Position numbers and translations under genes: made by a program. From Naganishia liquefaciens (taxonomy: Eukaryota; Basidiomycota; Tremellomycetes; Filobasidiales; Filobasidiaceae): a DNA stretch of 64,000 bases. Of the stretch, positions 1 through 64,000 are shown one piece after another (position 1 is the first letter of the stretch; each line of letters starts with the position of its first letter). A model generated the notes under the pieces. It had not been told where the DNA came from, did not search any database, and saw only the letters and a program-made list of their open reading frames with translations. The stretch lies in NCBI GenBank assembly GCA_013423385.1, contig BLZA01000030.1, positions 1,566,526 to 1,630,525 on the forward strand, in the 5' to 3' direction.

Positions 1-189
1 GCGGAAAATGGCGGGGATCGAGAACAGTCTAGAGTCGTTTTTGGTGACTCCCTGGGCTATGGCGGTATTTGGATTGGTTTTCGTCCTTGGGAGCCCGCTG
101 ATCGGAGGGGAGGAGTACAAGGGGAGAGAGTGCTCACCTGAAGTATGAATGATATGCACACAAAGGCGTACGGGAAGCAGCGCGAGCCC

Positions 190-210
190 GCCCCACTTAT
201 ATCTGCCTTG
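190..210 (-). promoter_or_regulatory. TATA-like promoter facing left
   Basis: On the minus strand a TATA-like GATATAAG is followed about 45 bases later by a splice-donor-like CAG|GTGAGC near position 140. This could be the promoter and a 5'UTR intron of a gene that leaves the window at its left edge. No coding exon can be confirmed, so this is only a suggestion. Confidence 0.25.
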
Positions 211-2230
211 CTACGGCAGGTCGAGTGAACCGAAATTTCGAGGTGATCGAGAATGCACAATAATGACGTGGAAATGTGGCGCGCGCCTCTTGTGCCAGAA
301 CCTCCAGGTGTATCCTTCTGTGGTCTCTGGTAGACAGAGCACCGGATCATCTCAATGCCACAGGAATGCTTTCCCGCCTCGACACTTGGCAAACCAAAAG
401 GACAGTCGACTCATACGTGATCCGCTAAGGAACGGCTCATAAACCTCTCAGAAGCGTTCGGAGCTGGCGAGCCTCCGTGTAAATGTAGAATTTACCAGTC
501 TCCCAAATGCAGAACGTTGAAGCGATCCGCAACAAGACAGTTACTTGGTCAAGATGGCAGATGCATACCCTGAGTGCGGTACGACACAGCCGCTAGAGCG
601 CACGTGCCTGTCCGTCCCACAAGCAGCCTGCAAACAGCATGGTCGATTCACCCGGGATATCTCCGACTGAGGTGCCTGGACCGCTGCGATGATGCCGTTC
701 AGACCGGCGGGATGGCGGACCATTCATGCTGTCGAAACGATCCGCCTGCTCGAAATCTCTTGCCAAACGCTGATCGTTTATCCTTTCACTCGCCCTCGAT
801 CGATGAAATTGCAATCCAGTTCGAACGTGCGCTTGTCAACGTCGCAGCCCTTTTCCACTTCCACTGATCCAACGCGGCTTCCGTTGCTTCGTTGGACCAT
901 TTGACCATCTGCCATGCGCCGGTAAACGTCCTGCATCCGAATTGTCCCGGCACCACTTGTATAGTCATGCACCCATAACCAATACAACTACACCCTCTCC
1001 TCTGTCCTGATCCGTCCGTCTCCCCAGCGTGATTCGATGGTCTGGGCGGGCTCGATAAGAGGCGAAGTCGCTTGGCGCATTTAGTGCTGCGAGGTAGAAA
1101 GATGTTGAGGTCAGTTTCTCGAAAGCAAGGCAGGGCAGATAGAAAGCGGTCGGGATCGCACCTTTTCGAAACCGATCTGGGCGGATCGTTCACGGAAGCA
1201 CTGTCGGCAGATGTTCATGCCGTACTTTCTACTCGCGAAAGGATGGAAGCGGAGAGTCGAGGCGAAGCGAGGGATTGCAGATTGTCGAGACGCAAGATCA
1301 CATAGGAAAGAGGGTCACAGTTCCGTCAGATCCCACAGATCAAGCGACATCACAGGTGCAAACTACTTACCGGATGATACCGGCCTGGTGAGCGCAAACT
1401 CGACTAAGCAACACGCGATCCGAAGAAACCAATCAGCCCTGCCGTCATGACCCTCGTGCTCCGCCTCGTTCCTGCATACCATTGTCGAGAGCCCTTGCCG
1501 TAGTTTCGGGGGTGGGAGAACCAAACGTTGGAGTGAGCCCTGCAATGCAAAACCAACAGCCGTCAACGATAGTCCAGCACGAAGTCGTAGGTCGGCCTCG
1601 GCAAACGCACATTTTGACGAGTTGAAGGGGTTCAAGGAAACTTGAAGAAGATGGCTTGACGAGGACGTTGGATCGCTAAAGCGGGAAAAGGCGCCGCCGG
1701 CATCGTCGCTGACGGTGAAGTCGACAATGCTGATGATGATTCCGTCGTCCTGCCAGGCCAGAGTTGCCTCGACGGCACAGTGAGACATTGGAGCGCGCTA
1801 AAAATCGCGCTTTTGATTTGAAGTACACGCCGGATAGACTGCAATTGCCCCTGACCGCGGGTCTAGTTGACGTTTCAGGCTGTGTTGATACGCCTCATCC
1901 GCAGTCCTAATCGCATTCACATGACAAGAGATGCCCACTGAGGATTACACTCGCGCTGATCGTCGCTGGAATGCGCCTCACACGCGCAGATGCAGCGATA
2001 TGCCGCGGCACTCAAGTTTCGCGTGTCGATATGACCAGAATTGCAAGCAAGTCTGCACTCGAGATATCGCTTGGACATTCAAACGAAACTGTTGAAAGTT
2101 ACATCCAGTTGCGCAATTGAGTGTCTATCTATCATCCCTCCTGTACTCAGCCTCGAATATCAGATTTCCCTTACGCGATGCGACCTGAAAAGCCTGCTTC
2201 TCGTGCTTTATCCTTGCCCCATCACCAAGT
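211..2230. other. No recognisable gene
   Basis: This stretch carries several weak open frames of 60-140 codons on both strands. The longest are minus-strand frames at 786-1193 and 1363-1788. None shows a family I recognise, and overlapping frames are open on both strands, as expected by chance in GC-balanced DNA. A small spliced minus-strand gene between about 780 and 1790 cannot be excluded. It is best read as intergenic sequence or an unrecognised lineage-specific gene. Confidence 0.4.
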
Positions 2231-5200
2231 CTAAGCTTTGTGAGATTCTTCATTCGGTCCATGCTCGGTCTCCTCCTCAATTTTGTCGATTCTCTTCCTG
2301 GGCTGCAAGCGAAAGAGTGATATAGCCGCTTTCTTGCAAGATGCTGGTACCAGACTTACGAGCCATGCCTCGGCGGGCGTCAACCACCAAGTGAGAATGC
2401 CGAACAAAGTAGCACCGCCAAAGATGACGCTGTAGTCAAGTACGGTCAGCGCCAAGAGAACAGGGAGTTCACATGACTTGCCTGGCGTAGTTGAAGGTTT
2501 TTCCGGACGTGGGGAAGCTGAAGGGCGAAGCGTAGACCTTAAGAAACAGATCTCAGTCATATCCTCGTCTATCGATATATCTACTGACGGCAAAGACGAC
2601 GCCGTTCCACAGAAAGGCAATCAAGTAAAAGGGGCGGGCAAAGATGCCTAGACCGAATCGAGTATTCTTGAACGAGGTGGATGTGAATACCAATCGGCAG
2701 AATGCAATCAGAGCATAAGCAGCAATGGTCGCTAAAGGACTAAGCTCAGCATCTTAGCGTTGAGTCAGTCGAATACACTTACGAATACCGCCAGCAGAAA
2801 CGAGCGAGGTAAAAGCCACATTCGACGGCAAAATTGTGCACAACAGGATAGCCCCGAAGCAGTACATGACAGTGACAGCGTTCTTCGGCCGGCCATCCTG
2901 CGTCACGGTCCCGACCCACGATGAGAACGGCAGGACCCCGTCTCGAGCGACAGCGAAGACGAGACGGGAGGCCGCAACGGTGGCGATACTGGCGTTCAAG
3001 ATGAGACCGATTACCGCGAGGATTGTCATAAACACCGAGGGGCCTTTACCGAGCGCGAGTGCGTAGATCTGATAGTTTATCAGTCCGGTCCAGCAACACG
3101 GTGAGTAGTAGCCGCTTACCTGAACGAATGGTTGCGGTGCATAGAAGTCGAACCAGACTTCTAGCGGAGGGGTACAGAAAAGCCAGAGAATGGTCGCGGC
3201 AAAGGCGCAGCCACCGGTAACTAGTTGACTGAGCAGGATGCCTCTTGCAGCAACAGTGCTGAGCCGACGCCGTCAGTGAGGGGTGTTTCGGGTAGACAAA
3301 TATCGTACCTGGCGTTCTTGAGTTCCTCAGCAACGTGTCCACTTGCGTCGAATCCGACCACCGACGAGGTACCGTACAAGCTGACAGCGAGATCAACACA
3401 GCCTCACTCACAATTCGAACGTTGGACTCACAACGACAGCATCCAATTCCATCCAGCTGGAGCACCAGTACCGTTGTCTAAAAGCCTTCTTAACGTGAAG
3501 CAGAAGCTGCAGGCGCCAATCGACACTTACACTGCCCGGTGAACACCTCTTGAGGCGTTCGGAATCCGTATGTCTGGTGAACCCGAATCTACGCGGATTC
3601 TTCTCAGTATCTGGAGGATCTATTAGGTCGGACGCACGTACAGGCAGCCAGATAGTACAAAGGACAAAATCGAGCAACATCAAGCACATGGAGAACTTGA
3701 AGACCCGGGAGTAGGCTTTAGCTGAATCATAGAAGGGTATGTGTCAGAACCGCTCTTGCGCAAAGCGCGTGAAGCTCACGAGGCAAGTAGTTCAAGGCAA
3801 CGACCATGATGAGCAGTACTTCGGAGACAGCCCAGACCACGACTCGGAATTTGACGTTGTTGATATCGACGCCTCCCGGAAAGTCGACTTCCCAAACGAC
3901 CAATTGAGACAGGATATAGTAGGCGATACCCTGCATGCTGGACCCGACAGATGTCATCCTAACGCAGAATCTCAGCCGGATCCTGCATGGACAGCCCTCT
4001 GTCAGCATACCAGGCAGTACAGGCCCACCAAGCAACGACGAAACCAACGACTAGACGGCAATGAGCTTGCGATTATCTCTTGAGTGACCCAAAACTCACG
4101 TCTGGCATGCTTCGGCCCAGCGGCTTCCGCAGCCCAGATATAGATGGAGCCAGAGAGAGGCAACGCAGACTACTTTGATCATTACCTCTGAAGAGCAGGT
4201 ACTACTTCCCTCGACGGGACGTACACAAATCTCAGCCAAACTGGGGGGAAACATGCTCGGTGAGGGGTTGACAAATAATGTGCGGATGAGACTCACACCG
4301 CTGCGGTAACACCCATGAAAATCCAACTGATCAAAGCAGAGGACCTATAGAGAAGACTGTCAGCGGTGCTCTCATTGATGCACTTCGAAAGAGGGAGAAA
4401 GAGGAGGGAAACAGTCATAGGATCCCGACGCGTGCATTACCAACGATCCGGTGATATGACGGTATAATCTCAGCCAACCTTGATCCTCTTGCCGACATCC
4501 CTCAACTCCGATGGATAACCCTCCGGAATGAGGGAGTGCAGCAAGGGGACCAAGGAGCACCCGTACCCATGACAAAAGATGAAGACGCCGTGAGCCAGCT
4601 TGCCCAATCACACGTAGACATCATGCCTTGCGGCGTCTAACATGATTAAGGAAAGGTGACAAACGGACGACAGGGGAAGGAGAAAAATGGAAAGAACTAA
4701 ACCAGCAACGAGACAATCATCAATCCCCCCTGATTCCTCTTTCGGATCGTGAGAGCATGACTGTCACCGGCAGAGATCGTGTATCGAATGCGTGGTGTGA
4801 GCGCTCGGTATTTGAGAGAACGTAACGATGATTCGATGAGAGTTGAATTTCTGCCGGGTGTCGTGTTTGTGCTGTAGGTTCTTCCTTCTTTCTTCTTCCA
4901 CTCCGATTCTTCCTTCGACTGAAATTCGAGCTTCTTCGCAGAGCAGGTGGTTATCGGCGGAGTCGGAGTCGTCTTCGTCTTCATCTTTGTTTGTGCTGTG
5001 GCCTCCCCTTTATGAAAGACAGGAGAGGCGGTGGGTCGAGGGGGCGAGATAGTTACCTCTTGGCTGTTGTCGCAGATATGTCATATCACTATTCGTGGAT
5101 GTCATCGGTAAAAGCGGCGGCGTCGGGTATCCGATGGTCGAGCTGTGAGGTGAGGTTTCAGGCGCATACTGACCAAGCTGCTGCCGGTCCGCCAGCGAGG

Positions 5201-5677
5201 ACGCCAAGGAAGATGGTGCCTCGCTGTCAAAAGAGGGAGAGAGTCAGCGATTCTTCTTCTTGCGAGTAAATGGAGAGACGGTCAATATGGGGCAAACATA
5301 CCGTCGCGCCGATAAAGTTCCTGCGATGCAACCACCCCCATGAGCAACGCTTTTTAAAACGAAGATTCGGGACCGAGCGCGAAAAGAAAACTCACATTGC
5401 ACAAAAAGAAACGGCGAAAGATTCGACCGAGTGCCATCGTCTGGCGAGCTGAGATTTATAGCCAAAAGCGGCCTGTGATGTCTGTGGTAAGCCACAAAAT
5501 ATCGGTTTGTGCGAGAACGGATCATACCATTTGCTGTTCGTCGTCATCGATGGAAGATGCGCTGGACGTGCCCGCGGGCTGTGCCCGAAGACTGGGATCT
5601 TTTTCATGAGCTTGGCTCGAGTGGAAAGTGGACTCGGTCTTATCAGGGGATTGAAGTTTGGGTAAGATCGGTGTCAT
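2231..5677 (-). CDS. Amino acid/choline-type permease (APC superfamily)
   Basis: This is a plasma-membrane or vacuolar permease of the fungal amino acid/GABA/choline transporter group (APC superfamily). It was assembled from about a dozen exons. The start is the ATG at 5677, which opens a hydrophilic N-terminus ending SIDDDEQQMAAFGYKSQL. Exons then give NFIGAT, GTIFLGVLAGGPAAAW, SALISWIFMGV, LAEICSALPLSGSIYIW, VGFVVAWWACTAW, VVGFDASGHVAEELKNA, the long exon with ASRLVFAVARDGVLPF, and a last exon ending in an acidic tail with TAG at 2231-2233. The GYKSQL start region, the LAEI(C)SALP segment, the SGHVAEELKNA loop and the ASR..ARD(G)..PF loop are family hallmarks, and about 12 membrane segments can be read. 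Exon 3 is only 19 bp and intron 4 is about 829 bp, far longer than the others. The family is secure. The substrate (amino acid, GABA or choline) cannot be told from sequence alone. Confidence 0.88.
4345..5173 (-). other. Unusually long intron of the permease gene
   Basis: The donor GTCAGT follows the ...AAAW codons and the acceptor CTATAG precedes the SALISW exon. The join restores a TGG codon and keeps the frame. At about 829 bp it is more than ten times the usual intron here. It contains weak minus-strand frames (4372-4611 and 4697-4984) that match nothing I recognise. Confidence 0.65.
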
Positions 5678-5799
5678 CTTGTTGGAGCGGTAAGAGAGCT
5701 GGTGTCCTTTAGTTGTCGTTGATAGGTTCTCTAATTACAGAGCAACGGGATGCGACTTTGGCGATGGAGCAGCAGCTTATTGCTACGCGCGGATCCGAG

Positions 5800-5810
5800 A
5801 TATATATACA
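5800..5810 (-). promoter_or_regulatory. TATA box of the permease gene
   Basis: A TATATATA run lies about 125 bases upstream of the permease ATG at 5677, a plausible core promoter distance. The interval 5678-6423 separates two divergently transcribed genes and holds both promoters. No other gene was seen in it. Confidence 0.5.
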
Positions 5811-6423
5811 TTGCCCTCGAAACGTTGCAAAGGGCAAGGCTACTTGAGGACTTGCAAAACCCCACGCTCGGCCATCCGTCATCCCATGTTCATCAGCACC
5901 TCAAGACCCGCCGCGATTCCGCCCCGCGTCCGCTTCCGCTATCAACTCCGAAATTGACAATTCCAGATAAATGTTCCGCTATTAATAGTGTCAGGAGAGC
6001 GCTTCTCAAGTATATTCAAACTCCTCTTGAAAGACCTTCCTCCATTCCGGCAGCTACCTGAGCTCGCGGGACCTGAAGGATCTCGCGAATAGCTCAGAGT
6101 TCTTGATACATCTGTGAGTATCTTGAAGCGGGACAGCTATCGCTACCTCGAGGAATAACGGAGCTAATAACGTGCACACCGCGCGATCCCGGATGACGCA
6201 AGGGCCCACGTGTTTCCGATCGCTCGGAGATTCTGCCGACGCCTTCTTTCCCTGTTGCAACCTGAAACGCACATGAACAACCGGTTGATCGCTCCTATCG
6301 CGTCGCCGTCCCCCGTACCGTACCGTCCGTCGCCCTGTACCTTGACCCTCGACAGAGTATGCGTCCGCTCTCCTTGCGAGTACCGCGTTTCTTTCTCAAC
6401 GGCAATACGAACCACAGGCGCTG

Positions 6424-9004
6424 ATGACCCAGCACAACATGGGGGATCCATTCTGGCGTCGCTTCAGTACGGGCAAAGATCGGTCGTTTCAGCACTCGAA
6501 GGAGAGGACACTCGCAAGCGAATATGCAAACCTCAATACACGACAGGGTCCTTCTACAGTCACAGCGCCCGGAGGACAATCGAGGAACGACCTATTTTCC
6601 AAAGATTGGAAATGGAAGGGAACGGGAGAGGAACAGCAAGCAACAGGCATGACGAGCAGGCATGGAGGACCGCTCAGGTTGGGGTTGAATGAAGCGAATG
6701 AAAAGATCTCAAACCCAAACCCGAAGAATACAGAATTACCCATTCAAACTGTTGTCAGCAATGCACTTGCCGACTCTTCGGTTCCAGTGACACCGGCTCG
6801 AGCCGTCGCCAAGTCAATTCTCGGTGAACCCTTCCAATTAAAGTCGCCCAGCAACTCAAATACTGCCACACAAGTTACTTCTCCTGGTACGACACGCCGA
6901 TCACGTAATGACACGATATACAATGTCAATCACCTGACAATCACACCGCCTGGCAAGCTGAAAGCCACCGATAACATTATTGTAACGCATACTTCCCCGC
7001 AAGCTTCCTTTGAGTACTCTTCGACAAGACACCCGTTAGACAGACCGACAGAGACGCTGCAATGCGAGAGAACATCTTTGCATCAACCCTCGTCGCATGC
7101 CAACCATTCCGGCGTCACAGGGCCGTCTCGTTCGACCTCCTTGGACTCGACGTCGAGCTGTGGCGACAGCGCAATCACCAGCTTTACGGAGCAGGCCAAC
7201 GATGAGCCTCTGCCTTCTCGACTGCGTGAAACCCGCCAAGGCGAAAGCGACGGCGGGTTCACCCAAAGCCCGATCTCGCCTGTCAGATCCCCTACAACGC
7301 CCGTGACGCCGGATACAACGCATATCGCGGGTTTCTCCTCCTTCACTCAGTCCTCTGACGGTAAAGGTCATGCGAAGCTTACTTCAGGCCAAAGTGGATG
7401 GTTATACGGAACTGGCGCAAGCCCGCAACATGATGTATCGCTCTCACGCTCGTCATCGTTGACTATCGTACAATCTTCCTCCCGGGCTTTGTCTAATATC
7501 AGACGCAGGGCTCAAGTGCTACTTTCGGAAAGCGCAAACACCGGCGACGGCGAAGAATCGCCTTGCGCAAGCGATGAACATCAACTTCACGTCCGGGGCG
7601 ACATCCATTCCCGGTCCTGGCTGATCGGATACGGGCGGTATGCAAAGGTTTTTCTGGGATCCTATCACGCGGCGACCACAGGGTGGACTCTGTGTGCGGC
7701 AAAGGTATTTGATGCCGATGCCGAATCTGTCGATATGGCGCGAAAAGAGGATGCGATGCTGCGGTATCTCCACGAGGGTGGCAACACAGCGCTCGTGGAT
7801 GGACGACCGTATATTCTTGATACCATCGCGCTTGTGGACGATAGTCGCCTTGAGTCCGTGCCTGCCATGGCCATCTACGACCTGTCACAGCCTGCCTCGG
7901 CTGCGGGAACGCCCACGAGAAGCAATACTTTGATAAACGCTCCGACAAGCATTGCGTCTAACGGGCCGACAGGCAGCGCAGTCCGCGCAGTCTACGCGGG
8001 GCACCGCCGGTCGGCCAGTGAAAACACAGCGATGTTGCGGCACCTGGGACGTGGTGTCATCGAGGCCAAGTCAGCCACACCATCCATACCCGTCCACCGG
8101 CCGATTCTGTTACTACCATTCTGCGGCAACGGCACCGTCGCGACATTTCTCAAAACGCCCGAGGCAGAGGGAGGTGTCGACGAGGCGGTCTGGTCGACTT
8201 GGTTTCAACAAGGTCTGGCCGCTTTGGCGTGGTGCGAGGAAAAGGGAATACTGCACAATGATATCAAGGTGAGTTGCATAGGTCGTCCAAGGAGTATACG
8301 CTGACTGTCCTCTAGCCTGCCAACTTTCTTGTGCGTGTGGTCGCCCTGATGAAGTGTTCCTACTGACTGTGTATCTCTAGCTCGACGACGAGTACAACCT
8401 CAGGCTCGGTGACTTTGGCTCAGCCATGCGTATCGACCGCTGCCAACCGCCGCGCGACGGCATCGGCCTCGGTACGGTCGCCTATGCCAGTCCAGAGATC
8501 GTTGATCCTTCGCAAGACCGAGCGTTTTCCTTTCCCTCGGACATGTTTGCCTTTGGCGTGACCATGAGACAATGCATGACGGGTCGAGAGCCGTACGAAG
8601 GGCTGCGCACGGTCGAGCTCATGTATCACGTGCGCAAGGGGAATTACTGGGAGTGGCAAGCGAGACAGCTGTCAAACGATATGCCCCTGTCGCCCGTCAC
8701 GCTCCGGCTTCAATCTGCGCTCGGGGACAGGATCCGCCGCTCCGAGTCTCTTCGGGAGCCCGGGAGACGGGCAAGCGCGCGGCCGACATTGGCTCGTGCA
8801 CCATCTAGCGATGTTGTACTACAAAAGACGGACCCCGTGGCCACTGAGATGCCGACCCCGAAGCGGGAGCTCAGTCCACGCGCCACAACGGATCGCCGGC
8901 CCAACCGAGAGGAATGGTTGCACCAGATGGTCGATCCCGAGCCAGAGAACCGGCCCACAGCTCTAGCTCTTCTTCAGCTTGCGAGGCTCGTGTACGATCG
9001 CTGA
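6424..9004 (+). CDS. Ser/Thr protein kinase, non-RD, long disordered N-terminus
   Basis: Three exons (6424-8268, 8316-8330, 8381-9004) encode about 830 residues. Roughly the first 380 are low-complexity, Ser/Thr/Pro-rich and probably disordered. The kinase domain begins at the glycine loop IGYGRYAKVFLG. It continues with the ATP lysine in CAAKVF and the alphaC glutamate in ARKEDAM. The catalytic loop reads HNDIKPANFLL, then come GDFGSA and the SPE motif in YASPEI. The substrate-lobe tail ends in PENRPTALALL. The usual HRD arginine is an asparagine (HND), so this is a non-RD kinase, while Asp, Lys and Asn needed for catalysis are present. The middle exon is only 15 bp (PANFL). An insertion of about 70 residues rich in Ser/Pro separates the N-lobe strands. 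The pathway cannot be assigned. The start could lie further upstream because the N-terminus is not conserved. Confidence 0.85.
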
Positions 9005-9038
9005 AGTTGTACCACCTATAGATACATGGTATCGCTGA

Positions 9039-12000
9039 TCACGTCAGCGCCTCTTCGCGAGCCTTTTCCCCATTCTTTCTTCTAGGTTTTGGACTCGGTG
9101 CCGTCTTTTTTGCGGGCCGCCCTGCCTCGTCATCGAGCGACACGGTCGCCTGCCCCGGATTTTTGCGCTTGAGGTTCGTCACGACGAGTTTGGGCGGCGG
9201 CATGGCTTTGCTCGAGGGCGAGGGTAGCGCCGTGGATGGTCCCGTCGAAGCTGATGGTGGACCAGATTGCGGCGGCGGAGGCGGTGGTGGTGGTGGTGGT
9301 GGCGGGGGAGGCAGCTGTGTTGTTGTGGGTGTTGCGGGTACGGACTGGAGCGGGGAACCCGTTGGCCGGGCTGGCGTCGCCGATGGATCGCGCGGCGCCT
9401 CGAGGTGTGTTTCGTGGGACTCTGGTGCGCCAAGGTAGGAGACTGTGCCGTTGATCGTCAAGAGATTCGAGGCCGGCGTTCCGAGGATGCTCTTGGTCTC
9501 TACCGAATCGCTGCTGTCCGAGTTGCTGTTGCGTGCGTCCTCGGCCGCACGTTTGAGCGTGTCTGGAGGGCTAAGTACAGGAGCCGGCGCGGTGCAGGGC
9601 GGACAGACTTACCTCGGGGATTCGATTTCTCCGCCAAGCTCCGCTCCATCAGTATCCGCAGAGACAGCATGGTCGTCGCAAGCTGTGGAAGATCAGCCCC
9701 CCAAGCTCGACGAGAGTGATTGTCTGGGACCCACCTCGAGGAACCTCAAAACCTGCTCTGAAACGCCATACGGGCCCAGGGGTGGCGGCATATCGGCAAT
9801 CTTGATGGCATTTCGCCTGCGCACCATGCCCTCGAACCCTGCCACCTGTTCGATCCGTTCTTCCGCGGGCGATCCACCGGCCTCGTACGCCTGCCGCGGC
9901 ACATATTCTTCCGCAAGCTGGTAAAACACCTCGAGCCGCTCAATCTTGAGCACCCCCTCGGCGAAATCGGGCGTCATGATCGCGCGTAGGTGGCCGCGCG
10001 TGCGTACGATGTGGCCCGTCTCGCGGTGTCGGTAGATCCATGCGACGTTATGTGAATCGACGCGTGTGCCGCGGACGAGTTGCGCGTGCGGCGGGGTTGG
10101 GTCGGGGGAATCGGCAAGGACGTATTCCTCGGTCGGGTCGTGGATCTCGAGCGCGACGAGGGTGTTGTCGGCTTCAAACAGGGTGTTGAACCACCGTGCG
10201 AGCGAGCAGTGCGGGATGTCTGGCGGGCGAATTAGCTGGGGCTTTACAGCGGTGCAAAAGAGGGCGGTGGGGACCTACCAAACGTCTTGACAGACTGGTT
10301 TCCCTGATGCGTCAACGTATAATACGTCGCGGCGCCCACCACGAAAAACCGTCCCACGAGCGCCTTCCACGCCGCCAAATCCCCCATCTTGCCAACATTG
10401 TCAGCCTGCGCCCATGGACCCGCGCTTGAACCGGGAGGACTCACCGTCGACGTCTCCCTGAGCGCGCACGCAAACTCGGCCAACCGTGCCGTCACTTGAC
10501 CGGGCAAAAGACATCCCCCGACGTTGGGCATCTCGTCCCACTGCGCCTGTCCGGCCTCGATCCCGGGCATCAGGACCCCGCGACGCCATTCCTGCATCTG
10601 CTGCTGCTGCTGCTGCTGCAGATGATGGGTGTGCCGCTGTGGTGAAGGCGGTGTTTGACGCATGATCACCATGCCTTGCCCGTTTGCAAGGTAGACCGTC
10701 TGCGCTTGCGGATCGGGAACGAACCGTGGCGTTGTCGTCATGGTCGTCATTGTCGGTGTCGATGCCGGCGCCATGCCTTGAACGTTGAGCAACGCGATAC
10801 TCGCGCCCGTTCCCGCTCCCACGCCCGCACCCGAGGGAGTCGCATGCGGTGTACCGGCAATGCTCCCGCTCGGAACGCGATAGACGGGCGTCGAGGGGAC
10901 TCCTCCTCCTCCTCCTCCTCCGGCGGTGGCGGAGACGAAGGGCCCGTTTCCGAGCGGCATCGGCATCGGTACCGACAAGGCAACGTTTGATCCTTCGCGC
11001 TCGGTCCGGTCCATCTCGATCGCTTGGGAAGCCGGGGTCGTCCCGCGAATGGCGTATCCCGTGCCGTGGGGCGTTGTCGGCACCGCGGCGGAGGCGGCGG
11101 TGGTCTGTGGCGGGTAAAGTTGGATTTGATGCTGTTGTGTTAATGCCCGGGGCGGCAGGAACGAGATTTTCCCGGCCTGTGACGGCTGCTGCTGCTGGAG
11201 CTGCTGCTGCTGTTGGAGCTGCTGCTGCTGCAGGGGCTGGGACCCGAGCTGGAGCTGTCCATTCTGAGGACCCGCAGCGGACCCTGGCGTCCGTACGACC
11301 GCACTAAGTGGAGTGCCCGGTTGATTCGGATTCGGATTCGGATTCGGACTCGGATTCGACGACGTCGTAGGCGGTTTGTTCCACGAGGGTGGAAGCAAGC
11401 TGGGCGGCTGAGGTGTCCGAAAGACGGGCGTCTGACTTTGCGGTGGCGGTTGAACCGACGGCGGGGGATGTGGCGTGATCACGCGTGGTGGCTCGGCCTC
11501 GCCGCCCGCGCCCGCGCCCGCGCCCGGGTCGTGGCTCATCGTCGTTGTCGTTGTCGTTGTCGTCGTGGAACCGGGTATCGTGATGGTCGGACGCACGGGC
11601 GGTCCATGTGGTGGGATCGGATGGTGTGCGTGGTTTAGCAGCGGTTGTGGATGTGAATGCGCGGATGGGTGCATGTGGCCGACGTGATTCATACCCGCCG
11701 TGTGGCTCTGACCCTGACCGTGTCCCTGTCCCTGTCCCTGTGAAGGATTCATCGGCGTCGGCGTCGGCGCGTGATGCATCGGCCGTGGATTCGGATTCGG
11801 ATTCGGATTCGGATTCGGATTCGGATGCGGACTGGAATGCAACCCGGGAGGATTCCCCGCTTGCTGTGGCTGCTGAGGAATCGCCATTGCACCCATCGAC
11901 GCCGTCGTCGTCGTCGTCGTCGTCGGCATTCCCTGCATGGCCATGCCCTGTGCTCCGGGCCACATGACACCCCTCGGCCCCTGGCCCTGGGCCGGGATAT

Positions 12001-12478
12001 ACTGCATTCCACCTTGGATTCCCGTACTAGAGACTTGCATCCCCGAGGGGACCATGACCATTCTACCGGCGTTGACGGGCTGCATACCTTGCTGCATTGC
12101 TTGTTGCATGTGGATCTGCTGTTGCATTTGTTGGTGCATTTGCATTTGATGCTGCTGCTGCTGCTGCTGCTGCTGTTGCTGCACAAACTGCCCCGGCGGA
12201 AACCCCTGGACGACCTGCCCCTGCCCCTGCCCCTGCCCCTGCCCCTGCATCTGCCCCTGCCCCTGCCCCTGCCCCTGCGCGCCATACATCCTCTGCCATT
12301 CACTCGCGGGCATCACCATCCGCTGCCCATTCTGCGTGATGAGCACCATCGGAATGCCTCCCGGCGGTGGTGGTGCTGCGGATTGGGCGACGACGGCGGG
12401 GAAGGGCGGGGGACGCGGGGACGAGTGCGGGGAGTGGGAGTGGGCGTGGGGGTGTTGTTGTGGGCCGGGACGGAGCAT
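9039..12478 (-). CDS. LIM-domain-binding protein (PtaB/Adn/Mfg1-like)
   Basis: This nuclear co-regulator resembles fungal LIM-domain-binding (LDB/SEUSS) proteins such as PtaB, Mfg1 and S. pombe Adn1. These partner with Flo8/Som1-type factors in adhesion, filamentation and development (family knowledge). The N-terminal half is Gln/Pro/Asn-rich with long coding repeats (QG, Q, PN and T runs). The conserved LIM-binding core is split over exons between about 10,420 and 9,720. It holds GRFFVVGAATYYTLTH, the IPHCSLARWFNTLFE region, IYRHRETGHIVRTRGHL, MTPDFAEGVLKIERLEVFY and MPPPLGPYGVSEQVLRFLE. Further exons (near 9,690-9,620 and 9,569-9,039) add a poly-Pro stretch and a basic tail. The ATG at 12478 opens MLRPGPQQHPH; an in-frame extension to 12892 looks like 5'UTR translation. 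A 57-bp segment near 10,400 has good intron borders but is also in frame. The gene meets the kinase gene tail-to-tail with 34 bp between stop codons. Confidence 0.82.
10590..12280 (-). repeat. Cluster of coding microsatellites in the LDB-like gene
   Basis: The N-terminal exon is built from short in-frame repeats. CTG tracts near 10,592-10,620, 11,190-11,235 and 12,150-12,180 encode Gln. GGATTC/CGGATT hexamers near 11,322-11,360 and 11,785-11,825 encode Asn-Pro. CCCTGC hexamers near 12,217-12,275 encode Gln-Gly, and GTC runs near 11,538-11,562 and 11,900-11,925 encode Thr. All remain multiples of three. They are likely length-polymorphic between strains. Confidence 0.85.
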
Positions 12479-12968
12479 GGTAGGTGGATGGGTATGGGTG
12501 GTGAGGAGAGGGGACCGGGGGAGGACAAGGGGGCCAGAGTGGACGAGATGCGAGATGAAGGGCGGGGAGGGAGGAAGGGAGGAGGGGAGTGCGGATGCAA
12601 ATGCGGCACGCGTGTCAGGGTGCCCGAGGGGAATCGGGCGCGTCAAAGGGGGGGGAGCAGGGCGGGAGAGCAGGAAGGGCAGGGGGGAGGGAGGCGGGCA
12701 TGTGGGCAGGACGGCAGTGAGAGATGGAAAGCCCGACCCCAAGAGATCCAAGCGGCGGCAGAGGTAGACGCAATGCTCCCCATCTACAAAAGTCCTCGTA
12801 CAGCCCCTGTTCATATCCATCGCACGCTCGCCACCCGTGTCTGTCTCTCTCTCCTCCCATCCCTGCATCCCACAAACCGCCTTTATGCCCACGTATAACT
12901 AGAAGCAAGGAAAGCCAGGATGAGCGAATGAGCATACCCCCGACGACACACCCCTTGCAGCCAACTTA

Positions 12969-13073
12969 CTACTCCCCACCCACCGCCCGCACACGGTCCA
13001 CCGGTTCCTGCCCATACCACACCATCGCACCCAGATGGTCCTTGCGCTTGACGCTCTTGATCGCTTGACCGCC

Positions 13074-13126
<53 letters not shown>

Positions 13127-14464
13127 TTGCTTGCCACGCCTCGACGATATCCCGCGCGACCTCCCACACTTGCACGCGGGTACAGCCGTATCGTGCTGCT
13201 TGACGCGTAATCAGGTCGTACGCCGAGGGCGCGAGCGTCGGCGAGGTCAGGCCGAGAAAGGAGACGATCAGTGTCGGGCACGGATCCGTCGGGTCGTACA
13301 CGGGCACGAGGATGATCAGCGATTCCGGGTCCGGGTCCGTAGATTCCCGGTCCGCAGCAGAGTCGGAAGAGTGCAAGTAGGCGTGGTGGATTTGACCACG
13401 GGCGGAGAGGTGGGAAGGGTAGAATCGCGTGAAGCGGGAGATCCAGTGGGTGATTCCGGGCGAGGTGGGCGCGTCGTAGACGAGCGTCGTGCCCGGGGGA
13501 GCCATCGCGCGCGCGGTTTCAAGGTATCGAGCGGACCATTGCGCGAGCAAAGAGGCCGGGAGATCCGTCACTTGCTCGACGGCCGTCCAATCTTTTGGTA
13601 AACCCTCGGTCTCGGCCTCCGCTTCCGCTTCCGCCACCGAGGGATCCACATCCCACGTCACCTCCCGATCCCACTGCACGACCCATCCGTCCCGCGCCTC
13701 GGAGCCAGACCCGACACGGACTTTACGATAGAAATCCGGCCCGACGTCGGACCAGAGGGTCGCAAACGTGGCGTCGCGCGGGCAAAAGGCGTCGTGTGGG
13801 GGAGCGCCCCATGAGGTCGGGAAGGGAGGGAGGGTCGGGGGGAGGGAGAGGGCGTAGTGCAGGAGGGCGAGCATGTGGGTTGCGTAGCCGTTTTCTGAAC
13901 AGGGTCGGGGGGGTTAGCTGGGGGCGGGGCGCGCCGGGGTGGATCGCGCGGACGTACTGCGATGGTGCGGCGCGACGACGACGGACGTGATCACGTAGCT
14001 GACCACATCCGATACCGTTCCGTCCTTGCTCGTCTTGGCGTCTCGTCGAAGTCTGCTCGCGGGGGTGAGCGGGCGGGAGGGCGGGGCCAAGCGGACGCGG
14101 GCGAAGGGAAACTCACGTCTTGGTCGAGGCGAAGACTTCAGCGCCTTCTGGATCTGCCCGGTCCACGAGCGCCCTGAGTGCGTGATCAGCGCTGGGAAAA
14201 ATCCCTCCGGACCCATGAACCCACCAGTAGACGGCCCGTCCACTCAACGACGGCTCCATCTCGTTGACGCGTTCAAAGTATGCGACGGCTTGCTGCGCGG
14301 CGTCAGCATCGGCGGAAGACAGACGCCGAACAGACCCCCCCGCCTGGACTCACCTCGAGCGTCGCTCCCCTTGGCTTTTCCCAGTTCTGCCACATGTTGT
14401 GGTAGATCGACTGCCGCTGGGCGGGATTGGCGATGACGAGGGTGGTATCGGCGAGTGCGGGCAT
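12969..14464 (-). CDS. LYC1-like GNAT-family N-acetyltransferase
   Basis: Spliced protein resembling the fungal lysine acetyltransferase LYC1, which in yeasts acetylates L-lysine as the first step of its catabolism (family knowledge). Exon 1 (14354-14464) encodes 37 residues from MPALADTT. Later exons give the tract ending YWWVHGSGGIF and the GNAT core with YVITSVVVAPHHR and then MLALLHYALSLPP. The last exon carries the C-terminal domain with TLWSDVGPDFYRKV and ends at VRAVGGE with the stop at 12969. The LYC1-type order (YV.T.V..P..R...H...LLHY, then the SDVG..FY block) supports the call. A run of serines near the C-terminus is encoded by a trinucleotide repeat and is unusual for the family. 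The LDB-like gene lies downstream on the same strand, and the divergent promoter with the oxoprolinase-like gene lies at 14465-14749. Confidence 0.75.
13074..13126. repeat. CGA/TCG trinucleotide microsatellite
   Basis: About 17-18 tandem GAC units on the plus strand read as serine codons TCG on the minus strand inside the LYC1-like gene. The tract sits just before the conserved C-terminal block, so length changes would alter only the serine run. Confidence 0.9.
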
Positions 14465-14749
14465 GGTGCGGTGGGGGGTTGGGGCGAGGGATGGGAATGC
14501 CGAGGGGTGATGCGAATGCCAGGGGATGCGGGGATGCGGGGATGACGGGGATGCGTCGATATATACCGACGAGGGAGGATTCTCTACCACCAAGGGGGAA
14601 AAGGGCGTCGAGGGAAACCCCGGTCATCTTGGCTCGCGGCCATCTCCGAGCGGGCCGATCGACCCGCGCGTCTCCCGGGATTCAAGCGATTCACCAGTCA
14701 TTCCACTCCACGCACGGCCAAGGCATATCCCCCGTGTCACCCACCAGCC

Positions 14750-17702
14750 ATGCACTCCGTTCCAGACCACAGCATCCGCATATCCATCGATAGGGTGAGT
14801 GAGGCGGATGGGATGCAGGGAATGACAGCTGATCGCGTGGGTTTAGGGCGGCACATTTACCGATGTGTTTGCGAGTTATCCCGCCGACGAGAGCGCGGGC
14901 GGCGGGGAGAGAAGGGAAATCATCACCAAGCTCTTGTCCGTGGATCCGACAAATTACAAGGATGCGCCGACGGGTGAGATGAGAGATGGTGCGATGGCGG
15001 AGAGTTGTGCTTCGGGCTGATGCCATGCCCGCGCGCAGAGGGAATCCGACGGATACTCGAGATGGTCACGGGGGACAAAGTCGACCGCAAGAGTCTTCTG
15101 CCGACGGACAAGATTGGTGAGATTCCCACCCTAGGCGCCACCTGCCAGCGCTCTCTGACTGCGCCTGGAATTCGCAGAATTCGTGCGTCTCAGTACGACC
15201 GTCGCTACCAATGCCCTCCTCGAGCGCAAAGGCGAGAAACACGCCCTCCTGATTACGTACGCCTCTTTATCCTCTTGACGTCAATCTCTCGCTCACACTC
15301 CATCCCTCGCCCCCCTCCCCCACTCTCCAGAAAAGGCTTTCACGATCTCCTCAGCATCGGAAACCAAGCCCGCCCGCGGATCTTTGACCTCGCCATCCGT
15401 AAAACCGCTCCGCTGTACACCGACGTCGTCGAGGTAAGCGAGCGTGTGACCCTGGTGGGATTCACCTCGGATCCGGAACAGGCGGTGCATGCGGTCGAAT
15501 TTGACGGGGAGGGGAATGTATGCAAGCCATATTCGGGGGAGGGGGCGCATAAGGGGTTGAATGAAGGGGACAGGGTCGTCAAGGGGGTTAGTGGAGAGGC
15601 TGTGCATGTGATGGTACCGCTAGATAGGGAACGAACGAGGCGGGACCTGGAAAGACTGTTCCGGGAGGGGTATCGGTCGATTGCGGTCGTGTTGGCACAT
15701 TCGTAGGTCTGACTGCAAGGGTGACTTGCGAGAACGCGCTGAATAGTTGCACAAGGTACACGTTCCCGGAACATGAGTTGGCGGTCGGAGAGATGGCCAG
15801 GGAGATTGGGTTTCAGCATGTTTCGTTGTCGTCGCAACTCGTTCCGATGATCAAGGTGTGTTGTCACCGGTTGAGTCGTCCTCGGCACTGACCATCGCTC
15901 TGCACGCGCCCCGCCCGCCCCGGCAGATGGTTTCCCGCGGCATCTCAAGCACCGCCGACGCGTACCTCACTCCCGTCCTCGGAGCCTACCTCGACGGCTT
16001 CTACGCCGGCTTTCAACCCTCCCCGACCGGCGCGCCCGCCCTTCGCGTCGAATTCATGGGCTCCGACGGCGGCTTGCTCGACCTAGACAACTTTAGCGGT
16101 CTTAAAGCGATCCTCAGTGGACCCGCCGGCGGGGTCGTCGGGTTTTCGCTGACGAGTTGGGATGCAGACGAACGCGCGCCCGTGATCGGGTTTGATGTCG
16201 GTGGAACGTCGACCGATGTGTCGCGCTACGATGGCCGGTATGAAATCGTCTACGAAACAACGACGGCAGGGATCCCGATTCAGTCGCCCCAGCTCGATAT
16301 CAACACGGTCGCCGCCGGTGGGGGGTCGTGCCTGACGTTTCGAAACGGCATGTTTCAAGCAGGGCCGGAATCGGCGGGGGCGCATCCGGGGCCGGCGTGT
16401 TACCGCAAGGGCGGACCGTTGGCGCTCACCGACGCCAATCTCTGCCTCGGCCGACTCGTGCCGGAATACTTTCCGTCGTGCTTTGGGCCTCGAGAAAACG
16501 AGCCGCTCGATCCAGAGGCTTCGGAGCGAGCGTTCCAGGTGCTTTTGCAAAGTATCAAGGAGGAGACGGGCCAGGACATGTCGCTGGATGAGATGACGTA
16601 TGGGTTTGTAACGGTCGCGAACGAGGCCATGGCCAGACCCATCCGGGCGCTCACCGAGGCGCGCGGGTTTGCCACATCCAAGCACATGTCAGTCCGTGGT
16701 GGCGCCACTTGTCGTGTTCCGTGGCTGACGCTCTGAAAAGCCTCGCTTCCTTTGGCGGAGCAGGTGGACAGCATGCGTGCGAGATTGCCGAGGTAGGTGG
16801 GTTAGGCCGTTTGTCAAGACGCCGCTGACGCCCTCGTGTAGAGCCTCGGCATCTCGCGGATCCTCATACATAGATACTCCTCCATTCTATCCGCGTATGG
16901 ACTCAATCTCGCCGAACGGTAGGTATAGCGAAGAAACGCGGTATCCAGGCTGACTCATTCGCGCCTCAGCGTCTTTGAAACACAAGAGCCCAGCTCCTAC
17001 GTCTTTGGCCAAGAGTCCTTGCCCACGCTCAGTAGGCAACTAGACAAACTGTCCGATACCGTTCGCAAAGAACTCGTCCGTCAAGGTTTCACCGATGATC
17101 GCATCCACCTCGATCGGAGACTGAACATGCGGTTCGACGGAACCGATACGGCACTCTTGATCAGCAGTGCGCAGGATGCCGACTTTGATCAGGCGTTCAA
17201 ACAGGCGTATCAACAGGAATTCGGCTTCCTCCTTGAATCGCGGATCATGGTGGATGATGTCAATGTACGTTTCAAACCCACTTTGCAAAAAAAAAGGCTA
17301 CTGACGTGCTATCTTTATCAGGTTAAAGGCCTCGGCAAGACATTCGACAATCTCGGCGAATCCGCGTTTGCCGAGTTGCGCAGAATCGAGACGAGGCCGT
17401 TGTCAGGCGAGACGGGTGCGCAGAAAACTAACGGGCATCAGAGCGTCTACGTCTCGCAGCCGGGCTCACTCAAGGGAGCCCGGCAGGAGGTGCCCGTCTA
17501 TTTGCTGGACAAGCTCGAAGTCGGGGATGTCATCCAAGGTCCGGCGTTGATCATCGATGCAACCCAGACCATATTCGTGAATGCGTGAGTACAGGGCGAT
17601 GGGTACAGATGAGGTTGCTGACCAGCTCGGGTATCAAGCTCATGGCAAGCTACTGTCACCTCGCGACACCTAGTCATCACGAGAGAAGCGACTTCCCTCT
17701 GA
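14750..17702 (+). CDS. 5-oxoprolinase/hydantoinase A-type protein lacking the HyuB half
   Basis: About ten short exons encode a HyuA (hydantoinase A/oxoprolinase) protein of roughly 750 residues. The N-terminus carries the phosphate-binding [12 protein letters not shown]. It is followed by [14 protein letters not shown], the [14 protein letters not shown] block, [28 protein letters not shown] and [20 protein letters not shown]. Eukaryotic OXP1 is normally about 1,280 residues, with a HyuB domain fused after HyuA, and opens 5-oxoproline with ATP in the gamma-glutamyl cycle. Here the last intron (donor at about 17586) joins to [18 protein letters not shown], the expected end of HyuA, and then a TGA at 17700-17702. 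No HyuB-like sequence follows before the next gene. Either this is a stand-alone HyuA or the gene has lost its second half. Exon borders were inferred from reading-frame continuity. Confidence 0.82.
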
Positions 17703-18482
17703 GCCCTGCAAGGCATTATATAGACATGGTGCCAACAGGAGCGCAATATAGCAGAACAACAGGCGACGAGCGCGTGAGAGACGATCTGTAACCAATACGC
17801 GTATGACAAGCACGCTCGTGTAGGCGTACACCCTGCATTTGAGGAGGCGAATAGTCATTTAATATTGTTTGACGTGCTGAAGCGGGGAACCGTTTGGCGA
17901 CGGCACAGTCCGAATGTCCAAGCTTCAGCTGACGATTCTGCAGCGCTACTTTTTCCGTTTGCTGAAAGAGGTGCATATAGAATTACCTTACAAGGGGCGG
18001 AGAGTCTCTCGTCTAGTGAACGCGGAAGTATCCATGAGCCATGAAGCTGTGCGACGAGACAGACACTGAACAGCCGCTTGTGTCTCGGGAACGTCTCAGC
18101 CATGGACTGTTGATAACCCGAGGTGGACGCGCCAAGTGGAGGCCCCACGTGAGTTTCCAGGTGGGTCCACTTCATGCGCCTCGTGAAAGTGGTCACTTGG
18201 CTTGGACTGGGTTATAAGTAGTTCCATCATGAGGCAGGACAGCCAGAAAGGGACACCACTATCATGGCACTCGTGACCGCACAGACTCGAAGACAATCAG
18301 GGACTGGAACGTTGGTCACGAACTTGAGCTATATACGGTGACTTCGATATCGGAAACTTCCAAGTCGGCTTTAGATTAAGAGCAGATGTCTAGACGGTGA
18401 ATAAAGAGTTCTCCACATCAACGAATATCAGTACGTCTCCCAACCAAGATCACCCGACTAGCGCTCATGGCAGCCTCAGGTC
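17703..18482. promoter_or_regulatory. Intergenic region with rhamnosidase promoter
   Basis: No gene or HyuB-like segment was found here. A TATATA at 18330-18335 lies about 150 bases upstream of the rhamnosidase ATG at 18483. This is a reasonable core promoter position. Confidence 0.4.
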
Positions 18483-21215
18483 ATGCCCGCTCCCATTTCA
18501 GGCATTACTATTTCAAAACTCACGGCGGATCACTATGAAACACCTGCTACCGGTCCAGCCTTTATGGGAACCGCAATACCAAGGCTATCATGGCGTTTCG
18601 GGTCACCGACCGACGGCGTTGACAATTGGACGCAAAGCTCATACGAAATTCGAATTCGACGTGACTCCAAGACAGAGGAATACAAAGTTGAATCCGAGCA
18701 GAGTGTTCTCGTCGACTGGCCGTCCACTCCGCTCGCATCAGGGGAAGCAGCAGTCGTCGCGGTGAGGGCGTTCGGTCACGAAGGTTCCATGACTCCTTGG
18801 GCAGAGTTGATGATCGAGGCCGCCCTACTTAAGCGTAGCGATTGGCAGGCCCAAGTCATCTCTTGCACTGCATCTGCACACGACAAGGATTCGACGAAAC
18901 GCCCTTTCTACGTCCGACGTGCATTTACCCTCGATGACGAGGCTCAGCATGCCAGACTGTACGTGACAGCTCTTGGACTCTACGAAGTCGAGATCAACGG
19001 CAAACGCGTCGGAGATCACTTTTTCGCGCCAGGATGGCAAAGCTACAATCATCACCTCAACTATCAGTCATTTGACGTGTCGGCCTTATTGCGCAAAGGG
19101 GAAAACACCATCGGAGGCTACGTAGGAGAGGGGTGGTATGCTGGATCTCTCGGCTTCGGAGGGGGCAGACGGAACATTTACGGCGATAGGATCGGGTTGA
19201 TGGCGCAGCTGCAAGTCAACGGGCAAGTGGTCATCAAGACCGACTCGGATTGGGAATGGTCATTCGGACCGATCATTAGCTCCGAGATCTATCACGGAGA
19301 GCGGTACGACGCTCGAGAAGAAGTGTCCAACTGGTCGCTACCAGGGTCATTGGAGTCCAGATGGTCACCCGTCGAAGTCATAGATGCCCCGAAGGCACGA
19401 TTAATCTCCCCTGAGTCGCCTCCAGTCCGTCAAACACAGGTTGTCGGGGTCAAAGAAGTCATCACCACACCTTCAGGCAAGACCATCTTGGATTTTGGAC
19501 AAAACCTGGTCGGATGGTGTCGCTTCAATCGGGCGCCTACTCACTACAATCCCGGCAGCGAAATCGTTCTGCGGCATGCTGAAGTCTTGGAGGATGGTGA
19601 ACTCGGCGTGCGACCGCTTCGAGTGGCCAAGTGTACCGATACTATTGTCTGCAGCGATGACACGTCGAGCCTGGTGGGATGGCAGCCCAAATTTACCTTT
19701 CACGGTTTCCGTTATGCCGAAGTAACGGGATGGCCCGACATTACCAAAGAAGACGTTTCCGCCATTGCTCTACACACCGACTTGGAGCGTACAGGCTTCT
19801 TTGAATGTTCTCATCCGCAAATCAGCAAGCTACACGGAAACGTTGTCTGGGGATGGCGCGGAAACTCGTTGTCAGTGCCAACGGACTGTCCTCAGCGAGA
19901 TGAGCGACTCGGTTGGACGGGTGACTTGCAAGTCTTCGCTCCTACCGCTTCATTCCTCTTTGACACAGCAGGATTCCTCGGCGAATGGCTCAAGGACGTT
20001 GCCGCGGAGCAATTGCTAGAAGAAGGTGGCATTCCACCGATCGTTGTTCCCAACGTTCTGCAACACGTCCCCTTCCAAAGTCCCATGGCAGTGTGGGATG
20101 ACGTGACAGCCCTTACGCCTTGGGATCTGTACACCGCTTTTGGAGACAGAAAGGTCCTGCTTGATCAATATGAAAGCATGACCGTATGGCTTGACAAGGG
20201 AGTCAGGCGAGGCGACAATGGTTTATATGCCCCAGAACTGATCCAGCTGGGAGACTGGCTTGACCCGAAAGCTCCACCCGAGGATCCAGCAGACTGCAGA
20301 ACAGATTCACACCTCGTCGCGAATGCCTACCTCGTACACGTTACCAAGATCGTCTCGCAAATCGCCGAACTTCTCGGAAAATCTGGTGACGCCAAACGAT
20401 ACGCAGCTGATAGCGGTCGCCTGAAGGGCGAATTCCAAAGGGAATACATTTCCAGCTCGGGCAGGATGGTATCGGATTCACAGACGGCACTTGCGCTCGC
20501 TATTCACTTTGATCTGTTTGCGGACGACTCGCAACGTCAGCATGCTGCGAAGCGCCTTGCATTCTTGGTAACGAGGGAAAAGTTCAAGGTGGCTACGGGC
20601 TTTGCGGGTGAGTAGACGACATGGTCTCGGAGATTACATGCATTGACAGGAAATTCAGGCACTCCGACCATTCTTCATGCTCTATCCACCACCGGCAATC
20701 TGCCGATCGCTTATCGCATGCTACAAGAATCGAAAGCACCAAGCTGGCTTTACGCGGTCCTTATGGGATCAACCACTATGTGGGAGCGCTGGGACAGCAT
20801 GCTGCCCGACGGCAAAATCAATCCCGGAGAGATGACAAGTTTCAATCACTATGCCCTTGGCTCTGTTGCGGCTTTCATGCACGGCGTGATTGGGGGACTC
20901 AAGCCGCTATCTGAGGGATGGAAAAAGATACTAGTTCAGCCACAACCTGGTGGGACCTTGACGAGCGCCAAAACGCGGCATATCAGTCCGTATGGTGAAA
21001 TCTCCTGCGAATGGAAAATCCAGGAGGACAAGTTGCACGTCGCAGTCGTCGTGCCTCCCAATTCGACGGCTCAAATCGTGCTGCCCGGTTTGGTAGAGGA
21101 AGTTGGTAGCGGCAGCAAGGAATATGAGGTTGACTGGAAATCGGATGCGCGATGGCCGCCTGCGCCATTCAAGCACCCCTTTATGCAGAAAGAAGATGAT
21201 ACCTTTGTCGCCTAA
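18483..21215 (+). CDS. Alpha-L-rhamnosidase, GH78
   Basis: Two exons (18483-20607 and 20650-21215) encode about 897 residues of a GH78 alpha-L-rhamnosidase. These enzymes release terminal L-rhamnose from plant pectin side chains and glycosides such as flavonoids. The N-terminal beta-sandwich region carries RLSWRF, then RPFYVRRAF and a jelly-roll with GKRVGDHFFAPGWQSYN. The catalytic (alpha/alpha)6 barrel carries VPTDCPQRDERLGWTGDLQVF, with the acidic catalytic-site signature CPQRDER..W.GD typical of GH78, and later GDWLDPKAP, TGFAG and GSTTMWERWDS. A C-terminal beta domain ends DTFVA. No signal peptide is visible at the chosen start, so the enzyme may be intracellular and act on imported rhamnosides. 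Another start within a missed 5' exon would change that. The frame across the intron is continuous (GFAG-NSGTP). Confidence 0.93.
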
Positions 21216-21314
21216 TCGATTGTAGACCTGTCAACTGATACATATTTGTGAATACAACGGAAAAAATGATGATGCCACGGGGCCATGGAATGCAATACAA
21301 AATGCGCTATTCGA

Positions 21315-23939
21315 TCATGCGACAGACATCGGCGATTCGCGTCTGGATCGCTTGCCATCCCCATTCTTTCCACCTGATCCTGACTTGACCCCGGTCTGCT
21401 TAGCCCCAACGGACGCTTTGCCATTCGTCGCTCCATTTGTGCCCGACGGGGAAATGCCATTGAAGGGAATGAGCGGAGGCAAGCCTGCCATCGATGCACT
21501 GAAGAATGTACGCTTTCTGCGGCCCGTGTTACCGGCGGATATGCGTGCGTCTGAGTCGAAATTCGACGGGTAGCCTTGCAGAATTGACGCTGCAGCCTTG
21601 CCTTTGCCCTTTCCGTTGGCTCCACGTGCTGAAGACGCAAGGGCAGGTGATTTCCCCTTGAAGGGTGCCATGCCGCCTCCGCCTTGACGTTTTGCGCGAG
21701 CTCCAAGTCGAGGATAGGCGGGGGCGGGACCGGAATCTTCATCGCTTTCCATGTCTTCATCCTCATCCGAAGTAGCGTCCCCTGTCATCTTGGCCTTCAT
21801 GATATCTGCGGGGACATGAGCGAGACGTGTCGGAGATGCCGATGCGCGCTTACCTCGGATCTTGGCGTCCAATTCAAAGTCGACGTCCTCATTTGCTGCG
21901 GCCGTTGTGGTGGGCACACCAATCGCTTTACCAAGACTCAATCCCGGGACTTGCTGCATCTGGACACCCGGTGCAAACGGCATTGAACGCAGGTTGTCGA
22001 TGATTCTCGCCCTATTGAAGGCGTCAGATCGCAATCAAGTCTCGGTGAATCAACTCACTTTATGCTATTTAAGTATTCCTTTGAATTATAATCGTCCATA
22101 TTGTTGCTCAATACTTCCAGCTTGTATCGCGGGCCGTAGTACTCAAGGCTGAGGTACAATCAGAAAAGTAACAGAAAGGGACAAGATGAACTCACTAATC
22201 GTTATACGGCAAGTTTTCATCGAGCTTGACGCCGCACATCACCGACGTCTCATTTGTCCACGCACGCGAGACGTTTTTGCTGCAGGCAGTTTAGCATAAG
22301 CGCGGCAAGAGGGCGGGGCGTGACCACTTACGTCGTATAGCCACCACCGCCAACCATGATCGTAGGCAAGCCGAAGCTCTTGACGAACTTGGCGCAATTA
22401 CCGTGACCTTTGCCATAGTGAGGATGAGCAATGACTGATCAGAATGCTCCAGCGACTTACCCTCCATTGATAGATTGAAACACCCCAGCTTGTCACCTGC
22501 AAGCGAATCGGCGCCACACTGAAGAACGACAGCTGTGGGCTGGTACCAGTCCATGATATGTTGTATCACCTATAAGCGACCCAGACATGTCAGTCAATCT
22601 CCGCTGGGCGAGACAAGCCGGTCCGACGTACTGGTTCAAAAATGCTGGGGAATGACACGTCGTTGATACCGTCGCGTAATGGCACGTTGACGGCATAATT
22701 TTTCCCTGCCTTGATACCCGTGTCCTGTTGGTGTGGCAGGGTCAGTCGGAAGGCTAGACACACGTCGAATGATCCGGATAGGCGCGTCGATCGGATTGTC
22801 GACCAGCTGTGCAAGCAGGAGATCGCCCATGGATATGCCGATCGTACCACATCCTCGTCTTTTCACTTGTCTCGGCGATTTCTCCACACAGGGGCAACAC
22901 CCTTCTTTGACGACGTGCGCAATTCCCTCGACCTACTTACCTTGACATCTCCCGTCCCTGGGAAATAATCTCCAAACTTGTGGAAACTACATGTCATGAC
23001 CCGATCCGTCGAATAGAAAGCCTCTTCCACGCCGTCGCCGTGATGGATGTCAATGTCGATGTAGAGCACTCGCGGATGATGGCTAGAGTCGACGGAGCAG
23101 AGTATGGCAGATGAGCAGCGGATCAATATTGGACACATTCTTACGCACCGAAGCAATTCCAGAATGCCCAGCACGCTGCGAATCGGCATCAGCTTCGTGA
23201 CGTCTCTTCGAGATTGCTAAACGGCTCACATATCATTCACGTAGCAGAACCCACTCGCCTCCGTCTTCTTCGCATGATGCAAGCCTCCAGCCCAATTGAT
23301 TGCGATATCCGTCGACCCTTCGTTGATTCGTTCCGCGGCTCCGATACTTCCACCAGCACTGATTGTGCAGAATTCAAAGACACCTTCGAACGCGGGACAG
23401 TCTTCGCCCGTGAGGCAGCGCGTGCCGTTCCCTGTAAGCTCCTCGGCGGTTTCGGGGAGGACTTGTTCGAGCAGGTTGATGTATTCGTCGGTGTGAAAAC
23501 GCGTAAGCTGGGATTTGGTTGCGCGGACGGGACGCTGCGATGAGCGGCAAGATGATACGGGGATGAGATGTCAGCGTATGTTTCGAAGCCTGCCCTGCAT
23601 CACTCACGTAGACCTGCATATTCTCAAGCATCCCGTAGTTGAGCACAAGACTGTGTGTCATCCTCATCCGGTGCGGTTTCATGGGATGTCCGATACCGTA
23701 CGAAAAGTTTCCGACGTCATCTACATCACAGTGTCAGGAAGCCTAGACTCCGGAGGGTAGCAGAGCTTACGGTCGTAATAGCTAAGGCGAGCGTCAGTGT
23801 CGAGATGATCAGACCGGAAGACGCAGGCAACGTACTAGGAAACACGCTTCGAGCCATAGGTAGCTGCCGGATCAGCGTCATAATCGTCGTTGTCGAGACG
23901 TAGCTCAGCGGCGTTCTTGGGTCTAGGAGGGGACGCCAT
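21315..23939 (-). CDS. Class I histone deacetylase (Rpd3/Hos2 type)
   Basis: Multi-exon zinc-dependent histone deacetylase. The ATG at 23939 opens [18 protein letters not shown]. The conserved order is [52 protein letters not shown], the zinc-site segment [48 protein letters not shown] and [19 protein letters not shown]. The end of the fold is GGGGYT followed by WTNETS. Both catalytic histidines and the Asp/His/Asp zinc ligands are present. The last exon (from 22034) adds a tail of about 230 residues rich in Ser, Lys and Asp/Glu with basic stretches such as GRRKRTFF, possibly nuclear-localisation signals. One intron, about 22,741-22,942, is near 200 bp, longer than most. Rpd3 versus Hos2 identity would need a phylogeny. 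It ends 99 bp from the convergent rhamnosidase gene. Confidence 0.93.
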
Positions 23940-24639
23940 GTCTGCTGACCGCTGCGAGAGGGAGTGCAGCAAAGAGACGGCTGTTGCGTGAGTCTTGAGA
24001 TCAGGATGGAAGCCGCAAGCTACGGTGGGATGCAACTTGTTTCCGCGCGCGCATCTGATGTCGGGCGCCGGGTGCAGTATCGCGCGAAAAGCCAGTTGAT
24101 CGCTAAATCGCTGGCGGTTTCTCGCGCAATGATGCTTGCTTTGGCCGTGCAAACGCACGGCTGTCTTGACCGGTTTTGCTGACAAGGTCCACTGGTACAA
24201 CTCTCATTCGCGAAGTCCCTTTGATGGTAGCTCTATGGTTTCACGTACTGTGGCGAGCGATAGTGCAGGATTTGACCCGATTCGTATTCTTTTGGGTCAT
24301 CAGCTTCGACCGGAATATCTGCCGCGATTTGCAACAGGTCGAGCCATTCTTATCAAGTAGAGCCATTCGCGTCGTTGATAGGAAGTGCAGGAGTCGCTAT
24401 TGATGGCTGTAAGAAAGGCATGTAATACAGTCGCTGAGGCTTCGGATCTTCACCAAACGGAGGTGAAATATATTTCTTTCGCCATCGCAAACAACCGAAA
24501 CCTTTAGGAGAATCAAAATCTGCAACCTGACCTTCCAAAGCACGGAAACCTTGGACACAACTCATGGTCAATGTACAGCATCATGTAGCTTTTCGAAGAG
24601 GACTTCATACTGATATTTCTGAAAAACTAGATGTACAAG
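23940..24639. other. Upstream region of the deacetylase gene
   Basis: Weak frames only, on both strands. I see no recognisable gene in this interval. It presumably includes the HDAC promoter. Confidence 0.4.
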
Positions 24640-24680
24640 GGTCAGGGGTTAGGGGTTAGCGGTGAGGGGTCGAGGGTTGC
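24640..24680. repeat. Short interstitial telomere-like tract
   Basis: GGTCAGGGGTTAGGGGTTAG is followed by degenerate GGTGAGGGG and GGTCGAGGG units and then TGCATCAGAT. This resembles the start of the retroelement 3' ends seen later (TTAGGGG units followed by TGTATCAGATACC). No clear element body follows, so it may be an old, decayed tail or a chance G-rich tract. Confidence 0.5.
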
Positions 24681-24790
24681 ATCAGATCGAAAGTCTTTAC
24701 ATCGAGCGATTCCTTATGCGCTCGAGCGGCGCCGACGGACACGTTGAAGGCTATTTCTAGAGCTCATTCCGCTGGTACAGCGGCTTTGTG

Positions 24791-25800
24791 CTAGCAGTCT
24801 AACCGTCCATCATCCTGCACCTCCCCCTTGGCGTCGATCGCCTTTTGCGCCGTCCCCAGCAAACGATTGTGGCTTTGCATACTCTTGCCGTGCTCAAGTT
24901 TCAAGTTTGAGGATTTTAGCCATGGTATTTGCCACTCTTTCTGGCTTTGGTCTGTTCTCGCAAGGACCGATATACGCTTCGTCAAAGCTCTGCTTGAACG
25001 TTCCATCTCCAGTGCCGCCGGCGGCAAGTCCCTCCAGGCGAGCCTGAATGGCTTGTACGTACCCTACTACGGTGAGTCTCTTATTATCGTTGAACGCACG
25101 AAGGAGTGTCCACTCCCTATTCCCGGTAAAGTGAATCATCTGAGCTTGATTTCTAGCCTAATACTTTGAGACAAACCCCCAGTTGCAATGACTGACGCTC
25201 GGGTTGGATCCACTCCATTACCGAACTCTAGGTCGGGATCAACATCGCCGAACCAACCCTTCTCCAGCAGCGACATTTTGATTTGAACACACCTGCCTCC
25301 TTTAGGGTCGACGATAGTCACTCGAGAATAGATAGAGGAATTCCTATATCGGTCAAACTCAATTGAGATGTCGTAATATACCCATCGCCCTTGAGGGGTT
25401 TCCTGTCCCTAAAACTCAAGGAGTCCTTGCTCTCCCGGCTGGTTTGCATCGAGATAGCGCAGAAATTTGGGTCAATCGTTTCTAGATCAGAGTATGGGGA
25501 CATTTCTAAATACTGGGGTAATGCTCAAGGGGGACTGAGCGATGATTCGAAACGATGGTGACGAGAATTTGAATAATCGGCAAAAGAGAGTATATTTTCA
25601 GACTTGCTCTTATAGACTGTCCGCCACGGAAGAGGTCACAAGCGCAAGAGATTTCCGGGTCCGGAGCTTCGAGATCTTCCTGCTTGCCTACCCGTAAGAA
25701 GGTCTTCTCCTCGGCCCAAAACTGGTGTGGCAAATGCGATCCTTTCAATACTCTCACTTTGGAGACACGATAGGTACCTGTGTGGATGTGTATTTAAGGG
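24791..25800 (-). pseudogene. Decayed gene of unknown family
   Basis: On the minus strand one conserved-looking frame runs from about 25,790 through VRVLKGSHLPHQFWAEEK, FRGGQSIRASLKIYSLL, RYLDANQPGEQGLLEF and RWVYYDISIEFDRYRNSSIY. It continues through VTIVDPKGGRCVQIKMSLLE into GVDPTRASVIATGG. The middle is broken by three in-frame stops (two TGA and one TAG between about 25,390 and 25,500) that no good splice sites remove. The 3' part shows coding-like sequence in two competing frames. I do not recognise the family. It looks like a gene inactivated by point mutations, and an intact but mis-spliced gene is the alternative. Confidence 0.4.
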
Positions 25801-26038
25801 TCTTCCTTTATCTTGAAGGCCGATGCAAAGTGCTAAGGTATCAACCCTGAGTATCGCATCTTGATCCGAAGTGAGGGCTCTTTCTAAGCGCTATGCTAGT
25901 GACAGAGTCGACTCCATCCTTGGCCCGTCCATTCTAGAACTTTCCCTTTCTTTACTTCTTCATTAGTCCCTTCTGCAGCCACCTAAGCGCCGCATCTGGT
26001 CAGCATCCGCGAAGACGAGACTACTGCATCGCCTCGAC

Positions 26039-27101
26039 TCACTTGGGTATCTTCTTCTCCTTGCTCGGCTCGGGCTTCGCTTGTTCCGTATCTGCGGAAG
26101 CAGCGGGAGGAGCAGCGTCCGGTTTGTCAAAGTCTGGAGCTGGTGGGAGGGGTGTTGCTGTTGCCAGGAGATGCTGGAGGAGGGGCGCTGGTCTGTCTGA
26201 GCCTGCGGATAAATGCAGCGTTAGATCGTGGAGTCAGCAGGGGATGACGGCCACATACGATTCAGGTCGTCTTCGTCAAACCGGACCAGGAGAACACTCT
26301 GCGGGACGAGTTGTAGATCCAGTAGCGTTTCCTTGATTGGTGGCGGAGGCTTTGCGTTGAATTGGTTTACTGAACGGGGTTTCTTGGCTGGTGGGAGCTT
26401 GGCCGGGTGTTCAGGAAAGCGAATGTTGGGTGGTTGATCTGAAGGGAGATGAGCGAGGCGTGTAAGAGAAATTTAAAGGACGCACATAGTGTGAATGTCT
26501 TCGAGCGGTAGTCTCCCGCTAGCGTTGACCGTACAAAGTCGTAAACCGCTCCGATCCTACAAGTGTCCCCATGAGCTACTTGTACGGAATAACACATCCA
26601 GAGACCATGACTCACTTTTCCCCACTTTCAAACTCCTTCTGCACTACCGTTCTATCCGAGAATCGCACCCGGATCACCGTTCGCGGCCACCGCTCGCTCT
26701 TGGCTTTCTCCCTCGCACGCGCGTCTTCCTCTCGCTGGGCGGAGACTTGGAGCGGACGATGTGCGAGCGCGGCGGAGCGACGCGCGAGGGCAGATTGTGC
26801 GATTGTAAGATCGGAGGTCGTGGGCGTGAAGTATGATTCGGGAAGTTCGGCTGAGAGAGGGAAGAAAGGCGGCGTGAGCAGTGAACGGGAAGCCGCGAGA
26901 GGGGATGTGAAGCGTACAGGGTGAGACGTACGTCGAGCTTTCGGGAGCTCCAAATACCTGGACGCCGTTCACTTGAGATGCGTCCTGAATCGGGGAGGCT
27001 GTTTCATCCTTCCTTGCGCTTGGCACAGAGGGCTGGTCGTTATCCGAGATGACAATGGATTTGGCAAGTCCCGAAGACTCTAGAGCTGGAAGATTCGTCA
27101 T
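26039..27101 (-). CDS. UBX-domain protein (TUG/ASPSCR1-like C-terminus)
   Basis: UBX proteins are Cdc48/p97 cofactors. The ATG at 27101 opens MTNLPALESSGLAKS, and the first exon runs to about 26,933. The second exon begins ELPESYFTPTTSDLTIAQ, passes a charged helical stretch (QREEDARAREKAKSE) and starts the UBX beta-grasp fold with TVIRVRFSDRTVVQKEF. The fold continues as VYDFVRSTL and KTFTLY over the next exon, then PPNIRFPEHPAK, and finishes with TLLDLQLVPQSVLLVRF. A last exon gives a Pro/Ala-rich tail ending KEKKIPK with the stop at 26039. The helical segment before the UBX domain resembles TUG/ASPSCR1. The ubiquitin-like N-terminus of animal TUG is absent. An apparent extension to 27155 would start at a non-ATG codon. 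Confidence 0.75.
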
Positions 27102-27441
27102 CGTTGCTGCGCTCTTGCTGAGAATGGGTGTTGGACCTTGATGTGTTTTTGGCAATTGACTACGCGATGGGGAGACGAGGCAGATGTATACACTATCCGA
27201 TGCCGATTAGAAGCGAGACCAGGTGAACTTGGAGATGGGCCTTTGGGTATAGGAGGGCACAAGGGATTCCATGAGAATGACAATAAGGAAGCTGCCGAGA
27301 ATGCACACGAGCAATCGCGATCGAGTTGGCTGTTGGCCGAGCGACGGGAGCGGGATTCCTTTCTTCTGGATGTGCAGATCCTACTGACTGCCTCTTGCAG
27401 TGCGTCTCACCATATCCACATTCATCGCCATTGCTTGCGAC
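27102..27441. promoter_or_regulatory. Divergent promoter region
   Basis: About 340 bp separate the divergent ATGs of the UBX-protein gene and the CTNNBL1-like gene. No ORF with support lies in it. The two genes probably share a bidirectional promoter. Confidence 0.45.
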
Positions 27442-29950
27442 ATGAACTCGGACGGCTTCAAGGTCCCCTCTCTTCCAACGGGCCCTGCCCCGAAACGAAA
27501 ACAACCCGAAGAGCCCAACGGGAACCGCGCATCAAGCAGTAAACGTGCCCGTCCGACGGTAGAGGATGAGCCGTCACTTGTGACCGTGCAGCAGGCTCCA
27601 CCGCGTCCGAAGCGGACGTACAATTTCGCGCCGAGTATTCCTATCAAGAGTAATGTCGGGAGTGATACCAAAGGGAAAGCAAGAGAGGTGGATGTAGATG
27701 ACGGGATGGATGTTGTTGGGGATGGGGATGAGACGTTTGAGGCGGATGCCGGGGATGAAGAGGGGCGGTTCTTTGGCGGTGGAACAAATCAGACACAGGA
27801 GGTGAGGCTGATTACCTCTGGAATATCGCGACCAGTGTTGACTTTGTTTTTAGCAAATTCTTGACATGTTCGCTGAAGCAGGGGATGATCTGGTACGCTG
27901 GACATCGCGCGATTTGATTGCGGTAACGAACTTGCCACTCCGATATAGGGGTCCGGACTTCCGACAGTACAGGAGCTTCGTCGACAGATTATCAAATTCG
28001 AACGAACAGTGCAGAAGAATACGGAAATGAGGGCAAGGTTCGCGGATGATCCGTCAAAGTATGTCATTCGTTCCGTCCTTTATATGATAGACTGACATCT
28101 TTTGAATAGGTACCTGGACTCGGAAGAAGAACTCGACAAGGCGTTCACCTTTTTCTATCCGCTCACGCAAGACCCCATCAAATATTACCCGGAAATCTTC
28201 AACCACGAGACGCTCGTCGCAACACTTGTGAATCTCTTGACGCACGAGAACACGGATATCAGCTTGCAAGCTATCGGCGTGCTCTACGAGTTGACGGACG
28301 AGGATGTTGGAGAAGAGCTGATAGCCGAGGTCGGGGACGAGGACGAAGATGACGAGAAGAGGGAAGAGATTGCCAAAAATGTGAGGTTGGCGATGGGCGG
28401 TTTGATGACGGCGTTGGTGAGTACTCGCGAGATGGGTCGAACCGTTCCGAAATTGAGTTTCTGCAGCTGGATAACTCGCTCATTGAGCTGCTCGTGCCTA
28501 ATCTCACGCGTCTCAACGAAGACGAAGAGGAATCCGACCGCACAGGCGTTTTCAACATCCTCGGCATATTTGAAAACATACTCTCCTTTATCCCGCCTTT
28601 GGCCGTCCAAGTGGCCAATACCACAGAGCTACTGCCGTGGCTTTTGAAGAGGATTTCAAAGGAAAAGGCGTATGACAGTAACAAACAATACGCGAGCGAG
28701 ATTTTGTCAATCTTGCTACAGGAGGAGAGGGAAGTCAGGCTCAAGTTTATCGAGTTGAAAGGCCTTGACGTCGTACTCGAGGCTGTCGCTGTAAGTGCTG
28801 CATTGACGTTTGCTGAAACAAAGGCTAATTTCTAAACGGACTCCAGTCATACCGCAATGAAGACCCTGCAGATTCCGAGGAAGTCGAGTTTATGGAAAAC
28901 CTGTTCAACACACTGTGCTCGGCACTCGCCGAGCCCGAAGCCAAGGCGGCCTTTGATGAGGCCGAGGGAGTCGAGCTCATGGTCTTGATCATGAGGGAGA
29001 AGAAGTTGGCCAAGACGCGAGCGATCAAGGTTCTGGATTATGCATGCCAGACGGACAGCGATGAGGGCAAGCGCTGCTGCGAAAAGCTGGTCGAGGTTTT
29101 GGGTTTAAAAACACTGTTTGCAGTGTTTATGGGCAAGGTGCGTTCTCTGCTGTCTCGCCGGTCCCTCATTTCTTACGGTGCTCGTTTGTAGGCGGGCCAC
29201 AAGAAATCCAAAAAGGCACCGACCGCGACACATTCGGCATTGGAGGACGAGGAGCACGTGTTGTCGATCTTGGCATCATTGTTTACGAGTCTCGACTCGG
29301 ACTCAGTGCCCCGGATTCGTCTACTCGCCAAATTCGTCGAGTCCGACTATGAAAAGGTGGATCGATTGATCGAGATGATGGAAGCGGCGGAAAGCAGGTT
29401 GAAGGCCGTTAACCAGGAAATCGAGTTGGAGCAACAGGTGAGCAGACATGCCTCTTGTGAACGTCAGAATTGACTGGGCGCATTCTACAGGGTATGAAAG
29501 CGAACAACGAGGAGATCACCGAGATCGAGACGGACGAGTGGTATCTGCGGCGGATGAACGCGGGCTTGGCGTTCCTTCAAGATATCTGCTATTGTCTCGC
29601 GTGGCTGATCATGGAGGATGATGGAGTAAGTGTGATGGCCACTGCCGTCGCTATCCTGCTGACTTTCGGTTTGTGATATCAAGGCTCAGACACACGCAAG
29701 AATGCTGTTGGACCGTCGTGGTCGGACCTTTAAAGACATCTCTGCTATTCTGAAAGGTGAGCTCCGTAAACAAGCAGTCTCACTAGCATTATTAAAGTCA
29801 TTCGCTTTCGCAGAACTCCGAGAAGTAATCGCCTCGGGTGTTGACTTTTCGGAAGAGGAGGGAACCGAGTCCAAAGTAGATCCAGACGATCCGGCTGTGC
29901 AAAAAGTCATGATCTTGGACGCTTTGACGCAATTCCTTGATGGCATATAG
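27442..29950 (+). CDS. CTNNBL1: Beta-catenin-like protein 1 (CTNNBL1), armadillo-like
   Basis: CTNNBL1 is an armadillo/HEAT-like nuclear protein associated with the Prp19/CDC5L spliceosome complex (family knowledge). The ATG at 27442 opens MNSDGFKVPSLPTGPAPKRK, a basic, likely nuclear-localising start, followed by an acidic stretch. Conserved blocks in order: QILDMFAEAGDDLELRRQI, YLDSEEELDKAFTFFYPLTQ, DPIKYYPEIFNHETLVATLV, HENTDISLQAIGVLYELTDE, LIELLVPNLTRLNEDEEES, GVFNILGIFENILSF, LPWLLKRI, NKQYASEILSILLQ, EEVEFMENLFNTLCSAL, RAIKVLDYACQ, EEHVLSILASLFTSL, WYLRRMNAGLAFLQ and a C-terminal helix ending FLDGI. The length of about 610 residues and the domain order match the family. About nine introns of roughly 45-85 bp interrupt it. 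Function in RNA processing is inferred from orthology. Confidence 0.93.
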
Positions 29951-31456
29951 CGATAACACCATGTCATTACTTTGCGACCACCGTCCCGAATTTGTAAAAA
30001 GCCCTTGACCGCGACCGATTCCGGCGCTCTCTGTGTAATCAACGCGGAATAATAACGCGAAAGAGTTCGATCTCAGTGGTGTCTGTAGGGCTCGAAGGGT
30101 ATCTGACGACTACGGCTCTATGCGATGTGGAAGTTGAAGGACTCTCTCTGCGTTCTAGTTTCTCGCATTTCGGAAAGAATCAGTGACGAGAGGGGATACG
30201 TATATCACAATCTGGGCGGATTCCTAAAATCGACTTGACTAACGCGACTACATGGAAGTATTGGTATCGTCGCGGCTCCCTCGAGGTCCACGTCGTGAAC
30301 AGCTCCAAGACATTAACGAGATTATTCTCTGCGTCTCGGCGCGACGTGGTCAGGGTTGCTCTTGGAGTCCGATTTAGCTCCCAGGATACGGTCGAGCTGG
30401 GCACTGTCGGCTCCAGAGATACAGCAATCGAGGGAGACGAACCCATAAGGACCGTACCTTACACGTGGGTCTGGCGATGAAGAAAAGCCCAAGAAAACTT
30501 CACCTGAGGAGGATCCCTGCTGTCCTGACATGCGCACCGCAAACGAGTCTACGCAATGGCAAGTAGCTCGTAGGCGATTGCGATGAGGATCTTCCACGCT
30601 GCGTGCTTGAACCCATTCGACTTTATCCAGACGCAGCGCATATGCCGCAATTGACGCCGAGTCCTCAATCACCGGGGATCCAAGACCCAATATGAGGATC
30701 AATCGAGGACTCGCGTGATGACTGAGTGACCGTATCGATCGGAAATCGCCTCAATTACGTTTTGGTTGGGACCATGAAAGATTGTCGCGCAATACTGAAC
30801 GCTTTGAGCGGATTTGATCGACCGGGCCCAAAAAGATATATGGTTTGCTTCGCATTTTCCTCGGGTTTCGTACCGCCAGGCTCAAGCGTTGCACCGAAAA
30901 ATTCTTGCCGAGGTCACTAATTCGGCCCGAAATGGCTGACGCTTGACGTACGAGGCAGGGGCGACATGATGAGAGGAGTTCCCCGCCCCGGCCTCCGCAG
31001 TTCCTCGGCTCGAAGGCTCTGCAAATGGTTCTCGGTTCGCCATCGCTCGAGCAGAATTCTCGCCATTTCCCGCTTTTCGGATTTGCGCCCAGGCGGAGCC
31101 TCCCGTTTCCTGATGAAGCAAGATCCTCATCAACCACTGACGCGCAAGGTCAATGGTTTGGCGTCGCGGAATCGACCCCCGGCACCGGTCTCTACGTTGA
31201 GCAGATGATTTCCGGCCAACGCGTAGGTTGCGTTTTTATTGTTCCGTGTGGGTCCAGGGGGCTAATGTGATGATAGCGCGATCCGCGATATAGCGTGGTA
31301 TATCACGTAGACGGTGTGACGGGTATCGTGGATAATTCGTGTCGTGTGCTGCAATCCAGGCAACCGGGTGTAGCTGTTGACGGTATTCGCGCCAGGCGAC
31401 TTGTCTTGTGAATTGGCATTGTGAATTGGCATTGTCAACGCGTAGCTTTCTTCCCT
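29951..31456. other. Region without a recognisable gene
   Basis: About 1.5 kb carries open frames on both strands (for example 30322-30702 minus and 30235-30480 plus) that overlap each other and match nothing I know. A small lineage-specific gene on the minus strand near 30,180-30,700 is possible but unsupported. Confidence 0.35.
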
Positions 31457-32401
31457 CTATTTGAGCTTGACGATCGACCGCAGGCTCGGCATGTATCCTG
31501 ATCGGCAAAAATCAGCACACGAGAAATTTCCTCCCGGCATTTTGTCTTTCGCAGATTCGTTTGGCGGCGTACCTTTTTCATGAATGATATAGTGGATGAT
31601 CTCGGGTGTGCCCTTTGTAAGCGCCGTATCCACCAACGCCTGACTCAGCCGCACGCCTGACACGGACGCAGGCTCGGAGCGAGTATGTTTCCTTCGTTTC
31701 GCGGGCCGCGGGGCGTCTGTCGTATCGGAAGGCGGCCCATCGAGGAGGAGCCGCAGCGAGGCAAGGTCGCGTCGCTTGAGTGCGATTTCGACGGCGAGGT
31801 GGTCGCGCTGTGCTGGATCTGCGCCGGCACGGAGGAGCAGGGTGATGAGCGGAATATCGGCGGCGAGGACGGCGCGGGAGAGGGGGTAGCCGCGGTGCGA
31901 GTTCGGGGATGAACGGTAAGTGGTGAGAAGGTGGGTGAGGAGCGGGTGCGTAGGGTGTGTGATGTGTGATGCGGTGGAGCGCGGGCGAAAGATGCGTTTC
32001 GGGAGGGTCGGACAGAGGAGAGTGGCCTTTGAGGAGGTGAGATGGAACCACGGCGTGGGATGGTCGGGAGCTGCAGCGTCACGTTCGAGGGCAAAGATGC
32101 GCTCAATGTGCGCGAGGACGTCTAGCTCGCATACGCCGCACTCGAGGGCGCGCGAGAGGAAGCGCGAGGTGTCGGCCGTGGCGGAGGGCGGGTGGTATTT
32201 GGCGATGAGCCAGTGTGCGGCGCGCAGGGGCGTGGGATGGGCGAGGACGGCGTGGAGGTAGCGCGTGGCGAGGGGGAGGTGCTCGGAGAGGGAGAGGTGG
32301 TGGATTTCGTAGAGGAGCTGGAGGATGCAGCGGGTGAGCATGCAGAGAGGGGGAGGGAGGTGCGGGCGTACTTCTGGCGGGAGGTCGCCGAGGGATGGCA
32401 T
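31457..32401 (-). CDS. Ankyrin-repeat protein
   Basis: Two exons encode about 290 residues starting at the ATG at 32401. The N-terminal part is helical and Leu/His-rich (LLYEIHHLSLSEHLPLATRY). The middle holds ankyrin-like repeats: YPLSRAVLAADIPLITLLLR, AGADPAQRDHLAVEIALKRR and DLASLRLLLD. A Lys/Arg-rich stretch (RPAKRRKHTR) may be a nuclear signal. The first exon ends at IIHYIIHEK and splices to GYMPSLRSIVKLK with the stop at 31457. No catalytic domain is visible, so a role in protein-protein contact is inferred. The start codon sits directly beside a pentanucleotide microsatellite. Confidence 0.72.
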   Translation of the reverse strand: MPSLGDLPPEVRPHLPPPLCMLTRCILQLLYEIHHLSLSEHLPLATRYLHAVLAHPTPLRAAHWLIAKYHPPSATADTSRFLSRALECGVCELDVLAHIERIFALERDAAAPDHPTPWFHLTSSKATLLCPTLPKRIFRPRSTASHITHPTHPLLTHLLTTYRSSPNSHRGYPLSRAVLAADIPLITLLLRAGADPAQRDHLAVEIALKRRDLASLRLLLDGPPSDTTDAPRPAKRRKHTRSEPASVSGVRLSQALVDTALTKGTPEIIHYIIHEKGTPPNESAKDKMPGGNFSCADFCRSGYMPSLRSIVKLK

Positions 32402-32486
32402 GGTGCGGTGCGGTGCGGTGCGGTGCGGTGCGGTGCGGTGCGGTGCGGTGCGGTGCGGTGCGGTGCGGTGCGGTGCGGTGCGGTGT
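32402..32486. repeat. GGTGC pentanucleotide microsatellite, about 17 units
   Basis: Near-perfect tandem GGTGC units fill about 85 bp. On the minus strand this is the sequence immediately 5' of the ankyrin gene start codon, so it would form its 5'UTR. Because the unit is five bases, every frame through it is open, which produces spurious ORFs on both strands. Confidence 0.95.
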
Positions 32487-32696
32487 GTGGGGCGACCGAG
32501 TATGGCGGATGGGCATGGGCATGGTGAAGTTAAACGACCTCGTCGGTAAAGGTGGACGCCCCTGTCCTGTTTTTATTTGCATCCGCCGCTCGATCGAAAA
32601 ATACAACGCCGAGGGAATTATCAGAGGGAGGTGTCGCCTTGTTCATTTCACGCATCCACGGCCTGTTCCATTCACCCCGTCGTCAAGCCAGGCACC

Positions 32697-34480
32697 ATGC
32701 GTCAGCTGAAGCACCACGAAAAGAAGCTCTTGAAAAAAGTCGACTTTCTCGACGTGAGTCCCCGGCGTTCCCGCCCCGCACCCGTGACGACAAAGACGAC
32801 GCGCTGACCGCGCGTTCCAGTGGAAACAAGATGCATCCCTCCGCGAAACCAAGGTGATGCGCAGGTATCATATCCAGGATCGAGAGGATTACCACAAGTA
32901 CAACAAGCTGTGCGGACAATTGAGGAGCTTGGTGCATAGGTTGAGTTTGTTGCCGGCGGGGGATCCGGTGAGGGCGAGGAGAGAGGGGGAGATGTTGGAC
33001 AAGTTGTATGATATGGGGGTGCTAGGTGAGTGCGCGGGCGACCGAAGGGAGCGAGAATATCGCGCCGCAGGCAAGAAATTTCCCCGAGCTCGCCGTAGGG
33101 CGCGCGAGAAGCCCTCCGAGCGGAGCGAGATCACCAGCGCCGCAGGCAAGGAAATCCCGAGGCCGTCGTAGGACGGCGGAGAACACGTCGAGCGACCGAA
33201 GGGAGCTAGACTACTTCTCTCGCCGAGCGAAGCGAGAATCCCGCGCCGCGGGCACGAGGCCGTCGTAGGACGGCCGAGCATGGACGGCCGAGCATCCGCA
33301 TCTCGAGCTCAGCGAGGATAAATGGCGACATCGGGCGACAGACACCGCGCAACGCGAGAATAGGAGGCGTTGCAGACAAGAATCATCGATGCCGTCGAGG
33401 ATGGCCGAGTGTTTTGAGTGCGAACGAGAAGGGGAGGCCGTCATGATCAAGGCACCTCGCGAGCTCAACGGGAGGCATGCGAATTCGTCAACCGTCTCGA
33501 AAGCCGCGTCGTCGCAGGCCAGACATGCAAAAGACAGAAATGCAAAACATTCCACGGACGCGCGAGGCGAGATTGAACATCGTTACATCACCTATTTCGA
33601 GGATTTCGCATCACGACGACCGTCATTGTCATCGAGGCGAACAAGACTCCCAACGGCGACCAAGACTCCCAACGACGACCGACGAAGACAGCACGAGTAC
33701 ACTCGGACGCGGCGGGCAAACATCGCGCAACCGGACACCTCGAAAATGCGAGAAGGCGGCCGAGGCGTCGATTTGAAGGGCAGCGAGCACCTCATCCTTC
33801 GCGAAGCCGATCCACGGCGGAGACGGAAATGCCGCCCCGAAGCTTTCTCGGCGATCGCGATGCTCCCACTGCGCGCGGACCCATCGGCGAGAGCACGTGA
33901 TCCGCCCGAGCGAAGGAATCATCGGATCAGCTCAATCGACGGAGGATTATATCTTGGCGGTCAGGCTCAAGCTCAAGTCCAGTCTCTCGAATGTGTGGCA
34001 GCCAAACGCTCGGGAGATTGCTCGCTCCCTTCTCTCGAAAATGTCATGCCCGACTCATGTACTGATACTCAGCCACCGACAGACACTGGCGCCAAACCGT
34101 CCGACATTGAAAACAAGGTGACCGTCTCGGCCTTTGCCCGCCGCCGTCTCGCCGTCGTCATGGTCCGCCTCAAGATGGCCGAAACGGTCTCGGACGTGAG
34201 TTCCCCTCGGCTCGATGCTGTAAGACCGCCGCTGACGCCGACATGTTCAGGCGGTAAGGACGATTGAACAAGGTCATGTCAGAGTCGGGCCGACGCCCGT
34301 GACGGATCCGGCGTTGCTGGTGACGCGGAATATGGAGGATTTCGTTACCTGGGTGGATGGAAGTACGAGGAAGCGGACGATCATGCGGTACAATGATGAG
34401 GTGAGTCGCCGCACCGTGTTCAGGAGAGTCTCGCCCTGACAGATTTTTGTGCGTAGCTGGATGACTTTGATTTGCTATAG
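32697..34480 (+). CDS. IMP3: U3 small nucleolar ribonucleoprotein IMP3
   Basis: IMP3 binds U3 snoRNA with Mpp10 and Imp4 in the SSU processome that matures 18S rRNA in the nucleolus (family knowledge). The ATG at 32697 opens [18 protein letters not shown]. After a short intron come [39 protein letters not shown] and [13 protein letters not shown] 1,057-bp intron (33026-34082) follows, then [37 protein letters not shown] (start of the S4-like RNA-binding domain), [34 protein letters not shown] and a tiny last exon (34457-34480) LDDFDLL. The total is about 180 residues, the normal IMP3 size. All exon joins keep the frame. The very long intron in such a small housekeeping gene is abnormal for this window. 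Confidence 0.93.
33026..34082 (+). repeat. Long IMP3 intron with GC-rich palindromic repeat motifs
   Basis: The first 300 bp of this intron carries clustered short imperfect repeats: GAGCGAAGCGAG, GAGCGGAGCGAG, CGACCGAAGGGAGC (twice), GCGCCGCAGGCAAG (twice) and GCCGTCGTAGGACGGC (twice, itself a hairpin). Similar short GC clusters are typical of some fungal mitochondrial genomes (general knowledge). The origin here is unknown. The remaining 750 bp contains a chance frame running into the next exon and no recognised gene. Confidence 0.75.
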
Positions 34481-35011
34481 AGGCCGAGATGGTGGCTTGA
34501 TTTGTTGTATTGGAGCCGAGTCTCCTGTTCCTTGCATTGAGGTATCTATTCATTACATGCAGCCTCGCATAGTAGACTGTCGTTCAGAGCCTTCGGTACA
34601 GACGTATCTGCAAACCTGCTACTCGAAGACGGAAGGGGCTTGTTTGTGGGGAAGCGCGCTGTTGGACGTTGCACCTTGGTTCTTGCCAGTACTGATTGTC
34701 ACATTAAGGGAAGCAGGTGATGATGAAGGCAAAGTGTGTCACTGCCGAACTGGAAATATGCATATCGTACAGGCTTCTATGGCAGGTAGAGAACGATCTG
34801 AATGTCATAGAGACTTTGCCACCTCTGCTTTCGTCCCCTGCGAAAATCCGCTCACCACCATTCCGCGCAACAATCGCGTTAAACGCGCTGATCAGCGGAA
34901 GCAAGCGTTTTCCGCGCGCTGGCAGGGTCATCTTACTTAACTTGGATCGTCTTTCAACCTGCTTCACTATCGTTTGCCATATCTTCGCTTGAGTCTCATC
35001 CTACACACACC
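34481..35011. other. Intergenic region before NUP42-like gene
   Basis: Open frames of up to 160 codons overlap on both strands without recognisable motifs. I see nothing supportable here beyond the presumed promoter of the downstream gene. Confidence 0.4.
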
Positions 35012-36510
35012 ATGGCCGTCTGCCAATTCTTCCTCAGAGGGTGCGAAGAAGAATGCCGAAACATGTCGCGGGCTGACGTTTTCTGAACCGCAGGCAATGT
35101 CGCTTCGGTGATCGCTGTCAAAACCAACATCCCGCACAAGCACAAGCCGGCTCGTCATTCGGAGGTGCGTTTGCTCGGAACATCGATTCTCGGGGACTGT
35201 ATCCTCAACAAATTTGAGCAGGAAATGCATGGCCAGCTGCAAATCCGACGGGATTTGGCTCTAGTCCCGCGACAACGACATCTGCGTTTCAGGGCAGCAA
35301 TGCGACTCCTGCTTTTGGTTCCTCGAGCTTCGGACAGCCCTCCGCGTTCGGGAGCAGCGGTAGCGGAGTTTTCGGTACTGGCTCAGCCTTTGGCTCGAGC
35401 AGTGCATTTGCGCAGCCAGCGACGACGGTGACGCCTACAACGATCACCACGGGCTCAGGATTCGGGCAATCGGCATTCGGTGCCAAGGCGGGTCCATCGG
35501 CTTTCGGAACAGGAAGCGCATTCGGACAGCCCGCAAGCACGACGGCGTCAGGATCAGGATTTGGGCAATCGGCCTTTGGCGCCAAGGCGGGCACAGCATC
35601 GGCTTTTGGATCTGGGGGCGCATTTGGACAGCCTGCGAGCACGACCGCTTCGACATCAGCCTTCGGGCAACCCGCGACCACGACCGCAGCGGGATCCGCT
35701 TTCGGCTCGGGATCAGCCTTCGGTCAAAACACTAGCGCGACGGCGCCAGGATCAGCCTTTGGCTCCACGTCAGCCTTCGGACAACCTGCGAGCACGACAG
35801 CGGCGGGATCAGCCTTCGGTTCAGGATCAGCCTTCGGCTCGGGATCAGCCTTCGGACAACCTGCGGCCTCGACAACGCCAGCAACGACTTTCGGTTCGGG
35901 TTCAGCCTTTGGACAGCCCGCAAGCTCGACGGCAACAGGATCAGCCTTTGGCTCGGGGTCAGCATTTGGGCAGCCCGCAAACACTGCGGCGGTAGGATCC
36001 GCCTTTGGCTCAGGATCAGCTTTCGGACAATCCGCGAGCACGACGGCGCAAGGATCAGCCTTCGGCTCAGGGTCGGCCTTCGGACAGCCGTCAACGACAA
36101 ACGCTTTTACAGCACCGACAAATGCCTTTGCGTCGACGAGCGGATCGTTCGGCGCGTCCACGGCAGCGCCAGCAACCACGACGACGACCGCCGGTTCCGC
36201 ATTTGGCTCGGGAAGTGCATTTGGAGCCGGGTCAGCGTTCGGACAACCTGCTGCAACGAGTCAGCCTTCAGCGTTCGGACAACAAGCCATGCCAACGATT
36301 CCAACGGCGGCGGCAACGACCGCTACGACGGGCTTTGGCGGATGGCAGGGCACAGCGACCTCTGGAGATAATGTACGAGGGGAAACGATCTGGGATTACC
36401 TCCTTGCTTCGCTGGCTGATCTCGATGTGGCGTCGCGCGAGGCATTTGAAGCGGACAAGTTTGAGCTGGGAAAGATACCGATTATACCGCCGCCCGTGGA
36501 TTGTCGGTGA
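35012..36510 (+). CDS. NUP42: NUP42/Amo1-like FG nucleoporin with CCCH zinc finger
   Basis: Three exons (35012-35040, 35094-35164, 35222-36510). The first two encode an N-terminal CCCH zinc finger, [20 protein letters not shown] (C-x7-C-x5-C-x3-H). The long third exon is an FG domain made mostly of repeats like GSAFGSGSAFGQPA. The C-terminus, TIWDYLLASLADLD followed by FELGKIPIIPPP, matches the conserved terminal segment by which NUP42 orthologues bind the mRNA-export factor Gle1. This layout (CCCH, FG repeats, short C-terminal motif) is that of vertebrate NUP42/NLP1 and S. pombe Amo1, at the cytoplasmic face of the nuclear pore (family knowledge). The FG repeat units are highly similar at the DNA level, suggesting recent expansion or homogenisation. 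The frame is restored only with both short introns removed. Confidence 0.88.
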
Positions 36511-36656
36511 TGCGCCGAGTTGTATTCACTAGCTTTCCAATCGAAATGTCGAGGGAAGTCTGGCCGGCCTGGCTCATTGGCGCTGTTTTCCATATTTTAT
36601 ACACTCGCATATGCTCGTCTGACGATACAATGCTGTCCAATCCCTGGCCTGCTCGT

Positions 36657-37167
36657 CTACTCCTCTGCCTCGGCGGCAGCCCGCTTCTGTGCGGACAGCT
36701 GCTTCATTCGTCGCATGTAGCTGCGAACGTCGGTGTCAGTAGTCATTCGCGTGACGTCAAGCGAACACAGCTTACTCGTCGTACTGGCACCTAAAGACAG
36801 TGATACGCAAGTACGATTCCACGTTGTCAGTTCCTGCCTTGATTCTGTGTCCCTCGATCTATTCAACGCTTACTTTTCGTATCCATGTCTGCGGGAAGCG
36901 AATTCCAGTCAGCTATCTCCCTTGTACACATCGGACCATGACGTACCTCTCGTCCTCACATGCCCATGGCGCATACAGGGTCTTGTGTCGACACTTGTTT
37001 AGCGGAATGAGCAGACTACGAGAACCGGCATGAATACCTGCGCGATCGGGGCTTCCCGGGCGGTGAACGTGAAACCAAAGCACTCACGCGGAACACTGGT
37101 CTCTCCATCCGAGCGGCACACGGGCGGCGTCCATTTCGGACTGGGAAGCGGTTTGTGATGAGACCAT
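36657..37167 (-). CDS. NDUFB7: NADH:ubiquinone oxidoreductase subunit NDUFB7 (B18)
   Basis: Small accessory subunit of mitochondrial complex I, located at the intermembrane-space side (family knowledge). It is split over short exons. The ATG at 37167 opens MVSSQTASQSEMDAARVPLG, then WRDQCSA. The next exons encode LLIPLNKCRHKTLYAPWACE, DER, HGYEK, CQYDDY and MRRMKQLSAQKRAAAEAEE, with the TAG at 36657-36659. The twin CX9C pattern is intact: CSALLIPLNKC and CEDERHGYEKC each have nine residues between the cysteines, as needed for Mia40-dependent import and folding. The total is about 90 residues. It is convergent with the NUP42-like gene (146 bp between stops). Its upstream 700 bp (37168-37908) shows only weak frames. 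Confidence 0.85.
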
Positions 37168-37968
37168 CGTGCTGTGGCGATTGTGATCGTGACGAGGAGC
37201 GGCAGGCCGAGTGGATGGAGCGAGTCGCCGAGATGATGGTGTACCTGGTTGGCTTGTCGTTCATGGCCCGTGTCCTCTCGATCAAGCGCGCGCCAATAAA
37301 AAGGCGCGAATGAGACACGAGCGGACGGCGACGGGGCAAGTGCAAGTGGTGCTTGTTCCTCTGGGGGTGGTGAAGACACAGCGAAGGCCTTCCGTGCGGC
37401 ATGGACGCGATGCACTACGTTCACATAGCGCTCGATGCGCGGTGACTTGGGATCCTGGTGGAGCATCAGGATGTTCAACGGACAGAGGCGAAGAAGCTTT
37501 AAAGGTGCAAATACATCATTCGACACCGCTCCGAGGGAAACGAAGGGACAGGTTAGCGGATTGAAGGTATCAGGAAAGGAGACCAATGATGGAGCTGAGG
37601 AAAGGCAGAAGTGCGTGTAAGCTATTCGACAATGAAGCCGTGCAGGTCAGGCTACGCACTGTAGCGAGCAATGTCAGCCTTGCTCTAGGTCAATCTGCCA
37701 ATATTGACGATAGTCTAACAAGCGTTAAGCTATTGTCCATTTCGGTAGCCTACATCGATGGCTGGCGCATAAGGCTGCATGCGCATGCTCCCGCTAAAAA
37801 TCAAGATCATCCGAGAACTGATTCACCATCGATCCTTTGTTCAAATGTCGACCCCTTTGATTGCACGCGGCAAAGGCAGGGGGAGTATTTCTGCTATAAT
37901 GAGATGAGATGGTTGATTCACTTGATCGTATTAGCATCATACGTCTTGTGCCCATTCGAATTACTGCC

Positions 37969-38507
37969 ATGTATCTTCCCGCAGCTCAGCTTTATGGTCC
38001 GGTGCAGACTCGTGGTGCGATGCAGCCGTACGTTCCATTTCGGCATCTCCAGCAGCCCTATCCGCAACAGCCCGGGTACAGTACAGCTCAACGTTTTGAG
38101 ACTCATACCCATCTCCGGCCACTCTATGTACAAGACCGAGGGCAGGCACCATATCAGTCCAATTTGAGGCATGACCAGATGCCGGTCGACATTGCTCAAC
38201 CCGGGTGTGGACCCGCTCCTCAAGTTGCAGGATGGCTTCCACCTGTCAATGCAGCTGAACTCCAAGTGGCTGGAATCTTGCCATATAGCTATGGTTTCCC
38301 GCGGTACGGTCAGGTGAGTCTTTAGGCAATGTCGCTTGCTTCACAGGGGCGCATGAGCACGAAGCTCAATGAATTCAAGGAGGCTACTGATTCTTCATGT
38401 ATTGGGCCCTTTAGCACGCGTTCCGTCCCGAAGGCGGGGACATGAACAATAAGCTGAATCCTTACGGCCGAGGCTTCCCTTACGGATTCTATAAGACCGT
38501 TCTCTGA
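37969..38507 (+). CDS. Small Pro/Gln/Tyr-rich protein, unknown function
   Basis: Exon 1 (37969-38313) starts MYLPAAQLYGPVQTRGAMQP and contains PYVPFRHLQQPYPQQPGY, QDRGQAPYQ and PQVAGWLPP. Exon 2 (38415-38507) encodes HAFRPEGGDMNNKLNPYGRG and a short tail ending YKTVL. The intron has a standard GTGAGT donor and a TTTAG acceptor. An in-frame upstream ATG at 37909 is an alternative start, and a TATAAT-like box lies near 37,895. About 145 residues, low complexity, no domain that I recognise. It could be a disordered adaptor or RNA-binding accessory protein, but nothing shows this. Confidence 0.55.
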
Positions 38508-38613
38508 GCCTCAGTCCATAATGCAATCTTCGGTTTGTGGGCTACAACTATGAAACAACGAATACATTTTGAAGAAACAGTTGTTCCTTCGCGCCATCCT
38601 CAACCGCAACCAC

Positions 38614-41600
38614 CTAGTGAAGTGCCGACAAGGTTTCCAACAATGCAACCACCTCTTCTTTCGTCGCCCCGGTCGGAGGCGCCTCGTCTTCTCCCTCGTG
38701 CTGCTGTGCGCGACTCCGACCGACACGACTGAATTCATTGGGACCACGCAGTATTCGCTCGGATAGCTCGTCCGATGTGGCCGCAATGTCCAAGTATCGT
38801 TGAAGGCTAATGAGAGGATTAACAAACTTGATGCGCCGCGGTGCACTTTTGCTTAGCTTACAAGTTGCCATCCAGGAAACCGGCTGTACCGGGCGCCCTT
38901 GTGGTACCTTCCGAATGTAATTCACGGTATCTATATTGTGCGGGATGAGCTGGAGTGCTTATCCTTTAGGGCGAATACTCACTTCCTCCAGTTCACCAGT
39001 GGCCCCTTCACAATCCCGTCCATGTTCAATTGCAACTCGCTCAGGAGCTGAGAGTCTTCCGAGGAAATGTCCGCCACAACGCCAATGGTTCCAGAGGAAG
39101 TGGCAAAGACGACTTCGGGCTTGGGACGGATGCCGTTTGACCCGCCTCCCGATTCAACGTTTGCTATAGAGCCTGTTGGGGGTATCAGAGGATGCGATAG
39201 ACCGGGCAATAGGAAAGCCTACTCACCTCGCTGGAATTTGGTGACTAGCTCATGCAAGGCCATGGCACCGGCATTCTGAACCTTTCCATCTTCGAATGTA
39301 AGGGTTTTGACGTTATACGAGAGCTAGCAGGACGTCAACATCTCTACTTTCGGAGAGAAGAGGTGCACCTACGTCCGAGATAATCACGGATCCGCCGTTT
39401 GCCTCCAACTCCTCCATGGCAACCACCCAATTCTGCATATAGTCCCGTGCGACATCGCAAAGCTTTCCGTCCAACAGGTCGAGAACATACACACTCTTGA
39501 CGCTGTCGCCGACATGAAGCCGTTCTTTCCTTATTGACGGGCGGTCCTCCTCCTCCATGGCATCTTCCTCGCCAGGGATCCTTTGAACCGAGAGGAAAGC
39601 GGCTTTCGAAGCACAGCGCCACGTCGAGCGTTTCCTTAGAGCCTGGGAGATGGGTTGACCGGCATCATAGTCCAGCAAGTCCACCTGCAGAGGCGTTCAG
39701 AACAGCCACAAGGTCGTGTCTATGCACTCACGCCATAGTCTATTGCAATCGCAATTTTATCCCAAATTGCCTTTATGTCCTGCACACACCCAGAAGCTTC
39801 GTATCGGCCGACTGTTACCGGAGTCCAGGTATCGGTCGTCCTCGATTGTTCAGGTTTGATCAGGTGTAAATATCCCTTGTTCGACGTTCCTGCATCATCG
39901 AGCACCCCAGGAAACATCGTACCGAGAGCGAAAAAGTGCGCGTCGCCTAACTTAAGATGCTGCAAACATATCGGTTCTTCGCCGGATTCCAGATCGAAAC
40001 CTTTCGAGACTGGCAAGGTTGATGAGCCTTACATCAAGGTTGATAGGTCGCAATCACTCACATATTTGATCACGGTGATTCATGATGTGAAAGCTGCCTG
40101 TCCGCACAAGATCTCCGGATTCTTGATCGATCGTTTCCGTGACAGCGGCCACTCCGAAGCAATCGCTGCTATCGTCGAATGCTACAGAAACAGGTATGTA
40201 GCCGTCTAGACCAATCTGTAATGGAAACGTGAGAGGAAGTTGGGACGCAATGCAGTTATGCACACTTTTCTTATGTGCAGCTTCTTTAAGCTTGTGATTC
40301 TCGTGAATGCCAAGCTCGAGGAAGTGGCAGCGAGCAGACAATCACCTAGACCCTTCAATTCGAGATATGTCGCCCATGAGACGTTCTGCGGAAAAGGGTC
40401 ATCCAATGTAGTGACACAGCTGCAACTTCCTCACCTTGACATTTAGAGGAGCGAAAGAAACACGCCCTTGTTCTTCCGCCAACAAGGCTGTACGATCGCT
40501 AACGGCAACTATACGATCTGTTGTCCTGTTATGACATAATGTTACAGGCGAAGAGCCCACCTGCATGACTTTGCGGTTGCCAAAGCTAATGCTGGGATCT
40601 CCTGAGGTCGTCCAGTCGGTGATCAGGTTGTAGCTCACCACGGCCCCATTTCCAAGGCCGATGAGGAGCTGAGGATCTCCGCCAGAGGTACGAACGCAAG
40701 CCGAATGAGGTATCGTTGGAAGGGTGAGGTCAGCCGATCTCGGTGTGAGAGTCGACAGATCGACGCAATGTAAGTGGTTGCTGCCCCAGTAGCCCACGAC
40801 AAGAGCAGGCCCTGCGCCCATCTTGGCTTGTAGGCGTGAAACAAGGCTTATACACGCCAATTCTGTTTCACTTCCCTTTTGCAGAGAGTCTCGTCTACGT
40901 GTTCGACTGTGAGATTAAACGGAGATCTCTTGCATACGAGGGTGACTCACTTTACGACGGCAAGACCTAGACCCTGGCTGCCCTCCTCAACCTTGAGCAC
41001 GATTATCTCTGACTTGGCGAGTCCCAATACGACATATTCCTCGTCATAGTCCGCTAAAATGATTTCGTCCCCAGCTGCCAGGCCCGACCATGTTGACGTG
41101 ATCTTCTCGGTGTCGGACGCGATTAGTCTCACTTGATATGGAGTGATCTGTATCATAGTGCTTTGAAACAAGTTTCCGGCTTTGAGTGTAGGTTGATCAA
41201 GCACGATACCAGAGTGTTCCTGAGGTATCTGTGCGTCAAATGTCGCGCTGTCAGACCCGAAGAGCCGTAACATGAGAGTGTTCTCGTATGTCGATACCAG
41301 TAGTGCGGATTCCGAGCCGCTGTTCGAGACATCGTTAATTATGCATGACACTTCCCATTTCGACCTACACACCTCTTTCCCGCTAATCCATGCATCGGCC
41401 ATACGGTCATAACGTCCGTAAAGCCCTCAATCTCAACCAATTGCTCCGACCCGACACCACTTCTGATAACTCTAATACTGGCTCCTGAAGCCTGTCCCGA
41501 AGCTGTAACAATCTGATTGGGGCCTCCCTCTCCGGAAGTCTCTTCAGAAATAATGCAGAAGTCCTTTACTGGGGCGATATTCGCCCACGAGTCTACGACG

Positions 41601-43558
41601 GCGAGGCTTGTTTCGGCATTGCGTGATGTGCAGCCTTCTTCCTGAATCCCGCCAAGCTCGGTGGCCTTGCCTTTGCCTTTATTCAATAATGGTGAAAAAG
41701 CTCCCACCGATGCTGACCCTACTTCCAGGCGGACGATTTGACAATCGCCGGATTCCGATCCAATGAAGATCAAGCCGGCATCGAGATACGAGATGCAAGA
41801 TGGGGGGGAAACGGTACCAGCGGTGGATGCCGATGCGCGTTGGCCGTTCACTGGGTATGTCAGGATGCTGAGCCGTCCTTGCTTGTCGCCCAACACCACG
41901 AACGGGGTCGTTCCTGTCACTGCCATCGCCCTGCAGCGCAAGCGTCGATCAGTTACTGAAAGACACAGCGGAACCGGGTTACATACCCAGACACCTCGCC
42001 GAACCCTTGACGGACTCTCCACTGCTTCGCCAGCACGGCTTTGGACTTTTCCCCAGTGTGTCCCTCAGTACTATTCGTCCTGCCACCGACAACAGGCACC
42101 AGACTGCCGCCCGCACTTCCTTTCCTGCGCTTTGTCTCGGGGCTCGTCCGCGGGTCCGTAGGAGATAACTGCAGTGTTGAAGTGGAAGACGTCCGCGTCT
42201 TCTGACTACGCAAGGTATACGCGACAGAAAACTCATCGCCTATGACCAGGACATCTCCCAATCGCGTTTCATCCATGTCGCTCGACGGTGGCGGAAGAGC
42301 GAGCAATTTCGATGCACCTGGACAGGCGCAATCGTCTTTCGTCGCCGATGGATCAGGTCTGGAGCCCGGGACGCTGCCCGCTGGAGAGGCAAACGTTGCC
42401 GGCGGTGATAAAACATCGATAGAGTCGCTAAAGTCCTTGAATTCGTGTGTGTTCTCGTTGAATGCTTTGACGACGAGCTCGATGGTATATTCTGGCGTGA
42501 CGTGCAGGAATGCCAGTAGAGGTGAAGATTGGGTGGTCGATCTGTTGGTGATGGGCGCCGCGATGAAGGCAAGCGACAACAGGTTGTAGATGTGGATTCT
42601 GCAACAGCGGTCAGCGAAGGCGAAAGCAAGACGACTTTCAACTTACGGCACCTCGTGTCTCCCCTTGAAAACCAAGTCCTTGCTCCGCTTGACCGGACTC
42701 GACGGCTCTTCATCTACGTCCATTGATTCATCCTCGTTCTCTTTGGCCTTGCCTTTTCCTCCTGTGCTCTTCCGCTTTCCGGCTGCATTGCCCTTTTTGC
42801 CAGACCCTATCTTAGTTGCCGAAGGATCGTCAGACTCTGTAATGTGGAATACGCCGAGTACGCCGCTATACAGACTCGCAACGAGGAGGTTGCGTTGTCG
42901 ATCAATCGCTAGACCTGTATAGAATTCGGCGGTGAATTTCGTAGGCGTGAGCGAAAACGAATCTGTCAAGACGAGGCCGGGAGATGTCAGGTCGGTCGCC
43001 TCAGAAGCGGTCGGATATCGGTATAGGAGCATTCGTGCGAGTGGATGGTCGGTCATGACGACGACATGCGGAGCCTACGGAATTGTCGTCAGCATTTCTC
43101 CCAGAGTGGTACTGCAACGCATCCGAACATCTCCCCCCAAGACATGTCATCATATTGGCGCCATTTCCCCCCGTACGAAAGTTATACAGTAGGGTTCAAC
43201 GCTTCAGACAGGTGGCAGAAACCGCCTTCGTGGCCATCGCTTCATGACCTCGACAGAGCCCTTCGCACATCGTCGATGTCAGGGCAGAAACTCACCTCGC
43301 CGTTCACCCACTCCATGCCAACGATCATTCCCCACACCTCCGTTTTACCGGAATCTTCCTCTACCAATCCTTCTTCTGTCCCCCGCCATACCTCAAGCAC
43401 GTTTCCCTTGGCCACGACGAGCGCATCCCCACCGTCTGACAGAAATCCCGGGATATACGCGGAATGGGTGACTGCGGTCGATTTGAGCGCCTGGTAGAGA
43501 AATATCAGCGAGTGCGCGTGAGCAGCGTCTTTGGACTCACGGAAGCGATGTATAACAT
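38614..43558 (-). CDS. DDB1: DDB1-like protein (MMS1_N/CPSF_A beta-propeller family)
   Basis: DDB1 is the adaptor of CUL4 ubiquitin ligases and takes part in UV-damage recognition (family knowledge). A tiny first exon (MLYIAS) joins to ALKSTAVTHSAYIPGF and ALVVAKGNVLEVW, the DDB1 start pattern. Later exons give VVMTDHPLARMLLYRYP, GLAIDRQRNLLVASLYSGVL, LAFLHVTPEYTIELVVKAFN, GDVLVIGDEFSVAYTL, PFVVLGDKQGRLSILTYPV, CISYLDAGLIFIGSESGDCQ and DSWANIAPVKDFCII. These are followed by QIVTASGQASGASIRVIRSG and FTDVMTVWPM, then repeated beta-propeller strands. The C-terminus has IRPKPEVVFATSSGTIGVV, FVNPLISLQRYLDIA and EEVVALLETLSALH. The length of about 1,250 residues fits. An acidic/basic insert (KENEDESMDVDEE, then SPVKRSK) sits in the first propeller and may be a nuclear signal. 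CPSF160 and Rse1 are relatives, but the pattern fits DDB1 best. At least ten introns. Confidence 0.85.
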
Positions 43559-44810
43559 GACTACCACGCCTGGCGACACAGCGTCTTCTCAATTCGACCT
43601 CGCTGACCACCTTGACCGTGCTGTTCTATTCAGTCCCGATCTGACGCCATCGATCCCGCAAGGTGGAGGCAGGGGGTGCGCCCCCGGAGGGAAGACCCTT
43701 AGAGGAATGCATGACCCCCTCGAAAGCGTTAGCGCGTATTCCAACGCATGTAGTCCCCTTCTATTGAATTTGTCCGATTTTTACTACGGTGCCGGACTAA
43801 CAAAAATGACCAATAGGGTGCGCGAGATTCAGAATAAGGTAGCACGCTAACCAATCAAAGCGGGCTTTGGACTAATACTCGCGGTCAGTTCAAATTTTTA
43901 TATATTTCCCGGAGTTTTCTCTTCGTGGGGAATCTTGTCGTTTCGGGCCGCCAGCTGGGCCGCCCCGGCCGAGGATCTGCCTTCAAGATGGAGCTCCCAG
44001 CCTGAATGATTCTGATGGTCCATTGGCCCCTTGAATGTAAAGTGCCCGTGCTCCGAATCAGCACAAGATTGCTCAGCTGATCGCTGTCTTGCTTGACGCT
44101 TCCATGAACAATCCAATAAGACTTCTGCACCAGCTCGTGTTATGAGCGCTCAATCACCCTGCTCAAAGTGCTGCAGTGGTGTAGCAGATTCAAGCTGTTC
44201 GGCAAAAGCATCCGAGGAGGGTATAGCAATAGAACATTGGACAAGCTGGGGTATGGCGATGACGAGACATGTCATGAATGAGACTGGTGATAGTCAGCTG
44301 ACCGATGCCAATCGGCTTACGCGGTTCAACCGCCAAGTCCGTGGTCAGCTGACATCAATCATGTCTGCCATCACCTGATCGATCAAACACGATTTGCAAT
44401 TCCTGCGCGCCGCGCAACGTACGACTTTTCGACAAGCGATCGAGCACGGTGCGCCCCTAGTAAGCGATGAATATATATAGCGAGCCTTTAGACTCGATTC
44501 CCCTCGTTGTAATCTGCTTTGCTCTTCAGAGCAAGTTCATGTGTCAACTGCTATAGTCACGTGATTCTGATTATAGCCCAGTGGTTCAAACCCACGTCCA
44601 GTCTTCAGCTTAGTCATCAGTCCTGTCCCGTCTTGGAAGTCCTTGTCCCATAACACCCGTCCGTGACAAGACAGCATCGATGGTGGTAAAACACTGCAAT
44701 TTGCGTTGCAAAAATGCGAAGACTTCAGCGGTTTCTTGAAAGAGGTTTCATAAAAGAACAATGAAACCACCTGTTTTGAGAAGCTGAGTCTTGGCTTTAT
44801 CGCATGTGCT
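43559..44810. other. Boundary region, no recognisable gene
   Basis: The first part holds a strong hairpin-like GCAGGGGGTGCGCCCCCGGAG near 43,667. A good TATATATA lies at 44,470-44,479 with no convincing gene downstream on the plus strand. Frames such as 43464-43850 are shadows of the DDB1-like first exons or chance frames. This is where gene-dense sequence gives way to repeat-rich DNA. Confidence 0.45.
44470..44480 (+). promoter_or_regulatory. Orphan TATA box
   Basis: An ATATATATAG run resembles the TATA boxes of nearby genes. The plus strand to its right contains only the antisense of a transposase remnant, so the gene it served is missing or not recognised. Confidence 0.3.
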
Positions 44811-45311
44811 TCAAAGTGCTATGTCGCAAACCAGACATGCCGAAAACCTCGGAATACCTGCTCCGGTATACCAACGTCGTGAACGATGCAATAAGTCATA
44901 AGCCTCTTCTGACCTGACGGTTGTGCAAGATCCTCTTGCCAAGCCGCACTTTATTGCAGTCTCCATACACCTCGGATTGCGCTTAACCTTTGTCGTTGTT
45001 GGAGGGGAAATCCCCCTTTCAGCAAGTTCAGTGCTTGTGACCTTTGGTTGATCGCCGACCATAATTCGCTGAATCTGGCCACGCGACGCGACGTTGCGCA
45101 CTTCGTGGGGCACTACAGTGTCATTGTATCGCACAGGGGTCTTGTGCTTGGCATTATCGCTCTTATTCATGTCGAACGCACTCAGAGCACCATCACCGAA
45201 CGAAACGTGGGCTGACGATTGATCGAACACGAATACTGCGTTCACTTGCGGTCCATCTAGCTTGTCGTGAATATCGAGGGCTCGCTCGACTTGCACAAGC
45301 AGCTGTTTCAT
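44811..45311 (-). pseudogene. DDE-type transposase remnant
   Basis: The minus-strand frame carries NAVFVFDQSSAHVSFGDGAL followed by SAFDMNKSD. After about 50 residues comes a LAERGI segment. This matches a DDE-endonuclease-type protein common in basidiomycete genomes, in which FD(N/Q)...H...AL is the catalytic block and an ERG(F/I) motif follows. The upstream N-terminal half is absent. Past ERGI the similarity moves to another frame (WQEDLAQPS), which indicates a frameshift, and a stop lies in that frame. It is a decayed fragment, not an active gene. The family call is from memory of the motif and was not searched. Confidence 0.55.
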
Positions 45312-45734
45312 GTCTCACCGAACATCGTCCTTGGCACCAGGCTCAATGATGACCCGGAAATCTCCTTGCGTAATGCCATCAGAAAAGGCCAAACTGTTAA
45401 AGCCTGGACCTGTTACTCACCTCGATCCCTTTACACGTCACAGGTACAGAGCTCACTTGATATTATCTCGGTACTACACAGTTGGTATTTAATGCACACC
45501 TGTCTTAGCTACTATAAGCTTTGGTTGCTTGCTTGAATACTGATTGCAGAAGGTTAGCTATTCCTTGAATGAGTATCAAGGTATCGCAATGTCATGTATG
45601 GATACTTTTTACCCCCTCTTTCCCTTTTCCAGGCAAAGAAGAGTGAGATTTGCATGTCTTATATATCCACCGCGTTGGTGGCGTTACAATTGTTCAGTCC
45701 CTGGACCGGTGTTGGTCCTCTCCTAATTCGCTCA
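45312..45734. other. No gene seen
   Basis: AT-richer sequence with short frames only. I could not identify a gene, RNA or repeat family in it. Confidence 0.4.
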
Positions 45735-45764
45735 CTAATTTGCCCGAGATGTAGATCCACCCAT

Positions 45765-45890
45765 GCATCTGGACGTCTGGTCGTCTGGGTGCCCGGATGT
45801 CCAGATGGCTGGATGTCCGGACGTCTGGATGGCTGGATGTCTGGATATCTATACGTCTGGATATCTGGATGCTTGGATGCCTACAGGTGC
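45765..45890. repeat. GTCTGGAT-type minisatellite
   Basis: About 14 degenerate units of 8-10 bases on the theme (C)GTCTGGAT or GGCTGGAT are arranged in tandem, with drift to GTCCAGAT, ATCTATAC and GCTTGGAT. The same tract read on the minus strand gives ATCCAGAC units. It is non-coding and probably length-variable. Confidence 0.85.
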
Positions 45891-46139
45891 ACGTGAGTGA
45901 GTTCCAGAGTTGGTGACTACAATACAAGTTAGGTTTTATCTACTGGCGGACTTGATCGTTGCCGGCGGTGACACGTCATTATGAGTGCCGCGAGAATGCC
46001 TTAGTCGTCTTGTTCACGTGACACTTGATCGACCCTTAACCCCAAAAGTACAATTGCACACTGTTTGATAACTAGAAATGTCGAGTTGGCGATTCCATAA
46101 AACATAAAAGCGCCGTCCGGCCTCCTCCCTCGGAGGAAC

Positions 46140-47165
46140 TCGATAGCGAGTGGTTTCAGCGAGACTCTTTTCATTTCCAGAGGATTCGTACGGCAGGTAA
46201 GTCATTCTCAAAGCTGCAGCGAGACGACGTTTCTCATCAGCTCTACCTTGCCGGTAACAGCGCTTGCGAGATTCGAAGTCGCTGTGGGAGCGCCATACTC
46301 TCCCCAGCGTACAACGCAAATGGAGCAAATGATATCCCGCAGCGCTCCCCTCGGCACGGATTTGAAGATATCGACTTGACGGTAGGGACTGAGGACTGGC
46401 GCCCCTGGATCCTCTCGCGACAAACCGGCATCACTTTTTCGGAATCGATCCGGTCGTACGGACCGGCGACCGAGAACGTCCGGGAAATTCTTCGACGTGC
46501 GCGCGCGGTCCGGCGTCTCCGCTACGAAGAGCGGGCGCTTGAACGCATGAAGGACTTGTTCCCCTATAGCCGAGGTCAGGATCCGACATGCTGCTTTTCG
46601 TTGCGTCATCAAGCCCCGGCCTCGAAAGAACAGTCAAGAATGTTGAGGTGGTGATGTTGAAATGCCATGGGTGCCAGAAGCTGGGTCTCATCAAGTGAGT
46701 CTTATGATTGTGGAGGTCGTGTTGGGTACTGATGGCCAAAACCGCAAGGGGTCAAGAGACCACCAACAAGAGACCACCAACACGGTTCACTACTGCCCTT
46801 TCGTCGAAGGAGGCAGTCGCCGGGTCGACAAAACCAAGACGCTATCCAAGTAGTCTCCTATCCGTGGCAGTTACTCAGCAACCCGGTCATTGGAGAGCAC
46901 TTTCATCGGATCCTCGATGAATCGGACGACAACATATGGGGACCGTCGGAATTGGGCGATGAAGATTTGGTCAAGGCTCTACAGACAGCTGGTAAGTACC
47001 AGCTACATCTGTTCTCGGTTCGCTATGTAAAGGTGTGCACATTCACTAGACCGGCCCGCGGATCCCGAATGGATTCGAATTCAACTCCACCTCGCGGCAA
47101 TCGACAAGATTCGGGTATTGCAGGGGAAGCCTGTCGGTCCCGACGCCGGCGACTTTTACGAGTGA
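46140..47165 (+). CDS. Hypothetical spliced protein next to a retroelement fragment
   Basis: Several coding-like segments in plus orientation can be joined through standard splice sites. They are SEWFQRDSFHFQRIRTA, then ALARFEVAVGAPYSPQRTTQ, then DMLLFVASSSPGLERTVKNV with MLKCHGCQKLGLIK (a CxxC pair). These are followed by YPWQLLSNPVIGEHFHRILD, SELGDEDLVKALQTA and a final exon WIRIQLHLAAIDKIRVLQGK that stops at TGA 47163-47165. The start exon is uncertain and one internal join (near 46,380-46,580) is unclear, so this may be an incomplete model or a decaying gene. No known family recognised. A retroelement fragment begins about 40 bp after the stop codon. Confidence 0.4.
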
Positions 47166-47203
47166 CACTGGAAGGCGAGCCGGGGTTATGCAAGTCCCTT
47201 CAC

Positions 47204-47410
47204 TCCAAGGCCGACGATAAGATCCGGCGTTTACCCCGAAACGGTATTCCTTGTAAAAGGAGAAGGAAAGGATTGAGGAAGAGGAGATCTTGACACCTAC
47301 GGGTTCGAATGTCGACGGAAGTGGAATTTTCTCTAGTTTTGGTTGAACTAGTCTTTAAATGTATACGTCAGTTCAATGTTGGTATCTGATACACCCCTGA
47401 CCCCTAACCC
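47204..47410 (+). mobile_element. Telomere-tailed retroelement remnant, opposite orientation
   Basis: SKADDKIRRLPRNGIP is the same segment found near the C-terminus of the large element ORF at 51.9-55.3 kb. It jumps directly to KRRRKGLRKRRS and the element 3'UTR, so about 170 bp of the coding end is missing. The fragment ends in the shared 3'UTR sequence (GGTATCTGATACACCCCTGACCCCTAACCC at 47381-47410, in two overlapping parts). It therefore lies on the plus strand, the reverse of the other copies, and is 5'-truncated and internally deleted. Confidence 0.88.
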
Positions 47411-48069
47411 AAGTATCCTCCGTCTACGCGGTGTCACGATGTAATACCTTACATGACGAATCTCTATCTCGGCTTTCTTTTCCGGCACCTCGATACTGTA
47501 CTCTCGAATACCCTCGCAGCCTTTCGAGTGCTTAAAACCCTTTTATCGCTACCATTCAACCTACTCTGCGACTATGTTGAATACCGTAGCTTTACGGATA
47601 ATTTTTACTACTCAACAAGTTTTGCCAGCACCTGAAGAATGGATATATAGGGAATAACTTGTTCAACGCTTGTAACACTGCCTGAGGGAAGTCTTCACAC
47701 GTTCATCTCTGATACAACGCTTGTGTCAATTCTCTCAGATTTCGCGCCAAAACGATTTTTTTTTAGCCATTTCCCGTGAGATACGTGAAGTGAGTGTTGT
47801 AACACCCGCGCCAATCTCTTCGCTTACTACGTGCAAATCGTCCTAGAATAGTTACTGACCGGCGAATCAATGCTGTTTCGGTCCGCATTTGTAGTATACT
47901 GACGCGGGTTATTCCGGCTCCGCAGAGCGTACGAGCTTCGCTGTAATGTAGGACAGCCCGCTCGGGAGTCATAGCCTGCTATTCTATTCAAACTAAACAG
48001 AGTATTCTGGCTGCAGACAGAAGAGGTACTCCTCGAACCGCAGTCTGCGCATCAAATCAGCCATCAAGC
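47411..48069. other. No gene seen
   Basis: AT-rich sequence after the retroelement fragment with only short frames on both strands. No recognisable gene or repeat. Confidence 0.4.
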
Positions 48070-48267
48070 CTAGTTCGGCCAACAACACACCGACAAGCCC
48101 ACCTCGCCTCGCACCGTCATCGTTTCAGCCGTCGCTCTGCCCTCGCTCGTCGTTCCCTCGCTGATCCAAGCGTCGACAGGAACACAAGCAAGAGCAACAG
48201 TCGCGACGAGACGGCCCAGAAGGAGCGGTACCGTGCGTGGGTAGATGATGCGCGATCTTATCTTCAT
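48070..48267 (-). CDS. Possible small secreted protein
   Basis: A 65-residue frame starts MKIRSRIIYPRTVPLLLGRL and continues with VATVALACVPVDAW, a basic start plus hydrophobic core that looks like a signal peptide. A short mature part with two adjacent cysteines near the end (VCCWPN) follows. No homology recognised, no intron, and the frame is short enough to arise by chance. Confidence 0.22.
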   Translation of the reverse strand: MKIRSRIIYPRTVPLLLGRLVATVALACVPVDAWISEGTTSEGRATAETMTVRGEVGLSVCCWPN

Positions 48268-48362
48268 ATCGCATGTGAGAGGCGAGACGTTTTACAACGA
48301 CGGAATATAGTGTATGTATGAAGTCGGCAGATCACATAAAGCACGATTAAACTGCGCGAGCC

Positions 48363-50590
48363 TTAGTATCCATCCTCGTCCTCGCCCTCTTCGTTGTCTC
48401 CATCGTAGAGTCTGGGGTCTGTTGCGTAGTCAATAGGATTGTCATCGTCTTGGCCGCCAAACTCAGGATGGGCGTTGCCCTCGAAATCCTCTGGCATAAC
48501 GAGAGCAGCAGTTATCAGTTGCTTACCGAACAGCTTCCTCTCATCGGCATGGAAGACTGAACAGTATCTCCAGAACATGGATGCGATCTTCGGGTGATAT
48601 TCCGCAGTGAACCCCGCGACGAGACATGGAAAGGAAGGGAAGGGAGATTGTCCGTCGTCCAGGTCGATGTTTCCTCTTGAAACCACTGTACGAATCGAAG
48701 CGAATCTGGCCCAGCTGTTTCAAAAGAATTTGAGCATTCCTATTCTCCATTTAGCCGAGGCTCCGAGAAGGACTCACTGTCCGTCACTGTTGGACTTCCG
48801 TTGCAGGGGGTCGAACAAAAGAGCGCGATTGCACCCAGGAGCTCCGCAAAGACCATGTTGAAGCGCGAGCTTGTGGAGGTACCATCTTGGATCTTTGCGT
48901 TGATGCACGTCAGATGCATATGCGGTTTGTAACCCTAAGCTCACGGCCCTGGACATTGTGGAGAACTACGGGGATATTGTGAATCTGAAGCTTAAAGCAG
49001 CCTCACAGCTTGTAGCGAAATTGCTCTCTTCGCTTACCTGTTTGATGGCTCGCAGGGCACAGACGATCGAAATACCGACGAGATCCGCATGGAACGCCCG
49101 CCAGTGACGAATGTTGCATGTCCTGTTAGATTCTGTCATATGGTCCGCGTTCGCCGTGCACAGCTGATGTATTTTTGCTTCGAGACAGAGTTGAGCTAGC
49201 CCCGGTGTAATCGTTGTCGACAGCAATATCACTGTGGGGACTAGTCGAGCCATCTTTTGAAATACCTGTTCAGAGATTTCATCTTGCTCTCTCGCGCGAT
49301 GCAATCGGAACTAAGTGGGCGAGGAAAGATCAATTCTCGAGCAGCATCTCCATCGGACGGTCACCAGCCTGACGACATTGTAATTCACAGTTGCCCACCC
49401 AAAGCCGATGAAGGCTTTGGTACCCTGTAGAGCGTTCTCGTCGTAGCTAGCTTTCTCGATTGCTTTAACGATGATGTCGACAAGGACTTGGAGCGTAACA
49501 TCTCGTGCTAAGATTTCTACTGACCGCTCGGCAACGCTCTCCTGAGCGAGATCGGGACATCGTGCGCGGAGAGCTTGTATGTCGACGGATAGATTTTGGA
49601 TGACCTCCTGGAGAACCTTCTTGACGTCAATGTTTTCTTGAGGCACAGATCGTAGGCGTTCCGCAACTTCTGGAGATGCCGATCGTCCCAATCTTTCCTG
49701 TTTGGCCTTTATCGTCCGGAACTCGATTGCGACTTGAGCGATCTTCTTCTCCTACTCCGAGGTAGTGAGGGATTTCTGCACGATAATCCAGTGTTTCGAC
49801 ACGAGGCAATCTCTGTGCTGCGCTTTGGGGATACTTGCTGGAAATCGCTGACGGGAGGGTCTTTGCTTCTTCGAGCCAGTCCTAGCGTCGTCGTCCTCAT
49901 CCTCCCTGTCATCCGGACCCTCCGTATCTTCATGCGATGGCGCCGCTGCCTGTGAGCCTAGAGATCTTGTTCAGTATCATCAACAGTGAGGCGACATTTC
50001 AGCTTACTAGTCTGAATTGTCCCTGGGTTTGAAGAATGTGTCATGATGGCATTCATGAGTTCCTTTTCCATGACCGGCGTGCATATGTCGTCAAGGTGAG
50101 GATCAGTCGCGGTCAAAATTTCCTGATATAATGTCTGAATAGGGATATACGGGATAGCAGGACACAGTGAGCTGAAACCAGTCGTGACGCACTATGCTAC
50201 AGGAAGTCGATAGAACTCACATTCAGGGCAGTATCGAGCTTGCGCAGTGGCTGATCGTCCTGTCAAGGGGATATGAATCAGAAAGAAAAACAAGGGCTTT
50301 AGATCGATACTCAGAGAGCGATAATGTCTGTCGTTGAGGATTTGACTCCAATTCAGATTGGTAGCCTTGGTTGTGGTCGGAGACCGGCCATGGAAAGCGC
50401 GGGTTCATGCCCTGAGAGGCGTGATGGATCTGTTCCTTCAGATACTTCTCCACTTGCTGGAAAGACTTGCAGGCCCAGGCGGTACCTTGGCATACCGTCG
50501 TGGAGGCCAATCAGGATCGTTATGAGCTGGAAGAGCTTCGACGCATGGTATCAATCTCGAAACTGAACTCGGAGGAGGCCAGAAACTGCT
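48363..50590 (-). CDS. Hypothetical multi-exon protein, 5' end possibly cut by a retroelement
   Basis: A chain of coding-like minus-strand segments spans about 2.2 kb: FLASSEFSFEIDTMRRSSSS (near 50,580-50,520), QQVEKYLKEQIHHASQGMNP, RFPWPVSDHNQGYQSELESN, RLRSVPQENIDVKKVLQEVI, AERSVEILARDVTLQVLVDI, IVKAIEKASYDENALQGTKA, RFASIRTVVSRGNIDLDDGQ, AEYHPKIASMFWRYCSVFHA and ITAALVMPEDFEGNAHPEFG. The very acidic end is EEGEDEDGY with the TAG at 48363. Splice borders between segments are mostly plausible but not all resolved. No known domain recognised. The coding-like frame can be followed upstream almost to 50,630, exactly where the telomere-tailed copy begins. This suggests the insertion removed or separated the true 5' end. 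Confidence 0.45.
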
Positions 50591-50630
50591 TCCCAGCCCA
50601 AATGGCAATCTTCGTGGAGCGGGGAGAAAC

Positions 50631-51698
50631 TTAGGGGTTAGGGGTTAGGGGTGTATCAGATACCAATATTGAACTAACGTATACATTCAAAGACTATTCT
50701 ACCAAGATCAAAAACTCCAATTCCTTCGATATTCGCACCCATCCAAGTTCAAGATCCTCCTCTCTCCTATCCTTCCGCCTACAGAACGAACGATCTCGCG
50801 CGTGCCTTCAATAAGATCAAAGATAGCTGTTGGCACAGGGTCGAAAAGGCCGCAGGAGGCATTGTGTCCTGCCACAGTTTCATTACCTCGACCGTTCCCT
50901 TATCCATCATTCCTCCAACTGTGAATACCAACGGTGTGAAGGGAATGCCGTTCCGGGGCAGCCGCCGGATCTTATCGTTTGCCTTGGAATCCAAGAACTT
51001 TGCGATTAGGGAGTAACATCGTTCGGTCGGCTCATCGGGCGCGAGGTTGGGAGGAATGCGAGTCTCCACTGAGTCCCTGGTAGATAAGGAAACCACCGTG
51101 ATATCGTATTCGTGACGCGCTACCCCAGATGTAGGATTACCGGTCACCCGAATATCATTTCGCCGGGCGGTACCTCCGATAAGGGGTTCCACTACGACCG
51201 CTACTCCTGGATTTTTGCTGAGCGCAGACGCGATTGCCCGTTTCACTTGTTCGTGCCGGGCCGTATTCCACTTCTGGCGATGGACACACACCTCGGCATG
51301 GCCGACTTCTAGTGTCCTGATGCCGCAGTGTCGGCAAACCCCTCCGGGGGCCGGCAGCAAGGTCTTGATATGTAGGCCCGCTGAGACTCGAAGTCGGAAA
51401 GACGCAACGATGCGTGGAAGGGGACAATCGAAAGCCACTTTTTTCCGAGACCTGTAGACGATTCGAGTATGGTTTTAATTTGTTGATCGCTCAGGTTGGA
51501 AAAAAGTTCCTTTCGTGTCGCTTCAAACACTTCGTCGCAGCGTTCCCGTTGTGGAATGATCGAGCTCAGATCGTATGGGTTGGACAACTCGTCGGGTACT
51601 TCTCCAGAGCCCAGCAAAGGCTCTAGAAGAAGGTCCGCCACGTCTCGGGCCGCGCTGTGTGCCAGGGGAGCGCATGTTTCGTACGACAAGAGCCCCAC
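50631..51698 (-). mobile_element. 5'-truncated telomere-tailed non-LTR retrotransposon copy (A)
   Basis: The copy begins inside the ORF at LLSYETCAPLAHSAARDVAD on its right side and retains the endonuclease region: CRHCGIRTLEVGHAEVCVHR, then RRNDIRVTGNPTSGVARHEY and DITVVSLSTRDSV, ending LLKARARSFVL. A one-base deletion near 51,390 shifts the frame within RLSDF/RVSAGL. The 3'UTR follows and ends at its left side in three TTAGGGG units (50631-50651 on the plus strand; CCCCTAA in element orientation). Its right edge is cut precisely where the TTAGGGG tail of the neighbouring copy starts. Confidence 0.93.
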
Positions 51699-51726
51699 TT
51701 AGGGGTTAGGGGTTAGGGGTTAGGGG
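51699..51726. repeat. Telomere-like tract between two element copies
   Basis: Four perfect TTAGGGG units form the 3' tail of copy B and sit directly on the truncated 5' edge of copy A. Shorter versions occur at 50631-50651 and 63928-63944, and reversed at 47391-47410. Confidence 0.95.
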
Positions 51727-51862
51727 TGTATCAGATACCAACATTGAACTAACGTATACATTTGAAGACTATTTCAACCAAAACTAGAGAAAATTCCACT
51801 TCCGTCGACATTCGAACCCGTAGGTGTCAAGATCCCCTCTTCCTTAATCCTTTCCTTCTCCT

Positions 51863-54800
51863 TTACAACACGAAAGACCTTGCTCGCGCCTTCAGCAAGA
51901 TCAAGGACAATTGCTGACAAAGGGTCGAGAAGGCCGCGGGAGGCATTGTGTCCTGCCACAACTTCATTACCTCCACTGTCCCTTTATCCATCATTCCTCC
52001 GACTGTAAATACCAAAGGGGTGAAAGGGATCCCATTCCGAGGTAGCCGTCGGATCTTATCGTTTGCTTTTGAGTCGAGAAACTTGGCGATCAAGGCGTAG
52101 CAGCGCTGGGCCGGGTCTTCCGGAAGTAAGTTGGGAGGGATCCGCGCATTGACCGAGTCCCGCGTCGAAAGAGATACCACCGTGACGTCGTACTCATGCC
52201 GAGCGATGCCGGACGTCGGGTTACCGGTGACGCGGATGTCGTTTCGTCGAGCGGTACCACCGATAAGGGGCTCTATTACGACCGCAACGCCTTGGATCTT
52301 GCTCAGTGCCGATGCGATAGCTCTTTTCACTTGCTCGTGTCGGGCAGTGTTCCAGCTGTGTCGGTGAGCGCAGACTTCGGCGTGGCCGACTTCGTACGTT
52401 CTTAGACCACACTGGTTGCAAACCACGCCGGGTCCCGGAACTAGGGTTTTAACATGCAGGCCAGTCGAGACCTGAAAGTCCGTAAGTTGTAACTGAGCGT
52501 GAAAAGGAACAATGGAAAGCCACTTCTTGCCCAAACCTGTGGCCGACTCGAGTACGGTTTTTATTTGCTGATCGGTCAGGTTGAGGAAGAGCTGCTTCCT
52601 TGTTTCCTCGAACGCCTTGTTGCAGCGCTCTCTTTGGCGAACTATGATAGGTTTGCCATCCTCGTCTGTTTCTGGAAGCGGTTCGGGGCCGGGGCCAAGC
52701 AAGGGTTCGAGCAAATGATCCGCCACATCCTGCGCCGCGCCATATGCCAAAGGGGCACAGGTTTCATAGGATAAGAGACCAAGACCTCCCAATCTGACAG
52801 GCAAGGAGTACAGAATGTCGGTAGTCTTGGACTGTGACTCTGTGAGGTTGTCGGTGTTCGCCGCTCGGATCAAATTGGCGGTGTCCCAGATCGACCGATC
52901 CAATCTTCTCCAGAGACTCGTTAGGTCCTCGCCTAGCAGGCATCTTTGAAGATGTCGAAGTTCATGCTGTAAACATTGACGCAGCAGTAACAGGCTATGC
53001 TGGTGGGGAAGGCCGGCGAGTCTGGCCATCTTTTCTTCCAGCTTGACAACCTTTCTTTCGAGGAATTTTCCTCGGGCTCCAGCCGGGCCGATGTAAGAGC
53101 CCAGAATTTCCATCCCGGAAGTCTGAACGTCGGTCAGCGACACGATTGATGTCTTGGTGTTGTTTAGTTGTAAAGAAACAGCATCGGTGCTGAAGAAGTT
53201 GAAGACCTCCTGAAGGGTATCGGAGGACTTGCTGAGGATGTAGATGTCTTTCAAGTACGCCAGGATTAAGGCGTCGTGCCCGAGAGCGGTGGTGAGCTCG
53301 TCCAGCATGGGTCGGATCCCTACGGAGAAAAGCAAGGGCCCAAGGGGGTCGCCTTGTCGAACGCCTTGGCTTGAAATGATGATTTCGGGGACATCTTCAA
53401 GACCGCCAGAGACCAGGTCAGACGGCTCGTTATACGCCCACTTGGCGACCTTCCAAAGCCCTGGTGCATATCTCTTGACGGCGTTCGCCATTTCCCTTCT
53501 GCTTAGAGTGTTGAAGGCGTTCCGGAAATCGAGGGACGAAACGTGTGTAAAGTGTTCGTCGAGAATCGTACCGTCCATCGCCCGTTGTACCGCTCGAATT
53601 AGAGGCTCAACGCCGCTTCGAGTACCCACCCCGAATTGACAAGGGGATAGGCTGTCGGGTCGGAATGAGTGTCGGAGGATGGCCTTTGTGCACAGACGGT
53701 AGATGAGTTCGCCAACTGCAATAGGGCGAACTCCGCCATCAGGTTTGTCCAACGCGATGAGCCGGGACGCGCAAAGAAAGCTACGTCCTGGAGCGGTTCC
53801 GGCCAAGAGCATGGTGACCAAAGTGGTGAGCATTTTCTTGACCGGTTCCGATCGCATGGCGATTTTGAGAAGAGGCACCGTCCATCCTGAGATGCCAGGG
53901 GCGGTGTCGTGTCGAAACGACTGAAACGCTTTGACAATATCTTCGGTGGAAGGCGGCATGTTGGCGAATTGCGGTCCAACATTGTCACCAAAAGGATTTT
54001 CCTCGCCCTGGGGGTGTTTGTCCCTTAACGTTTCAAGTACCTCGGGCGTTTGACCTGCGACCGATCCATTCTGGTCGAGAATTCTCGAAGCATTTCCGAG
54101 CCTCCCCAATTCGACTTGATGTTGAATGGAGGGAGCTTTCCTTTCCCCTCGGTGATTGAACACGCGGAGTTGAGGAAAGTTTATGCCCGGGTAGAGTCCG
54201 AGGCGGTGGATGCTGTCGGAAGAAGCACCCAGACAGACTTTCGGGAGACAGAGAAAGTCGAAGATGGCGCGATCGTTCGGATTGGCGGAGAATTGCAAGG
54301 CCAATCGTTCCGCCGCGTTCTTGAAAGCCGCAGCCACAGGAGGAGGCAGAGGCCTATAGGTCGCCGGGAAACGAGCCAGAGCAATGAAAGCCTCGTCCAT
54401 CTGGTGGTAGCCGAAAAAGGAACCGGGAGGCGGGGGTGGGAGCACAGGCGCACCATCCATCCGGTATGGATAGAATATGTCTCTTCCATCCATATAGACT
54501 TCAGGCGTACCATAAGGTTGACCAGAAGGAACAAATGGTCGAGGACCGCGGACTGTTCCGTGAGATCTCGGAGCGTTCGCGCTTACTTCGGGAAAAGACT
54601 CGTCGCTGGAGCCATCCGAGTCGGATTCATCTTGCTCGTACTCGCTATCGCCCGTTCCTTCGTCGCATTCGTCGGTCTCGTATTCTTCCGGTGTTTCTTC
54701 GCGTTCCCAACTGGGGTCACGTTCACCGGCATTGTTCTCATCCGTCTCTGACGACTCAACAAAATGAACTGATCCGTTGCCTGACGTTGACTCGGTCTCT

Positions 54801-55342
54801 TCGGAGGAAAACAATGGAAGGTCTTGCAGGTTGGTGTCCCTTTCACCGAGTATTCTTCGCGAGGCGGCCGTGGCAATGACTTGGCTAATCGGCCGTGCCA
54901 GAATTGCGTTGATTTCCTCCTCCAGCTGATCTTGGAGTTCTCCGTCAGAAGCGACGGCGTCTGCTTCAAGGTCGAGGGTGGAAATGCTTTCAGAGGGTTC
55001 CTCTGGTCCGGGCATGATACGGTCCTCTGTAGACATCTCCGGTTGATCTTGAAGAAGTTCGGCGAGTTCATTTTGAGATTCTTCCACGGCGTTTGAAGGA
55101 GTAACATGGCGAGTCATCGCCTGTTGCGCTCCAACGCAGCCGGTCCGGGCGTGATGGGAATTAAGTCCTTGAGCCGAGGCAGTGACGCTGCCGCAAAGAC
55201 AAACGACGAGAGATGTGCCTTCAAAGTCGGACTGTTGGAACTGGTGTCGCTTGTGACTCTTTCGTACGTGTTCCAGCAGATCACCGAATCGCCGAGTGCA
55301 CAATGGGCAGTTTCCTGGGCCGGATCGGACTCGAGTTGGCAT
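51863..55342 (-). CDS. R2/CRE-like retrotransposon polyprotein: zinc fingers, RT, restriction-like endonuclease
   Basis: A single uninterrupted 1159-residue ORF. Residues about 10-30 form a C2H2 finger (CPLC, then LLEHVRKSH) and about 48-70 a second CxC...H...C finger. Residues 90-290 are acidic and probably disordered. RT motifs include RLIALDKPDGGVRPIAVGE, motif A SLDFRNAFNTL, motif B SSQGVRQGDPLGPLLFS and motif C AYLKDIYIL. The endonuclease part has the CCHC knuckle CNQCGLRTYEVGHAEVCAHR and the PD-(D/E)xK-like block RRNDIRV...RHEYDVTVVSL. Motif C should read Y-L-D-D; here the first aspartate is lysine (codon AAA), which should abolish metal binding and polymerase activity. The remaining ORF is intact, so inactivation seems recent, or this copy is mobilised by others. 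The truncated copy A and the 47.2-kb fragment share its C-terminus. Confidence 0.93.
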   Translation of the reverse strand: MPTRVRSGPGNCPLCTRRFGDLLEHVRKSHKRHQFQQSDFEGTSLVVCLCGSVTASAQGLNSHHARTGCVGAQQAMTRHVTPSNAVEESQNELAELLQDQPEMSTEDRIMPGPEEPSESISTLDLEADAVASDGELQDQLEEEINAILARPISQVIATAASRRILGERDTNLQDLPLFSSEETESTSGNGSVHFVESSETDENNAGERDPSWEREETPEEYETDECDEGTGDSEYEQDESDSDGSSDESFPEVSANAPRSHGTVRGPRPFVPSGQPYGTPEVYMDGRDIFYPYRMDGAPVLPPPPPGSFFGYHQMDEAFIALARFPATYRPLPPPVAAAFKNAAERLALQFSANPNDRAIFDFLCLPKVCLGASSDSIHRLGLYPGINFPQLRVFNHRGERKAPSIQHQVELGRLGNASRILDQNGSVAGQTPEVLETLRDKHPQGEENPFGDNVGPQFANMPPSTEDIVKAFQSFRHDTAPGISGWTVPLLKIAMRSEPVKKMLTTLVTMLLAGTAPGRSFLCASRLIALDKPDGGVRPIAVGELIYRLCTKAILRHSFRPDSLSPCQFGVGTRSGVEPLIRAVQRAMDGTILDEHFTHVSSLDFRNAFNTLSRREMANAVKRYAPGLWKVAKWAYNEPSDLVSGGLEDVPEIIISSQGVRQGDPLGPLLFSVGIRPMLDELTTALGHDALILAYLKDIYILSKSSDTLQEVFNFFSTDAVSLQLNNTKTSIVSLTDVQTSGMEILGSYIGPAGARGKFLERKVVKLEEKMARLAGLPHQHSLLLLRQCLQHELRHLQRCLLGEDLTSLWRRLDRSIWDTANLIRAANTDNLTESQSKTTDILYSLPVRLGGLGLLSYETCAPLAYGAAQDVADHLLEPLLGPGPEPLPETDEDGKPIIVRQRERCNKAFEETRKQLFLNLTDQQIKTVLESATGLGKKWLSIVPFHAQLQLTDFQVSTGLHVKTLVPGPGVVCNQCGLRTYEVGHAEVCAHRHSWNTARHEQVKRAIASALSKIQGVAVVIEPLIGGTARRNDIRVTGNPTSGIARHEYDVTVVSLSTRDSVNARIPPNLLPEDPAQRCYALIAKFLDSKANDKIRRLPRNGIPFTPLVFTVGGMMDKGTVEVMKLWQDTMPPAAFSTLCQQLSLILLKARARSFVL

Positions 55343-55379
55343 GACGCTTTTCAGACGTGTCGGACCTTTTCAGACTTTT

Positions 55380-56617
55380 CAGACTACCAAGAAAAAACAA
55401 TTCAACCCGCCACAGGATCAGTTTGTGTTTTTTCAGGAATCCCGAAAAAAGACGACTCACCAGAGTTTGCAACGAAAGCGGAAGACGCAAAAGTGGCAGA
55501 TGCAACGTTGAAAAACCTGTCAGCCATGGAAGTTAGTGAAGGCTTCTGGACTTTCGACTCGAATTTCACTAACCGATGATCAGTGCCGAAGAACAGCAAC
55601 GATGACGAGTTTGACCCGTGACGGCGATCTAACAGATTCAGGTCAATCCTTGTCTTTTTTCAGGAATCCCGAAAGAAAGCACGTACCAAGGGATGTAGGG
55701 CAAGTAGCAGCAGTTGCCCAAAGTCAACCAGTCAAAGTTGTTCCGATCTGCAAAGAAGGCAGGTAAGCTATGTCTTTTTCCCGGAATCCCGAAAGAAAAC
55801 ACATACCAAGCGATGCGAGAAAAATTGCGAAGATTGCCAAAAGTCAACCGACGTCAATGTCATGCGATCTGAGAACAAGGCGGATCAGATGTGTCTTTTT
55901 CCGGGAATCCCGAAAGAAAACGCGTACCACCAGACAGGGAGTCCAATCCACGGGTTTCAGATGCAAATCCAGGTAAACCAGGTTGATCTGAAGCCACACG
56001 ACGTCAGCATCATGCGTTCTCACGTGCTCAGCCGACTTACTAACACACGATGCCGAAGATGGTTCCACAGTCGAGACCTGCCAACAGAGTCAAATCAGAC
56101 ATGTCTTTTTCCAGGAATCCCGAAAGAAAGCATACACCAGATGCCAAGAAACAAAAGTCCACCTGGAATCGAGGCAGGTCAGTTTTGTCTTTTTTCGGGA
56201 ATCCCGAAAGAAAACACATACCAGATGCCAAGAGACAAAAGTTCACTTGAAGGCGAAGCAGGTCAGTTTTGTCTTTTTTCGGGAATCCCGAAAGAAAACA
56301 CATACCAGATGCCAAGAGACAAAAGTCCACTTGAAGGCGAAGCAGGTCAGTTTTGTCTTTTTTCGGGAATCCCGAAAGAAAACACATACCAGATGCCACC
56401 AAAAAGAAAGAGGGAGGGCTTGACAAGGGGTAAATGCAAGATCGCACCGATAGCTATGGCTGACTTACGAGATCAGTTGGAGTCGATCAGCAATGTCCTT
56501 TCTTGACGAGACACGACGACGAGTACCTTTTCTATAAGGAGGGATGAATCAGCAATCCTTTCGAATATGACCGCAAGTCTATGCTTACCAGACTACCAAG
56601 AAAAACAATTCAACCCG
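55380..56617. repeat. Direct repeat pair bracketing the palindrome array
   Basis: The 33-base segment beginning AGACTACCAAGAAAAA and ending CAATTCAACCCGCCA occurs at about 55380-55412 and again at 56583-56616, with one base indel. The two copies are 1.2 kb apart in the same orientation and enclose eight of the palindromic repeats. This could be a segmental tandem duplication of the retroelement 5' region. Confidence 0.8.
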
Positions 56618-57206
56618 CCAGCAAAAACCAAAGGGCAAGAAGGGACAAAGCAGATCACCATCTTTATATACACAATTCCCGCATCGAGCTCGCCGTTTCA
56701 AGGCAGACACAAGGAGCGCACGCGCGCTTTCGCTCAATCAATGCGCCCAACGCGCTATTTCGAATTTCCCTTTAAGCGCGTATCCACCCAACCCCCTTCG
56801 ATTTCGGTCGACTTCTAAACTTTTGCTATGCCTTGTCTGTCTTTATCCATGGTTCCTGGAGAGAGTCGTTCCGGCCCTTTCAAGGTATACATTGGATAAG
56901 TCTTTCTGACAGCCCGTCACGATGCCTCAAGTCTTCTCTTTACGTAAGTTCCGGTAAAGAGAATTTCTACTCGATGATCTTCCGCAGTCCAGTGAGAACG
57001 TGTTTAGCCGCTGTTTTCTTTCAGGAATACTGATAAAAGACATCCCAACATCACTTTTCTGCGCAAGTCCTGCATAAGACAGAGTCAATCCATGCCTTAC
57101 TTTCTTTCAGGAATACCGCAAAAAAAGCATACACATATCTCCAAGGTCCTCCAGAACGTGCGGTCTTGTGAACAATCGTTTTCTTTCAGGAATACCGAAA
57201 AAGGAC
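55425..57206. repeat. Left cluster of imperfect palindromes (TTTCGGGAATCCCGAAA family)
   Basis: Eleven copies are seen near 55427, 55653, 55773, 55893, 56103, 56187, 56271, 56355, 57014, 57098 and 57178. The core is TTTCGGGAATCCCGAAA, an eight-base inverted repeat around one central base, extended by T-rich and A-rich arms so that each copy can form a hairpin. Copies 6-8 are spaced exactly 84 bp with near-identical spacers (a tandem repeat), while copies 1-5 have diverged spacers. The last three are diverged (CAGGAATACCG...). The 84-bp period is a multiple of three, so long frames stay open on both strands (plus 55862-56506, minus 56040-56447). These encode repeats such as LFSGIPKENTYQMPRDKS and are probably not real proteins. 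Confidence 0.9.
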
Positions 57207-57479
57207 ATTTTTGGGAATACCCAGCAAAGAAGATGTTTCTCAATCTCTAACTAAGACAGGAGCGTGGATGCCGGCTTTTCTTGCGGAAAAAGAAGTCAGT
57301 ACTCAACTATTCGTTCAGAGACCAGTGGACTGTACATTCCCCCATGAGCAGCTTTATCAAAAATTGCTGTGCGATCTCTACAGGATATTTGAGTCGACAG
57401 AATGCGCATCGCGAATAAGGAACTAATAAAACATGTGATTCCATACATAACACGTTCATATTTCACATTCATATTTACA

Positions 57480-60400
57480 TCATTGCGACCATTGCGAGGA
57501 ATTGGAAAGAGTTCTACACGTTTCGAAGTCATCCTCAGAGTCTGGAACCACCGCCGTTAGCGGACCAGCTGACTCTATTGGACTTGTTGTCTCCTCCCGT
57601 TCGGTAGGCTCCAAAGCACAGGTAGGTAGGCCCGGACTTTGGGTACCCTCTACTTCTGGGACGTTTTCTTCTGCCGAGCAATCTTTGCCATCCGATACTG
57701 GAACATCGCAGAAGTCGTTTTCTTGCTCGGCTTCCTTGTCCGATTCCCTCGACTCGTCTCTCGCGCCCGCGTCATTATCACACTCCCGTTCACTCTGCGC
57801 TTCCTCTTCGCTCTCTTTGTTCCCCTCCTCCCTTTCCTCACTCTGACTCTCGTCATCTCCCTGTTCGCCTTCTTCGGGATCGTTTTCTGCTTCACTGCCT
57901 TCAGCTTCTTCGCTGCCTTCACCTCCTGCTTCTCCCTCAGCATTTTCTCCCTCAATATTTCCTTCACTGCCTTCACCTTCTCCCTCATTCGTTTCTCCCT
58001 TCTTTCCTTCCACAATCTTTGGCTTCTCGTACAGATCAATTGAATCGTCCTCGTGGTTGATGGACTTTTCTTGTCTGATTCTGATGAACCGATGAAGGGC
58101 AACAGCCGCGAAAGGTATAGTCCAAGCGAGAAAGTTGGTGCAATCCTCGAGCTCCTGCCGCTCAAGGCGTCTGCGGGTGCCTGGTAGATACGCAAAAGGC
58201 GGCGTGATTAGCAGACTGACAAAGCCGGACACAACATCCTCCCATTCGGGTTGCGCTTGGATACAGAAAGATTAGCAATATGAGAATGCGCCATCCATTC
58301 TCAAGCTCACAAATGTCGGGGTGCAAGGTCATCCGCTGGGCGACTTGTACCAACATAAAGTATCCAATTATTGACTGCCACCCTTGGTCTCTAGCGGGCG
58401 GGTAGCAAGGACGATCCACCAACATCTCCAAGGTACCCCGTACCGTTCGGTGACGCATTGAAGGTCTGGGTGGATCTAAGTGGTAGCTTCGCAACATTCC
58501 AGGGGAATAAAAGTTCCCTTCTTCGCTATAGCAAGTCCGAATGTTGTACCAGGCAAATTCGTGACCGGGTGGAATAATACTTTGTCTTCCAGTTAATTAC
58601 CGCTCTACTCTGCATATTCGCCATGCTTACATGAGATCTCCAGCTTTCTGAACAGTGAGAGTCGTCTTTCTCCCCTCCCCTGCCGGGCCGTACAACATGA
58701 CAAGTCGTTCTCCTTTAACGCGCCAGGTCAATAAGATCATGACACATGCGGAGCTCATAGCTGACTTACCTCGAAAAAGCACAGACCACAACATGCTCCC
58801 AGCGAGCGGAACGTTCTTTTCTCGGATGGAGCCGACGAAACCGACGCAACTGCGAATACCGAAAGTATCGGCCACACAGGCTTGGAGGTTTTCTTGATGA
58901 CCTTTCGGATCACGAACGCTCGGAAACCGAGGAAGCAAGCCCTCATGAGGGTCATTACTCCAGGATTTTTCATTCCAGGGGAGGCGCTGAGCCCAATACC
59001 CTTGAAGACGAGACCCAATGTATTTGGACTTTCGACTAAGCTTCGAGTTCATAGAGCTTTGAGCGTATCCTGAAGATGAGAATCGAGTTCAGCAAACGCG
59101 TGTGACTTGGTAGCTCGGGGTACTCACCACATGGCTCTCCGTAATACAAAGGGATTGTGCTCTTGATCCAAGACATGGCGTCACGAAGACCCTTCCCAGT
59201 CTCTTCCATGGCTCCTTCAAAGTTGGGACTTCTTGTGGCGGGCCCTTCGCAGTCCCCGGCACAACCCTCTGGAAAGAAGCCAAAATTGAGTTCTCGCTGC
59301 ACACGACTCCGAATTTGCGCAGCGCATGGGAACAAGAATTCCTCGTAGAGCCTCTTGTGTACTGCCAAAACATCTTCCGACGCGTCAATCTTGTTCCAAA
59401 GGTTACAGATCTCAGTGCGCATGGTACCGTCTATCCCTCTGTCTATTTGCAGTATTCAATCAGTGTCCCCTTTTCTCTCTTTTCGATGTTTCTTCTGACA
59501 AGCTTACACTGCAGAATGATTTTAGCTGGGTCTACCCCTTCAGGGTTCGACAGGTCACTGAAAGAGGGCTCAAGAGGAGACTTGCGCCGCAGAACGTTCT
59601 CTATTAAGGGGATGCCACCTCGTTCGCTATCGTGGCAAGTCAATATTTCAACTTCTGCAGTTGTCCCTAATCACCTACAGATCATCCTCCAAATCAGGCA
59701 AGCCAGGCTTTCGTCGCCGTAGGTCGCCGTCATCTTGTGTTGTTACTACGCCTCCGGCTAAAGACGAAAGCATTTCCCATCTCGCTTCACGCAAGCCGCT
59801 TTGCTTGGTCATTGGCAACACGATCCAAGAGTTTACGTAGTCCCGCCCATTCTGCATCTTGAGATGGTCGTGAAACCCAAAGAGCCTGTCAGCCCATATT
59901 TTACCACTTGTAGGGTCGTCAAAAGCGAACGTTCCCGCGGAGCCATGACCATGGACATAGGCAGAGTTTACCCATGCTTCGAAATTGATCAACGCTTTTC
60001 TGGGCCCACAGCTAAGCACACGGTATTTCCATAGGTCAAACGCTCCTTTGGGAGACTTTTCGCTCAGCCGTTCGGCAGCAGGAGGCGAAACCTTGCAAAC
60101 GTGTCTGTGCGAAGGACATCTCTAGTCAAGAACCGCCTCCGGCATCCTGCATTTGGTTTACTCACTGTTCTTCTTCTTCTTGATCCAGCTCAATGTCCCT
60201 CGCTCCGGATACTATGGGCGGCGTCGGCAATCTTACGCTAGGGTCTTCTAGTTCGGCTTCTGAAGGCCGATTGTTTTCTTCATCTGATACCTGTTCGATG
60301 ACGCTTCGGCTGATAGCTGTTTATGCCTATCGGTCAGACCAGAAATTTCCGCTGACTTGGACTTGTACTCACGAGTCTTCCTCTTTCGAGACTTCTTTGC

Positions 60401-61186
60401 GGCTCGTAACAGTTCTGCATTGGGAGCGGGTCGTTTCTTGCTGTTCTCGTTCAGCGTGAAGACCAGGGATTCAAGGTCATACTTCATTTGTCGGAAGTCC
60501 ACTGTAGTGACCGCTCTCGATACACCTTGAGTGCCGGTTCCGATTGCCAATCGTCGATCTCGAATCTCGAAAAGATGCTTTTTGAAGATAGCGAGGTCGA
60601 GGTTGAGATTCTCACAGAGTTTAGCAACCACAAGGATTTCACCCAGCTTGGTCTTGCCAAGTGGTTTGATGGTCGGTGCTTCGATTCCATCCTTTGCCTT
60701 CTTACGTCGCTTTGGCTCGACGTGTATCTCCAATTCCCTCATGTAATTATCCCCAAATACCTTTTTGATAAAGGCTTCCCCAGTCTGAAGCTGGGTGTCA
60801 ACGGCATGGCCCTTGAAGAATTTCTCCAACGTCGAGTTCCACCTGAAATGGTAATCACACTGTTCTTGAAGAACGGTTACCGTTTCTCTTAAAAGGTCCG
60901 CCCTTTTTTGATCCTCGGTCGTTCTTTCGATGACTCGACTGATGAGGAATGGCATGGCCTCGTTAACGACGGCGTCGGTGTACTGTTGACATATTCCAAG
61001 TACATGTTGTCGGGTCGGTTGATTGCCTTTGAGAAGGTCGATGAGCTCTTGGCGGAGCTGTTGAGCTTCGGGGCTGAGAATACTGCCGGGAACGAAGGCG
61101 GTGTTCGATCTGATCAACGAAGGGCTGACCTCTTCTAGAGGACTGCCAGGAAGAGCTTCTTCCGGCTCTGAGTCGTATGGCGTCAT
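57480..61186 (-). CDS. Large multi-exon protein of unknown function with acidic C-terminal region
   Basis: The ATG at 61186 opens MTPYDSEPEEALPGSPLEEV. The first exon (to about 60,372) is helical and charged (ILSPEAQQLRQELIDLLKGN; WNSTLEKFFKGHAVDTQLQT; AAKKSRKRKT). It splices to PISRSVIEQVSDEENNRPSE and LPTPPIVSGARDIELDQEEE. Later segments are GAFDLWKYRVLSCGPRKALI, NFEAWVNSAYVHGHGSAGTF, DRLFGFHDHLKMQNGRDYVN, IDASEDVLAVHKRLYEEFLF, WIKSTIPLYYGEPCGEYPEL, SIREKNVPLAGSMLWSVLFR, LVMLYGPAGEGRKTTLTVQK and YHLDPPRPSMRHRTVRGTLE. The C-terminal exon (58232-57480) is hydrophobic at first (FLAWTIPFAAVALHRFIRI) and then about 150 residues rich in Glu, Asp, Ser and Gly. I recognise no family. Some exon joins in 58.2-59.6 kb are unresolved. 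Basic and acidic blocks suggest a nuclear protein, by inference only. The gene lies between two clusters of palindromic repeats. Confidence 0.55.
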
Positions 61187-61366
61187 GCTGATGGTAAATA
61201 TGAAGAAGTGTCAACCCTAGTGCATCTCGCGTGCCAACGATGAGAACGTACTTGTAAGGGCGATGATTCAGCTAACTTCTGATAAATATATCTTGTAATG
61301 GGATTCTAAAAGCTGATGTCAGAGGCATGGATATACCGACATGGTTAAGGTACTTACGCTTCTGAT

Positions 61367-61588
61367 GTCTTTTTTCGGAAATCCCGAAAGAAAGCAAGAG
61401 TCTAATGTTCGCGTGTTTGTCTTTTTTCGGGATTCCCGAAAGAAAGCAAAGCGTCAGTTCCAACCTTGATCCAAAAAATGCATCACCCACTCACAAGCTG
61501 ATGTTGTGTCTTTTTTCGGGTTTCCCGAAAGAAAGCAAGAGTCTATCGTTTGCGTGTTTGTCTTTTTTCAGGGTTCCCCAAAGAAAGC
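61367..61588. repeat. Right cluster of imperfect palindromes
   Basis: Four copies of the same palindrome family lie near 61367, 61418, 61508 and 61559, all in the same orientation as the left cluster. Spacing alternates at about 51 and 90 bp, and the spacers alternate too: GCAAGAGTCTA..G.TTGCGTG after copies 1 and 3, GCAAAGCGTCAGTT after copies 2 and 4. The unit is thus a tandem duplication of a 141-bp pair. The centres differ (AAATCCC, GATTCCC, GTTTCCC, GGTTCCC) while some arms keep pairing. Confidence 0.88.
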
Positions 61589-62759
61589 AAAGCGTCAGTT
61601 CTGTCTTGTGTCTGATACTGCCAGCCGCACCTACCAAAGATCGCACCGCCACGTGTGTGCTTGGTATGCGCTGTGAAATGTGTGCGTTCAGGTTGTGTAT
61701 ATTTCAAGTTGTACGTGTTTTGAGTTGTCAAGTATGTTTGCGATAGTTCTCCCTGAGGACCGACGAGGACTACCAAGGCCAGCGTATTAGACTCTCAATA
61801 TCCACAGCGTCGTCACGTCGAACTTACATGGTGTTCACTGTTTCCTCGCCGGGATAATCAAGCCCCTGCACCAACATTTTCCTCGTCCAAAAGCCCTTGT
61901 GTCTCTCAGAATCCATTCTCCAAACCTACCCCCGAAGCCGTCAAATGACTCTGTTACAAGCGCTAGAAAGCGCGCCTAACAATGCGAGATTTACGTGTAC
62001 ACCAAATGAGATCATCAAATGAGCCTACTTCTACAACTATTGTACTTTTGCTATAGTCAAAGGACATCTGTGTACTGGACATCTCAGTTCTGCTGAAACG
62101 AGTCAAGACAGAGCTCGTTCAAGACTGCATTAGCAACCCTCCATATTTATCGATCTCAAGCTTACCCATTTTCTTTAATCATCATGGCAATCGTCTCACA
62201 ACTGATGTCTTTCGCTGTCAAGTTCCGGCCCAAGTCAGTTGATTATCAGACACTCGATTCAACAACCAGCCTGAAAGGAATACATACTTGATCTTTCCTC
62301 ATGGTTATTTGATGTCGTCATTCGAAAAGGCTCACTGTCCGCTAGTATCGTTATTATGATCAGTAAGGTATCCCACTTTTCGAAGCAAGAGCCACGTGCC
62401 TCGCAGTTCGCAATCTTCATTCAAGCCGAAAGCCATGTTTGCATCCCCTCATTCGATGTCATAGCGTAGGAGCTCACAAGAAAAATATAGTACCAGAGAT
62501 CAAAGTCTGCTGATTTGACGGATAAATTCTGCGCATGATTTTCCGGTCAGTAGAGGTTCCATATGGCCACTTAAGCTTATCTTTAGTGTTGCCAAACGCT
62601 GTGCTATCTCATGGGCGACTCAGGTCCTCCCACGGCCGTGATCCTCGCTATCACCCCTTTGAAACTTGATCCCAAATTTACCATCACAAACAACATCATG
62701 CTGTTTCAATCCCTCACGCTCATCCTGACTTTTATCAGTTGCCCCCTTTCCTTAACAGG
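61589..62759. other. No gene seen
   Basis: About 1.2 kb with stop codons in all frames every few dozen bases and no repeat family I can recognise. It lies between the palindromes and the tandem satellite. Confidence 0.5.
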
Positions 62760-63927
62760 CTATCACCAAGATGATCCTGCTACCTGATCCTTTGTCCCTT
62801 CATACTTCGTTATTATCGCTTGAGCCGGGGTTACCGAGCTTTCTATCACCAAGATGGTCATGCTACTTGACCTTGTCCGACTAGATGGCAGCGTTGGGTC
62901 TCGCAGACATCTAGGTCCTTTGAAGCAATACCAATATCTTATCGAATGTCGTCCGTCCACACCGATCCATGCCATCATCAAGAGACTTTGGCAAGAATCG
63001 CGAACAACTTCCAATGTCGCACTGAAATTACCCAGCAGAATGTCGTGCCGCATACCATCGTGTTTCCCCGAATCAAAGTCCATTCAGACGACATTCGCCA
63101 ACGCTCTGACAAACTGCACTCGGGTGTGGATACCAAGTACAGCCGCTCATATCATTAGACGAGTAGTCATCCTTCAGGAATCCAAATCAAGTATTCACAA
63201 TGGTGCCAATACAACTCCTGAATGATACTCTTGTCCCCTCTATAGCCACTCTTCTGATCTTTGATCAAGGCGATCAAACTTTGAGCCTACATTCCCTTGA
63301 CTATCACCAAGATGGCCATGCTACTTGACCTTGTCTGACTGGATGCCAGCGTTGGATCCCGCTGATTTGAGTGACATCTGACTTGGAGCAATCCCAGTGA
63401 TCTATCGACAGCTGTCCGTCCACACCGTTTCATGCAATTGTCAAAGACTTGTGCAAGAATCGCGAACAACCGTCAATGTCGCACTACAACTACCCAGCAA
63501 AATGTCGTGCCACATACCATTGTGATCCCCCAAGTTGAATCCCACTCAGACGACTTCCGCCAACGCTCCGATGAACTGCACTCAGGTGTGGATACCAAGT
63601 ACAGCCCCTCAGATCATTAGACGAGTAGTCATCCTTCAGAAATCCAAATCAAGAATTCACAATGGTATTGATACAACTCCCTGACGAGGATCTTATTCCC
63701 TCTGTTGTTTCCTCTATTGTCTATTGCCCCCCATTTCACCATGGTGATTAAACCTTGAGCCTGCACTCCCTCGACTATCGCCAAGATGATCATGCTACTT
63801 GATCTTGTCCGACCAGATGAAAGCGTTGGGTCCCGCTGATATCTAATTCGTGTTCCTTTGAGCATTCCCAGTACTTCAATGGGAGTTGTCCGTCCACACC
63901 GACGCATGCAAATGTAAGTAGACTTTT
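62760..63927. repeat. Three tandem repeats of about 460-475 bp
   Basis: Units start with CTATCACCAAGATG(G/A) at 62843, 63301 and 63775 (periods 458 and 474), and a short partial unit starts at 62760. Shared landmarks in each unit are ATGCTACTTGA(C/T)CTTGTC, AGCGTTGG(G/A)TC, GTCCGTCCACACCG and, in the first two, CAGACGAC(A/T)T(C/T)CGCCAACG and GATACCAAGTACAGC. The copies are diverged by point changes and small indels, so the array is not recent. The third unit is interrupted after GTAGACTTT by a telomere-tailed element. Short frames inside are not conserved between units. A subtelomeric satellite is the likely identity. Confidence 0.88.
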
Positions 63928-64000
63928 GGGTTAGGGGTTAGGGGTGTATCAGATACCAACATTGAACTAACGTATACATTCAAAGACTAATCTACCAAGA
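63928..64000 (-). mobile_element. 3' end of a further telomere-tailed retroelement, leaving the window
   Basis: Two TTAGGGG units preceded by GGG are followed by GTGTATCAGATACCAACATT and the same 3'UTR start as the copies at 50.6 and 51.7 kb, in the same orientation. The body would extend beyond position 64,000. Its sequence just after the tail (CATTCAAAGACTA) is closer to copy A than to copy B (CATTTGAAGACTA). Confidence 0.92.

Follow-up and report, generated by a model that had tools for sequence, protein, structure and literature searches.

A probable further LINE of the CNL1, MoTeR and FoTeR kind, tailed with telomere-like repeats, in Naganishia liquefaciens

Fungi are already known to carry LINEs of the restriction-endonuclease type (REL) that end in telomere repeats, for which arrays and 5′ tandem repeats have been described, as have internal relics and truncated copies. 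As described in PMC12810828, CNL1 belongs to the R2 superfamily (CRE-type according to PMC7175516), has MoTeR as its nearest relative, forms subtelomeric arrays beside telomere repeats and is said to insert into its own copies. The same account reports 5′-truncated insertions, TSDs containing CACCCCT away from telomeres, and 13 CNL1 insertions in FRR1 of C. neoformans with TSDs of 0–13 bp (PMC12810828). These insertions, like the internal relics of MoTeR (PMC7367193; PMC8381367), mean that internal copies are not the novelty for which a preliminary description of the present locus had taken them. The internal MoTeR relics have been interpreted as former chromosome ends (PMC8381367). Concerning FoTeR, the REL consensus is given as C[X2]C[X6]H[X3]C[X9]RHD.X20.E.X19.RAD.X12.E, strongly similar in MoTeR and SLACS/CRE (PMC12857005). 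As for the telomere itself, TTAGGGG is the repeat used for Filobasidium floriforme, which has a GC content of 52.9% (PMC9210288), and for Cutaneotrichosporon (PMC10568926), while that of Tremella fuciformis is given as TTAGGGGG (PMC13288022). Seen against these, TTAGGGG tracts make a tremellomycete host plausible.

The window analysed here is a stretch of 64 kb of contig BLZA01000030.1 with a GC content of 54.0%. The sequence TTAGGGGTTAGGGG matched at six start positions forming three arrays, none of which arose in 100 shuffles of the window, and TTAGGGTTAGGG was absent from the 64 kb. All occurrences of TTAGGGG/CCCCTAA fall within five telomere-like tracts, four clear and one decayed, and none lies elsewhere in the window. 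The first copy, c1 (50631–51698, minus strand), is 5′-truncated and has a tail of three units: its body (50652–51698) comprises the REL-coding 3′ part of the ORF and the 3′ UTR, with at least one break in the reading frame (near 51390), and the tail, (CCCCTAA)3 in element orientation (50631–50651), is followed by GTTTCTCC. The fullest copy, c2 (minus strand, from 51699), carries the tail (CCCCTAA)4 at 51699–51726, which is fused directly to the 5′-truncated end of c1 (residues VGLLSYETCAP), making a head-to-tail pair. The third, c3 (47243–47410), has the opposite orientation on the plus strand and consists of the last ~150 nt of the element with the tail CCCCTGA CCCCTAA CCC (47394–47410); a more diverged REL fragment lies ahead of it (47186–47251). 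Additionally, the 3′ end of a fourth copy, c4 (63928–64000, minus strand), continues past the window edge and has the tail (CCCCTAA)2 CCC in element orientation (63928–63944). Finally, c5 (24639–24687, minus strand) is a decayed telomere-like tract (24639–24676) with ATCTGATGCA adjoining; it is possibly an old 3′ relic of the element, the ATCTGATGCA match being weak when taken alone (698 of 20000 random stretches score equally well). The preliminary description had located the element at 50631–64000, which is right for c1, c2 and c4 and leaves out c3 (47.2 kb, opposite strand) and the decayed fifth tract at 24.6 kb. No chromosome end was recognised in the 64-kb window, where the c2–c1 pair and a tandem repeat beside c4 are seen.

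All four clear tracts come directly after the same 3′ end, TTGGTATCTGATACA followed by CCCCT, with the same junction phase in 4/4. Directly ahead of the tract, a stretch of ~56 nt is nearly identical in all four, which confirms that four copies share a 3′ end and continue into about two to four CCCCTAA units; a junction with telomere-like repeats is thus present in every clear copy, and a decayed tract adds a fifth case. In c2 the 3′ UTR extends over 51727–51862 (minus strand), and the conserved ~56 nt are its final part. Comparison of the c1 and c2 3′ UTRs gave 49 identities in the last 56 aligned columns (one of the mismatches is the final base, where the c2 sequence was cut one base short) against 58/85 in the columns preceding them, and this higher conservation suggests that the end of the 3′ UTR serves as a functional 3′ signal. 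RNA folding of six 3′-end stretches found none notably more stable than its shuffles (z from −0.46 to 2.12), and a stem-loop is not claimed. A 19-nt pattern of the 3′ end, sought in viral contigs, had zero relatives there.

The open frame of c2 starts at 55369 and comprises 1168 codons, and the single long ORF within it, counted from the first ATG, has 1159 codons (51863–55342, minus strand; 3480 bp). Near its N-terminus there is a putative C2H2-type finger (55253–55309, minus strand; residues 21–39 of the open frame), recognised by pattern match only. The non-LTR-type reverse transcriptase (53099–53749, minus strand; residues 541–757) matches RVT_1 (Pfam PF00078, E = 3.8e-15) and is found in the c2 copy alone across the window. 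Among PDB entries it is closest to R2 proteins (best E = 1.8e-8), after which comes a group II intron RT (E = 1.7e-5). Box C (53246–53257, minus strand) reads YLKD against FADD in the aligned R2 proteins, so that the catalytic aspartate is replaced. An RT lacking this residue is expected to be inactive, barring sequence error, and the RT of c2 is probably inactive, judging from its box C. The putative REL core (52187–52420, minus strand) reads C-x2-C-x8-H-x3-C-x9-RHE-x20-E-x8-RND-x14-EYD, with identical order and spacing in c1 and c2, both of which show the C-terminal order CCHC, RH(D/N), E, R-x-D, E. Set against the published consensus, c1 and c2 have E as the residue following RH, one spacer that is shorter by 11 residues and others that are off by 2. 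RVT_1 was the sole match in a Pfam scan of the ORF with E up to 0.1, which returned neither a finger nor an endonuclease model; the finger and endonuclease assignments are supported by their motifs, and the earlier designation as a restriction-endonuclease-type LINE stands on motif order rather than on a Pfam match. No relatives of the whole ORF or of the c1 REL part were found in viral and prokaryote contigs. A structure prediction of the RT and REL parts from a three-row alignment had a mean pLDDT of 34.5 and was discarded. Identity with R2, which inserts in 28S rDNA, was rejected on direct inspection of the flanks, which comprise TTAGGGG tracts, the ~470-bp repeat and further sequence that differs from copy to copy.

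Nucleotide identity between c1 and c2 is ~73%, and 177 of 204 REL residues are identical; over these 204 codons pN is 0.079 and pS is 0.76, with synonymous sites saturated. On these codon counts the REL domain has been under purifying selection, and the combination of saturated pS with low pN implies that c1 and c2 both come from lineages long kept functional.

Upstream of the c2 ORF lies a probable 5′ leader (55424–56392, minus strand) with tandem repeats that hold eight copies of a near-palindromic motif, TGTCTTTTTTCGGGAATCCCGAAAGAAA. This motif occurs 15 times within 55.3–62.0 kb (spread over 55424–57215 and 61366–61597): apart from the eight upstream of the c2 ORF, three copies at 57.0–57.2 kb match better in reverse and four precede an unrelated gene model whose start is at 61186. 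When its 24-nt core is sought with up to 3 mismatches, the window sites are only those at 55.4–56.4 and 61.4–61.5 kb, and it may be a regulatory repeat common to two neighbouring genes. A 33-bp direct repeat (97%; 55380–55412 and 56589–56620) brackets the tandem-repeat leader, a TATATAAA box is located just upstream of it (about 56670, minus strand), and the 5′ end of the element may lie in this region. Concerning the neighbouring genes, a home-made exon finder applied to 8 regions gave one plausible spliced model (61186–60162, minus strand) and otherwise weak ones, a hint that host genes are spliced. Further minus-strand frames continue down to 57480, and those of 57480–61210, the last part of which is very acidic, are perhaps one gene; four frames tested in this region had zero Pfam matches above the curated cut-off. 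Farther away, a perfect 5-bp tandem repeat of GGTGC (16.8 units, 100% matches; 32402–32485) overlaps a minus-strand open frame (31457–32572). The view that the copies sit internally among genes holds in part, given that among 10 frames (of 42 listed) examined by Pfam over 46.7–61.2 kb the RT alone passed the cut-off, and that the ~470-bp repeat abuts c4. Overall, the interpretation put forward in the preliminary description is partly supported.

Alignment of the window copies with their flanks, in keeping with that description, gave the common 3′ end in 4/4 and different outer flanks. On the primer strand, the independent junctions read AC-TTA-GGGG (c1), AC-TT-GGG (c3), AC-TTTT-GGG (c4) and AC-AA-GGG (the doubtful c5), that is, the form AC[AT]{2,4}GGG in 4/4, while AC[AT]{2,4} precedes 27 of 1344 G-run starts (2%) in the rest of the window. 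The raw probability is 1.6e-7 for the four and 8.1e-6 without c5, values that overstate the case, as the form was picked after the junctions had been seen; AC(A/T)2-4GGG is a hint of a target preference. The c2–c1 junction, which also reads ACTTAGGGG, was left out of this count because its GT may be c1's own codon, and an earlier rule of AAGT after every tail was narrowed on the same ground. Past ACTT the flanks of c1, c3 and c4 are unlike one another, which is evidence against a single common subtelomere. The c4 site is set in a diverged ~470-bp tandem repeat (62843–63921; about 2.3 units, 77% identity) whose last unit is cut by the c4 tail at AGACTT. At this site unit A reads AGACTTTGG and unit B AGACTTGTG (in wider view AGACTTTGGCAAG for A, AGACTTGTGCAAG for B and AGACTTTTGGGTTAGGGG for the cut unit). 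Since A and B carry ACTT, the ACTT of the junction was host DNA before the element or tract arrived, which suggests priming at short telomere-like sites.

We consider it probable, with some reservation, that this is a telomere-associated REL LINE of the CNL1/MoTeR/FoTeR kind whose internal copies were inserted at telomere-like seeds. The element RNA would end in, or pair through, CCCCUAA units, and the endonuclease would nick a site with a telomere-like 3′ end. Such a site may be supplied by the repeats of a chromosome end, by the tail that an earlier copy left behind, or by a short chance sequence of the type ACTT(T)GGG. A G-rich primer would then pair with the CCCCUAA of the RNA and target-primed reverse transcription would start, often halting early and leaving 5′-truncated copies. 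Anatomy, array and junctions are seen in the sequence, and the RNA tail, the nicking site and the priming step are what we infer; the tract would be at least partly RNA-templated, and the internal copies would most likely be direct insertions at short telomere-like seeds. The insertions of CNL1 into FRR1 with CACCCCT TSDs offer a precedent for direct insertion (PMC12810828), and the same seven letters are also present at the tail junction of the present element. Pointing the other way, (CCCCTAA)3GT flanks c1 on both sides and may be a target duplication; read as a duplicated target it counts against a tract carried by the element. A bolder version, which we put forward tentatively and ourselves lean against, is that RNA with a CCCCUAA tail resembling a telomerase template enables the element to extend real chromosome ends and its endonuclease to use AC(A/T)2-4GGG genome-wide, each insertion planting interstitial repeats that can later break or be healed as telomeres.

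The element might instead insert only in terminal repeats, each tract being the remnant of an old telomere and the internal copies relics of ends that were broken, fused or copied onto, as for MoTeR. Several observations agree with such former chromosome ends: c1, c2, c4 and c5 are oriented as expected at a right chromosome end, the tandem repeat adjoins the c4 tract, and short exact matching, which covered c1/c2, c3 and c5 (the far side of c4 falls beyond the window), gave no convincing TSD. Specifically, the 3′ flank of c1/c2 shares with 55.4–62.2 kb no exact match longer than 9 nt, a length reached twice and at unrelated offsets, c3 had zero exact matches of at least 7 nt, and the one 7-nt match of c5 was not accepted as a TSD. 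The G runs at the junctions are compatible with this origin too, for telomerase healing of a break can also begin at GGG, but the shared AC, placed two to four bases ahead of the Gs, is not predicted by healing. Moreover, three former ends would be needed within 17 kb (c1/c2, c3 and c4), a number that rises to four within 40 kb once c5 is counted, and c3 would have to be an inverted end. MoTeR relics are described as short, 5′-truncated 3′ ends that carry brief telomere tracts and lack TSDs (PMC8381367; PMC7367193), a description that also speaks for former ends, and we regard this origin as the less probable of the two, though a serious alternative. That chance or assembly produced the pattern, through G-rich simple repeats next to an otherwise ordinary LINE or through telomeric reads wrongly joined in the assembly, appears very improbable in view of the absence of such arrays from all 100 shuffles, the identical junction phase of the four clear copies, of which c1 and c2 are synonymously saturated, and the different flank at each outer junction. 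If direct insertion is true, internal telomere-tailed relics need not be former chromosome ends.

Among the matches listed in the open-licence literature there was no paper on the present element, and its place is best seen against the three described systems. An association with telomere-like sequence as in CNL1 and MoTeR, already proposed for this locus, is borne out by its motifs, tails and array structure. CNL1 as described and the present element have in common 5′ truncation, internal copies and the letters CACCCCT (in the TSDs there, at the tail junction here), and the c2–c1 pair may be a counterpart of the CNL1 arrays; the element differs in that the longest CNL1 insertion is ~3.5 kb with an ORF of ~2.5 kb, whereas the present ORF by itself reaches ~3.5 kb, and in the telomere repeat, TAACCCCC in C. 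neoformans and CCCCTAA here (PMC12810828). The AC(A/T)2-4GGG junction bears on the recognition sequence of CNL1, stated as an open question in that source (PMC12810828), and provides a concrete target hypothesis that is testable wherever a genome carries an element of this kind. With FoTeR of Fusarium oxysporum it shares, according to PMC12857005, ORF size (3453–3555 bp, here 3480 bp), an N-terminal C2H2 finger (in several FoTeRs, putative here), the order of REL residues, tandem repeats upstream of the ORF and a 3′ end followed by telomere repeats. In the same account, however, FoTeRs have been recorded at chromosome ends only, unlike the internal copies here, their 3′ UTR has 336–409 nt against ~136 nt, and their REL spacer is E-x19-RAD rather than E-x8-RND (PMC12857005). 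The coiled-coil PF25600 after the RT was not found by Pfam with E up to 0.1, and because of this the element is not filed as a FoTeR proper. MoTeR1 of Magnaporthe/Pyricularia oryzae is a REL-type RT element in telomere repeats (PMC7367193), the same type as here, and MoTeR relics are internal 5′-truncated 3′ ends with short telomere tracts, as here (PMC7367193; PMC8381367). These two sources report intact MoTeRs only in telomeres (PMC7367193; PMC8381367), while the complete-frame copy described here sits in a window that shows no chromosome end; variant repeats are described at MoTeR 5′ ends, and none was identified here, where the edge of the c2 leader is only probable. The present element is a further example of the CNL1/MoTeR/FoTeR kind and not a new kind.
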